Assembly (NCBI RefSeq): GCF_003471165.1
Contig: NZ_QRIL01000022.1
Span: 11,860 to 66,928 of the forward strand
Direction of reading: 5' to 3'
DNA from: Ruminococcus sp. AM22-13
GTDB lineage: Bacteria; Bacillota; Clostridia; Lachnospirales; Lachnospiraceae
DNA: 55,069 bases
This document shows positions 1-55,069 of this stretch, piece by piece. Every line of letters starts with the position of its first letter. Positions within the stretch are counted from its first letter, which is position 1. Under the pieces are notes generated by a model. That model ran no database searches. It was not told the origin of the DNA and saw only the letters and a program-made list of their open reading frames with translations. The position numbers were made by a program, and so were the translations under genes.

Positions 1-90
1 ACACCGTCCCCGCGGCAATCGCTTTGTCCGCAAAAACAGTGTTCTTAGTGCGCCTTCAGGGGTTCGAACCCTGGACACCCTGATTAAGAG
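1..90. repeat. attL-side direct repeat (tRNA-Lys 3' half plus terminator)
   Basis: This segment matches 9942-10031 with a single difference (G at 48 against A at 9989) and diverges exactly after base 90. It contains the anticodon-loop-to-acceptor part of tRNA-Lys(CUU) and most of the tRNA terminator. The usual reading is that the incoming element rebuilt the tRNA at the other end and displaced this host fragment. The repeat may continue left of the window. Confidence 0.9.
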
Positions 91-102
91 GAATCAGCGT
101 TG

Positions 103-435
103 TTATTTTGGTATTGTTAAATCTATTATTATCTCCCCTATTTCACCAATCTTTTGTTTTATTACCTGAAAAGCTGCCAATAATGTTTCCGGATCATTAA
201 TGATCAATATGTAAATAATTTCAATTGCAAGTGCCAGCAGAACCCCGATCAGGATACATTTGACAGCACTCGGTTCCCGGTGTCGTCTTTTTCGTAATTC
301 ATGTTCTACCATCTTTTCATGGTTGTCTTTCCATTTGTTGTAGTTATAAATTTGTTCCGCTTCCCTCTGGGCATTTTCAATTTTTGCTCTTTGTACGGTT
401 TCATCCAGGAAGTGCTTTGAATTTTTGTTATTCAT
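103..435 (-). CDS. Small single-pass membrane protein co-transcribed with the repressor
   Basis: 110 aa, not recognised. The N-terminal half is charged and probably helical; residues about 58-80 form one hydrophobic membrane segment; a short amphipathic tail follows. It starts 9 nt after the repressor stop with no clear Shine-Dalgarno, which suggests translational coupling to the repressor. Being expressed with the lysogeny repressor while the structural genes are off makes it a candidate for superinfection exclusion or another lysogenic function, but that is inference from position only. It could also be a small coat or assembly protein misplaced in the leftward unit. Confidence 0.75.
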   Translation of the reverse strand: MNNKNSKHFLDETVQRAKIENAQREAEQIYNYNKWKDNHEKMVEHELRKRRHREPSAVKCILIGVLLALAIEIIYILIINDPETLLAAFQVIKQKIGEIGEIIIDLTIPK

Positions 436-444
436 AGTGATTTT

Positions 445-786
445 TTATCCAATCTGTGAATCTGATAATTTTGTTTCCTGTGGCATATAAGGTTGAAGAC
501 TTAACTTTACGATCTCTTGTGTTCTTGCATCAGCTTTCTTATAAGCTTGAATTACTTCACTTTCTTCTTTTGTTAAATTTTCATCTGCATCTTTTCCAAA
601 CAATATATAGTCTGCTGAAACTGCGAATATTTCGCAAATAGTTTTAATCTGGTCTATCGTTGGCTTTGACTTATTATTCTTCCAATCTGTTAACGGACTT
701 TTCTTTAATCCCAGTTTTTCGCCTATTTCCTTACCTGTTATGTGATTTTCTTTACATAAAAAATTGATTCGTTCGTAGGTGGACAT
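445..786 (-). CDS. XRE-family phage repressor
   Basis: 113 aa with an N-terminal Cro/C1-type helix-turn-helix (residues about 5-62, including GKEIGEKLGLKKSPLTDW) and a short charged C-terminal helix. There is no peptidase domain, so it is not a LexA-like self-cleaving repressor. Its start follows a strong AAGGAGGG. The gene faces away from the rest of the phage, with two identical TGCGATATTTTCGCA sites in the gap; one lies in the spacer of the rightward promoter. This is the layout expected for a lysogeny repressor that shuts off rightward transcription and perhaps its own. Induction would need a separate antirepressor or a host signal, none of which is obvious here. Confidence 0.88.
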   Translation of the reverse strand: MSTYERINFLCKENHITGKEIGEKLGLKKSPLTDWKNNKSKPTIDQIKTICEIFAVSADYILFGKDADENLTKEESEVIQAYKKADARTQEIVKLSLQPYMPQETKLSDSQIG

Positions 787-804
787 TTTCCCTCCTTACA
801 CTTT

Positions 805-819
805 TGCGATATTTTCGCA
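805..819. promoter_or_regulatory. Probable repressor operator 1
   Basis: TGCGATATTTTCGCA, an interrupted palindrome (TGCGA/TCGCA arms). It is identical to the site at 835-849 and placed exactly 30 bp from it, close to three helical turns, on the same face of the DNA. It sits just upstream of the repressor start and could serve autoregulation. Confidence 0.75.
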
Positions 820-827
820 TTTAGTTC

Positions 828-856
828 TTGACATTGCGATATTTTCGCATTATAAT
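828..856 (+). promoter_or_regulatory. Rightward phage promoter with operator in its spacer
   Basis: Perfect sigma-A hexamers: TTGACA at 828-833, a 17-bp spacer, and TATAAT at 851-856. The second repressor palindrome (TGCGATATTTTCGCA, 835-849) fills the spacer, so bound repressor would block RNA polymerase directly. Transcription would run into the early genes at 1007 and 1211. Confidence 0.85.
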
Positions 857-1006
857 CAAAACTGTAAAAAGTGATACCTTTATTACTTTGTTAATATTCA
901 ATTTTACCATTACAAGCTGTATTTTTCAACGAGTTTTGTTCTAAATTACCAGTAATGTAATTATGTCCAAACAGTGCAAGACTATAAATATTCAGGAGGT
1001 GCTTCA

Positions 1007-1201
1007 ATGTTATTGGGATGGTTAGTATATCAGGAAAGAAAAGACCTGCCGCAGGACTTAGCCCGTCAGTTAAAGGCAGCCTTTACATCAGAGATCGATG
1101 CAAGGCATTACGCTTCACTGATGAGAAATGTAAGTGTGATGGCTGGTTATAAAGATACCTATGTAGTAAAGAAATCAGACATTGATGTAAGTCGTGTATG
1201 A
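1007..1201 (+). CDS. Small early phage protein of unknown function
   Basis: 64 aa, first gene of the rightward unit, about 145 nt after the -10 hexamer. I chose the ATG at 1007 because AGGAGG lies 7-8 nt upstream; the upstream in-frame ATG at 974 has no ribosome binding site. The protein is mixed alpha/charged with no membrane segment. It is followed 9 nt later by the ribbon-helix-helix-like gene, so the two are probably co-translated. Its early position suggests a role in gene control or replication, but no family is recognised. Confidence 0.7.
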   Translation: MLLGWLVYQERKDLPQDLARQLKAAFTSEIDARHYASLMRNVSVMAGYKDTYVVKKSDIDVSRV

Positions 1202-1210
1202 GGTGCTCTT

Positions 1211-1546
1211 ATGGCTAAGAAAAATAACCTCAAATCCATCCGCCTGTCTGATCAGGTGATGGACTATGTGATCAACTTTGAAGGGGACGGTTTTAACCAG
1301 AAGTTCGAGAACCTTGTCCTGTTCTGTATGGAACAGGAAGAATCTAAGAAACAGAGGATTACCCTTTTAGATCAGCAGATTGCCGGACAGTATAAAAAAC
1401 TCTATGCTCTCCAGCAACTTTCTTCTAAGATCGGGGATGTCCGCAGGGCTCTCACCCATCTGGAATGGCGGACAAATGACCTGTCTAAACTTTTGGATGA
1501 ACTGCTGGAAGATAAAGACGCTGATCCGAAACTGCCTTTCTCCTGA
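1211..1546 (+). CDS. Ribbon-helix-helix-like protein with coiled-coil tail
   Basis: 111 aa. Residues about 8-40 (KSIRLSDQVMDYV then FNQKFENLV) fit a ribbon-helix-helix DNA-binding fold, a pattern also seen in small plasmid and conjugative-element regulators. Residues about 45-100 are long, charged and heptad-like, so the protein is probably a coiled-coil dimer. A GAGGTG ribosome binding site precedes the ATG. It directly precedes the folded non-coding region, so it might bind there or act as a second regulator. The function is inferred from fold resemblance only. Confidence 0.7.
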   Translation: MAKKNNLKSIRLSDQVMDYVINFEGDGFNQKFENLVLFCMEQEESKKQRITLLDQQIAGQYKKLYALQQLSSKIGDVRRALTHLEWRTNDLSKLLDELLEDKDADPKLPFS

Positions 1547-1733
1547 TTCTGCGCAGTAAGTCAGTCAAGGGTGAGCGAAGCTCATTCATCTTGACCCTTG
1601 ACGGACTGGACACAGCCAGTACAGAGAATCAGACAGGAAGGATGGGAAGCCTGCAGGGTGAGCATCCTTCTTGATTACCCTCATGTACTCCTGTCCTGAG
1701 TTCTTTTCCTTATCAGGGATATGTCACACCGGT

Positions 1734-1936
1734 ACAGACAAATCCAGCTTTTTCAGCGGCCGCTGTCTTCATTATTCAGGAGACAAAAGTCAAGGTCTCC
1801 GCAGGAGCCCGAAGGGTTTAACCTTTACTTTTGGCTCTGTTGAACGGGCGGCAGCCTATCCCCGGCACGACAGGGAAATCCGGCTTTTTACTTCAATCTG
1901 CCGGGACTCTCCCGCATACCGGGGACAGACAATTAT
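1734..1936. repeat. Structured direct repeat, copy 1
   Basis: Aligns without gaps to 2067-2269 at a 333-bp offset; the last 163 nt (from 1774) are nearly identical. It folds into a stem 1784-1796/1821-1833 enclosing two mini-hairpins (CTCC-GCA-GGAG and CCC-GAA-GGG), then a nested hairpin with CCCCGG 1860-1865 / CCGGGG 1919-1924 and CCGGC 1880-1884 / GCCGG 1900-1904. The motif GGGAAATCCGGCTTTT occurs in it, and a weaker version opens the unit. Confidence 0.85.
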
Positions 1937-2066
1937 AGATTTTCCCTCCTTCCGTCTCTGTGTTATTCCGGCAGTATGTACGGACTGACCTTTAAAACGT
2001 CTTTTCCTTGGCTCGCATGAGTCAGGAAGGAAAAGGTGTTTTAATGGGAGGGACGGGACACTCTGG

Positions 2067-2269
2067 ACAGGGAAATCCGGCTTTTACAGCGTCCATTATG
2101 TTTATCATTCAGGAGACAAAAGTCAAGGTCTCCGCAGGAGCCCGGAGGGTTTAACCTTTACTTTTGGCTTTGCTGGACGTGCAGTACTCTATCCCTGGTG
2201 CGACAGGGAAATCCGGCTTTTTACTTCGATATGCCGGAACTCTCCTGCATACCAGGGACAGACAATTAT
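2067..2269. repeat. Structured direct repeat, copy 2
   Basis: Same architecture as copy 1. Differences preserve pairing: C1863-G1921 of copy 1 is T2196-A2254 here, T1879-G1905 becomes T2212-A2238, and G1873-C1913 becomes the wobble G2206-T2246. Both strong copies of GGGAAATCCGGCTTTT in this unit are 136 bp apart, the same spacing as in copy 1. Confidence 0.85.
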
Positions 2270-2455
2270 CTTGACCCTCCCCCTTTGTGCAGCATAACGC
2301 TGTGGAGGGTTTACATAAATCATCGAAACATTAACTATCTCTTTCCCCCGGACTTCCGGGGACGGTAACAGCCCCATTGTGGGATTACATATTAACCAAT
2401 GCCTTTCCTGCTCTTATACAGGTCTGGCAGAATTTTTCAAAGGAGGTTCATGATT

Positions 2456-2785
2456 ATGAACAAAATGAAGATCTTAGTAACTTATGCAGGTGTATGGAAA
2501 ATGGATAACGGAAGCTCCGGCATGACACTGAACTATTTCATGTACGGTGAGAACGGTGAGCAGATGATCTCCCGGGTGGATGCTACAGGCGGACCTGTCG
2601 GACAGCAGAGGGCGAAATGTTCCCTTGACCCATCCATGAGACAGAAGATCACATTTGTACCCGGTATCTATGATGCAACAATGGGAATGAAGATCGGAAG
2701 TGACGGCAAACCTGTCCTGACTGTGGAAGATCTTGATTTCTGCAGCCGTGTACAGATCCTGCTGGAACAGCCTGAAAAGAAATAG
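2456..2785 (+). CDS. Candidate phage ssDNA-binding protein (pV-like position)
   Basis: 109 aa, small, soluble, beta-rich by composition, with no signal or membrane segment. The ATG at 2456 is favoured because AAGGAGG ends 9-10 nt upstream; the ATG at 2450 is too close to it. It lies between the folded non-coding region and the virion genes, where inoviruses commonly encode the pV-type protein that coats new single strands. The assignment rests on size and place, not on a motif. An early-middle regulator is the alternative. Confidence 0.55.
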   Translation: MNKMKILVTYAGVWKMDNGSSGMTLNYFMYGENGEQMISRVDATGGPVGQQRAKCSLDPSMRQKITFVPGIYDATMGMKIGSDGKPVLTVEDLDFCSRVQILLEQPEKK

Positions 2786-2802
2786 GAAGGTGACTGAATG
2801 GC

Positions 2803-3228
2803 ATGGCGGATATATTCACAGACGGTCCTGTTTTTGAAGAGGATCAGGGAACAGTTCCGGAACCTGTTGCACCAGCCCCGGCAGTACAGCCGGCTGCTAC
2901 ACCGGTACCAGTACCGGATCAGCAGGACACTGTGGCTGATCAAACTGACACTTCTGGCAGTTCCCCTGATACTGCAGGGCAGGAACCTGGTCAGGGAGTG
3001 GAAGAAGTTCCGAACGCTGGTACAGTAGACTATACTGCATTACTTGAACAGCTGATCCAACAGAATAAAAAGCAGCAGGAATTAATGGAGACTCTGGTCA
3101 AGGAAAATAAGAAGCTTGAACAGGATATAAAGAATATCCAGAATGCTATGCCTGCCATGATGTGTATGCTGGGAGTGATTATCGGGGTTCTCCTGTTACA
3201 TATACTTGCTTCTTATATCCGGCCATAG
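2803..3228 (+). CDS. Membrane-anchored coiled-coil protein with acidic Pro-rich N-terminus
   Basis: 141 aa. Residues 1-75 are acidic and rich in Pro, Ala, Val and Gln; 78-112 form a Gln/Lys/Glu coiled coil; 113-137 are one hydrophobic segment ending near the C-terminus. There is no signal peptide, so the orientation is uncertain. Start 2803 is preferred over 2798, which opens another frame, because only this frame gives the coiled coil and anchor. It is the first of three small membrane proteins before the major coat gene, so a minor virion or assembly-site protein is likely. No family is recognised. Confidence 0.75.
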   Translation: MADIFTDGPVFEEDQGTVPEPVAPAPAVQPAATPVPVPDQQDTVADQTDTSGSSPDTAGQEPGQGVEEVPNAGTVDYTALLEQLIQQNKKQQELMETLVKENKKLEQDIKNIQNAMPAMMCMLGVIIGVLLLHILASYIRP

Positions 3229-3243
3229 ATAGGATTTTTATTT

Positions 3244-3447
3244 ATGTTGAATGAATTAGTGGGACTTGATGGATTTCTTGATTATTTTTTGCCGATATGC
3301 TGCCTTATTATTGGCTGGTGCAATTTTTTAATCAATAAAAAAAATTCATCAGAAATAGAGAAATTTGTAAATTTTTCTGTAGCAGTATTTTTTTCATTTA
3401 TGTTTATTTTTTGGCTTTTATTTAAGATTATAGCTTTGGTGAAATAA
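3244..3447 (+). CDS. Small two-span membrane protein
   Basis: 67 aa with two hydrophobic spans (residues about 12-30 and 43-65) separated by a short polar turn rich in Asn, Lys and Ser. It is much more AT-rich than its neighbours, which may mean a separate origin. It lies 15 nt after the coiled-coil gene and 4 nt before the next, so it belongs to the same operon. A minor tip protein (pVII/pIX-like) or an assembly helper is possible; nothing in the sequence decides. Confidence 0.65.
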   Translation: MLNELVGLDGFLDYFLPICCLIIGWCNFLINKKNSSEIEKFVNFSVAVFFSFMFIFWLLFKIIALVK

Positions 3448-3451
3448 AAAT

Positions 3452-3691
3452 ATGGAAAATGAAGAATTATTAACAACTCCGGAAGCAGAGACAGAGGACA
3501 CTGTTGAGATAACAGACGGTGAACCAAAAGTCTCGGAAGCTCCCCAGCAGACAGAAAGCTTAACACTTGCTGTTGAGGATTACAACATGATAGCGGTGAA
3601 ATCAATTCCGATCGGATCCCTAAGCGGCGCCATCTTCATGATAATAGGGTTTGCGTATCTTGGGATTGTTCACATATTTAAAAAAGTTTAA
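3452..3691 (+). CDS. Small protein with acidic N-terminus and C-terminal membrane anchor
   Basis: 79 aa. Residues 1-50 are strongly acidic (Glu, Thr, Pro); 52-75 form a membrane segment with a glycine-rich start, followed by a basic Lys-Lys-Val end. The acidic-hydrophobic-basic order resembles inovirus virion proteins without a signal peptide, such as pVII/pIX-type tips. Its stop overlaps the purine-rich ribosome binding site of the major coat gene. Role inferred from architecture and position. Confidence 0.7.
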   Translation: MENEELLTTPEAETEDTVEITDGEPKVSEAPQQTESLTLAVEDYNMIAVKSIPIGSLSGAIFMIIGFAYLGIVHIFKKV

Positions 3692-3710
3692 GGAAAGGTG
3701 GTTTTTTACT

Positions 3711-3980
3711 ATGAAATTCATGAATCTGAAAAAGAAAATTGCCCCTGCATTAATGGGTGGAGCTCTTGCAGTTGCTACTGCTGTTCCTGCATTTGCAGCT
3801 GAAGCTGGTACTGGTCTTTCTTCTGTTGAGACAGCACTGACAACATCCTTTACCAGCGTTGGAAGTTCTATGACAAGCCTTGTCGGAAAGATCCTTCCGA
3901 TTGCACTTCCGATCATGGGAGCTCTTCTCCTTGTTGGATTTGGTATCAAAGCATTTAAGAAAGTTGCAAATAAAGCCTGA
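3711..3980 (+). CDS. Major coat protein (pVIII-like)
   Basis: 89-aa precursor. Basic N-terminus and hydrophobic core (residues 1-29) end in AFA, a clear signal peptidase I site, leaving a mature protein of about 60 aa that starts AEAGTG. A polar helical stretch is followed by a membrane span (about 60-80) and the basic tail GIKAFKKVANKA, strikingly like the GIKLFKKF end of the Ff pVIII coat protein. The tail would contact the phage DNA. Start 3711 is chosen for its purine-rich ribosome binding site; the in-frame start at 3651 lies inside the previous gene. A strong terminator follows at once, as expected for the most abundant phage product. Confidence 0.93.
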   Translation: MKFMNLKKKIAPALMGGALAVATAVPAFAAEAGTGLSSVETALTTSFTSVGSSMTSLVGKILPIALPIMGALLLVGFGIKAFKKVANKA

Positions 3981-4011
3981 CGGTTTTCAGAACGGATTAC
4001 TTACTTGGTGT

Positions 4012-4047
4012 AAGGTGAGGGAGGGAGACACCTTCCTCACCTTTTTT
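4012..4047 (+). terminator. Terminator after the coat gene
   Basis: A 13-bp stem (4012-4024 with 4031-4043, one G-T pair), a 6-nt loop and a run of six T. It would separate abundant coat transcripts from the adhesin gene. Confidence 0.88.
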
Positions 4048-4054
4048 ATGCAAA

Positions 4055-4118
4055 TGTATCTCAAAAATAACGCAGCATGAGCCGGATCCGGATTACTGCA
4101 GCAAAGAAACGAGATACA
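4055..4118. repeat. TGTATCTC palindromic element A
   Basis: Arms TGTATCTC (4055-4062) and GAGATACA (4111-4118) lie 48 bp apart, with an inner CCGGATCCGG palindrome and CTGCAG. Related elements are at 6619-6672 and 8786-8849. The right arm abuts the ribosome binding site of the pIII-like gene. Confidence 0.85.
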
Positions 4119-4132
4119 GGAAAGGGGGAAAC

Positions 4133-5746
4133 TTGAAAAGGATAAAGAAAAGACTTGTGGCGGTGATACTGGCAGTCAATATGCTGGTCATCGGAATCTT
4201 TGGATCATACCAGACAGCTCAGGCTACAGCGTTAGCAGGGTTTGGTGCTGCTGAGGTATTGGAAAGTATTTTGTTAGGTTTTGGAATCTCTATTTTTACC
4301 GCTGATACGATTAAAAACGGAACCAGTGCCGCATGGTGGGACACTGACGGATCAGCAGCGTTAAAACCATATTATGATGACCTAGAACAGGCATATGAAG
4401 AACAGAGGTTTAAGGTAATTAATGGCGGTGGTGGTCAGGATCCCCAGCCATCCCCAACACCAGCTCCGGGGAATACTCCTATCCCATTTCCAACAACTGC
4501 TCCTGTACCGGGTGACATTCCAACCTTTAAAGAACTGGTTGCTCCTGCATTGGCTGGTACTGCAGCAGTTATTAATATGACACAAGGGGCATGGGAATGT
4601 ATGAGTAAGGCGGTTTCTAGTCTTTGGGACGGATTAATGGATAATACTCCTCCAACATCTGATTTAAAAGGAAATCCCTTTTCAGAATCTTCTACATTAA
4701 TTGGTAAAGTTGTTGGTACTCGATTGAATTCTCGTTATGGTTTAATTACGGATACTCAATATTTATATAGTATTCGAAATCCTGTTCCTTCAGATATGGG
4801 ATTTAAAGGGACAATTACAGAAGGATCTAAAGGTTTGAATAAGTTTGATTTGAGTATTTGTTCATATCCTTCATGGGGCTTTAATTCTAATAATTATCGT
4901 ATTAAATATTATTGTTTGTCTGTATCATCTGTAGGAAAATCAGATTCTTTGATAGGTTCTACTTCTTCTCCTCCAGTTGATCAATCTATGTACGCTGATA
5001 TTGAATCAGTTTCATATAGTTATGAATTTTATGTTCCTTATATTATAAATGGCGTTTCTCATTCCGCAGATATTAGACCAGATGATAAAGAAGTAATATG
5101 GGTTCATCCAGATCTGCAGGACACTTATAAAAATAATGGTAAGCTGGAATATCCTCAGCAAGCTCCGCGACCTTTACAGATTCCTACCGCTGATCAGTTA
5201 GCTGATACTGTTAAGAAATTAAACCCTGAAATTAATCCAAATTATTCTCCGGAAATAGCACCCAGTTATATTCAGGAATTGATTCAGCAGCTGCAGAAGC
5301 AGCCTGATCCGAATCCAAATCCAAACCCAAATCCGAACCCTGACCCCAATCCTGATCCCAATCCTGACCCGAATCCCGACCCGAACCCTGATCCGAACCC
5401 TGATCCTGAAGTGACACCTAAACCAGATGAAGATACTTCTAATGATATTGATCCTAAGAATTATACAGCTGATCTGAAAAAGATTTTTCCGTTCTGTATC
5501 CCTTTTGATCTGGTTCATCTGATTCAGGCATTTGAAGCAGAGCCGGAAGCTCCGGTGTTTGAGTTTCCTTTTGACCTGGAATTAGAAAATCCCTGGACTG
5601 GTAAGAAGATCCTTGATTATCATCATGTATTCAAGCTTGATATGTCAGACTATGAACCTGTGATCAAGATCTTCCGGATCTTCGAGATTATATTTTTTAT
5701 AATCGGATTGCTGATGATAACCCGACAACAGATGATTAAGGGGTGA
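4133..5746 (+). CDS. Minor coat / adsorption protein (pIII-like)
   Basis: 537 aa starting at TTG after AAAGGGGG. Residues 1-31 are a signal peptide ending in AQA. Residues about 100-120 are a Pro/Thr linker; about 165-330 are a Ser/Tyr/Asn-rich domain encoded by visibly AT-richer DNA; about 391-425 are a run of Pro-Asn/Pro-Asp repeats. The C-terminal domain (FPFCIPFDLVHL and an acidic Phe/Pro stretch) ends in a membrane anchor at about 512-530 and a short basic tail. Signal, receptor domain, flexible linker and C-terminal anchor are the pIII plan. It would sit at the virion tip, bind the host surface and release virions. The receptor domain is the part most likely to be exchanged. Confidence 0.88.
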   Translation: MKRIKKRLVAVILAVNMLVIGIFGSYQTAQATALAGFGAAEVLESILLGFGISIFTADTIKNGTSAAWWDTDGSAALKPYYDDLEQAYEEQRFKVINGGGGQDPQPSPTPAPGNTPIPFPTTAPVPGDIPTFKELVAPALAGTAAVINMTQGAWECMSKAVSSLWDGLMDNTPPTSDLKGNPFSESSTLIGKVVGTRLNSRYGLITDTQYLYSIRNPVPSDMGFKGTITEGSKGLNKFDLSICSYPSWGFNSNNYRIKYYCLSVSSVGKSDSLIGSTSSPPVDQSMYADIESVSYSYEFYVPYIINGVSHSADIRPDDKEVIWVHPDLQDTYKNNGKLEYPQQAPRPLQIPTADQLADTVKKLNPEINPNYSPEIAPSYIQELIQQLQKQPDPNPNPNPNPNPDPNPDPNPDPNPDPNPDPNPDPEVTPKPDEDTSNDIDPKNYTADLKKIFPFCIPFDLVHLIQAFEAEPEAPVFEFPFDLELENPWTGKKILDYHHVFKLDMSDYEPVIKIFRIFEIIFFIIGLLMITRQQMIKG

Positions 5747-5753
5747 TGATTTT

Positions 5754-5990
5754 ATGATTAAGTTTATGAAAGAGATCCTGGACAAGCTGCTGTCCGTGAT
5801 CCTGTCCCTGCTTCCGCTCTCTCCCTTTGCGGATGCCATTGATAACCTGTCCCAGCTTCCCTATCTTGGCTATCTGAACTATTTTGTCCCGGTGGGGACT
5901 TGCCTCAAGATCGGGACGGCCTGGCTTGCTGCTATCGCACTCTTCTATCTTTACAGTGTGTTAGCCCGTTGGATTAAACTGATTGAGTGA
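5754..5990 (+). CDS. Minor coat protein (pVI-like)
   Basis: 78 aa with an amphipathic N-terminal helix and two hydrophobic spans (about 10-25 and 45-70), ending in a basic ARWIKLIE tail. It starts 7 nt after the pIII-like stop with AAGGGGTGA upstream and is followed 13 nt later by the Zot gene. In inoviruses pVI sits between pIII and pI and partners pIII at the virion end; size, hydrophobicity and position all fit. No sequence motif is specific. Confidence 0.75.
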   Translation: MIKFMKEILDKLLSVILSLLPLSPFADAIDNLSQLPYLGYLNYFVPVGTCLKIGTAWLAAIALFYLYSVLARWIKLIE

Positions 5991-6003
5991 TTGAGGTGAT
6001 TGT

Positions 6004-6618
6004 ATGATTTTCTTATACTCCGGGACTCCCGGATCAGGGAAGAGCCTGCATGTAGCAGAACGGTTGTATCATCTGCTCCGTGCCGGTCGTCCGACTGTGT
6101 GCAACTTCCCCATTAACTTAAACCGTATCCCTAAGAAAAAGCGTGATCTGTTCTGTTACAAAAGTAACCTTGAGATTACTCCAGAGTTCCTGATCGAGTT
6201 CTCTCAGAAACATTTCCAGGGTAAGAAAGTAAAAGAGGGTTCCCTGCTCCTGGTCATTGATGAGTGTCAGCTGATGTTTAATGCCAGGGATTGGAGCAAG
6301 TCCGGACGTGATAAATGGCTTTCATTTTTTACGCTGCACAGACATTACGGCTATGACGTTATTCTGGTCGCCCAGTTTGACCGGATGATTGACCGCCAGA
6401 TCCGGAGCTTGATCGAGTATGAATACATTCACAGGAAGGTAAGTAACTTTGGTCTGCGTGGAATGTTCCTCTGTGCGGTCATGCTGTCTCCGAAGCTTTT
6501 TATTAGTGTAAAGATCTGGTACCCGATGAAGGAGAAAGTAAGCAGTGAATTTTTCAAGTGTAAACGGAAATATTACTCGCTATATGATACTTACCTGATG
6601 CTGGATGCCCCGGAGTGA
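6004..6618 (+). CDS. zot: Zot/pI-family virion assembly ATPase
   Basis: 204 aa. Walker A is GTPGSGKS at residues 7-14, Walker B is LLLVIDE at 81-87, and HRHYGYDVILVAQ near 112-124 fits the sensor region of the Zot family. A moderately hydrophobic stretch (about 147-170) may be the inner-membrane segment. Zot/pI proteins power extrusion of the phage DNA through the membrane while coat proteins replace the ssDNA-binding protein. It is shorter than the roughly 350-400 aa proteins of Gram-negative phages because it lacks a long periplasmic region, sensible for a host without an outer membrane. The name is historic; no toxin activity is implied. Confidence 0.92.
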   Translation: MIFLYSGTPGSGKSLHVAERLYHLLRAGRPTVCNFPINLNRIPKKKRDLFCYKSNLEITPEFLIEFSQKHFQGKKVKEGSLLLVIDECQLMFNARDWSKSGRDKWLSFFTLHRHYGYDVILVAQFDRMIDRQIRSLIEYEYIHRKVSNFGLRGMFLCAVMLSPKLFISVKIWYPMKEKVSSEFFKCKRKYYSLYDTYLMLDAPE

Positions 6619-6672
6619 TGTATCTCATTTCCTCCGGATCTGCCAGGCTTGCTGCAGAAATTTTGAGATACA
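6619..6672. repeat. TGTATCTC palindromic element B
   Basis: Arms TGTATCTCA (6619-6627) and TGAGATACA (6664-6672), extended by one more pair to ATGTATCTCA/TGAGATACAT, with CTGCAG in the inner right side. It follows the Zot stop codon directly and opens the GC-rich intergenic region. Confidence 0.85.
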
Positions 6673-6949
6673 TTTCAGGAAACCTGGCAGTCCCAGAGCC
6701 GGCGGCTGTCCAGAAACTCCGTCAGCCCTGCTGTGTGGGAAGACGGGGGTTGGGGGACCCGTCTGACCGCGCGGCAGCGCTGCCGGAGTTCCGTTACTGC
6801 CCCCTGCCACGGGCCTGTAATACGTGGTCTGAAAATACATACAAAATTCATATGAAACCCTTATAAATACTGGCGAAAATGGCAATTTTAAAATTTGGCG
6901 AAACTGCTCTCTCGCCAAAAACTTTAACAAATTAAAGTGAGGTACTATT
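6673..6949. other. GC-rich hairpin region before rep, candidate replication origin
   Basis: No gene is supported. Base composition rises sharply for about 150 bp, then falls to AT-rich. Stems include AGACGGG 6741-6747 / CCCGTCT 6758-6764 and the 14-bp perfect palindrome CGGCAGCGCTGCCG at 6772-6785; a third, TTTGGCGA 6894-6901 / TCGCCAAA 6912-6919, lies just before the rep ribosome binding site. A nick site for a rolling-circle Rep is normally in such hairpins, often next to rep itself. Origin function is inferred. Confidence 0.55.
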
Positions 6950-8530
6950 TTGATTGATAAACGTGTGTTAGCAACTACAAAAATATATCAGGAATTAGAT
7001 GATGAAAACTGTAAATACTGGTTTGATTTTAACAAATCTAAGTTCCTGCATAACATTGATACTTTTTATTATTCTGTAAAATTAGTGGAGGACTTTACAA
7101 ATGATTCAGCTGATGACTCCGTTCTTAGGTTTCGTAAATTTTTTGAACAGAAGAAATCAATCCTTGACTCCAGGTATGGACAACTTGTACAGATCTTCTT
7201 TCCTGGGTTTGACCGCAGCCTTAATCTGTGCGCTGGCTCTTACGCTGGTTTTTTCAGTATTCGTCTGGAATGCCCGGAATGGTTTGATATTTTCATTGCT
7301 CCTTCTGTTCCTCATGGTTCTGATGGTGGTTTCTCAGTTACGTCTGAGGTCGTTGTACAACTCCGATCTTATATGCTGTGGATGTATGGAGTTCATGAAG
7401 CCTTTGAACGCTCTTATGAATATGTGAAACAGATCTGTGATTACTTCGGTTTACATATCGCTTACTGCCAGGAAAACAGGATTGACTACTGCTGGCATAG
7501 CAATTACTTAAGTAATCCGGAAAGGTTCTTTTCACCAGAGAGCTTCTACAAGATGAGGGTGGACAGGTTCAAAGATGCACTGATACATACTGCAAAAGTT
7601 GGATCAGAAGGATATGAGATTGATTATGTATCAATGGGAAAACGTTCTGACAAGGTATTTATCCGTATCTACCTGAAAAGTAAAGAGGTCATTGAAAAGA
7701 ATTATAAACCCTGGTTCTTTAAGGTATGGCTGTTCAATGGTCTGATCAACCGCTATGACCTGTACTGTTATGAAGAATGTTATAAAAAGCATTCCTGGCA
7801 ATATCTGGATACTGCCAGACTGAAATATTACAGTGAATATGGCTCTGATCCGGAACTCCGGGAACAGTGCAGGGATGTTGTGGAAGGTAATGTAACCATG
7901 TCCCCGGATATGCTGCATAAACTTGCAGATGCATTAACACCGAAGATCAACCTGATCATGAACGTGGAATACCAGACAATGAGAAAGCATACCAAGACTT
8001 ATGAACTGGTACCGTTCCGGGATAACAGTGCAAGGGAAACGTCCAAAAGGATTTATGATTACCTGGATAACCGGAAGATCATAGCTGACTATCTGACCTT
8101 TTATGTGTTCCGCCTGGTCAAACCGGAAGGGGATTCCAATAAATCAAGACGTGATCTGTGTGCTTTCTGGACTGCTCTACGGAGCTGCAGGATGATAGAT
8201 GTAAATGTCAGACCAAAAGATGTGAAGCTGATCCGGCAGTACTGCAGGCAGCTCAACAGTGACATAATGAAAAAGCGTGTGATTAATGCTGCGGTAACTC
8301 TCGGTATCTATACCAGGGGGATCAACAATGATAACGTGGTGCAGGATTGTGTTGAAGCACTTTGCCAGCTGAATGATAATGATATTCATGATGCAAACCG
8401 CTACAAACAGAAAAAAGCCCGCCAATTCAATAGCAGTGAACTGGCGGACACTTATGTAAGTAGTGTTACTCATGAGTATCAGATAGTCAATATCAATACT
8501 GGTGAAGTATCTACGGACATAATACCATAA
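6950..8530 (+). CDS. Rolling-circle replication initiator (Rep_trans-like)
   Basis: 526 aa starting at TTG with GTGAGGT seven bases upstream. Residues 176-180 (NRIDY) and 229-243 (MGKRSDKVFIRIYLK) match the two hallmark blocks of the Rep_trans family used by inoviruses, pT181-type plasmids and some conjugative elements. The first 170 residues are Phe/Tyr-rich; the C-terminal 200 are helical and charged and do not resemble a helicase. It should nick the double-stranded phage DNA to start rolling-circle synthesis of the genome strand. The catalytic tyrosine cannot be picked by eye. The upstream GC-rich region is the likely target. Confidence 0.82.
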   Translation: MIDKRVLATTKIYQELDDENCKYWFDFNKSKFLHNIDTFYYSVKLVEDFTNDSADDSVLRFRKFFEQKKSILDSRYGQLVQIFFPGFDRSLNLCAGSYAGFFSIRLECPEWFDIFIAPSVPHGSDGGFSVTSEVVVQLRSYMLWMYGVHEAFERSYEYVKQICDYFGLHIAYCQENRIDYCWHSNYLSNPERFFSPESFYKMRVDRFKDALIHTAKVGSEGYEIDYVSMGKRSDKVFIRIYLKSKEVIEKNYKPWFFKVWLFNGLINRYDLYCYEECYKKHSWQYLDTARLKYYSEYGSDPELREQCRDVVEGNVTMSPDMLHKLADALTPKINLIMNVEYQTMRKHTKTYELVPFRDNSARETSKRIYDYLDNRKIIADYLTFYVFRLVKPEGDSNKSRRDLCAFWTALRSCRMIDVNVRPKDVKLIRQYCRQLNSDIMKKRVINAAVTLGIYTRGINNDNVVQDCVEALCQLNDNDIHDANRYKQKKARQFNSSELADTYVSSVTHEYQIVNINTGEVSTDIIP

Positions 8531-8566
8531 ACACCTTGAAATTACAATAAAATTTAGGAGGTTATT

Positions 8567-8785
8567 ATGAGATTAGTTAAATATGAAAGCTATATTGTTA
8601 CTGTAAAATCTGCTTCCTGTCTTCCAGCAGGAGATTATCTGTTATATTTCCAGAATGTGTTTGTTTTTGAAGAAACCTGCAGTTGTGGTCTGGCTATTCT
8701 TAATTTTTCTGGAAGCCCTGATGATTCAAGTGTATTCTTTAATTTTTATGCTGATGATGAGATAGCAATCCGTAAATATGAGTAG
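8567..8785 (+). CDS. Hypothetical small phage protein
   Basis: 72 aa, preceded by TAGGAGG at good spacing, so it is very probably translated. It contains CSCG in the middle and several aromatic residues; no membrane segment or signal. It lies between rep and the third palindromic element and may be co-transcribed with rep. A replication accessory or excision factor is possible by position, but it is not notably basic, as excisionases are. Function unknown. Confidence 0.7.
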   Translation: MRLVKYESYIVTVKSASCLPAGDYLLYFQNVFVFEETCSCGLAILNFSGSPDDSSVFFNFYADDEIAIRKYE

Positions 8786-8849
8786 TGTATCTCAAAAGTC
8801 ATGCTGCAGCGTTCTGATCAGCTGCATCTGCAGAAAAAAATGAGATACA
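8786..8849. repeat. TGTATCTC palindromic element C
   Basis: Arms TGTATCTCA (8786-8794) and TGAGATACA (8841-8849) with inner TGCTGCAGC, TGATCA and CTGCAG. It has the same 64-bp overall length as element A. The right arm runs straight into the AAAGGAGGT of the integrase gene. Confidence 0.85.
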
Positions 8850-8861
8850 AAGGAGGTACTT

Positions 8862-9830
8862 ATGAGTATATCATTAAATCAGGCTTATCAGATCTTCATG
8901 GCTGACCGGGAGACTTCCTGTGCTGATAAGACTTTAATTTACTACAGAGAAAACTTAACAGGCTTTTTTACATATGTATCAGAATGTTTTAACAGGCCTG
9001 TTTCTGAGATCAGCTGTGATGAAGTTACAAGGGAACTCTTCCGGAATTATATCTGTTACCTGCGGAAGCGTCCGAAGTTCCAGAACCATCCTTTCCTGGA
9101 ACCGTCCCAGGAACTGCTTTCGTCTACCAGCATCCGGACATATGCCAGGTCAATCAAGGTATTTGCCAATTTCTGCAAGGACAACGAATACTGTGATGAC
9201 TTTACTTACAAGGTGAAGCTTCCCAAAGATGACTCCGGCGAGATCATACCGCTTTATCAGTCAGAAGTTCAGCAGATTGACAAGCTGTTTAACCTGAAAA
9301 CTGAGTTTGGATTGAGAAACTGGTGTATTGTTCACCTTATGCTGGATGCCGGACTGCGATCATCCGAAGTGATCAACCTTCGGTTCTGTGATCTTATGTT
9401 TGATAAAAATATCATCCAGGTATATAAATCTAAGGGATCCAAGACAAGACTTGTAATCCTCTGCCCCCGGCTGAAAGTAAACCTGATGAAGTATTGTGTG
9501 ATCCATCGCAAGTATACAGCCCTTTCCCCAATGTCTTATGTATTCTTACAAATGAGACAGCAGGAAGCGATCAACTCCAATGTGATCAAGCAGCTCTTTG
9601 CCCGGATAAAAAAGAAATCCGGCATAGATCGGCTTCATCCCCATCTTTGTCGACATACTTTTGCAACGTCATATATTAAAGGCGGCGGTAACATCGAGAT
9701 GCTCCGCCTGCTTCTTGGACATACGGATTATAAGGTAACCAGAGTTTATCTGCATCTTGCACAGCAGTCATCCCTTCTGCATGAAGATATTTACCAGCTT
9801 GACCCTGTGTTCTTCAAGCGCTATCAGTAG
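8862..9830 (+). CDS. int: Tyrosine recombinase / phage integrase
   Basis: 322 aa with an N-terminal SAM-like core-binding domain (about 5-115) and a catalytic domain. Catalytic residues are visible: R166 (DAGLRSSEV), K190 or K192, H261 and R264 (HLCRHTF), H287 (LLGHTDY) and Y296 (VYLHL). The length and lack of an arm-binding extension resemble XerC/D-like and compact phage integrases. A strong AAAGGAGGT precedes the ATG. It is adjacent to the tRNA-Lys target, as expected for the enzyme that integrates and excises the element. No obvious excisionase accompanies it. Confidence 0.95.
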   Translation: MSISLNQAYQIFMADRETSCADKTLIYYRENLTGFFTYVSECFNRPVSEISCDEVTRELFRNYICYLRKRPKFQNHPFLEPSQELLSSTSIRTYARSIKVFANFCKDNEYCDDFTYKVKLPKDDSGEIIPLYQSEVQQIDKLFNLKTEFGLRNWCIVHLMLDAGLRSSEVINLRFCDLMFDKNIIQVYKSKGSKTRLVILCPRLKVNLMKYCVIHRKYTALSPMSYVFLQMRQQEAINSNVIKQLFARIKKKSGIDRLHPHLCRHTFATSYIKGGGNIEMLRLLLGHTDYKVTRVYLHLAQQSSLLHEDIYQLDPVFFKRYQ

Positions 9831-9841
9831 CATAAAATACT

Positions 9842-9879
9842 TTTACGCCCCTGTGGAACTTTCTCCGCAGGGGCGTAAA
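9842..9879 (+). terminator. Hairpin after the integrase gene
   Basis: A 12-bp perfect stem (9842-9853 with 9868-9879) and a 14-nt loop right after the integrase stop. The T-run is poor, so it may also act on the minus strand or as part of the attachment region. Confidence 0.65.
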
Positions 9880-9940
9880 TACTTCATTTCTCTCTATTTC
9901 CCAGACACCTTTATTTTTCACTTTCCCGTAAAACATAAAA

Positions 9941-9984
9941 AACACCGTCCCCGCGGCAATCGCTTTGTCCGCAAAAACAGTGTT
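9941..9984 (-). terminator. Terminator of tRNA-Lys
   Basis: On the minus strand a 16-bp stem with five G-U pairs (arms 9969-9984 and 9941-9956), a 12-nt loop and a following T-rich tract, starting a few bases after the tRNA 3' end. It is part of the duplicated attachment segment. Confidence 0.8.
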
Positions 9985-10031
9985 CTTAATGCGCCTTCAG
10001 GGGTTCGAACCCTGGACACCCTGATTAAGAG
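9942..10031. repeat. attR-side direct repeat inside tRNA-Lys
   Basis: Partner of 1-90. It covers the tRNA from the anticodon loop to the discriminator plus the terminator. Recombination between the two copies would excise a circle of 9,941 bp and restore one tRNA. Confidence 0.9.
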
Positions 10032-10062
10032 TCAGGTGCTCTACCAACTGAGCTAAAGGCGC
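9990..10062 (-). tRNA. tRNA-Lys(CUU)
   Basis: A 73-nt cloverleaf: acceptor GCGCCTT/AAGGCGC, D-arm with AGCTCAGTTGGTAGAGC, anticodon loop CTCTTAA (anticodon CTT), T-arm with GGTTCGAACCC, discriminator A, CCA not encoded. It is intact although an inovirus is integrated in its 3' half, because the element supplies the lost end. A strong promoter lies upstream. Confidence 0.96.
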
Positions 10063-10117
10063 ATATTCTTTTGTTTTCTTTGTGTTGATGTTTTGTTAAC
10101 TCCTCAACGCAAGTGAT

Positions 10118-10146
10118 ATTATATATAATGTGAGATAAAATGTCAA
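10118..10146 (-). promoter_or_regulatory. Promoter of tRNA-Lys
   Basis: On the minus strand: TTGACA (10141-10146), a 17-bp spacer and TATAAT (10118-10123), about 55 nt upstream of the tRNA 5' end. Both hexamers are perfect. Confidence 0.85.
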
Positions 10147-10186
10147 TAGGTATTTTAAAAAAATTTTAGAAAATTTTCTATTTCTT

Positions 10187-10342
10187 TTATTTTTCCTTTT
10201 TTTCATCCTTTTTAGACATCTTATTTAGCATCTTATTGACCTCTTCTGCTGACTTTCGCACCTGGCTGAAAGTATTGTCAAATTTTTTATGCTCATATCC
10301 AAACTGTACCATCTTATTATGGAAGGAACTTTTTCGTTTCAT
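10187..10342 (-). CDS. Small basic hypothetical protein
   Basis: 51 aa, Lys-rich, beginning MKRKSSFHNKM and ending in alternating Lys and Glu. GAAGGAG lies seven bases before the ATG, so translation is plausible. Just upstream, a GC hairpin (GGGGCGC-GAA-GCGCCCC, 10357-10373) comes close to the ribosome binding site. No domain is recognised. It lies between the tRNA and trmB and is outside the prophage. Confidence 0.65.
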   Translation of the reverse strand: MKRKSSFHNKMVQFGYEHKKFDNTFSQVRKSAEEVNKMLNKMSKKDEKKEK

Positions 10343-10554
10343 AGGCAGACTCCTTCGGGGCGCGAAGCGCCCCTTGGATTTTCTTACACTATATTATGCA
10401 ACGCAGGCTTCATATTCCAGTCACAGAAATACTACATCTGAAAAATATTGTATTCCTATCCATTAGCTATCCAGCGAAACACTAAGACTTCAGACAGATA
10501 TCCATAATCTGTTTTCACTACACATCTCTACACCAGGCTGAAACATAGCAAAAA

Positions 10555-11211
10555 TTATCCCCTTGAAATCACCATCTTACAAATCGGATTCCCCATAGAG
10601 GAAAATTTCTCCTCATACTCCGTCATCACATTCCCCTGCACCATCTCTTCATTATGATGCAGATCAAAGGTATAGTTTTCCAGATTCCAGCCTGCCTCTT
10701 TCACTTCTTCCAGTGAAAACTCAAACAGGTCCCTGTTATCTGTCTTAAATTCCACTTTTCCATCCTGTACCAGAATCTGGTCGTAACGCGCCAGGAATTC
10801 TCTTGATGTCAGACGGCGTTTTGCATGGCGTGCTTTTGGCCATGGATCGGAGAAGTTCAGATAAATTTTATCTACCTCTCCCTTTTCAAAAATATCCGGC
10901 AGAAGTCTGGCATCTACTCTCATAAAGAATAAATTGGAATAAACCTCTCCGTTCTGCTCCAGCTCTTCTCTCTTCTGCAGCGCACGCAGAAGTACACTGT
11001 CATACATCTCAATTCCCACATAATTGATCTCCGGATGAAGACGCGCCAGGTCCATCAGAAAGCGTCCTTTTCCCATTCCTACTTCTATATGAAGCGGCTG
11101 CTTTTTCGCAAAAACCTCCGCCCAGTGTCCTTTCTTTGTCTGTGGCTCCTGCACCACATAAGGGCTCTCCAGAATCGCATCCTGTGCCCCAGGGATATTT
11201 CTTAATCTCAT
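10555..11211 (-). CDS. trmB: tRNA (guanine-N7-)-methyltransferase
   Basis: 218 aa, the usual length. It methylates G46 of the tRNA variable loop with S-adenosylmethionine. The SAM-binding loop is EVGMGKGRF (about residues 43-51), followed by GIEMYDS. The substrate and catalytic region NFSDPWPKARHAKRRL (near 125-140) is the TrmB signature. A plain housekeeping gene, probably transcribed alone or with the downstream 51-aa gene. Confidence 0.96.
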   Translation of the reverse strand: MRLRNIPGAQDAILESPYVVQEPQTKKGHWAEVFAKKQPLHIEVGMGKGRFLMDLARLHPEINYVGIEMYDSVLLRALQKREELEQNGEVYSNLFFMRVDARLLPDIFEKGEVDKIYLNFSDPWPKARHAKRRLTSREFLARYDQILVQDGKVEFKTDNRDLFEFSLEEVKEAGWNLENYTFDLHHNEEMVQGNVMTEYEEKFSSMGNPICKMVISRG

Positions 11212-11317
11212 AGTCTCTCCTTATATATTTTATTAGTAAAACGTTAATCGTCCACCCTCTGTCTCTTTATATCAGACAATATAAACTATAGCAATTCCAT
11301 CTCTATTTTCTTTGATA

Positions 11318-12583
11318 TTACGGCAAAATTATCTCCTTGCCATCAATAAATCTTCCTATTATATTCCTGTCATCTCCCGCATAGCAGAATCTCTCCGCTC
11401 TTTCCTCCGGGCTCAGGGTAAAGCCTTCATCCTCCAGTCCGTCAAGCACCAGCGCATTAAACCGATAGCCTTTCTCCAGAGAACCTGCGCGGTCAAATAC
11501 GCTTCCGCCAGCCTTGGTTGCCATATGAAATGCCTGTGCAAACGTTATGCTTCCATTTCCTTCCGGTTCATAAAACTCTTTCAGTTTCGAAAGCTGTACT
11601 GCTCTTGCAACCTGTCTGTAAACAGCCGCATGCTGTCCGCCTCCGATATCACAGCCCATGGCGATCGGAACGCCTTTCTCACTTAATGCTTTCGCCGGCA
11701 TAATTCCTGCTATAATATTGGTAGTTGCATCCGGGCAATGCACTGTTACGCTGCCAGCTTTGCGAATAATATCCAGATCTGCCTGAGATGGAAAAATATA
11801 ATGTGCAAAAATAGACGGTCCATGTTCCAGCAGTCCATTTCTCTCATAAATCTCTGCATCCGAACCATAATCTGGAAATAATTCCAACGTCCATTTCACC
11901 TCTGCCTGAGATTCTACCAGATGAGTCTGCAATCCGCAATGATATTTTGCAGCCAGTTCGCCCAGTCCTTTCATTAACGGCTCAGAACAGGTCGGTGCAA
12001 ATCTCGGTGTCAGAATCGGCTGCACAGTTCCTTTTCCCTGATGTTCTGCAAGGAAGCGCTCTGTCTCTTTCAGGGATTCTTCTGTCGTCTCACACAGATA
12101 CTCAGGAGAATTCATGTCCATATTCACTTTACCCACATACGCATACATTCCCTTATCAGCCAGCGCCCTGAACAGGTAATCTGACGCATCATAATGAATC
12201 GTCGTAAAAAGACTCGCATGAAACGTTCCTTGTCTGAGCAGTTCTGTCACTACCTGATCATACACATTCTTTGCGTAATCCATGGATGCAAAACGGGCTT
12301 CCTGCGGAAATGTATAATCATTAAGCCAATCAAAAAGCAGCTTGTCCATTCCGACTCCACGCTGCACAAACTGGGAAGCATGAATATGCAGGTCAGAGAA
12401 TGCCGGTATGATCAGACCTCTGCCATAATCTTTTACCTCCACTCCCTGAAATTTCTCAGGAAGAGTTTCATAAATTCCCTCAACGAAACCATCCTGCACT
12501 ACCAGATAGCTGTCCTCAAATACTTTCAGTTTCTCTATACTTTCCGAATACAAAATATCTCCATGACATACAAAATCCGCCAT
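11318..12583 (-). CDS. guaD: Guanine deaminase
   Basis: 421 aa amidohydrolase converting guanine to xanthine and ammonia. Metal ligands are visible in SDLHIHASQF (near 63-72), in QTHLVES for the third histidine, then HYIF and GCDIGGG for the last aspartate. The CPDATTN segment replaces the more common CPSSN of this family, a modest variation. The start has a good AGGAGGG ribosome binding site. It stands upstream of trmB on the same strand but more than 100 nt apart, so co-transcription is uncertain. Confidence 0.9.
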   Translation of the reverse strand: MADFVCHGDILYSESIEKLKVFEDSYLVVQDGFVEGIYETLPEKFQGVEVKDYGRGLIIPAFSDLHIHASQFVQRGVGMDKLLFDWLNDYTFPQEARFASMDYAKNVYDQVVTELLRQGTFHASLFTTIHYDASDYLFRALADKGMYAYVGKVNMDMNSPEYLCETTEESLKETERFLAEHQGKGTVQPILTPRFAPTCSEPLMKGLGELAAKYHCGLQTHLVESQAEVKWTLELFPDYGSDAEIYERNGLLEHGPSIFAHYIFPSQADLDIIRKAGSVTVHCPDATTNIIAGIMPAKALSEKGVPIAMGCDIGGGQHAAVYRQVARAVQLSKLKEFYEPEGNGSITFAQAFHMATKAGGSVFDRAGSLEKGYRFNALVLDGLEDEGFTLSPEERAERFCYAGDDRNIIGRFIDGKEIILP

Positions 12584-12843
12584 TTTATCCCTCCTGAATT
12601 AATTATACATAAAACGTAACTGTGAATGCACTGAACAATTGCGATAAGTCATTATACCACACCCATTCACCCAATAACATCCATTTCCCCGCCTTGTTTA
12701 AAAAATAACAATTTTTTCCTCTCTAAAGAAAATTTAGATGGTTTTTTTCAACAAAAGGGTGTATTATATCTAACAGATATTACTATTTTGCACATAGTAA
12801 ATCTGAATTTTTTGTAGAATTTTGACAACTAAGGAGGTTGAAG

Positions 12844-13155
12844 ATGGAGCAGATACTTAACAAATTATCTGAAATCGAGCTTACAGCCCAACGCATCATG
12901 GAAGACTGCGACCGACAAAAGCAAGTGCTTTCTGAAGAAGCGGAAAAGAAATGTAAAGATTACGATGATCTGCTGGAATCTCAGACAAATGAACAGATTC
13001 TGAAGATCCGTCAGCAGCTTGAAGAAGAAAAAGACTCCCGACTATCGCAGTTACGGGCAGACACCGAGGCTACCTTTTCTTCTCTTGATGCCCAGTATGA
13101 GCAGCAGCACACGCAGCTTTCCCGGGAACTATTTGAGAAAATTTTATCTATGTAA
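12844..13155 (+). CDS. ntpF: V-type ATPase peripheral stalk subunit G/H
   Basis: 103 aa, almost entirely a charged coiled coil with long Glu/Gln/Lys heptads, as in the NtpF/AtpH subunit that pairs with subunit E to form the peripheral stalk. I start at the ATG 6 nt after AAGGAGG; the TTG two codons earlier overlaps its spacing region. First gene of the nine-gene operon. Low sequence specificity is normal for this subunit; operon position makes the call. Confidence 0.88.
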   Translation: MEQILNKLSEIELTAQRIMEDCDRQKQVLSEEAEKKCKDYDDLLESQTNEQILKIRQQLEEEKDSRLSQLRADTEATFSSLDAQYEQQHTQLSRELFEKILSM

Positions 13156-13191
13156 TCAAATACAAAATATCAGGAAAGGAAGTGAGCAATA

Positions 13192-14235
13192 ATGGGAGGC
13201 GTACTCTCCTACAGCGGACTTTCCACGAAAATCCGCGCAATGCAGAGCAGGCTCACTACCATGGAGCAGTTCGAGGAAATTCTCCAGCTCTCCAACGTTA
13301 CACAGGTAGCTGCCTATCTGAAACGAATGCCGGAATATTCTTCCAAATGGGATGCACTGGATGAAAACACACTGCACCGAGGCCAGATTGAGAAGCTTCT
13401 GAAGAAATCTATTTTCCAGAATTTCTCCAGAATCTATCACTTTGCAAATCTCGAACAGCGTAAGTTTCTGGATCTGTATTCCAAGCGATATGAGATTCGT
13501 GTACTGAAAGAAGTTATGACAAATATCTTCGATCACCGCGACACAGACCCTGTTGATGTCTCTCCGTATCGTGACTTCTTCCGCCTGCATTCCAACATCG
13601 ATGTAGACCGGATCACAGCCTGTTCCACCATGGAAGAACTGATCTCCTGCCTCAAAGGAAACGAGTTTTATATCCCGCTTTCGAAGATTCAGGAACACGA
13701 AACGGCGCTTCTTTTTGACTACGGTATGGCACTGGATCTGTACTATTTTACACAGATCTGGAACGTACGCAAGAAGCTGTTTAAAGGCAAGGATCTGGAA
13801 GAAATCACCCGTACCTACGGCGAGAAATTCGATATGCTGAACCTGCAGTTTATCCAGCGTTCCAAACGATATTTCAACATGGATCCGGCAAGTATTTATG
13901 CGCTTCTGATCCCTATGAATTATAAATTAAAGAAAGAAGAGCTCACCGCTCTGGTAGAAGCTCCGACACCGGAAGATGCCAGAAGGATTTTCCAGAAAAC
14001 ATGGTACGGCACCAGATATGGGCAGCTTACTGTTGCCAATCTGGAGGAATTTTACAACTATATCCTCCGCAGTATCCTGGAAAAAGAAGCGCACAGGAAT
14101 CCCTATTCTGTGGCAGTGATCTATTCCTACCTATATCATAAGGAACATGAAGTAAACCGCCTGACGATTGCTATTGAATGCGTCCGTTATGGCGTACAGC
14201 ATGATGAAGCCATGCGTTATATATGTAATAACTGA
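13192..14235 (+). CDS. ntpC: V-type ATPase subunit C (d-like)
   Basis: 347 aa, typical for the subunit that couples the central stalk to the membrane rotor. It is helical throughout, with the family's N-terminal Y-x-G-L-S-x-K-I-R-A-M motif. It is followed by about 155 bp of AT-rich spacer before subunit I, the first of two notable gaps in the operon. Confidence 0.93.
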   Translation: MGGVLSYSGLSTKIRAMQSRLTTMEQFEEILQLSNVTQVAAYLKRMPEYSSKWDALDENTLHRGQIEKLLKKSIFQNFSRIYHFANLEQRKFLDLYSKRYEIRVLKEVMTNIFDHRDTDPVDVSPYRDFFRLHSNIDVDRITACSTMEELISCLKGNEFYIPLSKIQEHETALLFDYGMALDLYYFTQIWNVRKKLFKGKDLEEITRTYGEKFDMLNLQFIQRSKRYFNMDPASIYALLIPMNYKLKKEELTALVEAPTPEDARRIFQKTWYGTRYGQLTVANLEEFYNYILRSILEKEAHRNPYSVAVIYSYLYHKEHEVNRLTIAIECVRYGVQHDEAMRYICNN

Positions 14236-14390
14236 CATAACTCATGAGCTGATATCCACAAGCTTTATAATCTGCACATAATATTTTTTGCAGACTATAA
14301 AAACTATAGAATAATACAGCAGATTTCATACAAGTTATATATTCATATTATGTAAACTGTATTAAATACAACTAACCAGGAGGTGAATTT

Positions 14391-16331
14391 ATGATTGAGA
14401 AAATGAAGTTTCTGAGCATTACCGGTCCGAAAACCGATATTGACAGAGTGGTAAACACCTACCTATGCAAGTACGAAATCCATCTGGAAAATGCCCTTTC
14501 CGAGCTGACTGCAGTGGAGAGTCTTTCTCCCTTTATGGAGATTAATCCATATAAAGAAGCACTCACTACTGCTAACAGCTTTTATGAGGAGCTGACGGAT
14601 ACAAAGCAGATTTCCGCCCGATCAATGAATACGGAAGAGGCATTAAATACCATCCGCCGGCTTCAGTCCGATTATCAGGAACTGAGCAATACCCGCGCGG
14701 ATCTGGAGAGTCAGCTTGCAGCACTTGATGAATCTTTGCGAGTGATCAGACCATTCAGAAACATCAATTACAACCTCTCCTCAATCCTGAAATTCCAATT
14801 CATCCACTTCCGTTTCGGAAGAATTGAGAAGGAATATTATCAGAAATTTGAGAAGTATATTTATGAGAATCTGGACACAATCTTTATCAAATGTGACGAA
14901 GATGACCAGTATATCTGGGGTGTATATTTCGTGCCGGAACATGAAGCACAGAAGGTCAAAGCTGTCTATTCTTCCATGCATTTCGAGCGGATTTATATGC
15001 CGGATACTTATGAAGGGACTGCCAAATCAGCATTCGAAGAACTCACCAAAAAACGCAGTGATGTAGCTGCCAGACTGGAGTCTGCGAACCAGAAAAAAGC
15101 TGATTTTCTCCAGCAGAATAAAGAAGATATCGCAGCATCCCGCAACGCGATCGCACAGCTTTCCGGCAACTTTGATGTGCGTAGACTTGCAGCATGTACC
15201 CATGGGGATAAGGATGTCTTCTATATTCTATGTGGATGGATGACTGAGAAAGATGCACATTCTTTTCAGACAGATATCAAGGATGACAGCCGTATCTTCT
15301 GCATTATTGATGGTGAAGAAGACGAGCATCTGAAACCTGGCGTGCACCAGCAGCCGCCGACCAAATTAAAGAATCCGAAGCTGTTCAAACCTTTTGAAAT
15401 GTATATCAAAATGTATGGCCTTCCAGCCTACAATGAGATGGATCCGACATGGTTTGTGGCACTGACCTATTCCTTTATCTTCGGTGCAATGTTCGGTGAT
15501 GTCGGACAGGGATTGTTGCTCTTTATCGGCGGTTTCCTGCTTTATAAATTTAAACATATCACACTAGCAGGTATCATCAGCTGCGCAGGTGTATTCTCCA
15601 CATTCTTTGGATTTATGTTCGGAAGTATCTTCGGATTTGAAGATGTGATACCTGCCTTGTGGCTGCGTCCGATGAACAATATGATGTCTGTTCCGTTTAT
15701 CGGAAAACTGAATACTGTATTTATCATTGCCATTGGTTTTGGTATGGGAATCATCCTTTTATGTATGGTATTTAACATCTTAAACGCATGGAAAGCCGGA
15801 GATATCGAGCATATCTGGTTCGATACAAACTCCGTAGCAGGTCTGGTATTCTACGGATCCGCAGTTGTTTCCATCGCACTGATCCTGACCGGTCATACAC
15901 TTCCGGGAGGAATCGTACTGTTTATCATGTTTGGTGTACCGCTGATCCTGATTTTCCTGAAAGAGCCTCTCACAGCCCTTATCGAGAAGAAATCAGAAGT
16001 TATGCCGAAGGAAAAAGGAATGTTCATTGTACAGGGACTTTTTGAAATGTTTGAAGTCCTGTTAAGCTACTTCTCCAATACCCTTTCCTTTGTCCGTATC
16101 GGAGCTTTCGCAGTCAGCCATGCAGCTATGATGGAAGTTGTCCTCATGCTCGCAGGCGCGGAAAGCGGAAATCTTAACTGGGTAGTGGTAGTCCTTGGAA
16201 ACCTTTTTGTATGCGGTATGGAAGGTCTGATCGTAGGTATCCAGGTACTTCGTCTGGAATATTACGAAATGTTCAGCCGTTTCTACAAAGGTACGGGACG
16301 TAAATTTGAGCCATTCCGCTCCGTAAAATAA
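14391..16331 (+). CDS. ntpI: V-type ATPase subunit I (a-like, membrane)
   Basis: 646 aa. Residues 1-320 are a cytoplasmic helical domain with coiled coils (near 80-115 and 205-235); residues about 355-640 hold seven or so membrane spans. The family motif GDVGQGLLL follows the first spans, and SFVRIGAFAVSHAAM (near 565) contains the essential arginine of the ion half-channels. Strong AGGAGGTGA before the ATG. It anchors the peripheral stalk and provides the ion path against the K ring. Confidence 0.95.
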   Translation: MIEKMKFLSITGPKTDIDRVVNTYLCKYEIHLENALSELTAVESLSPFMEINPYKEALTTANSFYEELTDTKQISARSMNTEEALNTIRRLQSDYQELSNTRADLESQLAALDESLRVIRPFRNINYNLSSILKFQFIHFRFGRIEKEYYQKFEKYIYENLDTIFIKCDEDDQYIWGVYFVPEHEAQKVKAVYSSMHFERIYMPDTYEGTAKSAFEELTKKRSDVAARLESANQKKADFLQQNKEDIAASRNAIAQLSGNFDVRRLAACTHGDKDVFYILCGWMTEKDAHSFQTDIKDDSRIFCIIDGEEDEHLKPGVHQQPPTKLKNPKLFKPFEMYIKMYGLPAYNEMDPTWFVALTYSFIFGAMFGDVGQGLLLFIGGFLLYKFKHITLAGIISCAGVFSTFFGFMFGSIFGFEDVIPALWLRPMNNMMSVPFIGKLNTVFIIAIGFGMGIILLCMVFNILNAWKAGDIEHIWFDTNSVAGLVFYGSAVVSIALILTGHTLPGGIVLFIMFGVPLILIFLKEPLTALIEKKSEVMPKEKGMFIVQGLFEMFEVLLSYFSNTLSFVRIGAFAVSHAAMMEVVLMLAGAESGNLNWVVVVLGNLFVCGMEGLIVGIQVLRLEYYEMFSRFYKGTGRKFEPFRSVK

Positions 16332-16366
16332 ACAAAGAAAAGATATCAAAACGTATAATACTTTTC

Positions 16367-16440
16367 AGTCAAGCGGATATTCGCAATCCGCTTCGCTACT
16401 TGCTCATAACCGAATAACTGCTTCGCAGTTTATTCGGTTA
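16367..16440. repeat. Two-hairpin dispersed repeat, copy 1
   Basis: Two adjacent stems: AAGCGGAT/ATCCGCTT (16371-16378 with 16386-16393) and a second between AACCGAATAACTGC and GCAGTTTATTCGGTT (16408-16439). A related copy lies at 45647-45716. In the operon it sits between subunits I and K and might modulate the level of the K message. Confidence 0.8.
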
Positions 16441-16466
16441 AAATAAAACCAAGAGGAGATTTAATT

Positions 16467-16898
16467 ATGACAACAATAGCACAGATTATTTTAGCAATCG
16501 CATTGGTACTCAGCATCATCCTTCCATTTGGATACTATCTCATTGGCGAGAAAAACCGCGGTCGTTACAAAACAGCCATCGGCGTAAACGCATTCTTCTT
16601 CTTTGGCACAATGCTCATCGCCATCGCCGTAATGTTCACAGGTGCTTCTTCTGTACAGGCTGCTGCCGGTTCTGAGGCAGGTCTTGCAACAGGTATGGGC
16701 TACATCGCAGCAGCCCTTGTAACCGGTCTTTCCTGTATCGGTGGTGGTATTGCCGTTGCCAGTGCGGCAAGCGCAGCTTTAGGCGCTATCAGCGAGGATC
16801 AGAGTATCCTTGGTAAATCCCTTATCTTCGTAGGTCTTGCAGAAGGTGTTGCCCTTTACGGACTGATCATCTCCTTCATGATCCTGGGACAGTTATAA
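16467..16898 (+). CDS. ntpK: V-type ATPase proteolipid subunit K
   Basis: 143 aa with four membrane spans in two hairpins. Only the last hairpin has the ion-binding glutamate (GLAEGVALYG, near residue 126); the first hairpin lacks one, as in Enterococcus hirae NtpK. Gly/Ala-rich helices (GGGIAVASAASAALG) pack the rotor ring. A good AGAGGAG precedes the start. The carried ion (proton or sodium) cannot be settled from these residues by eye. Confidence 0.94.
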   Translation: MTTIAQIILAIALVLSIILPFGYYLIGEKNRGRYKTAIGVNAFFFFGTMLIAIAVMFTGASSVQAAAGSEAGLATGMGYIAAALVTGLSCIGGGIAVASAASAALGAISEDQSILGKSLIFVGLAEGVALYGLIISFMILGQL

Positions 16899-16899
16899 G

Positions 16900-17208
16900 A
16901 TGCAGATGTTTTTGATCAGCGACAATATCGATACCTACACAGGGATGAGACTGGCAGGTGTAGAGGGTGTAGTTGTTCACACACATGATGAATTAAAAGA
17001 TGCTTTGCAGAAAGCCATCTCCAATAAAGAAATCGGAATCATACTCCTGACCGAGAAATTCGGCCGGGAGTTTCCTGAAATTATTGATGATGTAAAGCTT
17101 CATCACAAGACCCCTCTGATCATCGAAATCCCCGACAGGCACGGTACTGGACGCAAACCGGATTTTATTACCTCATATGTAAATGAGGCGATTGGACTAA
17201 AACTATAG
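16900..17208 (+). CDS. ntpG: V-type ATPase subunit F
   Basis: 102 aa, a Rossmann-like small subunit of the central stalk. The order of short beta strands and the segment EIGIILLTEKF fit the family. It starts 1 nt after the K stop, so the genes are tightly coupled. Named NtpG in Enterococcus, AtpF elsewhere. Confidence 0.92.
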   Translation: MQMFLISDNIDTYTGMRLAGVEGVVVHTHDELKDALQKAISNKEIGIILLTEKFGREFPEIIDDVKLHHKTPLIIEIPDRHGTGRKPDFITSYVNEAIGLKL

Positions 17209-17220
17209 GCAGGTGTTAAC

Positions 17221-17808
17221 ATGACAATTGATGAAAAACTCAGCCATTTTTATGATATCACTGTTGAAGATGCCCGCGCAAAAGCTGCCGCCATTCTTGA
17301 AGAGCACAGACAGACTCTGGAAAAAATGACAGAAGAGCGCAAGGCCCTCAGTGAGGAAAATGCCCAGGCACAGATCAAAGCAGAAACCGCTAATGCAAGA
17401 CGTGAAGTAAACAAGGCGCTTTCCGCAGAACAGCTCACGATCAAACGCGACTGGACCAAGAAACAGAATGATTTAAAAGAGAAAATCTTCTCTGAGGTAA
17501 AAGAACTTCTCAAATCCTTCACCAAAACTTCGGAATATGAAGATTATCTCAGTGAAAAGATCAAAGAGGCTCTGGACTTCGCCGAAAACGATGAAATCTC
17601 CATCTATCTTTCCCCGGAAGACAGCGCACTTTCAGAGAAGCTTCAACAGCGCACAGGCGCATCCATCCAGCTCGCCAAAGACTCTTTCCTTGGCGGTATC
17701 CGCGCCACGATTCCTCACAAGAACATCCTGATCGATCACTCTTTTGCAGGAAATTTCGAGGCAGCATACAAAGAATTCAAGTTTGACGGAGGACCAGAAC
17801 ATGAGTAA
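17221..17808 (+). CDS. ntpE: V-type ATPase subunit E
   Basis: 195 aa with an N-terminal coiled coil (1-105) and a globular C-terminal domain ending in GGIRATIPHKNILIDHSF, a family signature. It partners subunit G/H in the peripheral stalk. Its end overlaps the start of subunit A by a few bases, indicating translational coupling. Confidence 0.92.
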   Translation: MTIDEKLSHFYDITVEDARAKAAAILEEHRQTLEKMTEERKALSEENAQAQIKAETANARREVNKALSAEQLTIKRDWTKKQNDLKEKIFSEVKELLKSFTKTSEYEDYLSEKIKEALDFAENDEISIYLSPEDSALSEKLQQRTGASIQLAKDSFLGGIRATIPHKNILIDHSFAGNFEAAYKEFKFDGGPEHE

Positions 17809-19573
17809 TACAGGTATTATCTACGGTGTCAATGGCCCCGTCATTTATCTGAAGGGCGACAATGGATTTAAAATCTCCGAGATGGTTTATGTAGGTCCGG
17901 AACATCTGGTAGGTGAGATCATTGGCCTGAAAAAAGGCATGACCACCGTACAGGTTTTTGAGGAAACTACAGGACTCAAACCAGGAGATACAGTTACAGG
18001 TACAGGAGATGCAATCTCCGTACTTCTCGGACCTGGAATCATTCACAACATCTTTGACGGTATCCAGCGTCCCCTGGAAGAAATTGCCAAAGCTTCAGGC
18101 AAATATATTTCCCGAGGTGTCAGCGTAGACTCTCTTGACACAGAAAAAAAATGGAAAACACACATCACAGTAAAAGAAGGAGATGTCGTAGGACCTGGTT
18201 CTATCATCGCAGAAACCCAGGAAACCGATTCTATCCTTCATAAATCCATGGTGCCTCCGAATCTCACAGAAGCCACAGTTATCCATGCGGTTCCTGACGG
18301 AGAATACACCATTCTGGAACCAATCGTAACCATTCAGTTCGCAGACGGCACTACCAGAGATCTGGCACTTGCGCAGAAATGGCCGATCCGTATCCCAAGA
18401 CCGACACACAAACGTTTCCCTGCAAGCGTTCCGCTTGTCACAGGCCAGCGTATCCTGGATACCCTTTTCCCGATTGCAAAAGGCGGTACAGCCGCTGTTC
18501 CAGGAGGTTTCGGTACCGGTAAAACAATGACACAGCATCAGATTGCCAAGTGGTCTGACGCAGATATCATCATCTACATTGGCTGCGGAGAGCGTGGTAA
18601 TGAGATGACTCAGGTTCTGGAAGATTTCAGCAAACTGATCGACCCGAAATCCGGGAACCTGATGATGGACAGAACCACACTGATTGCCAATACTTCAAAC
18701 ATGCCGGTTGCGGCACGTGAAGCTTCTATTTATACAGGTGTTACCCTCGCGGAATATTACCGCGACATGGGCTACGACGTAGCCATCATGGCAGACTCCA
18801 CTTCCCGTTGGGCTGAGGCACTTCGAGAGCTGTCAGGACGTCTGGAGGAAATGCCTGCCGAGGAAGGTTTCCCTGCATATCTGGCATCCAAGCTGTCCGC
18901 ATTCTATGAGCGTGCGGGAATGATGCAGAACTTAAATGGAACGGAAGGCTCTGTCTCCATTATCGGAGCTGTTTCCCCTCAGGGTGGTGACTTCTCAGAG
19001 CCTGTCACACAGAACACCAAGCGTTTCGTCCGCTGCTTCTGGGGACTGGACAAATCTCTTGCCTATGCCCGTCACTTCCCTGCGATCCACTGGCTGACCA
19101 GCTACAGTGAATATCTGGAAGACCTGACACCATGGTACAGAGAACATGTTTCCCCGAAATTTGTGGCAGACAGAAACCAGCTGATGGCGATTCTGAATCA
19201 GGAAAGTTCCCTGATGGAGATCGTTAAACTGATAGGTAGTGACGTTCTTCCTGATGACCAGAAACTGACACTGGAAATCGCCAGAGTCATCCGTCTGGGA
19301 TTCCTCCAGCAGAACGCTTTCCACGCAGAAGACACCTGCGTACCTATGGAAAAACAATTTAAGATGATGGAAACGATTCTCTATCTTTATGAAAAATGCC
19401 GCGCGCTGATCAACCGCGGAATGCCTGTTTCCATACTCAAAGAAGGCAACAATATTTTTGAAAAAATCATTTCCATTAAATATGATGTAGCAAATAATCA
19501 GCTTGAGAAATTTGACCAGTATAAACAGGATATCGACACTTTCTACGACGACATTATGAAGAGAAACGGCTGA
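17801..19573 (+). CDS. ntpA: V-type ATPase catalytic subunit A
   Basis: 590 aa. The Walker A loop GGFGTGKT lies near residues 235-242, followed by the conserved GERGNE and by [13 protein letters not shown], all typical of the catalytic subunit. Start at MSNTGIIYG with GGAGG upstream; upstream in-frame codons lie inside subunit E. The usual A-subunit insert (about 115-185) is present, which separates it from F-type beta. Hydrolyses or makes ATP depending on direction. Confidence 0.97.
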
Positions 19574-19593
19574 TGCCGGGAGAGGAGAAGTTT

Positions 19594-20976
19594 ATGGCAA
19601 TTGAATATTTAGGCTTAAGCGAAATAAACGGACCTCTGGTGGTCCTGGAAGGCGTCAAAAATGCCTCCTATGAGGAAATCGTAGAATTTCACATGGATGA
19701 CGGGACTCGCAAGATCGGCCGTATTATTGAGATTTACGAGGACAAAGCTGTAATCCAGGTTTTCGAGGGAACAGACAGCATGTCCTTAAGCAATACCCAC
19801 ACAAGACTGACCGGACACCCAATGGAGATCGGACTTTCCCCGGAGATCCTGGGACGAACCTTCAATGGTATCGGCCAGCCAATCGACGGACTGGGCGACA
19901 TCACCCCGGAAGTCAAATTAAACATCAACGGACTTCCACTGAACCCGGTAGCCCGCGAATACCCACGAAACTATATCAACACCGGTATCTCCGCGATTGA
20001 CGGACTGACCACGCTGATCCGTGGTCAGAAGCTTCCGATTTTTTCCGGAAATGGTCTTCCACACGATAAGCTGGCTGCACAGATCGTACAGCAGGCATCC
20101 CTGGGAGAAGGCTCTGATGAAAAATTTGCCATTGTTTTCGCAGCAATGGGTGTCAAATATGATGTCGCAGAATTTTTCCGCCGTACCTTCGAGGAAAGCG
20201 GAGCTGCAGACCACGTAGTCATGTTCCTGAACCTGGCAAACGATCCGGTTGTTGAGCGTCTTCTTACACCGAAGATTGCCCTCACCGCCGCAGAGTATCT
20301 TGCTTTTGAAAAAGGAATGCACATCCTGGTCATCCTGACAGATATCACTTCTTTCTGCGAGGCCATGCGAGAAGTATCATCCTCAAAAGGTGAGATTCCG
20401 TCCCGTAAAGGTTACCCGGGCTATCTGTACAGTGAACTTGCAACCCTGTACGAGCGCGCCGGTATCGTCAAAGGCAAACCAGGTTCTGTAACTCAGATTC
20501 CAATCCTGACCATGCCTAACGATGATATCACTCACCCAATCCCTGACCTTACCGGTTATATCACCGAGGGCCAGATTGTTCTGGACAGACAGCTTCATGG
20601 GCAGGCAATCTACCCGCCGATCAACGTACTGCCATCCCTTTCCCGTCTGATGAAAGATGGTATCGGTGAAGGCTACACCCGAGCCGACCACCAGGACGTA
20701 GCAAACCAGCTTTTCTCCTGTTATGCAAAGGTTGGAGATGCCAGAGCCCTTGCTTCTGTTATCGGTGAGGATGAGCTCTCTCCACTGGATAAACGATATC
20801 TGGTATTTGGTAAGGCTTTTGAAAATGAATTCGTCGGTCAGTCAGAGACGGAGAACCGAAGCATCACCGAGACTCTTGATAAAGGCTGGGAGCTTCTGGG
20901 ACTTCTTCCGAAGGAAGAACTTGACCGAATCGATACGAAGATCCTCGATAAATACTATCACGAAACAGTACGCTAA
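19594..20976 (+). CDS. ntpB: V-type ATPase regulatory subunit B
   Basis: 460 aa. It has the B-subunit landmarks (SEINGPL at the start, [22 protein letters not shown], then [20 protein letters not shown] in pieces) but no functional P-loop, as expected for the non-catalytic partner of A. I prefer the ATG at 19594, after GAGAGGAG; the ATG at 19573 overlaps the subunit A stop and has no ribosome binding site. Confidence 0.96.
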
Positions 20977-20994
20977 AAGAAGCGAGGTGATTGA

Positions 20995-21612
20995 ATGGAT
21001 CCGAATACCTTTCCCACCAAGGGAAACCTGATACTTGCAAAAAACTCGCTGAAACTTTCCCGTCAGGGTTATGAACTGATGGACAAGAAGCGTAACATCC
21101 TGATCCGCGAGATGATGGATCTGATTGATCAGGCAAAGGATATCCAGACGCAGATTGATGTCACTTTCCGCGCCGCTTACGCTGCGCTCCAGAAGGCAAA
21201 TATGGAAATCGGCATTGCCTTTGTCCAGCAGATTGCCTGTACCGTTCCTATAGAGAATTCCATCCGTATCAAAACCCGAAGCGTTATGGGTACGGAGATT
21301 CCTCTTGTGGAATATGACAAAACCAGCAATACCCCAACCTACGCTTACTACAGCACAAAGATGTCCCTGGACGAAGCCAAGGCTGCATTCGAGAAGGTAA
21401 AAGAGCTGTCCATCCGCCTCTCTATGGTGGAAAACGCAGCCATCCGTCTCGCAGCCAACATCAAAAAGACGCAGAAACGTGCCAACGCACTGAAGAATAT
21501 CACAATTCCGAAGTACGAGGCACTGACCAAGGATATCCAGAATGCACTGGAGGAAAAAGAGCGTGAGGAATTCACCAGATTGAAAGTCATCAAGCGAATG
21601 AAGCAAAAATAA
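20995..21612 (+). CDS. ntpD: V-type ATPase central shaft subunit D
   Basis: 205 aa, two long coiled-coil helices (about 10-75 and 115-200) with a short middle domain. The NPTKGNL-like N-terminus (here FPTKGNL) is the family signature. Last gene of the operon, followed after about 20 nt by a strong terminator. Confidence 0.95.
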   Translation: MDPNTFPTKGNLILAKNSLKLSRQGYELMDKKRNILIREMMDLIDQAKDIQTQIDVTFRAAYAALQKANMEIGIAFVQQIACTVPIENSIRIKTRSVMGTEIPLVEYDKTSNTPTYAYYSTKMSLDEAKAAFEKVKELSIRLSMVENAAIRLAANIKKTQKRANALKNITIPKYEALTKDIQNALEEKEREEFTRLKVIKRMKQK

Positions 21613-21629
21613 ATATAAAGTGATTAAAA

Positions 21630-21684
21630 ACCGCCAGATGAATGTCCGGAATCCAAAATTCCGAACCCATCTGGCTGATTTTTA
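21630..21684 (+). terminator. Terminator of the V-ATPase operon
   Basis: Nested stem: GCCAGATG pairs with CATCTGGC around an inner CCGGAA/TTCCG stem, followed by TTTTTA. It comes right after subunit D. Confidence 0.82.
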
Positions 21685-22270
21685 TATGTGGAAAACTATT
21701 TAAAAAGTTATCCCCATCATTATTTGTTTTGTGTATCTGTCATCCACATCTGTCTCTCCTATGTGGAAATTTCATCTTTTACACACTCGGATTCTCTTTT
21801 TATATTCTGTTGTGTCTATCTGCACAATACCTTTTTGAATATTCTGATTATTTTTATATATAATCCTTTATTTTGTCTTTTGCGTGCAATATTATATGAT
21901 TTTTAGAATATAAAAAAGTCAATAGATTTTTGATTTTTTCTGTCGTAAAATGCGGATTTATCATTTTACACAAAACATTCGTTTCTTTTTCTGTTATGTA
22001 AATCAAGTATTCCACACACATAAAATGTGGATAATGTGGATAACTTTGTGTATAACTTTAATTTACGGGATTTTTTAAAGGTTATACATGTGGATAGAAT
22101 GTGTATGACTTTATCCACTTATCCCACCTTTCGACTTTCTTTGTGCAATTTGTCGAATCCTCTGTTTTATGCTTCTTATGGGTGGACAAACAAATATTCA
22201 AGAAAGACTCTACTCACTACTTATTACTGTCTGCAATTGAAGCAGGTGACTTACCCGGTTCACTTAAACA
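21685..22270. other. AT-rich non-coding stretch with a DnaA-box cluster
   Basis: No convincing gene on either strand. Four exact matches to TTWTNCACA are present: TGTGGAAAA at 21687, TGTGGATAA at 22026 and 22035 (directly adjacent), and TGTGTATAA at 22047. Near-matches include TGTGGAAAT at 21762, TGTGGATAG at 22089 and TTATCCACT at 22111. DnaA genes are not nearby. Confidence 0.6.
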
Positions 22271-22277
22271 GACACAT

Positions 22278-22336
22278 AAAAAGCCTCATTTATCGTTACT
22301 CAAATATAAGAGTAAGCTCTAAACGAGGCTTTTACA
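22278..22336. terminator. Bidirectional terminator before the NlpC/P60 gene end
   Basis: AAAAGCCTC pairs with GAGGCTTTT around an inner TTACTC/GAGTAA stem. It ends in T-rich DNA in both directions, serving the leftward hydrolase gene. Confidence 0.78.
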
Positions 22337-22345
22337 TAATCACAA

Positions 22346-23071
22346 TTATTCCATGAATGTTCCAATCGCTGTCGGCTGTTCATAATCATAGTTGGAAATC
22401 TTGATTCCTGTAGCAGCACCGCTGGCATGAATGATCTTTCCATCACCGATATAAAGCGCTACATGATCGATAGCTCCGCTTCCATAGAATACCAGATCTC
22501 CCGGCTCAATCTGGCTGATATCTTTCTTAGTGGAGGCATCACACTGGGCTGCTGCCACACGCGGAAGGCTATAGCCAAAGTTGGCAAATACAGACATTAC
22601 AAAACCAGAACAGTCAGCACCGTTTGTAAGGCTTGTTCCACCGTATACATAAGGATTTCCCTCAAACTGCAGTGCAAAATCCACTACTGCCTGTCTCTTG
22701 GCGACACGCTTTGCTTCTGCCTCTTCGGCTGCTTTCTTCTTTGCATCCTCAACTGTCTGCCGGATACTCTCCAACGCTGCTGCCTTTTCCTGCTCTGCTT
22801 TCTCAGATGCATTTTCCGCCTTCTCGATTCTTCTCTCCTCGCGGATCTGGGCTGCTTCCTCTTTCTTCGCTACAAACTTCTGAGTTTCCTCTTCTGTCTG
22901 CTTCGCAAGAGCACTTGCCAGAGCACTCACACTTCCGGTTGCTTCGCTGCTGTCTGTTCCATCAGAAAACACCTGCTCACCGTCATCAAACTGTGCCGCA
23001 CTCACTCCTTGTGTCAGAACCATAGAACTTACAGCTACTGCCATTAAAATTGCTTTTATTTTATTATTCAT
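22346..23071 (-). CDS. Secreted NlpC/P60 peptidoglycan endopeptidase
   Basis: 241 aa. An N-terminal signal peptide (about 1-25, ending in VSAAQ) leads to an Ala/Glu/Lys coiled coil (50-125) and an NlpC/P60 domain. Catalytic Cys is in GADCSGF (near 153) and His in DHVALYIGD (near 203), with a second His in IIHASG. Such enzymes cut D-Glu-diaminopimelate bonds in wall peptides. The coiled coil probably mediates binding or autoinhibition. Its upstream region is AT-rich with no recognisable riboswitch. Confidence 0.93.
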   Translation of the reverse strand: MNNKIKAILMAVAVSSMVLTQGVSAAQFDDGEQVFSDGTDSSEATGSVSALASALAKQTEEETQKFVAKKEEAAQIREERRIEKAENASEKAEQEKAAALESIRQTVEDAKKKAAEEAEAKRVAKRQAVVDFALQFEGNPYVYGGTSLTNGADCSGFVMSVFANFGYSLPRVAAAQCDASTKKDISQIEPGDLVFYGSGAIDHVALYIGDGKIIHASGAATGIKISNYDYEQPTAIGTFME

Positions 23072-23410
23072 TTACCTGTCAACTCCTGTTAATATACACT
23101 CCAATCTCTGGGACACTTTCACTATGCTTCTATTTGGCATATTTCATATTGCCATGAATCAGACAAACACCTTCCAAATATCAGCTGGCGAACATCATTT
23201 ACTGTTCACTCCGTGCCCAGTAACAAACATCATTCTCTACATTCCTTGAATAATGAAGCTTCGTTAATTGTTACGTTTTTGTTACAACAAGTTACGCATT
23301 TGTGTATATTAGCATAGTTTCCAAGTTATGTCAAATAAAAAAAGTATGAAATAGATATACTAATCAAGCTCTCTGTTAACGAATTCTCAAAATCAGAGTG
23401 AAGTATAACA
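23072..23410. other. Intergenic region with a short palindromic repeat
   Basis: AT-rich and non-coding, carrying the promoter of the NlpC/P60 gene on the minus strand, which I cannot place confidently. It contains one copy of the GTTACTG-type palindrome (23198-23224) and several GTTAC words near 23268-23295. Confidence 0.5.
23198..23224. repeat. Interspersed palindrome, TTTACTG...CAGTAAC type
   Basis: Related to 33795-33821 and, inverted, to 46335-46361. The core TTCACTCCGT lies between TTACTG and CAGTAA arms. Confidence 0.8.
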
Positions 23411-24331
23411 TTAATGCCGAATCAGATAATTATGTGCAGAAATCACCGCATTCGCGCCATCCGCCACCGCTGTCACAACCTGTCGCAGCATCTTTGTGCG
23501 GATATCTCCCGCCGCAAAAACACCCGGTGTTTCCGTAATTCCCTCTTCTCCCGCAATAATATATCCGGCTTCGTCAAGTTTCACCAGACCTTTGAATTTT
23601 TCTGTATTCGGAAGGATTCCTACAGCAATAAAAACTCCATCTGTATCGATTACGGATTCTGTATCATCCAGGACATTTCTGATTTTCAGTCCTGTGACGC
23701 ATTCTGTACCCTGAATCTCCACTGCCACACTATTCCATATCATCTCCACATTCTCACATGCTGACAAGCTCTCCTGTAGGATCTCGTCTGCGCGCAATTC
23801 ATCCCGTCTGTGAAGCAGATAAACTTTCTTACAGATTCTTGAAAGAAAGATTGCGTCCTCTACTGCCATATTTCCACCACCAACGACAACCGCGGTCTTA
23901 TCCTTAAAGAAAGCACCATCGCAGGTAGCGCAGTAAGAAACACCCATTCCGGACAGTTCTTCTTCGCCAGGAATATTCAGTCTGCGATGGCTTGCACCAC
24001 AGGCAAGGATCACTGTTTTCGCTCTGTATTCATGTTTCTTTGTTCGGATAATTTTCTCAGTTCCGGCATCTTCTACTGACAGGACATTCTCCCTTACAGG
24101 TTCAATTCCCAGCTTAGCCGCATGTGCTCCCATAGCCTCACCAAGATCCATCCCACTGATTCCCGGCATTCCCGGATAGTTGTCCACCTCGTAAGTGTTA
24201 AGTACCTGTCCGCCCTGGGCAAACTGCTTATCCAGCCATAAAATATTCATCTTCGCTCTGGCAGCATAGATTGCTGCGCTGATTCCCGCAGGACCTGCTC
24301 CCAGAATCGCTATATCATAAATCTCTGACAT
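23411..24331 (-). CDS. trxB: Thioredoxin reductase
   Basis: 306 aa flavoprotein that reduces thioredoxin with NADPH. FAD-binding GAGPAGISAAIY lies at about residues 10-21, the redox pair is in SYCATCDGAFF (near 133-136), the NADPH-binding GGGNMAVEDA follows, and the final FAD motif FAAGDIRTK is near the C-terminus. Start at MSEIYDIAI with GGAGG upstream; a longer frame exists but lacks a ribosome binding site and runs over the divergent gene. Confidence 0.95.
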   Translation of the reverse strand: MSEIYDIAILGAGPAGISAAIYAARAKMNILWLDKQFAQGGQVLNTYEVDNYPGMPGISGMDLGEAMGAHAAKLGIEPVRENVLSVEDAGTEKIIRTKKHEYRAKTVILACGASHRRLNIPGEEELSGMGVSYCATCDGAFFKDKTAVVVGGGNMAVEDAIFLSRICKKVYLLHRRDELRADEILQESLSACENVEMIWNSVAVEIQGTECVTGLKIRNVLDDTESVIDTDGVFIAVGILPNTEKFKGLVKLDEAGYIIAGEEGITETPGVFAAGDIRTKMLRQVVTAVADGANAVISAHNYLIRH

Positions 24332-24421
24332 CCTCTTACCTCCATCTGTTGTTACCAAATATGATAGCATACTCACCCCTCTTTTCCAATAAGATAGTAA
24401 AAAGCGCCTTCCGAGGTGGAT

Positions 24422-26182
24422 ATGCGTATTTATAAGAGCATCCCCAAAAGACTCCTTGCCCTCTGCCTGGTTTTTGCCACAGGAATCGGACTGGGCTGCC
24501 TGTCCGATCATTTTATTTCAGAAAATTCCCGTTTTCAGGCTTTTACCGACGAATTATTTCAGTCTGAAGTAAGCAATAACACGCTCACCCTGCATTACAC
24601 CCTCGCCAATCCCTCCAAAAAAGGAATCAAAAAACCCGAAGCCACCCTGGGTACTGTCCTCTCAGACTCAGACAAAACAACCAACATCTGCCAGAAATAT
24701 GAAAAAAAACTGCAATCCTTTGCCTACTCCAAACTCTCCAAAGAAAACCAGCTTACCTGTGATCTGCTCCTTCTCTACTTCCACACCAGGGTATCCCTTG
24801 GAAAAAACAGCATTCTGGATGAGCCGCTAGGTCCAAGCCTGGGCGTGCAGGCACAGCTCCCGGTTCTTCTCGCAGAATATTCTTTCTATAAAAAAGAAGA
24901 TATTTCCGATTATCTGAAACTCCTAAGTACCATAAAACCATATTTCCAGAGCATCCTGAAACTTGAAAATCAAAAGTCCCAGGCTGGTCTTTTCATGAGC
25001 AATACAACCCTTGACCGGATTCTGAAGCAATGCCGTTCCTTTATTGCTGATCCTGACTCCAACTATATGGATGACATTTTCACTCAGAAATTAAAAGCCT
25101 TCTCTAATCCTGCCCTGACTGACAAAGACCAGAAAAAGCTCTGTACATATCATCACAAACTAATCTGCGAAGAAGTAATTCCTGCCTATCAGGAGCTGAT
25201 TAATGGTCTGGAGAAACTTCGCGGAACCGGGAAAAGCAGCCGGGGACTGGCTTTTTTTGAGGGCGGTCGTGAATACTATATTTATCTGCTCAGAAGCCAG
25301 ACCGGAACCTACGTCCCTGTCAAGAGAATCGAACAGCGCCTGTCCTCCCAGCTTCTTTCTGATTATCAGCAGACCCGTTCTCTTCTTCAGAAAGATCCTG
25401 ACTTGATTTCTGGTCTGTCCAGATACGTCAGCGAACTTACACTGTCCCCGGAACAAATGCTGGATGCACTGCCCAAGCTTATGACTGAAGATTTTCCCAC
25501 ATTAAGCGATGTGACCTACGAGATCCGGTCTGTCCATCCATCCATGAAAAGTTTCCTCAGTCCGGCCTTTTACCTCACACCACCTGTTGACACCCAGAAG
25601 CCAAATGTGATTTACATTAATGATTCCGGCCGCACTACCAGTCTGGAACTCTTCGGCACTCTTGCCCACGAAGGATTTCCCGGACACCTGTATCAGACAG
25701 TTTCCTTCGCCCGAAGCAATCCCTCTGACATCAGATACCTTGTCACTTCTTCCGGTTATGTGGAAGGCTGGGCCACTTATGTGGAATCCTACGGTTACGA
25801 ATATGCTGCCTCCCTTATGAAAAACTCTGCCGCAGCCAAAGGCGCAGTCCGTCTGGCATGGCTGAACCGTAGTATGAACCTGTGCATCTACTCGCTGATA
25901 GACATTGGCATCCACTATCGTGGCTGGGACGCCGCCCGCACTGCTGCTTTTCTAAAAGCTTTCGGCATCACCAACGCCTCCACTGCAAATGAAATCTACC
26001 AGTATATTGTTGAAACCCCCGGGAATTATCTGAAATACTACTGGGGATACCTTAACTTCCTTGATCTGAAAACAGCCAGCCAGAAAAAACTTGGCGATGA
26101 TTTCGACCTGAAAGAATTCCACCGCAGGATCCTCGAAATCGGCCCCGTACAGTTTCCGGTGTTGGAAAAATATCTGAAATAG
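24422..26182 (+). CDS. DUF885 family protein, probable extracytoplasmic metallopeptidase
   Basis: 586 aa. A basic N-terminus and hydrophobic core (about 8-26) make a signal or anchor; the LGC at its end is only a weak lipobox. The C-terminal half carries HEGFPGH (416-422), a spaced zinc-site-like motif, and YVEGWATYVE, both typical of DUF885. Members act as peptidases or are uncharacterised. Transcribed divergently from trxB with a gap of only about 90 nt. The neighbouring Ter genes start 370 bp downstream and are probably separate. Confidence 0.82.
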   Translation: MRIYKSIPKRLLALCLVFATGIGLGCLSDHFISENSRFQAFTDELFQSEVSNNTLTLHYTLANPSKKGIKKPEATLGTVLSDSDKTTNICQKYEKKLQSFAYSKLSKENQLTCDLLLLYFHTRVSLGKNSILDEPLGPSLGVQAQLPVLLAEYSFYKKEDISDYLKLLSTIKPYFQSILKLENQKSQAGLFMSNTTLDRILKQCRSFIADPDSNYMDDIFTQKLKAFSNPALTDKDQKKLCTYHHKLICEEVIPAYQELINGLEKLRGTGKSSRGLAFFEGGREYYIYLLRSQTGTYVPVKRIEQRLSSQLLSDYQQTRSLLQKDPDLISGLSRYVSELTLSPEQMLDALPKLMTEDFPTLSDVTYEIRSVHPSMKSFLSPAFYLTPPVDTQKPNVIYINDSGRTTSLELFGTLAHEGFPGHLYQTVSFARSNPSDIRYLVTSSGYVEGWATYVESYGYEYAASLMKNSAAAKGAVRLAWLNRSMNLCIYSLIDIGIHYRGWDAARTAAFLKAFGITNASTANEIYQYIVETPGNYLKYYWGYLNFLDLKTASQKKLGDDFDLKEFHRRILEIGPVQFPVLEKYLK

Positions 26183-26363
26183 CCTTTGGCTGTCTGCTTT
26201 GTTCTTAAGAATCTTGTTTTTATTATTGAAAACAAAGTGGACAGCAGGTTTCTTTCACAATCTTGGCTTATGTACTTCATTTTATTTGACACTTTCAGCG
26301 AAACACAGTAAAATATTGATAAATATTATAACTATTTAATGTGAACAGTAACTATAACATTCC

Positions 26364-26523
26364 TATAGCAATTCCAGAAAATAATGCAAATAAGACCGTC
26401 TAGCAGAGTGCGAAGGACAAGGAAGATATCTGCAGGCGTGCTAACGCACGACAAAGATATCTGATGCAGGACTTCACGCTCTGATGGGTTGGATTAATTA
26501 CAGTATTTTCGGGAATTGCTATA
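26364..26523. repeat. 160-bp imperfect palindrome
   Basis: Ends TATAGCAATTCC and GGAATTGCTATA are exact inverted copies; homology continues with gaps to a central GCGTGC-TAA-GCACG-like hairpin near 26443. Shorter look-alikes of the end (CTATAGCAATTCC) occur at about 11287 and 45053. Either a miniature inverted-repeat element or a large RNA hairpin. Confidence 0.75.
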
Positions 26524-26550
26524 ATTGCTATCATCGAGGGGACAATCATT

Positions 26551-27417
26551 ATGATCAATGTACCATCAAACTTATCCGGAGCAGTCAACAGACAGACCGT
26601 TATGAATATTAACAATAAGAAAATCCAGGAGCCTCTGTCATCTCGCAATATTGATTCTATAAACACCAAATTTGTAAATGCTGCTTCTCCCAATCCCAAC
26701 TCCACGCATACTGGTTCTATTAATACCCAATCTGTAAATGCCGCTTATACAAATACCAATTCCAGATCTGCTGGTCCGGTAAATACCAGATCTGCAAATA
26801 CTGCTCCTACAAATTCAGGCAATCATAGTTTCAATTCCAGACCTGTTCCAACTATCAGAATTCCTGCCTTTAAGAACCCAGTCCGAAAGGGTCAGAAAAT
26901 ACCACTTGAAACTCAATCCCGGCTTACAGGAATTAAAGCGCATCTTGGATGGAATATTACAAATCCGGACTGTGATGTAGACGTATCCGCATTTCTTCTG
27001 AATAATACCGGAAAGGTTATCGGTGATTCATGGTTTGTATTCTATGGACAGGAATCCAGTCCTGACGGAAGCACTGTCTTTTTTGCCGATCAGGGACAGA
27101 ATCGTGAAATGATCTCTATAGATTTCGTAAAATTAAACCTAGCCGTTTCAAAAATTGTTTTTGTCCTTACCATAAATGAAGCCCTGGAAAAGCATCTGAA
27201 TTTCAGGATGATCAAAGACGCGTATATCCAGATTACCGATGCTTCAAACACTGAATTAGTCAGTTTCAAAATGGATGAATACTATTCCAACGTTACTTCC
27301 ATGATGATAGGCGAAATATACCAGCATAACGGCATCTGGAAATTTAACGCGATCGGAAACGGCGTTTCCAGAGATCTCGCCGGACTCTGTGAATTATACG
27401 GAGTTCAGGTTATTTAA
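26551..27417 (+). CDS. TerD-domain protein with Asn/Thr/Ser-rich N-terminal repeats
   Basis: 288 aa. Residues 20-95 are low complexity with repeated N-T-x-S/F-V/A-N-A units, then a basic Pro-rich linker, then a TerD domain (about 112-288) ending in GEIYQHNGIWKFNAIGNG. Compared with the three paralogues at 31909-33719, its N-terminal calcium-site region reads NPDCDVDVSAFLL, retaining several acidic residues. The disordered extension could mediate clustering. First gene of a two-gene unit with the AIM24 protein. Confidence 0.88.
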   Translation: MINVPSNLSGAVNRQTVMNINNKKIQEPLSSRNIDSINTKFVNAASPNPNSTHTGSINTQSVNAAYTNTNSRSAGPVNTRSANTAPTNSGNHSFNSRPVPTIRIPAFKNPVRKGQKIPLETQSRLTGIKAHLGWNITNPDCDVDVSAFLLNNTGKVIGDSWFVFYGQESSPDGSTVFFADQGQNREMISIDFVKLNLAVSKIVFVLTINEALEKHLNFRMIKDAYIQITDASNTELVSFKMDEYYSNVTSMMIGEIYQHNGIWKFNAIGNGVSRDLAGLCELYGVQVI

Positions 27418-27430
27418 AAGGAGGACTATC

Positions 27431-28135
27431 ATGTTAACATTTGAAACCATCAACGAATTAACTCTGAAAGTTACCTGTACCGGCAATGATGTTCTTTTTG
27501 TAAAAGCAGGAGCTTTTATAGCCGGAGACAATTCCGGCCCAAAGAATTACCGGTTTGAAAAAGTTCTTCTCGGCCCGCAGCAGAATCTCGGGCAGGCCCT
27601 GTTCGGACAGCTGGCACGAAGAGTCACTGGTGAAAACCTTCCATTGATGAAAGTCAATCTGAACGGTGATTCCGTTACATATTATGCAAACTACGGACAA
27701 CATGTTGTGATCTACCAGCTGGCCCAGGGCGAAACTATTTCTGTTGAATCTGAGAACATTCTGGCATTTACTCAGGACTGTGATTATAGCGTCCGCTTTA
27801 TCGGTGTCGGAGTTCTCTCCCAGAAAGGACTTGCTACTTCAACACTCACTGCACGCGGCAAGAATGCATATGTTGCAGTACTGTCAGACGGCAACCCAAT
27901 CGTACTGAGCAATATTGGTAAAAACAATACCATTTCTGTCGATCCTGATGCAGTCATCTGCTGGGTAGGAAACGGCCACTGCGATCCAAGTGTTACTGCC
28001 GATGTATCCTGGAAAACCTTCATCGGACAGGCATCCGGCGAATCTTATCAGTTTGAATGGCACGCCGGAGACAACGTTACGGTTATCATTCAGCCATCAG
28101 AACGCCAGGGGGGAATTCGCGTAAGCATGGACTAA
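27431..28135 (+). CDS. AIM24 family protein
   Basis: 234 aa, all-beta, with repeated Gly-rich hairpins (FVKAGAFIAG, VGVLSQKGLATSTLTARG) as in the AIM24/TIGR00266 family. These proteins are frequent in Ter clusters; their role is not established. The ATG at 27431 follows AAGGAGG. It lies 13 nt after the TerD gene, so co-transcription is nearly certain. Confidence 0.85.
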   Translation: MLTFETINELTLKVTCTGNDVLFVKAGAFIAGDNSGPKNYRFEKVLLGPQQNLGQALFGQLARRVTGENLPLMKVNLNGDSVTYYANYGQHVVIYQLAQGETISVESENILAFTQDCDYSVRFIGVGVLSQKGLATSTLTARGKNAYVAVLSDGNPIVLSNIGKNNTISVDPDAVICWVGNGHCDPSVTADVSWKTFIGQASGESYQFEWHAGDNVTVIIQPSERQGGIRVSMD

Positions 28136-28147
28136 TCCGGATAGAAG

Positions 28148-28187
28148 AAGAGGCAGAACTCATCACGTCAGTTCTGCCTCTTTCTTT
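28148..28187. terminator. Bidirectional terminator between AIM24 and HAD genes
   Basis: A 13-bp perfect stem AAGAGGCAGAACT / AGTTCTGCCTCTT (28148-28160 with 28170-28182), then TTTCTTT. Its right arm is also the last codons of the HAD gene, so it serves two convergent genes. Confidence 0.85.
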
Positions 28188-28954
28188 AAGCATTTTTCCA
28201 GTAATGCTTCCGAAAATAATTTTCCGCTTTCCATCTCCATTACGTTTTCTTTTAAGTCTTCTTTTAAATCCTCTTTTAAACGAAACATCTTCCCAAATCC
28301 ATCCGGAACGCATCCAAAGTCGCTCTCTTCTACCATAGAAACATCAAACTCACTGTCTCCGGCAGCCAGAATATATCCGGGATTCATTTTTTTCCGAAGT
28401 CGTTTCACAGCCATCCCTTTATTCAGCTTCTTAGGAACAACATATACTTTTTCTCCATTATGAAACACATCCACCAGTTCCGTCTTCAGCGTTTTGTTCA
28501 GATCCTTAATCACTTCATCCGGCTTTTCACATTTTGTAAAAACAAAAAGCTCATCTATAAATCTTACTTCAAATTTCCGCCGCGGATCCACTTCAAGAAT
28601 ACCGATGGCCTTATCCAGCTGCGGTCTGCTTTCCGCGATCATCTTCAAGGATTCGTAATACCATTCTTTGTCCCGTTCGCCATTCACAAGTAATACACCG
28701 CCATTGCAGACAAGTGCATACGGTATAGCTCCTATATGCAGATTGATACGTCTGTATTGTTCTTCCGTCCTCGTAGAAGTTGGTACAATCAGCATCTTGT
28801 CATTTACTTCTTTTAACAACGAGTAGGTTCTTTCAGAAATAAATGAGATTTCCCGTCCATTATATAACTCAACGTTTAATTTTTTCTCTCCGATATCATG
28901 CTTATATGAATATATAATCGTGTTATCCATATCAACGCACAAAATATTTTTCAT
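28163..28954 (-). CDS. HAD-superfamily hydrolase of the Ter cluster
   Basis: 263 aa. The nucleophile motif is VDMDNT (residues 6-11), motif II is the Thr/Ser of VPTSTR, and motif IV is GDSEFD (near 203-208); all four HAD motifs seem intact. The cap insertion is of the Cof/phosphomannomutase type. HAD proteins of this kind recur in Ter clusters and are predicted to dephosphorylate a nucleotide-like intermediate. Start MKNILCVD is favoured by GGAG about eight bases upstream. The C-terminus has a repeated KEDLKEDLKEN helix. Confidence 0.85.
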   Translation of the reverse strand: MKNILCVDMDNTIIYSYKHDIGEKKLNVELYNGREISFISERTYSLLKEVNDKMLIVPTSTRTEEQYRRINLHIGAIPYALVCNGGVLLVNGERDKEWYYESLKMIAESRPQLDKAIGILEVDPRRKFEVRFIDELFVFTKCEKPDEVIKDLNKTLKTELVDVFHNGEKVYVVPKKLNKGMAVKRLRKKMNPGYILAAGDSEFDVSMVEESDFGCVPDGFGKMFRLKEDLKEDLKENVMEMESGKLFSEALLEKCLKKEAELT

Positions 28955-29053
28955 CCATTTTCTCCAAAAAGAATGTGGTACAAGTGTTCCCTGCACCACA
29001 TTCATGAAACTTCATAACTGCTTCATACATTCACAATCATATCACTTTTTAAT

Positions 29054-31690
29054 TTACTTTGAAACGATTGCCTTTCTGATAAGATCCACCGGTATGATCA
29101 GTATGGCAAGTGCCATGGATACCAATAAAGCCTTAGGCTCAAGCATGGTTGTGCTGAATACTTTTCCACCGATTTCAATGATGATCGTCTGAAGCACAAA
29201 AATCGCACCCATTACCAGTAAGAAGTTCTTGTTCTCGCTAATGTGCTCAAACAGGTTAAACTTCTCTGATCTCGTATTCAGACTGTTAAAGATGATCGCA
29301 TAGATGAAAAATGCAAACATAAATGTCTTCTCATAAAGCTCCGGATCTGCACAGGATACCGGTGTTACGAAACTTGTAATACCACCTATATTCTCAAGAA
29401 TCAATATCGATCCCAGAGTAATAAAGATAGCACTCGTACCAATCGCAGATTTAATATAAGAAGTCAGGATATTATCAGTTCTCTTCGCCGGCTGCTCATT
29501 CATGTATCTGTCCAGAATCGGCTCACCACCAAATGCCATCGCTGCCAGTGTATCCATGATCAGGTTGATCCACAGAATCTGAACAATGGAGAACGGCTCT
29601 GTCCATCCAAGTATCGGAGCAATAATGTTCATTAACAGTGTACTGATATTTACAGTAAGCTGGAAAATAAGGAACTTACCAACAGATTTAGCCATTGTTC
29701 TACTGTTAAGTACACAGTCCTTAATAGATGTCAGACTGTTGTTAAGAATAACAACATCTCCAGCCTCCTGCGCAACTGCTGTACCATCTCCCATTGCAAA
29801 ACCGATATCTGCCTGTTTCAATGCCGGAGCATCGTTGACACCGTCACCGGTCATACCACAGACATTGTCAAGCTGCTGTGACATAGATACCAGTCTCTTC
29901 TTATCAAGAGGTTTCGCTCTGCTGACTACCTTCAGATTTGGAAGAACTTTCTTAAGTTCTTCATCAGACATCTTCTCTAACTGCTCATGAGTGAGAACAA
30001 CATCCTTCTTCTCATCCATAAGGATTCCCGCTTCTTTTGCAATCGCAACAGCAGTTTCTTCCGCATCACCGGTAACCATGACTACCTGGATTCCTGCATG
30101 GTTAAGAATCTCAACTGTCTCGATTGCATCTGTTCTTACATTATCACGCAGACACAGAACAGCCATAAGAACGGTTTTCGCACCGTCGATCTTTGCTACG
30201 GAGAGAAGCTTCATTGTTCTCTTCGCCTGTGCGTGCATCTGTTCTTTTACTTTATTCTTATCTGCTTCTGTGAACTCTTTTTCTTCTCCGTCAGGAAGCA
30301 TATAGTGTGTTACTTTCTCAATGATGTTCTCTGTAGCACCTTTCCAGTAAACAAGTCCATTCTTAAGTGTTACAGTTGCACATTTCTTCTCTGAATCAAA
30401 TCCGCTGATGTCTTCTACCTTATCCGGATCGTTGTCTGAATCATTGTATCCATGATTGAGCGCATAAGAAAGCAGCGCTCTGTCCATGTTGTTACTGCCG
30501 ATGGCTTTTCCTTCGGCAGAAACCTTTGCAAGGTTATTCAGGGTAATTGCCTCAATAAACTCTTTGTTCTGAATAGAATCAATGATATCGCCTTTACCTG
30601 TGATAAACTCAACCAATGACAGATTTCCTTCTGTGATTGTTCCTGTTTTATCACTGAACAGCACGTTCATATAAGCTGAATCAGAGAATGCTGCTTTATG
30701 GCTGACAAGAATATTCTTCTTATACATGGACTCTGTATTCATTGACTGAACCAGACTGTTCATCATCGGAAGACCTTCCGGAACTGCCATGATTACGATA
30801 GATGCCATAAGCATAACTGCCTCTGCGATAACAAGAAGAACTGAAACAACTGTAATTGCTTCGTCCGCTCTTACAAGAGTCAGCACAACATGTAAGATAC
30901 CAGCAATTGCCGCTGCAGAGACACCTAATTTACCGATTCCTGCTGCAACCCCCTCCAGTTTAAGGCTGGAAGTATCTTTTCTCTCTTCTTCCTCATTAGT
31001 ATCAGTCAGTGCTTTATTAATCTTTCCTAATTCTGAGTTATCGCCGATGACTGTTGCAACCATATATCCTTCACCGGAAGTTACTACAGAACCCATGAAA
31101 ACTTTTCCTACTGAGGAATAATCAGTGGATTCTGCATCAGCCATATCTGACACTGCTGCCTTGTTTTCATCTCTTGACTCACCGTTTAAGGCAGCCTGGG
31201 AAACTTTGATTTTTCCTTCAAATATTAAGCCATCGGCCGGAACTTTATCTCCCGCCTGTACAAGAATCGTGTCGCCTTTCACAATCTCGCTTGTAAGAAT
31301 ATTGACAAGCTTTCCGTTTCTCATAACTTTGGCATAAGTTTTACTGTATTCTTCCTGAAGTGCTTCACTTCTTGAAGTATTTCTGTATTCTGACAAAGTA
31401 CTGAATCCGGTGGCAAGTGCGATTGCGATTACAATACTGATGATCTCTACAACGTCATTTCCGCCAGATAATGCCGGGACAAAAATTCCAAGAATTGCCA
31501 GGATCACTTTAAGCGCCAGTGCCGCACACAGAACTTTGATCCAGATATCATCAAATGCGCCGATAAACATGGACCAGAGTGACTCTGTTTCCTTCTTGGC
31601 AAGCTCATTGGTGCCATATTTCGCTTTACTTTCATTAACCTGCGAATCGGATAATCCGCACATTAATTGTTCTTTGTTCATATCACTCAT
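29054..31690 (-). CDS. PMCA-like calcium-transporting P-type ATPase
   Basis: 878 aa. The phosphorylation motif is SDKTGTITEG (near 340), the membrane calcium-site motif is PEGLP, and NLIMDTLAA in the sixth span fits type IIB (plasma-membrane calcium pump) enzymes. TGDGVNDAPALK marks the hinge. Ten membrane spans are expected. It should export calcium (possibly manganese) from the cytoplasm. It sits between the HAD gene and the TerD group on the same strand. TerD domains bind calcium, so a calcium pump in this cluster is a meaningful neighbour. Start 31690 was chosen by the GAGGAGG upstream. Confidence 0.92.
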   Translation of the reverse strand: MSDMNKEQLMCGLSDSQVNESKAKYGTNELAKKETESLWSMFIGAFDDIWIKVLCAALALKVILAILGIFVPALSGGNDVVEIISIVIAIALATGFSTLSEYRNTSRSEALQEEYSKTYAKVMRNGKLVNILTSEIVKGDTILVQAGDKVPADGLIFEGKIKVSQAALNGESRDENKAAVSDMADAESTDYSSVGKVFMGSVVTSGEGYMVATVIGDNSELGKINKALTDTNEEEERKDTSSLKLEGVAAGIGKLGVSAAAIAGILHVVLTLVRADEAITVVSVLLVIAEAVMLMASIVIMAVPEGLPMMNSLVQSMNTESMYKKNILVSHKAAFSDSAYMNVLFSDKTGTITEGNLSLVEFITGKGDIIDSIQNKEFIEAITLNNLAKVSAEGKAIGSNNMDRALLSYALNHGYNDSDNDPDKVEDISGFDSEKKCATVTLKNGLVYWKGATENIIEKVTHYMLPDGEEKEFTEADKNKVKEQMHAQAKRTMKLLSVAKIDGAKTVLMAVLCLRDNVRTDAIETVEILNHAGIQVVMVTGDAEETAVAIAKEAGILMDEKKDVVLTHEQLEKMSDEELKKVLPNLKVVSRAKPLDKKRLVSMSQQLDNVCGMTGDGVNDAPALKQADIGFAMGDGTAVAQEAGDVVILNNSLTSIKDCVLNSRTMAKSVGKFLIFQLTVNISTLLMNIIAPILGWTEPFSIVQILWINLIMDTLAAMAFGGEPILDRYMNEQPAKRTDNILTSYIKSAIGTSAIFITLGSILILENIGGITSFVTPVSCADPELYEKTFMFAFFIYAIIFNSLNTRSEKFNLFEHISENKNFLLVMGAIFVLQTIIIEIGGKVFSTTMLEPKALLVSMALAILIIPVDLIRKAIVSK

Positions 31691-31843
31691 ATATCTGAAT
31701 GACCTCCTCATTTTAATCTCTTATAAGAACAAATTCCTACCAGCGAGGTTGACTATAGTGACAGGATTTTGACTTATATATCTCATACTCTTACGCTTTT
31801 ATACCAGAATCTCTCTCTGAAATAAAAGACTGTTAGATATTCA

Positions 31844-31876
31844 CAAAAGAGGAACTATCGCATAGTCCCTCTTATT
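31844..31876 (-). terminator. Terminator after the TerD group
   Basis: Minus-strand stem AAGAGGGACTAT-GCG-ATAGTTCCTCTT followed by TT. It splits the TerD-TelA-YceG operon from the P-type ATPase gene. Confidence 0.8.
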
Positions 31877-31908
31877 CGTAAATAAATGGTTATCTCCAAT
31901 ACTCAGGA

Positions 31909-32532
31909 TTATGAAAATCTTCGGCAGAGTTCTCCAATCCCCGGATCGGTTGTTCCATTTCCCATCGCATTAAATTTCCACTCACCGTTATGTCTATATA
32001 TTTCCCCAAAAATCATCGCAGTCATTCCTGAATAATTTTCGGTCAGATTATATTTGCACATTTCTTTATTGTTTCTGGCATCAACCAGACGGATAAAGGC
32101 ATTTTCAATCATTCCGAAATGCTGTTTTCTCTGAACTGCCTGATAAATATTTACAACAATAACGATCTTATCGTATTCAGCCGGAACTCTTGACAGGTCG
32201 ATAACGATCTGTTCGTCATCTCCTTCTCCCTCTCCGGTAAGGTTATCTCCCATATGATTTACTGTGCCGGATTTATGTTTCAGATTTCCGAAATATACTA
32301 AATCGGTTCTGTCCACGAATTTTCCATTCTTCAGCATGATTGCAGAAGCATCGCAATCGATTGCCTGATGTGTTGTAGCAGCGCCGCCGCCAAACAACGT
32401 TGCGAAGAATCCACCACCACCGCCACCTGACGGTTTCGCTTCATCCCATCCAAGTCCGACAATAACCTTCGCTAATCCTGCATTATCCTTTGACAGATTT
32501 ACTTTCTGTCCTTTCTGTAAGCTGACTGACAT
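31909..32532 (-). CDS. TerD-family protein with Gly-rich insertion
   Basis: 207 aa. Typical TerD start (QKGQKVNLSKDN) and end ([18 protein letters not shown]), but residues 33-55 are a Gly/Ala/Phe-rich insert (GGGGGGFFATLFGGG) in place of the usual acidic loop, so calcium binding at the first site may be altered. The second acidic region ([14 protein letters not shown]) is intact. Last of three tandem TerD genes spaced 11-12 nt apart. Likely cytoplasmic and stress-induced. Confidence 0.93.
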   Translation of the reverse strand: MSVSLQKGQKVNLSKDNAGLAKVIVGLGWDEAKPSGGGGGGFFATLFGGGAATTHQAIDCDASAIMLKNGKFVDRTDLVYFGNLKHKSGTVNHMGDNLTGEGEGDDEQIVIDLSRVPAEYDKIVIVVNIYQAVQRKQHFGMIENAFIRLVDARNNKEMCKYNLTENYSGMTAMIFGEIYRHNGEWKFNAMGNGTTDPGIGELCRRFS

Positions 32533-32543
32533 AAGTTTTCCTC

Positions 32544-33125
32544 CTATTCCACTGCGATACCATAGCTATTGCACAAAGCAGCTAAGCCGCCCTGATAACC
32601 GCTTCCGATGGCATTGAATTTCCACTCATTACCATTCTTATATAATTCGCCAAATACAACTGCAGTTTCGATAGAGAAATCCTCGCCAAGATCATAGCGA
32701 AGAATCTCCTGTCCTGTAGCCTCGTTAACAATTCTTACAAAAGCATTGGAAACCTGTCCAAAGTTCTGACGTCTCTCCTCCGCTTCATAAATCGTAACGG
32801 TAAATGCAATCTTTGTTATATTTGCAGGAATCTTTGAAAGATCGATTTTTATCTGTTCATCATCTCCATCGCCTGCTCCGGTAAGGTTATCTCCCATATG
32901 CTGAATCGCACCGGATGGATGTGTAAGATTTCCATAGAATACAAAATCCTTCTGATCGGAAACTTTTCCGGAATCAGTCAGACAAAATGCTGCTGCATCA
33001 AGATCGAAATCTCCGCCTGTATCAAATGCATTGATATCCCATCCTATACCAACAACCACATTTTTGAGTCCCGGATTTTCTTTTGTAAGGCTTACTTTCT
33101 GGCCCTTTTTTAAACTAATCGGCAT
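32544..33125 (-). CDS. TerD-family stress protein
   Basis: 193 aa, canonical length. It has both acidic calcium-site loops ([13 protein letters not shown] near 35-47 and [14 protein letters not shown] near 83-96) and the ending [18 protein letters not shown]. Strong AGGAGG before the ATG. About 75 percent alike by eye with the next paralogue, so a recent tandem duplication. Confidence 0.96.
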
Positions 33126-33137
33126 ATCTTTATCCTC

Positions 33138-33719
33138 CTATGCTACTTCAATACCATAATGACCGCAGAGTGCTGCAAGTCCGCCCTGGAAACCACTTCC
33201 AATGGCATTAAACTTCCACTCTCCGTTATGTCTGTAAAGCTCTCCGACAACTACAGCAGTCTCAATGGAGAAATCCTCTCCAAGATCGTAATGGATCAGT
33301 TCCACATTATTTGCTTCATCTACCAGACGGATATAAGAATTGGAAACCTGTCCGAAATTCTGGCGTCTTTCTTCCGCTTCATAAATGGTAACTGTAAATG
33401 CGATTCTCTCAACATTTGCCGGAACTTTTGTAAGATCAACCATGATCTGCTCATCATCGCCTTCACCCTCACCGGTAAGGTTATCTCCCATATGTTCAAC
33501 AGATTCGCTTGCATGTTTCAGATTACCATAGAAAATAAATTCTTTCTCTGTCGGGCATTTTCCATTAGCGCCAAGCATAAATGCTGCTGCATCAAGGTCA
33601 AAATCTGAACCTGAATCAAACGCATTTACATCCCATCCCAGACCTACCATAATCTTCTTAAGTCCCGGGTTCTTCTTTGTTAAGTCTACTTTCTGTCCTT
33701 TGGATAAATTGATTGGCAT
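33138..33719 (-). CDS. TerD-family stress protein
   Basis: 193 aa with the full calcium-binding pattern ([13 protein letters not shown] and [14 protein letters not shown]) and a conserved C-terminus. It is the first of the three tandem TerD genes after telA in transcription order. Bacterial TerD proteins with these loops bind calcium; the family is linked to tellurite, phage and oxidative stress tolerance, with mechanism unknown. Confidence 0.96.
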
Positions 33720-33794
33720 ATTAGTGGTCCTCCTTAATATTTTTTAACTGTTCATCAGCTTTATCATTCTGAATCGCTATGTTATATATTATCT

Positions 33795-33821
33795 GTTACT
33801 GTTCATTCCGTTCCCGGTAAC
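33795..33821. repeat. Interspersed palindrome, GTTACTG...GTAAC type
   Basis: GTTACTG at the left, GGTAAC at the right, with the TTCATTCCGTT core. It lies in the short gap between telA and the TerD genes, on the transcribed strand. Confidence 0.8.
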
Positions 33822-33823
33822 TA

Positions 33824-34984
33824 TTATCTCCTCGCCTGTGGCATGTGATAATTCCGGTTGAAATCCTGTTTGATAGCCTCTAAACGAATCTGATCATCCT
33901 GACGTTTCTTTCTGGCTTCTTCCTGAATCCTCTGCGTCTCCTCGATTCCACTTGTAATGGTTCTCCAGGTTTTCTCCAGAGTCTCGATCTGAATCGAACT
34001 TCCCGATGCCATTCTGGCTGTTGCCTTTGAAACATCAACGGTATTCTGGGCATTTTTGATAAGCATTTCATTCGTTTTCTTATCCAGCTCTGAAATAGCA
34101 TCTGCCTGAATCTTCTGTCTCTTAAGAAGAATCGCCTGTGCAAGCGCCTGCTTGAAAATCGGAAGAGTAACAATAAATGCTGAATTAATCTTTCTCACCA
34201 GATTATAATTGCTGAATGCCATGGTCTTGATCATAGGAATTGACTGCATCGCAACATTCTCAGCAGTTCTCAGATCCTGTGTTCTCTGCTCCATCATCTG
34301 CAATGCCTGATTTAATGTCGTAAGCTCAAACTGAATCGACTGATCTCCGGTGTTCTCCATGTCCTGCTGTCTCTGTGCAATATAGGCTTCGATTTCCTTG
34401 CATGCCTGCTCGCCTGCCAGAATATACTTAACCAGTTCATGATAATAATTTACGTTAACATCAAACATCGTATTCAGCTTTCTGTTTGACTCCTTAATCT
34501 CAGCCTCATATCCTTTAAGCTGAACATAAATTTTATCAACTTCCTCGCCCATTGTGTGATACTTCGCCAGTATCTTATCAAGCTGCTTTTTGAAATTTCC
34601 GAAAAGCTTTCCAAAAAGTCCCGGATTATCTTTGATCTCATTTATATCAAACTGATCCATAATCTTGGCTAATGACTTAAGCATCTCACTCGTCTCATCC
34701 AGCTGCGACATGTTCATACTGTTAAGAACTACGTCCGATGCCTTTGAAATCTCTTCTGCTACTTTTGCGCCAAAAGATACGATCGTATCCATGTTATAAA
34801 CTTCAATCGTACTGACGATCTGATCAACTTCTTCTGAGTTCACTAAATTGTCGTTCATCTGCTGCCTGTCAGCAACAATATCGTATTGCTCCACTACCTC
34901 AATCTCATTCTTCTCTGCTGAATAACCGCTGCCTGCCTGAGGTGTATTTCCCATTGATGAACCCCTGCTGAAATCAAGTCCCAT
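33824..34984 (-). CDS. telA: TelA / toxic anion resistance protein
   Basis: 386 aa, highly helical with long coiled coils, beginning with a short disordered segment (MGLDFSRGSS). The family core (EKTWRTITSGIEETQRI near 340-356, and the Gln/Met-rich helices) matches TelA (YceH of Bacillus). The gene order YceG-TelA-TerD is the same as in the Bacillus yce operon. It lies 6 nt after the YceG-like gene, so the two are coupled. Role probably structural or membrane-peripheral; the tellurite name is historical. Confidence 0.92.
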   Translation of the reverse strand: MGLDFSRGSSMGNTPQAGSGYSAEKNEIEVVEQYDIVADRQQMNDNLVNSEEVDQIVSTIEVYNMDTIVSFGAKVAEEISKASDVVLNSMNMSQLDETSEMLKSLAKIMDQFDINEIKDNPGLFGKLFGNFKKQLDKILAKYHTMGEEVDKIYVQLKGYEAEIKESNRKLNTMFDVNVNYYHELVKYILAGEQACKEIEAYIAQRQQDMENTGDQSIQFELTTLNQALQMMEQRTQDLRTAENVAMQSIPMIKTMAFSNYNLVRKINSAFIVTLPIFKQALAQAILLKRQKIQADAISELDKKTNEMLIKNAQNTVDVSKATARMASGSSIQIETLEKTWRTITSGIEETQRIQEEARKKRQDDQIRLEAIKQDFNRNYHMPQARR

Positions 34985-34990
34985 AAGCCA

Positions 34991-37261
34991 CTAACCTCTC
35001 TTAAAAAATCTACGCCACGAAGGGCGTGTGTCATTCGTTGAAATGCTATTCAGATCCGGAACCTGCATATCATATTTATATTCCCCGATCTGGTGCTCTT
35101 CCATCAGGTTACCCGTAAAATACTTTTCCACGCTTTGATAACCTGTCGGAACAAAAAACAGAATATCAAATCCTATCAGGTTCAAAAAAGCGATCAAAAT
35201 GGAATCTTCCAGGGAGATCATCGTCTCACCTGTATTAATATATATTAATTTCGGATTCTTCTTCGTAAAATCAAACTTCTGGATCAGACGAATGATGTCC
35301 TTCGGTAAATTCAGAACCTGGGCGATAACTGTATATTCTGTGCCATTTTCCCCGATTCCTTTTATCAGTTTCTGCTCAATCAGAAACTCCAATTTATCAA
35401 GCATGAACTCCTGCATTTCTTCACGTAGAAGCCCATATGGATATTTCGGATGATTCTTTATTTTATTACGCTGAAGTTTCCAGTTTTTATAAAACTCTGC
35501 GGAAAAAGCTTTCATTGGATTCGGTGTTGTCGGCTGAATATACGGAGCACTTTTAATAACGACCGTATCTTCTGTCATCAGCTCTTTTATCGAACTCCAA
35601 TACTGAGATACATTTCCGTCTTTAACCCCGGATATTTTTGAAAAAATAACCGGCATATTTACTACTCCGTCAACAGTACTGAAATTAGGCCTGTACTTTA
35701 ATTCCTGATCCCACAGAATCTTTATTTCTTCATACATGGTCTGCAGATTAATGACATTTGCTTTCACATACTGTTGATTTCTATATATTCCACTGTCCTG
35801 ATACATCAGCGTATCAAGTTCTCTTTCCGCGTGATATGCGACCGTTCCAATCTTTACCTGCGAGTTCTCTTCCGGATACCTTGTCAGTAAAAGACTCTCT
35901 GTATAGTTCACTTCATATAACAGCTTATCCTCAAGACAGCATTTCACGTTCAGATCAGGACATAGAATCAAAACATCCAGCGGAAGCCGTCCGAGAAAGC
36001 TCATAAACAAAGCTTCCTTATCATCCCGGCAGCCACCCATATAAATAAAACATCCAATATCTGAAGGTTTCCACCCTGCAAACAGCTTCGACATATATCT
36101 TCGCAGCCAGCAGATCAGATACACCGCCCGGTTTGTCAGTCGGTTAAGATTCTCGCCTTCTCTCCTGGATTCCGCCAGAATAACATCGACAAATGTTTTA
36201 TGCAAAATCCTCTGCAGTTCCACATTTCCTGTATATTGGATGTTCCCCACAAGTCCAAGGATCATCTGATCTTTGTTCGCATAATTGTCTCTCTTTATCT
36301 CTGCGATCTCCTGCGGTGTCGGCTTCGGAATCTCCTCATTAACTATAACGAGATTCCTCTTTGAATTCTTCAATTCCTGCTGTAATTTAAATAATTCATT
36401 TGCATAGGTAAGCTTGTCCTCTGCCCCGTTTATCCTGCAAAAGCAGTTATAAAAAAAGCGATCGTCATTTCCCCTCAGCATGATACTCTCGCGGATATCA
36501 TCCAGTCCTTTTCCACTTATCCAGGCATTTGTACAGTTTGTAATCGTTGGTCTTGTCCCATACAATCGCTCGTTATTGATCTCATTTTGAATCTCATCTC
36601 TGACTTTCTTTATACAATACCCTTGTGGAAAAGCGCCTAACCCATTCATCTGCAGGCTGTCTGACAGCACAGATCCCGGATCTGACTTCAGATATCCACT
36701 GTCACCTTCATACTGAAGAAAAACTACATCGCATCCGGCATTAGAAAGAATTGATATAAGCATCAATTCATAGCTGCTTATATTTCCTTCATATAATATT
36801 TTAGGAATATTATTTTCTCCAAGCTGATTCACAATTCGTTCAAATTTATAATAAAGCCAGCACATAAACTTGATATATGCATTCTTCAGCATATTCTCCG
36901 TTTTGCCGGCTTTTCTCATTGAATCTAATGAGTCATAGACAGACTCTGCTACATTTTGTCTCTGGAGATCATTCATTCTGGGAAGCCATTTCTTCAGACT
37001 TGTCAGAATAAACCCCGGGTTCATCTGAAAATCCATGCCCATTATCTCATTATAATATGAAAGATTTCCCTCATCAGGATTCGGGATCTTACCCTCGATC
37101 ACTACTCCCGTTTTCCTTGCTGCATCGTAATATTTTTTGATAAATGCACCAACTTCTTCTGAGTATCCATTGATCCGGTAAAAGTAAACGCCCCTCTCCC
37201 GTCTGTTATCCAGTTTGACAAAATAATCGCTAAGGTTCTGAATCTTCTTATGCTCTAACAT
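34991..37261 (-). CDS. YceG-like component of the Ter/toxic anion system
   Basis: 756 aa, longer than the roughly 540-aa Bacillus YceG but in the same operon place. No catalytic motif stands out. Several segments repeat a strand-turn theme with DVVFLQYEGDSG, DVLILCPDLN and DILFFVPTGYQS, which look like Rossmann-type strand ends in two related halves. Soluble, with no signal. It could be a large scaffold or a nucleotide-binding enzyme. Name from gene order and length class, not from a decisive motif. Confidence 0.72.
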   Translation of the reverse strand: MLEHKKIQNLSDYFVKLDNRRERGVYFYRINGYSEEVGAFIKKYYDAARKTGVVIEGKIPNPDEGNLSYYNEIMGMDFQMNPGFILTSLKKWLPRMNDLQRQNVAESVYDSLDSMRKAGKTENMLKNAYIKFMCWLYYKFERIVNQLGENNIPKILYEGNISSYELMLISILSNAGCDVVFLQYEGDSGYLKSDPGSVLSDSLQMNGLGAFPQGYCIKKVRDEIQNEINNERLYGTRPTITNCTNAWISGKGLDDIRESIMLRGNDDRFFYNCFCRINGAEDKLTYANELFKLQQELKNSKRNLVIVNEEIPKPTPQEIAEIKRDNYANKDQMILGLVGNIQYTGNVELQRILHKTFVDVILAESRREGENLNRLTNRAVYLICWLRRYMSKLFAGWKPSDIGCFIYMGGCRDDKEALFMSFLGRLPLDVLILCPDLNVKCCLEDKLLYEVNYTESLLLTRYPEENSQVKIGTVAYHAERELDTLMYQDSGIYRNQQYVKANVINLQTMYEEIKILWDQELKYRPNFSTVDGVVNMPVIFSKISGVKDGNVSQYWSSIKELMTEDTVVIKSAPYIQPTTPNPMKAFSAEFYKNWKLQRNKIKNHPKYPYGLLREEMQEFMLDKLEFLIEQKLIKGIGENGTEYTVIAQVLNLPKDIIRLIQKFDFTKKNPKLIYINTGETMISLEDSILIAFLNLIGFDILFFVPTGYQSVEKYFTGNLMEEHQIGEYKYDMQVPDLNSISTNDTRPSWRRFFKRG

Positions 37262-37276
37262 GTAGCATTCTCACCT

Positions 37277-37867
37277 TCAATATCTGCTCATTTTATTCTT
37301 GTTCATTACAAATCCTAAAGCAGAACCAACGCCTCCTCCTACAATATGAGTAAGATTAGCTATATTGTCCTGAACAAAAATTCCCTGATATACCTGTTCT
37401 CCAATATAAATAACTGCAACTAAAATAAAAGTAAACGGTATTTTACCTTCCTCAAAACCAGCAAATGATGAAAGTAAAATCAAAGCAAAAACCACTCCGC
37501 TCGCACCAAGTAATTGCGTATACGGAAAAAATATGAAATTGACTATACCGGTCACTAATGCCGTTGCCAAAATAACAAACAAAATATTTGCTGAGCCATA
37601 TTTCTCCTCAAGCAACGGCCCAACAACCAGAATAAGCATTATATTTCCTATAAAATGTTCCCAGCCAGCATGCCCCAATACATGTCCAAAGAATCTGAAA
37701 TAAGTCAACGGACTAAGCAATGATGATCTGTACACACTAAACAGCGCATTTGTAGATACTCCCCCAGTAATCTTATCCACTAACAAAACTATAAAACATG
37801 CTATAGTAAAGGCTAATATAACTGGAGAGTTAAATGAAATTTGTATTTTTTTATTTTTAAAATTCAT
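37277..37867 (-). CDS. Rhomboid family intramembrane serine protease
   Basis: 196 aa with six membrane spans. The catalytic Ser is in GASGVVFAL (near 118) and the catalytic His in NLTHIVGGGVGSALGF (near 172); HFIGNI with conserved Asn lies in the second span. All rhomboid catalytic elements are present. It begins 15 nt before the YceG-like gene in transcription order and probably heads that operon, so membrane-protein cleavage may belong to this stress system. Confidence 0.92.
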   Translation of the reverse strand: MNFKNKKIQISFNSPVILAFTIACFIVLLVDKITGGVSTNALFSVYRSSLLSPLTYFRFFGHVLGHAGWEHFIGNIMLILVVGPLLEEKYGSANILFVILATALVTGIVNFIFFPYTQLLGASGVVFALILLSSFAGFEEGKIPFTFILVAVIYIGEQVYQGIFVQDNIANLTHIVGGGVGSALGFVMNKNKMSRY

Positions 37868-38182
37868 CTTTTCACCTGAAAATTATATAAATTCTGCACA
37901 GAAAAATTGTACCATATCACTACTTCTATTTCAATAAAAATTCAATTAAAAAGCTTGCTGTTTTTCCACAAATGCACATAATTATTTTATTATTCACTCT
38001 ATTCCAAAAAATCTAACCACTCATTTAGCGTTTCCATTTTTATTAAAATATGATATTATGAATATCACACCCATCGCGCTATAACCACACGAATATTTAT
38101 AATAAAACTAGTTTTCTCTTCATTTAAGCCATTAAGATATTCCTGTGTATAACAATCCCTGTAGATATAAATAAGGAGTATT
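37868..38182. promoter_or_regulatory. Divergent promoter region of the Ter operons
   Basis: AT-rich gap between the leftward rhomboid-YceG-TelA-TerD operon and the rightward lyase gene. A clean 7-3-7 palindrome TGATATT-ATG-AATATCA at 38051-38067 is a candidate operator. No gene seen. Confidence 0.5.
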
Positions 38183-39145
38183 ATGAAAAATAACGTTTTA
38201 TATTACAGCGTAGGACCATTACTTTACTGCCCTGCCAATAAAGCTTCCATCACTGATTCCTTAATAAACGAAAAATTCGGAAACAGATTTTCTCTTGCTC
38301 TCTGTCTGGAAGATACGATAAACGATGCTTATGTCGCAAAAGCAGAACAGATACTTATTCATTCTCTGGACACAATCTTTGCGCAACATGAAATAATACC
38401 TTTTTATTTGCCCAAAATCTTCATCCGGGTTCGAAACCCACAGCAAATCCACAGATTAATAAAATCTCTGGGACGTTCTGTTGAAATAGTCACCGGTTTC
38501 ATCATTCCGAAGTTCAGTCTTGATAACGCATCAGATTATATAAATGAAGTAATCCGTGCCAACGAACTCGCCTCAAAAAATATTTACATGATGCCAATTT
38601 ATGAAAATTCTTCTATTATCGACCTCAGAAATCGTACAGATATTCTTTATTCATTAAAGGATTCCTTGTCACAAGTTGAAGATCTTGTGCTGAATATTCG
38701 CGTCGGAGGAAATGATTTATGTCATATGTTTGGATTCAGGAGACATTCCAATGAATCCATTCATCAGATCCGACCAGTTTCTGATATTTTCTCCGATATC
38801 ATCACTGTATATGGCATGGATTACGTTGTGTCAGGTCCTGTATGGGAATACTATGCAGGTGATAACTGGAAAGATGGTATGATCCAGGAAATTCAGGATG
38901 ATAAGCTTTGTGGTTTTATTGGAAAAACAGTTATTCATCCTGCACAGATACCTGTAGTCAATTGTTCTTATCAGGTATCAGAGAAAGATTTTAAAGATGC
39001 CCAGGAGATTTTAAACTGGAATAAAAATTCTGCTTCCCTTGTCTCCGGAAATAACGTCAGGGAAAGAATGAATGAATACAAAACACATATCAACTGGGCC
39101 CAGAGGATCATTTATCTGGCTGAGTCTTTTGGTGTCGCAAAATAA
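38183..39145 (+). CDS. CitE/HpcH-like C-C bond lyase of the Ter module
   Basis: 320 aa TIM barrel. CLEDTIND (about 32-39) gives the conserved acidic residues, FIRVRNP the conserved Arg, LNIRVGGNDL a further strand end, and GKTVIHPAQIPVVN the family C-terminal motif. Such proteins are predicted to act with a phosphoribosyltransferase and StiP-like protein in making a nucleoside-like metabolite in Ter systems. It lies opposite to those two partners, which follow convergently. Confidence 0.85.
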   Translation: MKNNVLYYSVGPLLYCPANKASITDSLINEKFGNRFSLALCLEDTINDAYVAKAEQILIHSLDTIFAQHEIIPFYLPKIFIRVRNPQQIHRLIKSLGRSVEIVTGFIIPKFSLDNASDYINEVIRANELASKNIYMMPIYENSSIIDLRNRTDILYSLKDSLSQVEDLVLNIRVGGNDLCHMFGFRRHSNESIHQIRPVSDIFSDIITVYGMDYVVSGPVWEYYAGDNWKDGMIQEIQDDKLCGFIGKTVIHPAQIPVVNCSYQVSEKDFKDAQEILNWNKNSASLVSGNNVRERMNEYKTHINWAQRIIYLAESFGVAK

Positions 39146-39194
39146 ACAGATCAGGGCGATGGAATTTCAATTTTACATCTCCCTGATCTGTTTA
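39144..39194. terminator. Terminator between lyase and StiP-like genes
   Basis: AACAGATCAGGG pairs with CCCTGATCTGTT around a loop with an ATG/CAT extension. T-rich on the plus side (TTTATT) and usable in both directions. Confidence 0.8.
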
Positions 39195-39216
39195 TTCATA
39201 CTCATTTATGGCAATT

Positions 39217-40269
39217 TCATGCATCTGCTATTTTCTTAATTATCCCGCAACATTTATAATGTGTAAGCTGATAATATTCTATAGGCACATTTTTCTCCTG
39301 TGCAAGTCTGACCAAATGTTCCAGTTGAGGATCTCCCTTATAACGTTCATCAATTAATATTTTCCACGGAAGCCTTCTTAGTAATACTCTCGTGGTTTCA
39401 CCAATTCCCGGTTTTATCAGATTAATATCATTTATTCCAAAGTTTCTGCCTATCTCCTTGACTTCATCAATTCCCTTGTCCTCAGGCATATTCTTACGAT
39501 ATGGAACATTCTCCATGACAAACTCTTTCTCAATCGTTTCAATAAAATCATAAGACAAATCAGAGTCTGTCAGTTCTCCATAATACGCAGCCCCATGAAA
39601 ATCATCCTTACCTATAATATCATCTCGCAGGAAGGTTCGGCTAATAAGACCTGATACTGTGCTGTTCAGACAAGAACTGGGAATCAGTATATCATCATGT
39701 GTTCCACACAATTGGGTAACATTCGCCGGATCTGCAATAACCGCTATGTCAGAAGATACCCCTTTGTATGCGGATATATCTTTCTTCAATTCATTAAGAA
39801 TCGCACCCTTACCAATCCAGCCATCAACAAACAGAAGCTGTTCCGGCCTATATTTTCCCAATAAATACTTCATAGCATTATCATCAATGCCTCTTCCCCT
39901 GATAATTGAAATCGAATAGTGAGGTACACTTATCTTATATTTATACTTCATATAGCGTTTTATAAGAATACCTACCGGAACTCCGGCTCTGGCAAGAGAT
40001 ACCAGAACAATCTCTTTTCCTTTATTTTCTATAATCTTATCCGAAAGTATACCCACAGCATTTGCAACCGGCTTTGCAAAATTTTTCAGCGCATTATTAT
40101 ATACTTTTATGTATTGATCTGTAGGGACATACTCAACAGGAAGCATCTCACTGTAATGTTTTCCCGATTGGATCAACTTCTCCCGCTCCTCAGCAGGCTG
40201 AGGCTTTACCAATCCGGTAATATCCTTTAGTAATAAGATTACGTCTTCATCTGAATAGGAACTTCTCAA
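39217..40269 (-). CDS. StiP-like protein of the Ter biosynthetic module
   Basis: 350 aa beginning at TTG; its start and the stop of the upstream gene are 1 nt apart. The segment LVSLARAGVPVGILIKR and FVDGWIGKGAILNEL resemble a phosphoribosyltransferase fold (a PRPP-loop-like region), as described for StiP proteins. CCG and CCGI near the C-terminus may bind a metal. Found with the PRTase-TRSP gene in Ter clusters, where it is predicted to help make a nucleoside-like compound. Also annotated as a cysteine protease in places, which I cannot support. Confidence 0.75.
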   Translation of the reverse strand: MRSSYSDEDVILLLKDITGLVKPQPAEEREKLIQSGKHYSEMLPVEYVPTDQYIKVYNNALKNFAKPVANAVGILSDKIIENKGKEIVLVSLARAGVPVGILIKRYMKYKYKISVPHYSISIIRGRGIDDNAMKYLLGKYRPEQLLFVDGWIGKGAILNELKKDISAYKGVSSDIAVIADPANVTQLCGTHDDILIPSSCLNSTVSGLISRTFLRDDIIGKDDFHGAAYYGELTDSDLSYDFIETIEKEFVMENVPYRKNMPEDKGIDEVKEIGRNFGINDINLIKPGIGETTRVLLRRLPWKILIDERYKGDPQLEHLVRLAQEKNVPIEYYQLTHYKCCGIIKKIADA

Positions 40270-40270
40270 A

Positions 40271-41383
40271 TCAGCACCACCTTACAACTGTAATATCATC
40301 ATTGTAATTCTGAAGAGCATTTATCAAGGTTCTCTGCCCTTCCTCAATTTCCGGAGAATCTGTAATAACAAATACTTTATCGTATTTTTCTATATCATAA
40401 AGAAAAGTTCTTCGATCCGGATCATACAGGCTTTTCAGTTCGTATCTGCTGTGAAGCGGATATTCCCGCTCTAAACTCACTACGATCGGACTTCTTGTTG
40501 TCGAATGACATCTCACAGAATTCCCCTCTTTCTCCAACTGTCTGCCAATGTAAAGCACAGGAAACATAAACTCTTCTGTTCCGATAACCAGTATTTTTTT
40601 ACCCGAAATACTTCCGGTCTGCGTTTGAATCTCTGTCCATAATTTCTCACATGCAGCTCCATATTTCTCAGAATCAACCATCCTTCGTGCATCCATACGT
40701 CCAGAAATATTAATGGTCATATAATCTGTTGTTACCGTATGGTCTGAACATTTATAATAATGGCCTTTTTCTGCAAGCTTTTCTGCTCTGTCACTATAAT
40801 CACTATGGTCTGTTTTTATCAGATAATGCAGTGGAATTCCTTTTTTTCTGTATTGTTCCAAATACTCTTTATCCATTCCATTTAGCAGAGATGCCACTGA
40901 ATATTTAAATTTCCCAGTATATTCTCTGTCAAGAATATTTATAATATTCAGAATCGTGTTTCCGGTAGTAACCTCATCTTCAACAAACACAATTCTGTCG
41001 ATTTCATCTGCAATACTATCAATATCATCTTTTACCAGTTTCTGTTCCGTAGCATGACTATGTTCTTCCGAAAAGAAAAGATATTCTACATTAGGGATTA
41101 CTTCTCTGGTCGTCTGAATATACTTCGCACCAACAGATATTGCTGCCTGCGCTCCTATGGCCGTGGCTGTTTCTGCAAAACCTACAAGTAAAAGCTTTTC
41201 ATTCTTATATTCATTCCGGAATACATCAGCCAAATCCGTAAACAACTTTAATGCCTTTGATGGTACTACCGGAACATGTTTCCCCTGAAGAGGATTTACC
41301 ACCAGATATTTTCTCCTTATATTATTTTCTCTCTTTGCGATCCTGACTAAGTCATTTTCGACATATTCTATTTTATGTTCCAC
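40271..41383 (-). CDS. Phosphoribosyltransferase with TRSP domain
   Basis: 370 aa with a GTG start. The PRPP-binding loop is IVFVEDEVTTGNTILN (near 129-144), a strong type I PRTase motif. The C-terminal third carries the TRSP-like segment with VRCHSTTRSPI and LYDPDR. In Ter clusters this protein is predicted to attach a base-like moiety to ribose phosphate. Directly coupled to the StiP-like gene. Confidence 0.85.
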   Translation of the reverse strand: MEHKIEYVENDLVRIAKRENNIRRKYLVVNPLQGKHVPVVPSKALKLFTDLADVFRNEYKNEKLLLVGFAETATAIGAQAAISVGAKYIQTTREVIPNVEYLFFSEEHSHATEQKLVKDDIDSIADEIDRIVFVEDEVTTGNTILNIINILDREYTGKFKYSVASLLNGMDKEYLEQYRKKGIPLHYLIKTDHSDYSDRAEKLAEKGHYYKCSDHTVTTDYMTINISGRMDARRMVDSEKYGAACEKLWTEIQTQTGSISGKKILVIGTEEFMFPVLYIGRQLEKEGNSVRCHSTTRSPIVVSLEREYPLHSRYELKSLYDPDRRTFLYDIEKYDKVFVITDSPEIEEGQRTLINALQNYNDDITVVRWC

Positions 41384-41403
41384 TTTACTGTCGTCCCTTT
41401 ATA

Positions 41404-41841
41404 TTATTCATATGATCTGAAAAACATCTGTAGCTTCGTAAGTGCCATAGTCAGCGCTTCTGTCTCCTCAACATTTAGTCCTTTCAATACAGCCAGAACC
41501 ATCTTCTCGTGGAAATCCTTATGGTGATAATAAGCCCTCTCTCCCAGCTTAGTCAGTGAGATCAGCACCACTCTTCTGTCCTCTTCACTTCGCATACGCT
41601 GGATATATCCCTTCTTCACAAGGTTGTTTACTGCAATTGTCAAAGTACCGACCGTCACATTCAACAATCTGGCTACTGTTGACATATTTTTCTGTTCCCG
41701 GATACCCAACGCATCAATAATGTGCATATCATTGACTGAGATATTCTTATATTCTCCAGTGATCAATGCTCTCTCTTCCAGGTCCAGAATCTCATTAAAT
41801 AAATTGACCAGCACATCATTGATCGCTTCATAATGGTTCAT
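41404..41841 (-). CDS. FabT-like MarR family regulator
   Basis: 145 aa winged helix. The recognition region (MSTVARLLNVTVGTLTIAVNNLVKKGYI) and wing (RSEEDRRVVLISLT) match MarR proteins, and the stretch ISVNDMHIIDALG strongly recalls FabT, the fatty-acid synthesis repressor of streptococci. No fab genes are in the window, so here it may act in trans or control something else. It lies 20 nt before the phosphoribosyltransferase gene on the same strand. Confidence 0.85.
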   Translation of the reverse strand: MNHYEAINDVLVNLFNEILDLEERALITGEYKNISVNDMHIIDALGIREQKNMSTVARLLNVTVGTLTIAVNNLVKKGYIQRMRSEEDRRVVLISLTKLGERAYYHHKDFHEKMVLAVLKGLNVEETEALTMALTKLQMFFRSYE

Positions 41842-41885
41842 CCGGCTACCTCCCTCTTCTTAATTGCTTCTATTATACACTAAAA

Positions 41886-41904
41886 TACTTTGCCTCACAA
41901 AGCA
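41886..41904. promoter_or_regulatory. Candidate FabT-type operator
   Basis: CTTTG-CCTCA-CAAAG, an inverted repeat with TTTG/CAAA arms like known FabT sites, about 45-60 bp upstream of the MarR start. It would allow autoregulation. Confidence 0.5.
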
Positions 41905-42033
41905 TTTTTAGATGTTTTCAAAGAAATTCCCGCAGGCTTCTTTCTTTGGACTCTGAAATTTGATATAATAAAAAGATAAGACATCAGGACAAAATTTATT
42001 TTGCCTATTCTAAGATCTTAAAGGAAAAACTTT

Positions 42034-43611
42034 ATGAAAAAAAATAATATACCTCTTAATTTCCGGGAGAAAATCAACTCCCGCATCAGCCTTCTGTGCT
42101 CGATCGTGGTTATGGTCCTGCTCGTTCTGGTGATCCATCAGCTCGATTATACCCTGATACGCAAACCTCAGAAGGAAGCCACCAAAGCGGCATCACTCAA
42201 AGAAGAACAGGAAAAAATAGCGGCAGAAACACCGGAGATCTCCACTGCAAGTGTAATCGCAGTCGGTGACAATCTCTATCACAGCAAATTATATGAATCT
42301 GGTGAGTATGATTCCGGAACATGGAATTACGACCATATTTATACGCACATTCTGGATCAGGTCCAGGCTGCTGATGTCGCTATGATCGACCAGGAAACTG
42401 TTTTTGCACCCAGCCATGATGCAGTCAGTTCCTACCCGTCATTTGCCACTCCCGAAGAGGTTGGTGACGCCATTATCAAAGCCGGATTTAATGTTGTAGA
42501 ATCTGCTACCAACCACGCAGATGATTATGGCTACGATTACCTGAAAAACACTCTGGATTTCTGGAGCACCAACTATCCGGATATTCCTGTACTTGGAATC
42601 CACTCCACTCAGGAAGACGCAGATACGGTAAAAGTAAAAGAAGTCAATGGAATCAAGATTGCTTTCCTTGACTATACATATGGCACCAATAATTCCGGTG
42701 TCGGCGACGGCTACGAATATATGCTCGATATCTTTGACAAAGACAAGATCACCACAATGATCCAGAAGGCCAAAGAAGTCAGCGACTGCATTATCTTCGT
42801 CGCCCACTGGGGAACAGAAGACGAAACCATGCCAAATGAATACGAGAAACAATGGGCTGCTTTCCTGATGCAGCAAGGTGTTGATGTGATTATCGGTGGA
42901 CATCCACATGTACTTCAACCTTATGGACAGCTTTCTGATGACCAGGGACATACCACTACTGTATTCTATTCTCTGGGAAACTTTGTTTCCACTCAGCAGG
43001 AACTCCCGGAACTTCTGGAAGGAATGGCAAGCTTTACAATTCAGAAATCCACTTTAAATGGAAAGTCCACCATCCAGATTCTCGCTCCAACAGTGAAGCC
43101 TATGGTCATGCATTATGACTATGACTCCGGAGAATACGGTCCATATATGCTGGATGATTATACCGAAGAACTCGCTTCTTCCCACAGTGTCCGCAACGTA
43201 ATTGGTGACGAATTCACACTCGACAATCTGAAAGCCAAATTCAAAGAGATCATGTCCATGAATGTAAAACCATCCACTAACACCAACTTGTTGAACGTTA
43301 AATTTGACTGGGAAGGCAACATGATAGATAAGACTACCGGAAATGTAGTGGAAGATACAGAATCTATTCACTCCTGGGAATACCTGGCAGACACTGCAGG
43401 TGGTTCTGATAGTCCGGACAGCTCAGATACCTCTGACACCACAGATAATTCTGACGGTTCAGATAGCTCAGACAGTTACAGCGACAGCAGCTATGACAAC
43501 AGCTACGACAGTAGTGACGACAGTAGTTATGACAATGGCAGTTATGATAGCAGTGACGACAGTAGTTATAACGATGGCGGCTATGATAGCAGCTACGATG
43601 AAAGCTATTGA
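42034..43611 (+). CDS. CapA-family metallophosphatase-like wall protein
   Basis: 525 aa. One N-terminal membrane anchor (about 18-38) precedes a CapA domain (about 68-370) with the metal-site motifs VGDN, DQET, SATNHADDYG and GGHPHVLQPYG. The C-terminal 75 residues are an Asp/Ser/Tyr tail with repeated DSSYDN-like units. CapA proteins were first tied to polyglutamate capsule; most homologues are surface enzymes of unknown substrate. Anchored outside the cell. No other capsule genes are nearby. Confidence 0.9.
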   Translation: MKKNNIPLNFREKINSRISLLCSIVVMVLLVLVIHQLDYTLIRKPQKEATKAASLKEEQEKIAAETPEISTASVIAVGDNLYHSKLYESGEYDSGTWNYDHIYTHILDQVQAADVAMIDQETVFAPSHDAVSSYPSFATPEEVGDAIIKAGFNVVESATNHADDYGYDYLKNTLDFWSTNYPDIPVLGIHSTQEDADTVKVKEVNGIKIAFLDYTYGTNNSGVGDGYEYMLDIFDKDKITTMIQKAKEVSDCIIFVAHWGTEDETMPNEYEKQWAAFLMQQGVDVIIGGHPHVLQPYGQLSDDQGHTTTVFYSLGNFVSTQQELPELLEGMASFTIQKSTLNGKSTIQILAPTVKPMVMHYDYDSGEYGPYMLDDYTEELASSHSVRNVIGDEFTLDNLKAKFKEIMSMNVKPSTNTNLLNVKFDWEGNMIDKTTGNVVEDTESIHSWEYLADTAGGSDSPDSSDTSDTTDNSDGSDSSDSYSDSSYDNSYDSSDDSSYDNGSYDSSDDSSYNDGGYDSSYDESY

Positions 43612-43623
43612 TTATTTATATGC

Positions 43624-43656
43624 AAAAAGGACTATGCTCTGCATAGTCCTTTTTAC
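43624..43656. terminator. Bidirectional terminator between CapA and TatD genes
   Basis: AAAAGGACTATGC-TCT-GCATAGTCCTTTT, a 13-bp perfect stem with T-run on both sides. Confidence 0.9.
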
Positions 43657-43670
43657 ATATCATGCTATTT

Positions 43671-44444
43671 TTATAAACCTAACAGTCTCTCCGCATTCTG
43701 TCTGGTCACTTCAATAACCTCTTCTTCCATAATCCCTTTCAACTCTGCGATTGCCTGTGCCACATAAGGCAGATTCAGAGAAGAATTTCTCTTCCCTCTG
43801 TTCGGCTTCGGAGCCAGGTACGGGCTGTCCGTTTCCAGCACAAGCTGAGACAGCGGCGCATACTGAACAGTCTCCTTGACTTTCTTCGCATTCTGAAAAG
43901 TAACCACCCCGCCAATTCCCAGATACAGTCCCATCTTCAGATACTCAGCCGCAATTTCCCTGCTATAGGAAAAGCAATGAATAATGCCGCCATACATACC
44001 GCCCTGCATATACTCTCTGATAATATTAAGAGTATCCTCCGCAGCATCCCTGCTGTGAATCATAAACGGCATTTTTTCTTCTCTCGCAATATCAAGCTGG
44101 GCACGAAACATCTTCTGCTGAATCTCATGCTCTTCTTTCCCCTTATGCCAGTAATAGTCCAGACCGATCTCACCGATTGCCACCATCTTATCCATACAAG
44201 AAAGTCTGCGGATCTCATCCAGAGTTTCCTGCGTCATCTTATCCGCATCATCCGGATGAACTCCCACAGCTCCATATATAAAAGGATATTTCTCCATCAG
44301 CTCCACTGTATCGTGTAAACCGTCTACAGAAGCGCAGACATTAACTATCTTCTCAATCCCGCCATCATGCATAGATGCAAGAAGCGCCTCTCTGTCTGCG
44401 TCAAAAGCCTCGTCGTCGTAATGTGCATGTGTATCAATAATCAT
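43671..44444 (-). CDS. tatD: TatD-family metal-dependent DNase
   Basis: 257 aa TIM-barrel hydrolase. Metal ligands are visible in DTHAHYDDEAF (3-13), IGEIGLDYYW, MIHSRDA, HCFSYS and LETDSPYLAPKPNRGKRN, all in family order. TatD proteins act as 3'-5' exonucleases in DNA repair. Located downstream of metG in this genome arm, with molybdenum cofactor genes in between. Confidence 0.95.
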   Translation of the reverse strand: MIIDTHAHYDDEAFDADREALLASMHDGGIEKIVNVCASVDGLHDTVELMEKYPFIYGAVGVHPDDADKMTQETLDEIRRLSCMDKMVAIGEIGLDYYWHKGKEEHEIQQKMFRAQLDIAREEKMPFMIHSRDAAEDTLNIIREYMQGGMYGGIIHCFSYSREIAAEYLKMGLYLGIGGVVTFQNAKKVKETVQYAPLSQLVLETDSPYLAPKPNRGKRNSSLNLPYVAQAIAELKGIMEEEVIEVTRQNAERLLGL

Positions 44445-44572
44445 TTTCTTCGTTCTCCTCGTATGGTCGCCATGTATCCGCTAACTTATATTCCTTGTGA
44501 AACGTCAGAGAAATTACTGACAGCGACTTTATAAATATTGCTGATTATTATCCGGTTAAACAGATATTATCT

Positions 44573-45004
44573 TTAATCCAGTATTGTAAGCTCATCTCCT
44601 GGATGAATCACACCGCCATGCAGAACTCTTGTAAAGACTCCCTGCTTCGGCATAATGCACTCACCCATTTTCTTAAAGATCGCACATCCGCTATGGCACT
44701 CTTTGCCGATCTGAGTCAGCTCCAGAACCACATCATTGCATCCAAATTTTGTACCGATCGGAAGTGTCGCAAAATCAATCCCCTGAACCACCAGGTTCTC
44801 TCCAAATGCTCCATCCTCCACTTCAGCGCCGCGCGCGCGGAAATCTTCAATCTTGTCAAAAGAAAGCAGGCTTACCTGGCGATGCCATTTTCCTGCATGT
44901 GCATCACCCTCAATGCCCCAATCTTCAACGACCTTTATTTCCGGAACACTCTTCTTCTGTGTTCCCTTCGCCTCACTTGTACAGACCGCAATTACTTTTC
45001 CCAT
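44573..45004 (-). CDS. MOSC-domain protein
   Basis: 143 aa. It has the MOSC pattern with GIEGDAHAG(KWHRQVSLL), the conserved glutamate-asparagine region FGENLVVQG, and the conserved cysteine in HSGCAIF. MOSC domains bind molybdenum cofactor and move sulfur. It follows mogA and moaC on the same strand, so a role with molybdenum cofactor is well supported. The small size matches stand-alone MOSC proteins of clostridia. Confidence 0.92.
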   Translation of the reverse strand: MGKVIAVCTSEAKGTQKKSVPEIKVVEDWGIEGDAHAGKWHRQVSLLSFDKIEDFRARGAEVEDGAFGENLVVQGIDFATLPIGTKFGCNDVVLELTQIGKECHSGCAIFKKMGECIMPKQGVFTRVLHGGVIHPGDELTILD

Positions 45005-45086
45005 AAGATTATCCCTTTTACCTTCCTGATTTTATTCGTCACCGTTTATTTATAGCAATCCCATAAAATGATGCCATTAATCCAAC

Positions 45087-45575
45087 TCATCTTGCGCAGT
45101 TTCCAGCCTCACCCGTCATAATCTCGATGCCATGTTCCAGCGCATCAATAATATACTCCAGGCTCTCTTTCACCGCCTTAGGACTTCCCGGCAGATTAAT
45201 GATCAGCGTTTTTTTACGAATTCCTGCTGTCGCGCGGCTGAGCATTGCTCGCTTGGTAATTGTCATGCTATACGCACGCATTGCCTCCGGAATCCCCGGA
45301 ACACGTCTGTCAATGATATCCTCTGTTGCCTCCGGTGTGATATCTCTCGGGGAAAAACCGGTTCCACCCGTAGTCAGGATCAACTCTGCGGCACCACTAT
45401 CCGCAATCTCTGCCATTCTCTCTGATAACATCTTTCTGTCATCCGGCAAAATATCCGCAGATACAACCTCATATCCATTCTTCTCCACGATCTCCCGAAT
45501 CGCCGGACCGCTTAAATCCTCACGCTCCCCACGATATCCGGTATCGCTGGATGTAATAATCGCTACTCTTTTCAT
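45087..45575 (-). CDS. mogA: Molybdopterin adenylyltransferase MogA/MoaB
   Basis: 162 aa. The molybdopterin-binding motif LTTGGTGFSPRDITPEAT (near 67-84) and NLPGSPKAVKES identify the MogA/MoaB family. It activates molybdopterin for metal insertion. Start MKRVAIITSS follows GGAGG by nine bases; the longer frame has no ribosome binding site. The dispersed two-hairpin repeat lies between it and moaC. Confidence 0.93.
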   Translation of the reverse strand: MKRVAIITSSDTGYRGEREDLSGPAIREIVEKNGYEVVSADILPDDRKMLSERMAEIADSGAAELILTTGGTGFSPRDITPEATEDIIDRRVPGIPEAMRAYSMTITKRAMLSRATAGIRKKTLIINLPGSPKAVKESLEYIIDALEHGIEIMTGEAGNCAR

Positions 45576-45646
45576 CTTGTAAAAACCTCCGCAATTTTTA
45601 TTTATATCCATTATACACCCTTATTCCGATTTGCCCAACAGATATT

Positions 45647-45716
45647 TCAATCGGATATTCGCAATCCGCTTTCGCTACGTGGCTCTACACCGAATGACTG
45701 CTCCGCGGTTTCGGTC
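45647..45716. repeat. Two-hairpin dispersed repeat, copy 2
   Basis: Close relative of 16367-16440: ATCGGATATTCGCAATCCGC-like first stem and ACCGAATGACTGC/GCGGTTTCGGT second stem. It overlaps the moaC stop and separates moaC from mogA. Confidence 0.78.
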
Positions 45717-46191
45717 AAAAATGGAAATCCCCACTCTTACCGCCAGTTTTCTCAACCAGATGGATATTTGACATTACCATATGCTTATCAATTGCTTTAC
45801 ACATATCATAAATCGTCAAAAGCGTCACCTGAACACCAGTCAACGCTTCCATCTCCACACCAGTCTTTCCCTCAGTCTTAACTGTACAGAATGCGCGGAT
45901 AATTCCATTCGACTCGTCCAGTTCATAATCCACCGAACACTTCTGAATCGGAAGCGGATGGCACATCGGAATCAGTTCAGAAGTCCTCTTAACTCCCATG
46001 ATCCCGGCTACTCGCGCCACACCAAGCACATCCCCCTTCTTCACGGAACCATCCTTCACCGCTGCCATAATAGCCTCTCCTACATGAATCTCACCTGTAG
46101 CAACCGCCGTTCTATACGTAACATTCTTCCCGGAAACATCCACCATAACTGCGTTTCCGTTCTCATCAAAATGATTAAAACCCTGTGACAT
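45715..46191 (-). CDS. moaC: Cyclic pyranopterin monophosphate synthase
   Basis: 158 aa. Conserved MCHPLPI (near 76-82), [16 protein letters not shown] and the AIDKHM region identify MoaC, which forms the pyranopterin ring in molybdenum cofactor synthesis. Start has AAAGGGG nearby. MoaA, its partner, is not in the window, so the pathway must be completed elsewhere. Confidence 0.96.
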
Positions 46192-46215
46192 AATTTATCC
46201 CCTTTACATTGTTAT

Positions 46216-46361
46216 TTTGTTACTGTTCACACACCACTATCCCGCGAGGTGTTTTGGCATAAATATGCCAAAATCCCGAGACATACAAGCCAAAATTCCA
46301 TTGCCACAGGCAATCTGGAATGAATTTTGGCTACGTTACTGAGAACGGAGTGAACAGTAAC
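46216..46361. repeat. Palindrome-rich spacer between riboswitch-like leader and moaC
   Basis: GTTACTGTTCAC at the left and its complement GTGAACAGTAAC at the right (46350-46361) flank inner stems TTTTGGCATA/TATGCCAAAA and AGCCAAAATTCC/GGAATGAATTTTGGCT. The right part (46335-46361) belongs to the interspersed GTTACTG palindrome family. Confidence 0.78.
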
Positions 46362-46380
46362 GTTATTTTCATTTTCAGAC

Positions 46381-46512
46381 AAAAAACGAGGCTTTTATTA
46401 CACGAAATCATGCAATAAAAGCCTCGCCCATTCATCACGATACGGATGGAGTCTTTACCCATCGAGATTGACAACATCATGAACATGCACGTGCCAGCTA
46501 CTCCCCTTTATC
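46381..46512 (-). ncRNA. Riboswitch-like leader resembling yybP-ykoY (manganese)
   Basis: Reading the minus strand it starts AAAGGGGAGUAGC, the hallmark of the yybP-ykoY class, then after about 30 nt GUUGUCAAUCUCG and a GAUGG/CCAUC hairpin like the second ligand-site arm. It ends with a terminator (13-bp stem, arms 46387-46399 and 46414-46426, T6). The 5' arm of that stem contains CUUUUA, which can pair with the leader's own UAAAG, giving a plausible antiterminator. The next gene is moaC, an unusual target for a manganese switch. The class call is by motif recall and needs a covariance search. Confidence 0.5.
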
Positions 46513-46619
46513 TAATACTAATATAGCTTTTGGGGACGCATTTGTCAAGTTCATTTTTCGGAAATTTTCACAGAATTTAATCTGTATTTTCAGTAAATTT
46601 GTCACTGTTCACTTTGTAA

Positions 46620-48578
46620 TCAGCAGATCTCAGCACCTGCCGGCATTTCTTTTTCCGGTACCATCAGGGAAAGGTTTCCGTCTGCATCTTCTGCGCAGAG
46701 AATCATTCCTTCACTGAGTACTCCGGCAAGTTTGGCTGGTTTCAGGTTTGTGACTACCATAACTCTCTTGCCTACCATTTCTTCTGCACTGTAGTGTGCT
46801 TTGATTCCGGATACGATCTGGCGTACCTGGCTTCCGATCTGTACCTGTGAGCAGAGAAGTTTCTTGGATTTCTTTACTTCCTCGCAGGAGATGATCTTAC
46901 CAACCTGGAACTGGAGCTTGCCGAAATCTTCAAATGTGATTTCTGGTTTTGCCTCAATGTCAATCACATCCTCTTTCTCTTCTTTTGCAGGCTCTTCAGC
47001 TTTTGGTGGATGAAGCTCTGCTACTTTTGCCATTACTTCTTTAAGGTCAAGACGTGCGAAAAGGATCTCCGGTTTCTCAGTTACTTTGTTTCCTGATGGA
47101 TAGAGACCAAATGTCTTGAGGTCATCTAAGCTTCTGTCCTGAGCATTTAACTGGGCAAAAATTCTCTCTGTTGTTTCCGGCATAAAGGATTTCAACAGAG
47201 TTGCGCCAATGCAGATTCCCTCAACCAGATTGTAGAGAACGGTTGCAAGACGGTCTTTCTTTTCTTCATCTTTTGCAAGTGCCCATGGCATTGTTTCGTC
47301 GATGTATTTGTTGCAGCGTTTGAAGATAGTGAATACTTCTGTCATTGCGTCTGCTACACGAAGTTTGTCCATTTTTTCGTTTACTTTTTCCGGTACGGAG
47401 AGGATGAAGTTCTTGAGATCATCATCTACAGGCTCTGTTACGCCTTTGTTCTCTACTACGCCGCCAAAGTATTTGTTGGACATGGAAATCGTACGGTTTA
47501 CAAGGTTTCCGAGGGTGTTCGCAAGCTCGGAGTTGAGACGCTCTACCATCAGTTCCCATGTGATAACACCGTCGTTCTCGAATGGCATTTCATGGAGTAC
47601 GAAGTAACGCACTGCATCTACACCGAAGAAGTCTACCAGTTCGTCTGCGTAGATTACGTTTCCTTTGGATTTACTCATTTTGCCATCACCCTGAAGGAGC
47701 CATGGATGTCCAAATACCTGTTTCGGAAGTGGAAGATCCAGTGACATCAGGAAGATTGGCCAGTAAATTGTATGGAAACGGATGATGTCTTTACCGATGA
47801 GGTGAAGGTCTGCCGGCCAGAGTTTGTTGAACTGCTCTGTACTTTCTCCATCGCAGTCGTAACCGATTCCTGTGATGTAGTTTGTGAGGGCATCAAGCCA
47901 TACATATACTACGTGTTTCGGATCGAAGTCTACCGGAATTCCCCATTTAAAAGATGTTCTGGATACGCAGAGATCCTGAAGTCCCGGAAGAAGGAAGTTG
48001 TTCATCATTTCGTTCTTACGTGATTCCGGCTGGATGAAATCCGGGTGTGTGTTGATGTAGTCGATCAGTTTGTCAGCGTATTTGCTCATTTTGAAGAAGT
48101 ATGCTTCTTCTTTGGCAGGTACGCATGGACGTCCGCAGTCAGGACATTTGCCGTCTACAAGCTGGGATTCTGTGAAGAAAGATTCGCACGGTGTGCAGTA
48201 CATTCCTTCGTAGTGTCCTTTGTAGATGTCGCCTTTTGCGTACATTTTTTTGAAGATTTTTTTGACCTGTTTTTCGTGGTCTTCGTCAGTGGTTCTGATG
48301 AATTTGTCGTAGGATGTGTTCATCAGATCCCAGATTCTTTTGATCTCGCCGGATACGTTGTCTACGAATTCTTTCGGGGTGATACCGGCTTCTTCGGCTT
48401 TTAATTCGATTTTCTGGCCGTGTTCATCAGTTCCGGTCTGGAAGAATACGTCATAGCCCTGCTGACGTTTGTAGCGGGCGATGGCGTCGGCTAATACAAC
48501 TTCATAAGTGTTGCCGATATGCGGTTTGCCGGATGTGTAGGCAATTGCAGTGGTGATGTAGTATTTCTGTTTTTCCAT
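46620..48578 (-). CDS. metG: Methionyl-tRNA synthetase
   Basis: 652 aa. The class I HIGH site appears as HIGN (20-23), the zinc-binding CxxC pairs near 128-150 (CTPC, CPDCGRPC), and KMSKS near 302. A C-terminal tRNA-binding EMAP/Trbp111-like domain (about 545-652, KVGKIISCEEV) follows a Lys/Glu linker. Charges methionine to tRNA, including the initiator. AAAGGAGA precedes the ATG. An upstream T-box leader would tune it to uncharged tRNA. Confidence 0.97.
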   Translation of the reverse strand: MEKQKYYITTAIAYTSGKPHIGNTYEVVLADAIARYKRQQGYDVFFQTGTDEHGQKIELKAEEAGITPKEFVDNVSGEIKRIWDLMNTSYDKFIRTTDEDHEKQVKKIFKKMYAKGDIYKGHYEGMYCTPCESFFTESQLVDGKCPDCGRPCVPAKEEAYFFKMSKYADKLIDYINTHPDFIQPESRKNEMMNNFLLPGLQDLCVSRTSFKWGIPVDFDPKHVVYVWLDALTNYITGIGYDCDGESTEQFNKLWPADLHLIGKDIIRFHTIYWPIFLMSLDLPLPKQVFGHPWLLQGDGKMSKSKGNVIYADELVDFFGVDAVRYFVLHEMPFENDGVITWELMVERLNSELANTLGNLVNRTISMSNKYFGGVVENKGVTEPVDDDLKNFILSVPEKVNEKMDKLRVADAMTEVFTIFKRCNKYIDETMPWALAKDEEKKDRLATVLYNLVEGICIGATLLKSFMPETTERIFAQLNAQDRSLDDLKTFGLYPSGNKVTEKPEILFARLDLKEVMAKVAELHPPKAEEPAKEEKEDVIDIEAKPEITFEDFGKLQFQVGKIISCEEVKKSKKLLCSQVQIGSQVRQIVSGIKAHYSAEEMVGKRVMVVTNLKPAKLAGVLSEGMILCAEDADGNLSLMVPEKEMPAGAEIC

Positions 48579-48747
48579 GGTTGTTGTCTCCTTTTTTTGA
48601 ATGTGGACGCCTGGTTTTTCAGAATGGTAACAACCGCTCCTTTCCTATGGAAGAAAAATATAAATTCTTCATAAGGGAAAATGAATGGAAGTGGGACTTA
48701 TTAGTGCTCCTGGTTAAGATATGGAGGTTCATATATGTTTATAACAT

Positions 48748-49035
48748 AAAAAAAGTCTCCCCAGAGTTATCTGAGAAGACGAGTGTTTGCCCGTGTTACC
48801 ACTTCTGTTCGTTTCCTGCTCGCGCGGGGAAACCTTGGGAGGTACGTGTAATACCTCTACGCTATAACAGGCGTGCCTGTCGCTGCCTAAAGTCCATGAC
48901 TCTCAGCAGTGCCTCTCGGAAGCCATCTTCGATCTGCTCCTTGCATATCCCTCTCAGCCTTCAGGACTTACTATCGTCGTCCATGGGGATTTCTCTGTAA
49001 TACGGTCTGCGGATGTACTCTCTTCTTCAATGAGT
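48748..49035 (-). ncRNA. T-box leader of metG
   Basis: On the minus strand it begins near GAGAGUACAUCC (AGUA-type T-box start) and carries the T-box core AGAAGUGGUAACACGGG (plus-strand positions 48790-48806). It ends in a terminator with an 11-bp stem and UUUUUUU (48748-48780). The GUGGUAACACGGG core pairs with the discriminator region of uncharged tRNA and stabilises the antiterminator. Placement 170 nt upstream of metG supports methionine specificity; AUG triplets near 48942 and 48897 are possible specifiers, but I could not fix the specifier loop. Confidence 0.85.
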
Positions 49036-49179
49036 TTGTATTATTTCGTAACAGCAGTTCTGTGAGTTATCTGAAATGCTGTTATCAGTTATAGGAATTA
49101 GTTATTTCCTGTTATAGAGAAAATATAGCACATTTCTAAGGGTTTGTAAACCCACTGAAATGTGCTATTGCTTGTTTTA

Positions 49180-49299
49180 TTATATTTCTGATGTTTTATC
49201 AAGAAGCTCTTTCACACCTTTTAACGCTGCATCTATTTTTCTTTCTTCCAGATGATAATTTAAAACATAACGAGTTCTTGCCTCCCATAAAGAGAGCAT
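49180..49299 (-). pseudogene. Possible gene remnant or small ORF
   Basis: 39 codons from an ATG that lacks a ribosome binding site, encoding a strongly protein-like sequence (EARTRYVLNYHLEERKIDA then LKGVKELLD). It could be the C-terminal end of a decayed gene whose upstream part has been replaced by the PerR promoter, or a short real peptide. I do not recognise the parent family. Confidence 0.35.
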
Positions 49300-49325
49300 T
49301 ACGAAAATTAAATATATATTTTATC

Positions 49326-49385
49326 TTGACAAATATAATCCATTATTGTATAGTAATAATATCAGTAATGATTATCGTTATTAAA
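49326..49385 (+). promoter_or_regulatory. Promoter and Fur/PerR box of the regulator gene
   Basis: TTGACA (49326-49331), 17-bp spacer, TATAGT (49349-49354). Downstream, AGTAATGATTATCGTTATT (about 49364-49382) matches 15 of 19 positions of the Fur box consensus. A site there would block the gene's own transcription. Confidence 0.65.
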
Positions 49386-49424
49386 CATATTTATTTACTG
49401 AAACTCAGAGAAGGGAGGAATACC

Positions 49425-49871
49425 ATGGCGACACTGAAATATAGCCGTCAGAGGGAATCAATTAAGGAATTTCTCCGTAACAGAACAGATCATCCTACGG
49501 CAGATGTGGTATATGAGAATATGAAGCTCATTTATCCGAATATCAGCCTCGGCACGGTATATCGCAACTTATCTCTGCTTGCTGATCTGGGAGAAATCAA
49601 GAAGCTTTCCTCATTTGCCGGTGCGGATCATTTTGATGGACGGACCGAGAGGCATTGTCACTTTATGTGTACCAGATGTGAGCGGATCATGGATCTGGAG
49701 AGTGAGGGGATTCATCACATTATGGAGCTTGCGGGTGAGAACTTCGGCGGAAAGATTACCGATTACAGCGCCAGATTTTTCGGACTGTGTGAGGACTGCC
49801 TGAGAGAAACAGCCGGAACTCCTGTAAAAGCTGACGATGCTGCTAATGATAAAAAACAGCAAAAAAGTTAA
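49425..49871 (+). CDS. Fur/PerR family metalloregulator
   Basis: 148 aa. The winged-helix recognition part ISLGTVYRNLSLL (near 46-58) and HCHFMCTRCERIMD with CEDCL (two CxxC for structural zinc) are classic Fur-family features. The adjacent reverse rubrerythrin is a typical PerR target, so a peroxide-sensing PerR is favoured over an iron-sensing Fur, but residues do not prove it. I start at the ATG after AAGGGAGGA, since upstream codons overlap the promoter. Confidence 0.92.
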   Translation: MATLKYSRQRESIKEFLRNRTDHPTADVVYENMKLIYPNISLGTVYRNLSLLADLGEIKKLSSFAGADHFDGRTERHCHFMCTRCERIMDLESEGIHHIMELAGENFGGKITDYSARFFGLCEDCLRETAGTPVKADDAANDKKQQKS

Positions 49872-50045
49872 AATAAAACTTGACTTTTTATATCAAATAT
49901 GATACTCTAAGGTCACAGCAAAACAGTAACAATTACTATTATTAAAAACAGATAATAGTACAGAACAAACAAACTGATGTCATTAAGAATAAATTTTAAC
50001 TGACATCCAAATAATAAATCATTAAGAGAAAAGGAGATTTTAATT

Positions 50046-50591
50046 ATGACAAAATGGGTATGTAGTGTATGCGGTTATGTTTATGAAGGTGAGAAAGCTC
50101 CGGAAGCCTGTCCAGTATGTAAAGCACCAGCTGAGAAATTTGTAAAACAGGGTGATGAAATGACATGGGCTGCTGAACACGTTGTAGGTGTTGCTCAGGG
50201 ATCCAGCGAAGATATCATGGCTGACTTAAGAGCAAACTTCCAGGGTGAATGCTCTGAAGTTGGTATGTATCTTGCAATGGCAAGAGTTGCTCACAGAGAA
50301 GGATATCCGGAAGTTGGTTTATACTATGAGAAAGCCGCTTACGAAGAAGCAGAGCATGCTGCTAAATTCGCTGAGTTATTAGGCGAAGTTGTAACAGACA
50401 GCACAAAGAAGAATCTTCAGATGCGTGTAGAAGCTGAGAACGGCGCTACAGCTGGTAAAACAGATCTTGCTAAACGTGCAAAAGCTGCTAACCTTGACGC
50501 TATCCATGACACAGTTCATGAAATGGCTCGCGACGAGGCTAGACATGGAAAAGCATTCGCTGGTCTGCTTAAGAGATACTTCGGAGAATAA
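50046..50591 (+). CDS. Reverse rubrerythrin
   Basis: 181 aa with the domains in the reversed order: a rubredoxin domain first (C6xxC9 and C22PVC25, iron bound by four Cys) and the ferritin-like diiron domain after (about 45-181, with [18 protein letters not shown] and DEARHGKAF supplying Glu/His ligands). It reduces hydrogen peroxide and is strongly induced by oxygen in clostridia under PerR. Located 174 nt after the Fur/PerR gene with its own promoter-like TTGACT upstream (about 49880). Confidence 0.95.
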
Positions 50592-50617
50592 TTCTATCGG
50601 AAAATCGCATAAAATAA

Positions 50618-50660
50618 ACCTTTTAAAGGGAGAACCATTGAGGTTCTCCCTTTTTATCCG
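50618..50660 (+). terminator. Terminator after rubrerythrin
   Basis: AAAGGGAGAACC-ATTGA-GGTTCTCCCTTT followed by TT. Perfect 12-bp stem. Confidence 0.9.
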
Positions 50661-50683
50661 TTCGTATTTTCATAATTGGAAGC

Positions 50684-50989
50684 TTAACTGGATTTCGCCT
50701 GAAGTCTGGCAACCTGATCTGTCAGAGCATTCATCTTAACCTCATTAATCATAATCCTGTTCATCCAGGTAGCCGACACATCCATCTTATTGATAAGATT
50801 CAGATGATTCTCTGCAAGGATAGAAATATTCCTATCCGTTATGTTCTCCAAATGCAGTCTGATATCTGCAAAGTTATTTCTGGTCTCTTCTTCAAAACAC
50901 TTCTGACGCTCTTCCATTCGGTCCATTCGCGTTCCAAGACCTCTGACCTCCGCCAAAACAGCTTCCAGCATTTGTCTGTCTGTCACCAC
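50684..50989 (-). CDS. Hypothetical coiled-coil protein
   Basis: 101 aa from the GTG that sits five bases after AGGAGG; a GTG two codons earlier overlaps that site. Nearly the whole chain is a heptad-rich helix (RMDRMEERQKCFEEET, IRLHLENI), typical of small structural or antitoxin-like coiled coils. No partner gene with toxin features is next to it. Unknown. Confidence 0.6.
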   Translation of the reverse strand: MVTDRQMLEAVLAEVRGLGTRMDRMEERQKCFEEETRNNFADIRLHLENITDRNISILAENHLNLINKMDVSATWMNRIMINEVKMNALTDQVARLQAKSS

Positions 50990-51136
50990 TTCCACCTCCT
51001 CTGTAGCCCGTATCGTTCTTTTGTATGGGATTGATTATATCACATACATAAAAATGTGTCTATAAAAATCTATAAACATTAGAGAATGTTTGGAAAATGC
51101 TTCCCACAAGATGTGCATCACAATCTGTGGGAGATT

Positions 51137-52132
51137 TTATTTGTTATTATCATTCATCTTCGCCTCAATCGCCGCACCAACCCTGTTATAAACAGTCACA
51201 GCGTCCTGAATATGCGGAATCGTATTTCCATCTGCTCCTGAAGCACCTGCGGAAACAAAGATATATTCCCTGCCCTCAATCTCCGCAAAACTTACCAGAC
51301 AGTGTCCTGCCTCACTGGTATAGCCGGTCTTTCCGCCGAGGATTTTTCCACCTGTGACTGTCGGATCAGACAGGTTTTTAAACATTGTACTGTAGTAAGT
51401 GATGCCATCCGGGTGGATATTGGTAACCCCTGTGGAATGTCTGGCCGTCTCAATAATCTCCCTGAACGTATCATTCTTAATACAATACTTCATCAACACC
51501 GCAATATCCTTAACCGTACTGTAATGATCCGGATTATGCAATCCCGTAGAATCGCAGAAATGCGTATTATCCATTCCAAGCTTGGCAGCTTTCTTATTCA
51601 TCAGCTCCGCAAAATCCGCCTCCGATCCACTGATCGTATCCGCCAACGCAATACAACACTCCGCTCCCGACGGCAGCATCGCGCCATAAAGAAGATCAAT
51701 CACCCTGACTTCCTCTCCCGGCTGAAATCCCGCCTGCGTAGCATCCTGCTCATACAGCCCCGCGAACATCTCATCCGTCAGCGTAATCTTCTCATCCAGA
51801 TCATCAAAATTCTCAATTCCAAGAATCACCGTCATAATCTTCGTCATAGAAGCCGGATAAATCTTCTCATCCCCATTGATCTCACCCAGAACCTTACCGC
51901 CTCTCGCATGCATCAGAATCGCATTCGGACTATTGATTCCACTGATATCCACTTCCTTCAAAACCGGCTGTTCAAACTGCTCAAACCATTCCTTCACACC
52001 CTTATTCCAGCCAACCATAATAACGAGCGCACAGATAATCAGAACCTCCACGAACACACACGCCACAATTCTTCCACGATATCTCCACGCATAGCTTCTC
52101 CCTCTTCTCTGTTTCCGTCTCCTAACTGCCAA
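51137..52132 (-). CDS. D-alanyl-D-alanine carboxypeptidase (S11)
   Basis: 331 aa beginning at TTG with GGAGG about ten bases upstream. One anchor segment (21-41) precedes the penicillin-binding domain. The active-site Ser-x-x-Lys is S95MTK98, the second motif is SGAE instead of the usual S-x-N, and the third is GGKTGYTSEAGH. It trims terminal D-Ala from wall peptides. The SGAE variant is known in the family but worth noting for activity. Separated from the ribosomal genes by a long hairpin. Confidence 0.93.
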   Translation of the reverse strand: MAVRRRKQRRGRSYAWRYRGRIVACVFVEVLIICALVIMVGWNKGVKEWFEQFEQPVLKEVDISGINSPNAILMHARGGKVLGEINGDEKIYPASMTKIMTVILGIENFDDLDEKITLTDEMFAGLYEQDATQAGFQPGEEVRVIDLLYGAMLPSGAECCIALADTISGSEADFAELMNKKAAKLGMDNTHFCDSTGLHNPDHYSTVKDIAVLMKYCIKNDTFREIIETARHSTGVTNIHPDGITYYSTMFKNLSDPTVTGGKILGGKTGYTSEAGHCLVSFAEIEGREYIFVSAGASGADGNTIPHIQDAVTVYNRVGAAIEAKMNDNNK

Positions 52133-52305
52133 AACCGACTCCTCCTCTCTGTCCCAATCTCATCCTCCCTACTATAACACACCTTATCTCACCACTGTAA
52201 CCCTCTTCTTCCACCTTCACCTTCCATATAAATATAACGTCTCTTCCCCACTCCCACCTTCAATTCCTTTCCCTATTTCATCCTCTTGCGAATTTCAATT
52301 AGCCA

Positions 52306-52416
52306 GGGAGGGAAAATATTTGTTTTGGGACACATCTACAGGAGGTGTAGCAAATCCCCGGAAGCTTAGTATTCCTGACTCCGCAGCCGTGTCCCAAAAC
52401 AAATATTTTCCCTCCC
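52306..52416. repeat. Large hairpin with perfect 28-bp arms
   Basis: Arms 52306-52333 and 52389-52416 are exact inverted copies; the 55-nt middle contains CTAC-AGGAGGT-GTAG. It lies between the rplA terminator and the carboxypeptidase gene. It looks more like a MITE-type element or a large RNA stem than a simple terminator. Confidence 0.9.
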
Positions 52417-52449
52417 GTACCTTAGTCAAAAAAGGGCAAAAGACGCAAA

Positions 52450-52485
52450 AAGACCCCCGGAGAATACTCCGAGAGTCTTAACTTG
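52450..52485 (-). terminator. Terminator after rplA
   Basis: Minus-strand AGACTCTCGGAG-TATT-CTCCGGGGGTCT then TTTTTG. It ends the ribosomal transcript here. Confidence 0.88.
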
Positions 52486-52495
52486 CTAAAATCTA

Positions 52496-53188
52496 TTATG
52501 CTAATTTCATCGGGTTGATCTTCACACCAGGTCCCATTGTCGGAGCAATAACAACGCTCTTTAAATACTGACCTTTCAGTGTGCTTGGTCTAGCCTTAAC
52601 GATAGCATCGATCAGCGTCTGGAAGTTGTCGCTTAACTGTTCTTCTGTAAAGGATGCTTTACCAACCGGAACATGAATAATGTTGGTTTTATCAAGACGG
52701 TACTCAATCTTACCTGCTTTGATATCGTGAACTGCTTTAGTAACGTCCATTGTTACTGTACCAGCTTTCGGGTTTGGCATTAAACCTTTCGGTCCAAGTA
52801 CACGACCAAGACGACCTACAACACCCATCATATCTGGAGTTGCAACAACAACGTCAAAGTCTAACCATCCTTCGTTCTGGATCTTCGGAATTAAATCCTC
52901 AGCTCCAACGAATTCAGCACCTGCTGCTTTTGCTTCTTCAGCTTTAGCATCTTTAGCGAATACTAAAACACGAACTTTTTTACCAGTACCGTGTGGCAGA
53001 ACTACTGCACCACGGATCTGCTGATCTGCATGACGTCCATCGCAGCCTGTACGGATATGAACTTCGATAGTCTCGTCAAATTTAGCAACTGCAGCTTTTT
53101 TAACTAAGCTGATAGCTTCTGCGGTATCATATAATGTAGCGCGGTCTACTGCTTTGGCAGCTTCCACGTATTTCTTTCCTCGTTTCAT
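52496..53188 (-). CDS. rplA: Ribosomal protein L1
   Basis: 230 aa, normal length. It binds 23S rRNA at the mobile L1 stalk and acts as translational repressor of its own operon in many bacteria. Start MKRGKKY follows AGGAGG; a longer frame is unlikely. The signature [13 protein letters not shown] region (near 125-138) is intact. It is last in its transcript here; rplJ and rplL do not follow. Confidence 0.97.
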
Positions 53189-53249
53189 TTCTATAACCTC
53201 CTGTGGTATTTGCGGGGAACGCCCTCCCACTTACTATTTAATAATAAAA

Positions 53250-53675
53250 TTAATCAACTACTTCGATTCCCATACTTCTTGCAGTACCAGCGATCATGCT
53301 CATAGCTGCTTCGAGGGATGCTGCATTTAAGTCTTTCATCTTAAGTTCAGCGATTTCCTGAACCTGAGCTTTAGTAACCTTAGCAACTTTTGTCTTGTTC
53401 GGTACGCCGGAACCGGATTTGATCTTAGCAGCTTTCTTAAGAAGAACTGCAGCCGGCGGAGTTTTGGTTATGAAGCTGAAACTTCTGTCTGCATAAACAG
53501 TGATAACTACAGGAATGATTAAGTCTCCCTGATCTGCTGTTCTTGCATTGAACTCTTTTGTGAACTGAACGATATTTACACCGTGCTGTCCAAGAGCTGG
53601 ACCTACAGGTGGTGCTGGAGTTGCTTTACCAGCCGGAATCTGTAATTTGATATATCCTGTTACTTTCTTTGCCAT
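53250..53675 (-). CDS. rplK: Ribosomal protein L11
   Basis: 141 aa, universal length. The N-terminal [21 protein letters not shown] and C-terminal RNA-binding [10 protein letters not shown] are diagnostic. It sits at the GTPase-associated centre. Lies 60 nt before rplA in the same transcript. Confidence 0.98.
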
Positions 53676-53744
53676 TTTTCGGCACCTCCTATGTGGTATT
53701 GGCGGGGGTTTATGTCCCTCCCACGATATTGTTACCTTTGCTTG

Positions 53745-54260
53745 TTACATCTGTTTGATTTCTGCGAAACTAATTTCTACCGGCGTTTCGCGGCCGAAAA
53801 GTTCAACATTGATCGTTGCTGTCTGCTTAGGAATATCAAGAGCAGTAATAACACCAACGGTATCTTTCCAGGCACCGCCTGTTACAACAACTGTATCGCC
53901 TTCTGCGAAATCTACCTGGATATCCTCATTCTGGATACCAAGAGGAATCATCTCTTCCTCAGTTAACGGTACCGGCTTGGACCCTGGTCCAACGAAGCCT
54001 GTCACACCTCTGGTGTTACGGACAACATACCATGTATCGTCATTCATAACCATGTTGAGAAGTACATAGCCAGGAAACATTTTCTTCTGAACCTGTTTCA
54101 TAGTTCCGTTCTTCAGTTCGGATACTTCCTGTAAAGGAACACGAACTTCAAGGATCTGATCTTCCAGGTGTCGGTTTTCGATGGTTTTTTCAATGTTGGC
54201 TTTTACTTTGTTTTCATACCCGGAATAAGTATGAACAACATACCATTTCGCTTCTGACAT
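53745..54260 (-). CDS. nusG: Transcription antitermination factor NusG
   Basis: 171 aa with the NGN domain (WYVVHTYSGYENKV at the start, MFPGYVLLNM) and a C-terminal KOW domain (FAEGDTVVVTGGAWKDTVG). It binds RNA polymerase and couples it to Rho or the ribosome. Located 15 nt after secE. Confidence 0.97.
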   Translation of the reverse strand: MSEAKWYVVHTYSGYENKVKANIEKTIENRHLEDQILEVRVPLQEVSELKNGTMKQVQKKMFPGYVLLNMVMNDDTWYVVRNTRGVTGFVGPGSKPVPLTEEEMIPLGIQNEDIQVDFAEGDTVVVTGGAWKDTVGVITALDIPKQTATINVELFGRETPVEISFAEIKQM

Positions 54261-54275
54261 ACAATCACCTTATCC

Positions 54276-54485
54276 TTATTTCATTAAAAGATTAATGCCT
54301 TCGAGAATAAATGAATCCATAACGCTGATCAGTACGCAGAGAACAATTGATACGCAAACTACTACGATAGTCTGCTTGATCAGTTCATTGCGATCTGTCC
54401 AGACAATTTTTTTGAATTCTGACTGAAGTCCCTGAAACCAACTCTTCTTCTGGCTTTTGCCAGCAGATTTTTCATTTCCTTGCAT
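54276..54485 (-). CDS. secE: Preprotein translocase subunit SecE
   Basis: 69 aa, short single-span form. A basic Lys-rich lead, the WFQGLQSEFKKIVWTDR amphipathic helix and one membrane span are the family pattern. It clamps SecY. Gap to rpmG about 50 nt holds two small stems. Confidence 0.96.
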   Translation of the reverse strand: MQGNEKSAGKSQKKSWFQGLQSEFKKIVWTDRNELIKQTIVVVCVSIVLCVLISVMDSFILEGINLLMK

Positions 54486-54537
54486 AGCCTGACCTCACAA
54501 TTCTCTGTGAGTAACTGTTTCGTCCAGTTACCTTGGA

Positions 54538-54687
54538 TTACTTTGTTTCCTTATGCAGAGTGTGTTTGCGGCAGAACTTACAATATTTCTGAGTTTCCAT
54601 TCTCTCAGGATGGTTCTTTTTCTCCTTAGTCATATTGTAGTTACGCTGCTTGCACTCGGTACATGCTAATGTAATCTTAACGCGCAC
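54538..54687 (-). CDS. rpmG: Ribosomal protein L33
   Basis: 49 aa starting at GTG after GGAGGTGG. Four cysteines in two CxxC pairs (CTEC and CKFC) bind zinc, so it is the Cys-plus L33. The longer frame has no ribosome binding site near its start. Heads the rpmG-secE-nusG-rplK-rplA transcript. Confidence 0.96.
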
Positions 54688-54799
54688 AACTTCCACCTCC
54701 AGTGTTTTCATTTGCATGGTCATTTCCTCATGCCTGACGATGTATCCGTCATCTTTTTCGGGCATAAAAAAAAGACCTAACTTCCATGTCGCTTGTCAA

Positions 54800-54828
54800 G
54801 TTTATCACACATGACATGCTTAAGTCAA
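54800..54828 (-). promoter_or_regulatory. Probable promoter of the rpmG operon
   Basis: Minus strand TTGACT (54823-54828) and GATAAA or ATAAAC 16-17 bp downstream, about 110 nt before the rpmG start. The -10 is a fair match only. Confidence 0.45.
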
Positions 54829-55029
54829 GTCTTTTCTTATATTTATGCCTATAAATTATCGCATATTTTTGGCATTAAGACTCATATTAAGACAATCTGG
54901 AAAATCTCACCAGAACGTTCCGATATGCACCCACGAATCTTACTTTTCCTCCTTCGACAAAATACATCAAAATAACTGTAAAACTCCTATCAACTGGTCC
55001 CTCTTCAATATGATAAGATCCCGTGACAT

Positions 55030-55069
55030 GCTCTCGCCACTTAAATCTTACAGATTTTGAAGTGGGAGC
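55030..55069. repeat. Hairpin at the right window edge
   Basis: GCTCTCGCCACTT pairs with AAGTGGGAGC through an imperfect stem around ATCTTACAGAT. The right arm ends exactly at the window end, so the feature may be longer. The 54830-55029 stretch before it holds nothing else I can name. Confidence 0.55.

Follow-up and report, generated by a model that had tools for sequence, protein, structure and literature searches.

The longest intergenic gap of an inovirus-type prophage in Ruminococcus sp. AM22-13 spans positions 1547–2440 (894 nt) of the 55,069-nt stretch of DNA analysed here (the window), upstream of an ssb-like gene. The question is what this region does. A preliminary description had seen in it a large structured non-coding element with a 333-bp repeat, selected for its folding either as phage single-stranded (ss) DNA, for packaging or as an origin, or as a large RNA.

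The prophage lies at the start of the window, taking up 10 kb, and is integrated in a tRNA-Lys gene. The left attachment repeat (1–90) matches the right one (9942–10031) over 47 and 42 nt, the two blocks being separated by a single mismatch, and the right repeat overlaps the end of tRNA-Lys (9989–10063, minus strand). The distance between the repeats, about 9.94 kb, falls inside the range of 5.5–10.6 kb given for Inoviridae genomes by the ICTV (PMC8491893).

A Zot/pI-type assembly ATPase was encoded at 6004–6618 on the plus strand (PF05707, E = 7e-25; PHROG Zot-like, 2e-30; M13 protein I, 1.6e-17). The 526-aa product of 6950–8530 (plus strand) was a Rep_trans-type rolling-circle initiator. Its model matched six chains of rolling-circle initiators in Foldseek (E = 1e-7 to 1.9e-5), with that of G. 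stearothermophilus at 1e-7. The residues of the RxD and YxKxxE motifs, as defined in PMC5714925, were invariant across 30 sequences. Pfam Rep_trans was detected in two of four initiator members at a best E of 0.0031, which is weak support from sequence alone. The ssb-like gene (2456–2785, plus strand) encoded a predicted OB-fold protein (AlphaFold2 mean pLDDT 91). The top Foldseek matches of this model were SSBs and RPA domains, and the SSB of phage Pf3 ranked 15th. The best E was 2.3e-3, none reached 1e-3, and TM was at most 0.51 among the 50 matches listed. These results were supportive, not strong, for a predicted ssDNA-binding protein.

Other genes included an HTH repressor (448–786, minus strand) and a tyrosine integrase (8862–9830, plus strand; PF00589, E = 4.6e-29), which NCBIfam Xer models matched below their own cut-offs. 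A small protein at 3711–3980 (plus strand), which we infer to be the major coat protein, had syntenic relatives by tblastn and no match in an NCBIfam search. From its Zot/pI ATPase, rolling-circle initiator, SSB-like protein and genome size, we class the prophage as of the Inoviridae type. Searches with Zot and Rep gave 50 related loci from Lachnospiraceae and other Clostridia records, which point to a host of the Lachnospiraceae type. The whole prophage matched phage and plasmid records only briefly, at its tRNA and attachment ends, and a protein search of phages with Rep found no match.

Three signals outside the gap were also noted. A perfect promoter, TTGACA-17-TATAAT at 828–856, reads rightward toward the early genes and the element. 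A terminator-like hairpin lies at 4012–4043, 3' of the presumed coat protein gene, in a position resembling that of the central terminator of Ff phages. Paired sites of the form TGTATCTCA...TGAGATACA occur between genes at 4055–4118, 6619–6672 and 8786–8849. Such sites were present in 23 of 51 sources. Of the 82 distinct sites, 75 were either 52–54 or 64–65 bp long, two classes whose lengths differ by about a helical turn; a few of odd length are likely to be chance matches. The exact pattern occurred in one of 200 family genomes, namely the host of the L019 phage. The interiors were only moderately self-complementary (mean z -1.1), and the sites may be operator pairs, processing hairpins or recombination sites.

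Within 1547–2440, two copies of a unit (1734–1936 and 2067–2269) were indeed found to align at an exact offset of 333 bp, as first reported. Each was 203 nt long, and 175 of the 203 positions were identical in a gap-free alignment. The 28 differences clustered outside a 63-nt core block (1774–1836 in copy 1), which had one difference (permutation p = 0.0045). No run of identity exceeded 38 nt (p = 0.055). A search with a 21-nt pattern, GACARGGAAATCCRGCTTTTT, drawn from the element's own sequence, revealed two iterons per copy that the preliminary description lacked. On the plus strand they lay at 1733–1753 (three mismatches), 1869–1889, 2066–2086 (one mismatch) and 2202–2222.

Homologues with coding constraint in one frame had been named as evidence that would speak against a structural role. 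Between the two copies no such constraint was seen: the differences fell 9, 12 and 7 by codon position. The sole frame open through both copies (plus strand, from 1734) displayed no third-position bias, and a coding role of the repeat was rejected.

The element folded more strongly than dinucleotide shuffles on both strands, with z of -7.8 and -9.1 for plus- and minus-strand RNA and -9.4 and -8.3 for plus- and minus-strand DNA (20 shuffles per strand and molecule type). Strong folding on both strands is as expected of long palindromes, palindromic ssDNA signals included, and did not distinguish RNA from DNA. In stretches of 160 nt, mean z on the plus and minus strands was -2.7 and -2.5 inside the element (nine stretches) versus -0.8 and -0.8 elsewhere in the prophage (111 stretches), where single stretches nonetheless folded equally well or better, such as 9761–9920 (z = -8.95).

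Seven sub-hairpins were folded singly as plus-strand DNA, and six of them gave z between -2.7 and -5.6. The exception, 1628–1686 (z = -0.9), was no better than shuffles. Hairpin H1, GTCAAGGG...CCCTTGAC (1558–1608, plus strand; z = -4.9), sits directly 3' of the open reading frame 1211–1546. The core hairpin of copy 1 (1774–1836) has an outer stem, CAAAAGT/ACTTTTG, with inner hairpins within. The second hairpin of copy 1 (1856–1928) and its partner in copy 2 (2189–2261) gave z of -2.7 and -5.4. Between the copies, an inverted repeat at 1985–2051, absent from the earlier account, formed a long hairpin (z = -5.6). Both copies had been said to keep a stem enclosing two mini-hairpins. This was true of copy 1 folded as ssDNA; copy 2, when best folded, had one inner hairpin within the retained outer stem.

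The compensatory changes proposed between the copies were then a matter of counting. The three named changes exist (C1863-G1921 to T-A, T1879-G1905 to T-A and G1873-C1913 to G-T). Of the 45 pairs in the plus-strand consensus, one was changed on both sides and seven on one side. When the same 28 substitutions were placed at random (400 sets in each of four tests), the mean number of two-sided changes was 1.05–1.49, and 322, 283, 281 and 290 of the 400 sets reached the observed count. These counts do not support the mark of selection on folding that had been read from the changes. The consensus energy was matched by 12, 4, 26 and 17 of the 400 random sets, the observed value beating 93.5–99% of them. 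This is modest evidence that substitutions tend to avoid breaking the fold of the repeat, with no clear strand. The minus-strand consensus had 53 pairs and an energy of -63.2, and the plus-strand consensus 45 pairs and -55.3.

Relatives of the unit were sought next to these internal comparisons. No homologue was found by blastn or covariance models in the 50 related loci, nor in the genomes searched. Covariance modelling, which had been suggested as the way to check the element, gave models of two sub-hairpins that matched the window only, one of them on both of its strands; any other hits had an E of at least 0.19. The set searched with these models comprised the window and 50 of 77 loci, all but L051–L077. 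By blastn, the element DNA had no match in 50,697 phage records or in 72,556 plasmid records, and H1 alone was likewise unmatched in the latter. Viral contigs contained no exact piece of the unit or of the leader preceding the ssb-like gene.

The genome sets compared, which overlap, numbered 5, 397, 98, 145 and 145 for the whole element and 392 for one unit (E limits 0.01 to 1e-4); the unit was found in none. These are soft negatives: outside the five-genome search, scoring covered only the 2–5 best first-look candidates of each genome, and the sets included no positive control. The same searches detected the 3' leader in two genomes, the hosts of the phages L018 and L019, and H1 in 12. Other pieces were at most 40 nt long and chance-like.

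A unit found in this phage only, in an element with a G+C content of 49%, where phage and host have 42%, might suggest a recently gained non-functional or selfish repeat, such as a MITE-like insert. A selfish repeat should be multicopy, however, and neither the 55-kb window nor the genomes searched contained a further copy. The clustering of differences outside the core block also argues against such an insert, which we consider highly improbable.

H1 behaved differently from the unit. Its matches in the 12 genomes were 82–90% identical to query positions 18–58. Four of these loci were inspected (L054, L057, L060 and L073), and Pfam was applied to the three other than L057. L060 contained pieces of a MobA/MobL relaxase and a gene with sigma-70 region 4; L054 and L073 contained sigma-70 region 4 genes. 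H1-type hairpins, read by eye, occupied the corresponding position in L007 and L029. The matches near relaxase and sigma-70 genes suggest that H1 has been exchanged with mobile elements that likewise have an ssDNA stage, the link being one that we infer. Among viral contigs, the H1 pattern matched two and that of a module of L018–L020 matched seven; the latter was written for the form in L020, and the variant of L018 and L002, which is one G shorter, escapes it.

Folding in the ssb-upstream slot was compared among relatives, using 15 of 25 intergenic regions after near-duplicates and truncated ones were dropped. The SSB alignment included 19 of 20 sequences, L034 being dropped because the stretch taken from it contained a stop. 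Mean z over the 450 nt preceding ssb was -2.8 in the 15 loci versus -1.3 for 75 background stretches. In nine loci (the window, L002, L007, L018, L019, L020, L022, L028 and L029) z ranged from -2.6 to -5.5, and in six (L023, L031, L032, L034, L042 and L048) from -0.6 to -2.0. L023 was poorly folded here, yet its Rep is rather close (63%). The slot was the best folded of six sampled stretches in 7 of the 15 loci, while a background stretch folded better in the other eight, including L018 and L028. In L031 and L032 the sampled stretch with the strongest fold was instead the one lying closest to rep on its 5' side (z = -7.8 and -9.6). The ssb-upstream slot is thus often, not always, hairpin-rich.

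The hairpin modules in the slot differed between phages. One was common to L018, L019, L020, L002 and L003, and another to L019 and L029; neither matched the window. A motif search across the 15 gaps recovered the ribosome-binding site of ssb and one module, which is not in the window.

The 3' end of the gap, unlike the repeat, is shared with relatives. A conserved four-helix leader of the ssb-like gene is predicted at 2270–2455 (plus strand), shared with L018 and L019. The gap sequence in common was limited to 2304–2475 with L018 and to 2356–2476 with L019. In the three-sequence alignment, 8 of 28 pairs were changed on both sides, a result that leans toward the structure, as this was derived from the same three sequences. 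One of 500 shuffles scored as high, and structures slid along the alignment gave 0–2. One of five measures, further pair types, was at chance (230 of 500). Judged from these alignments, the putative leader is the best covariation evidence in the span, although the preliminary description had not singled it out.

It could be that only this leader is functional, as an mRNA leader that controls the ssDNA-binding protein through autogenous binding or folding, and that the rest is acquired spacer. Covariation above controls was confined to 2270–2455, the leader is common to L018 and L019, whose gaps are without the repeat, and the perfect consensus promoter reads toward it. There is also a precedent in M13, where gene II is repressed through the binding of gVp to its mRNA (PMC5405960). 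On the other hand, such a reading leaves unexplained the gap-free doubled unit with its one-change 63-nt block, and why the gaps of several relatives, which differ, nevertheless fold strongly. We regard it as unlikely, though deserving of some weight.

The same end of the gap carries a near-consensus leftward promoter, TTGAAA-16-TATAAG (2413–2440, minus strand), whose second hexamer lies in a covarying hairpin; the pattern was written after the sequence had been seen, which makes any chance figure for it post hoc. This bears on the possibility of a structured non-coding RNA, most plausibly one transcribed leftward from 2440–2413 and acting in antisense or in trans. The minus-strand RNA folded well (z = -9.1), and the minus-strand consensus had more pairs and a better energy than the plus-strand one. 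Folding on both strands, however, is expected of any palindrome, and the unit is missing from all relatives found. Simple scans of the element revealed neither a consensus promoter nor a terminator-like site.

No named RNA family had been thought to fit, and this was borne out. The only Rfam match at gathering score in the whole window was tRNA. ROOL and GOLLD are present in Rfam. Five weak matches at 1500–2500 (mir-m22-1 on both strands, RpsF_leader, sR4 and Mu-gpT-DE) scored 15.6–26.6 bits against cut-offs of 37–80 (E = 0.055–3.9), and an Rfam identity for the element was rejected, as no match came near its cut-off. With no Rfam family, no internal consensus promoter and no conservation of the unit in relatives, the large RNA of the preliminary description received little support, and we consider a non-coding RNA doubtful.

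Among the ssDNA functions, the plus-strand origin could be assigned a candidate site by conservation. At 6807–6827 (plus strand), 143 nt upstream of rep, a hairpin CCACG-GGCCTGTAATA-CGTGG was found. Upstream sequence was available for 36 of 38 loci, and 29 of these 36 had a hairpin of this type, with a 10–11-nt loop, between -136 and -234 relative to rep. The stems were CCACG/CGTGG in 21, CCACC/GGTGG in five and GGGCG/CGCCC in three, and the loop kept a GTAA-like core. The search itself specified the loop pattern; applied in the same form, it gave for shuffled upstream sequences a mean of 0.29 loci and a maximum of two in 100 rounds, and for coding stretches 0 of 38. The 5-bp stem was not found in L014, L018, L020, L033, L036, L037 and L039, of which L018 and L020 had the motif with a shorter stem. 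An exact 33-nt form was present in four viral contigs, all of the same phage group.

Stems that are swapped around a loop that is kept are what a nicking site should show, and the plus-strand origin is therefore very probably at this candidate hairpin, 4.5 kb away from 1547–2440. The conserved hairpin expected at a Rep_trans nick site was found there and not in the element. Inovirus intergenic regions do hold the origin (PMC8491893), and iteron-like repeats are present in the element. The rep-upstream hairpin is a far better candidate, with 29 loci against at most two in shuffles, and L018 lacks the repeat even though the two Rep proteins are 82% identical. It seems very unlikely that the element itself is the nicking origin.

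The first proposal, a phage ssDNA element for packaging or origins, agrees best with the data: the element is a hairpin-rich gap of an inovirus-type prophage and is free of coding constraint. The proposal was narrowed, since with the plus-strand origin candidate upstream of rep, "origin" could mean only the start of the complementary strand. Complementary-strand start and packaging are then the ssDNA functions left without a site. Inovirus intergenic regions are described as holding packaging signals and promoters in addition to the origin (PMC8491893), and hairpins serve complementary-strand start or packaging in plasmids and Ff phages (PMC4595007, PMC10175506, PMC10334589).

We are inclined, with moderate confidence, to regard 1547–2440 as a main non-coding region of the phage, acting mainly as folded ssDNA in complementary-strand start, packaging or both, and joined to the leader of the ssb-like gene. 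The hairpins would serve the conversion of the circular viral strand to the double strand, as a start recognized by host RNA polymerase or primase, and/or would mark the viral strand for packaging. The leftward promoter-like site, spotted post hoc, has its second hexamer in a hairpin, an arrangement that would be suited to priming by RNA polymerase. The last 170 nt double as the leader of the ssb-like gene and probably contribute to the control of its expression. The conjectural parts of this proposal are ssDNA as the acting molecule, the step that it serves and the role of each hairpin. Several results count against control by ssDNA: with no homologue of the unit, conservation says nothing on function; there was no strand preference; 6 of the 15 slots were poorly folded, and in eight a background stretch folded better; two-sided changes in the repeat did not exceed chance; other stretches of the prophage folded equally well or better; and searches for known sso or packaging sequences gave no match.

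Known systems resemble the element in part. The intergenic region of the Ff phages (M13, f1 and fd) is also a non-coding gap with several hairpins, comprising a packaging hairpin and the minus- and plus-strand origins (PMC5405960, PMC10334589). Unlike it, the element has no plus-strand origin candidate, contains a doubled 203-nt unit and has no sequence match in phages. The sso of Gram-positive rolling-circle plasmids and ICEBs1 is about 200 nt long with three stem-loops and is active when single-stranded (PMC4595007). The sharing of H1 with mobile-element loci recalls these sites, whereas the element has no sequence match in plasmid records. CTXphi is likewise a filamentous phage with a Rep_trans initiator (PMC5714925). 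Its ori(+), a plus-strand origin, measures 167 bp and contains several inverted repeats (PMC4439123), while the plus-strand candidate here is short and upstream of rep.

The Enterocloster inoviruses offer a similar setting, being integrated in and secreted by gut commensals formerly called Clostridium (PMC10061712). In the main text of that paper the words intergenic, packaging, hairpin and non-coding do not occur, and, judged by titles, no paper was found on cis-acting DNA signals of Gram-positive gut inoviruses. More speculatively, the element may represent a new class of ssDNA control region in gut-type inoviruses, in which the doubled hairpin-plus-iteron unit, resembling no known sso or packaging signal, would serve as tandem complementary-strand starts or packaging sites within a slot of module exchange, some modules being shared with conjugative elements. 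We hold this wider reading to be improbable at present.

For this group of phages, a strong candidate for the plus-strand origin, seen in 29 of 36 loci, is now separated from a variable and often hairpin-rich slot upstream of ssb. This separation makes each of the two directly testable.
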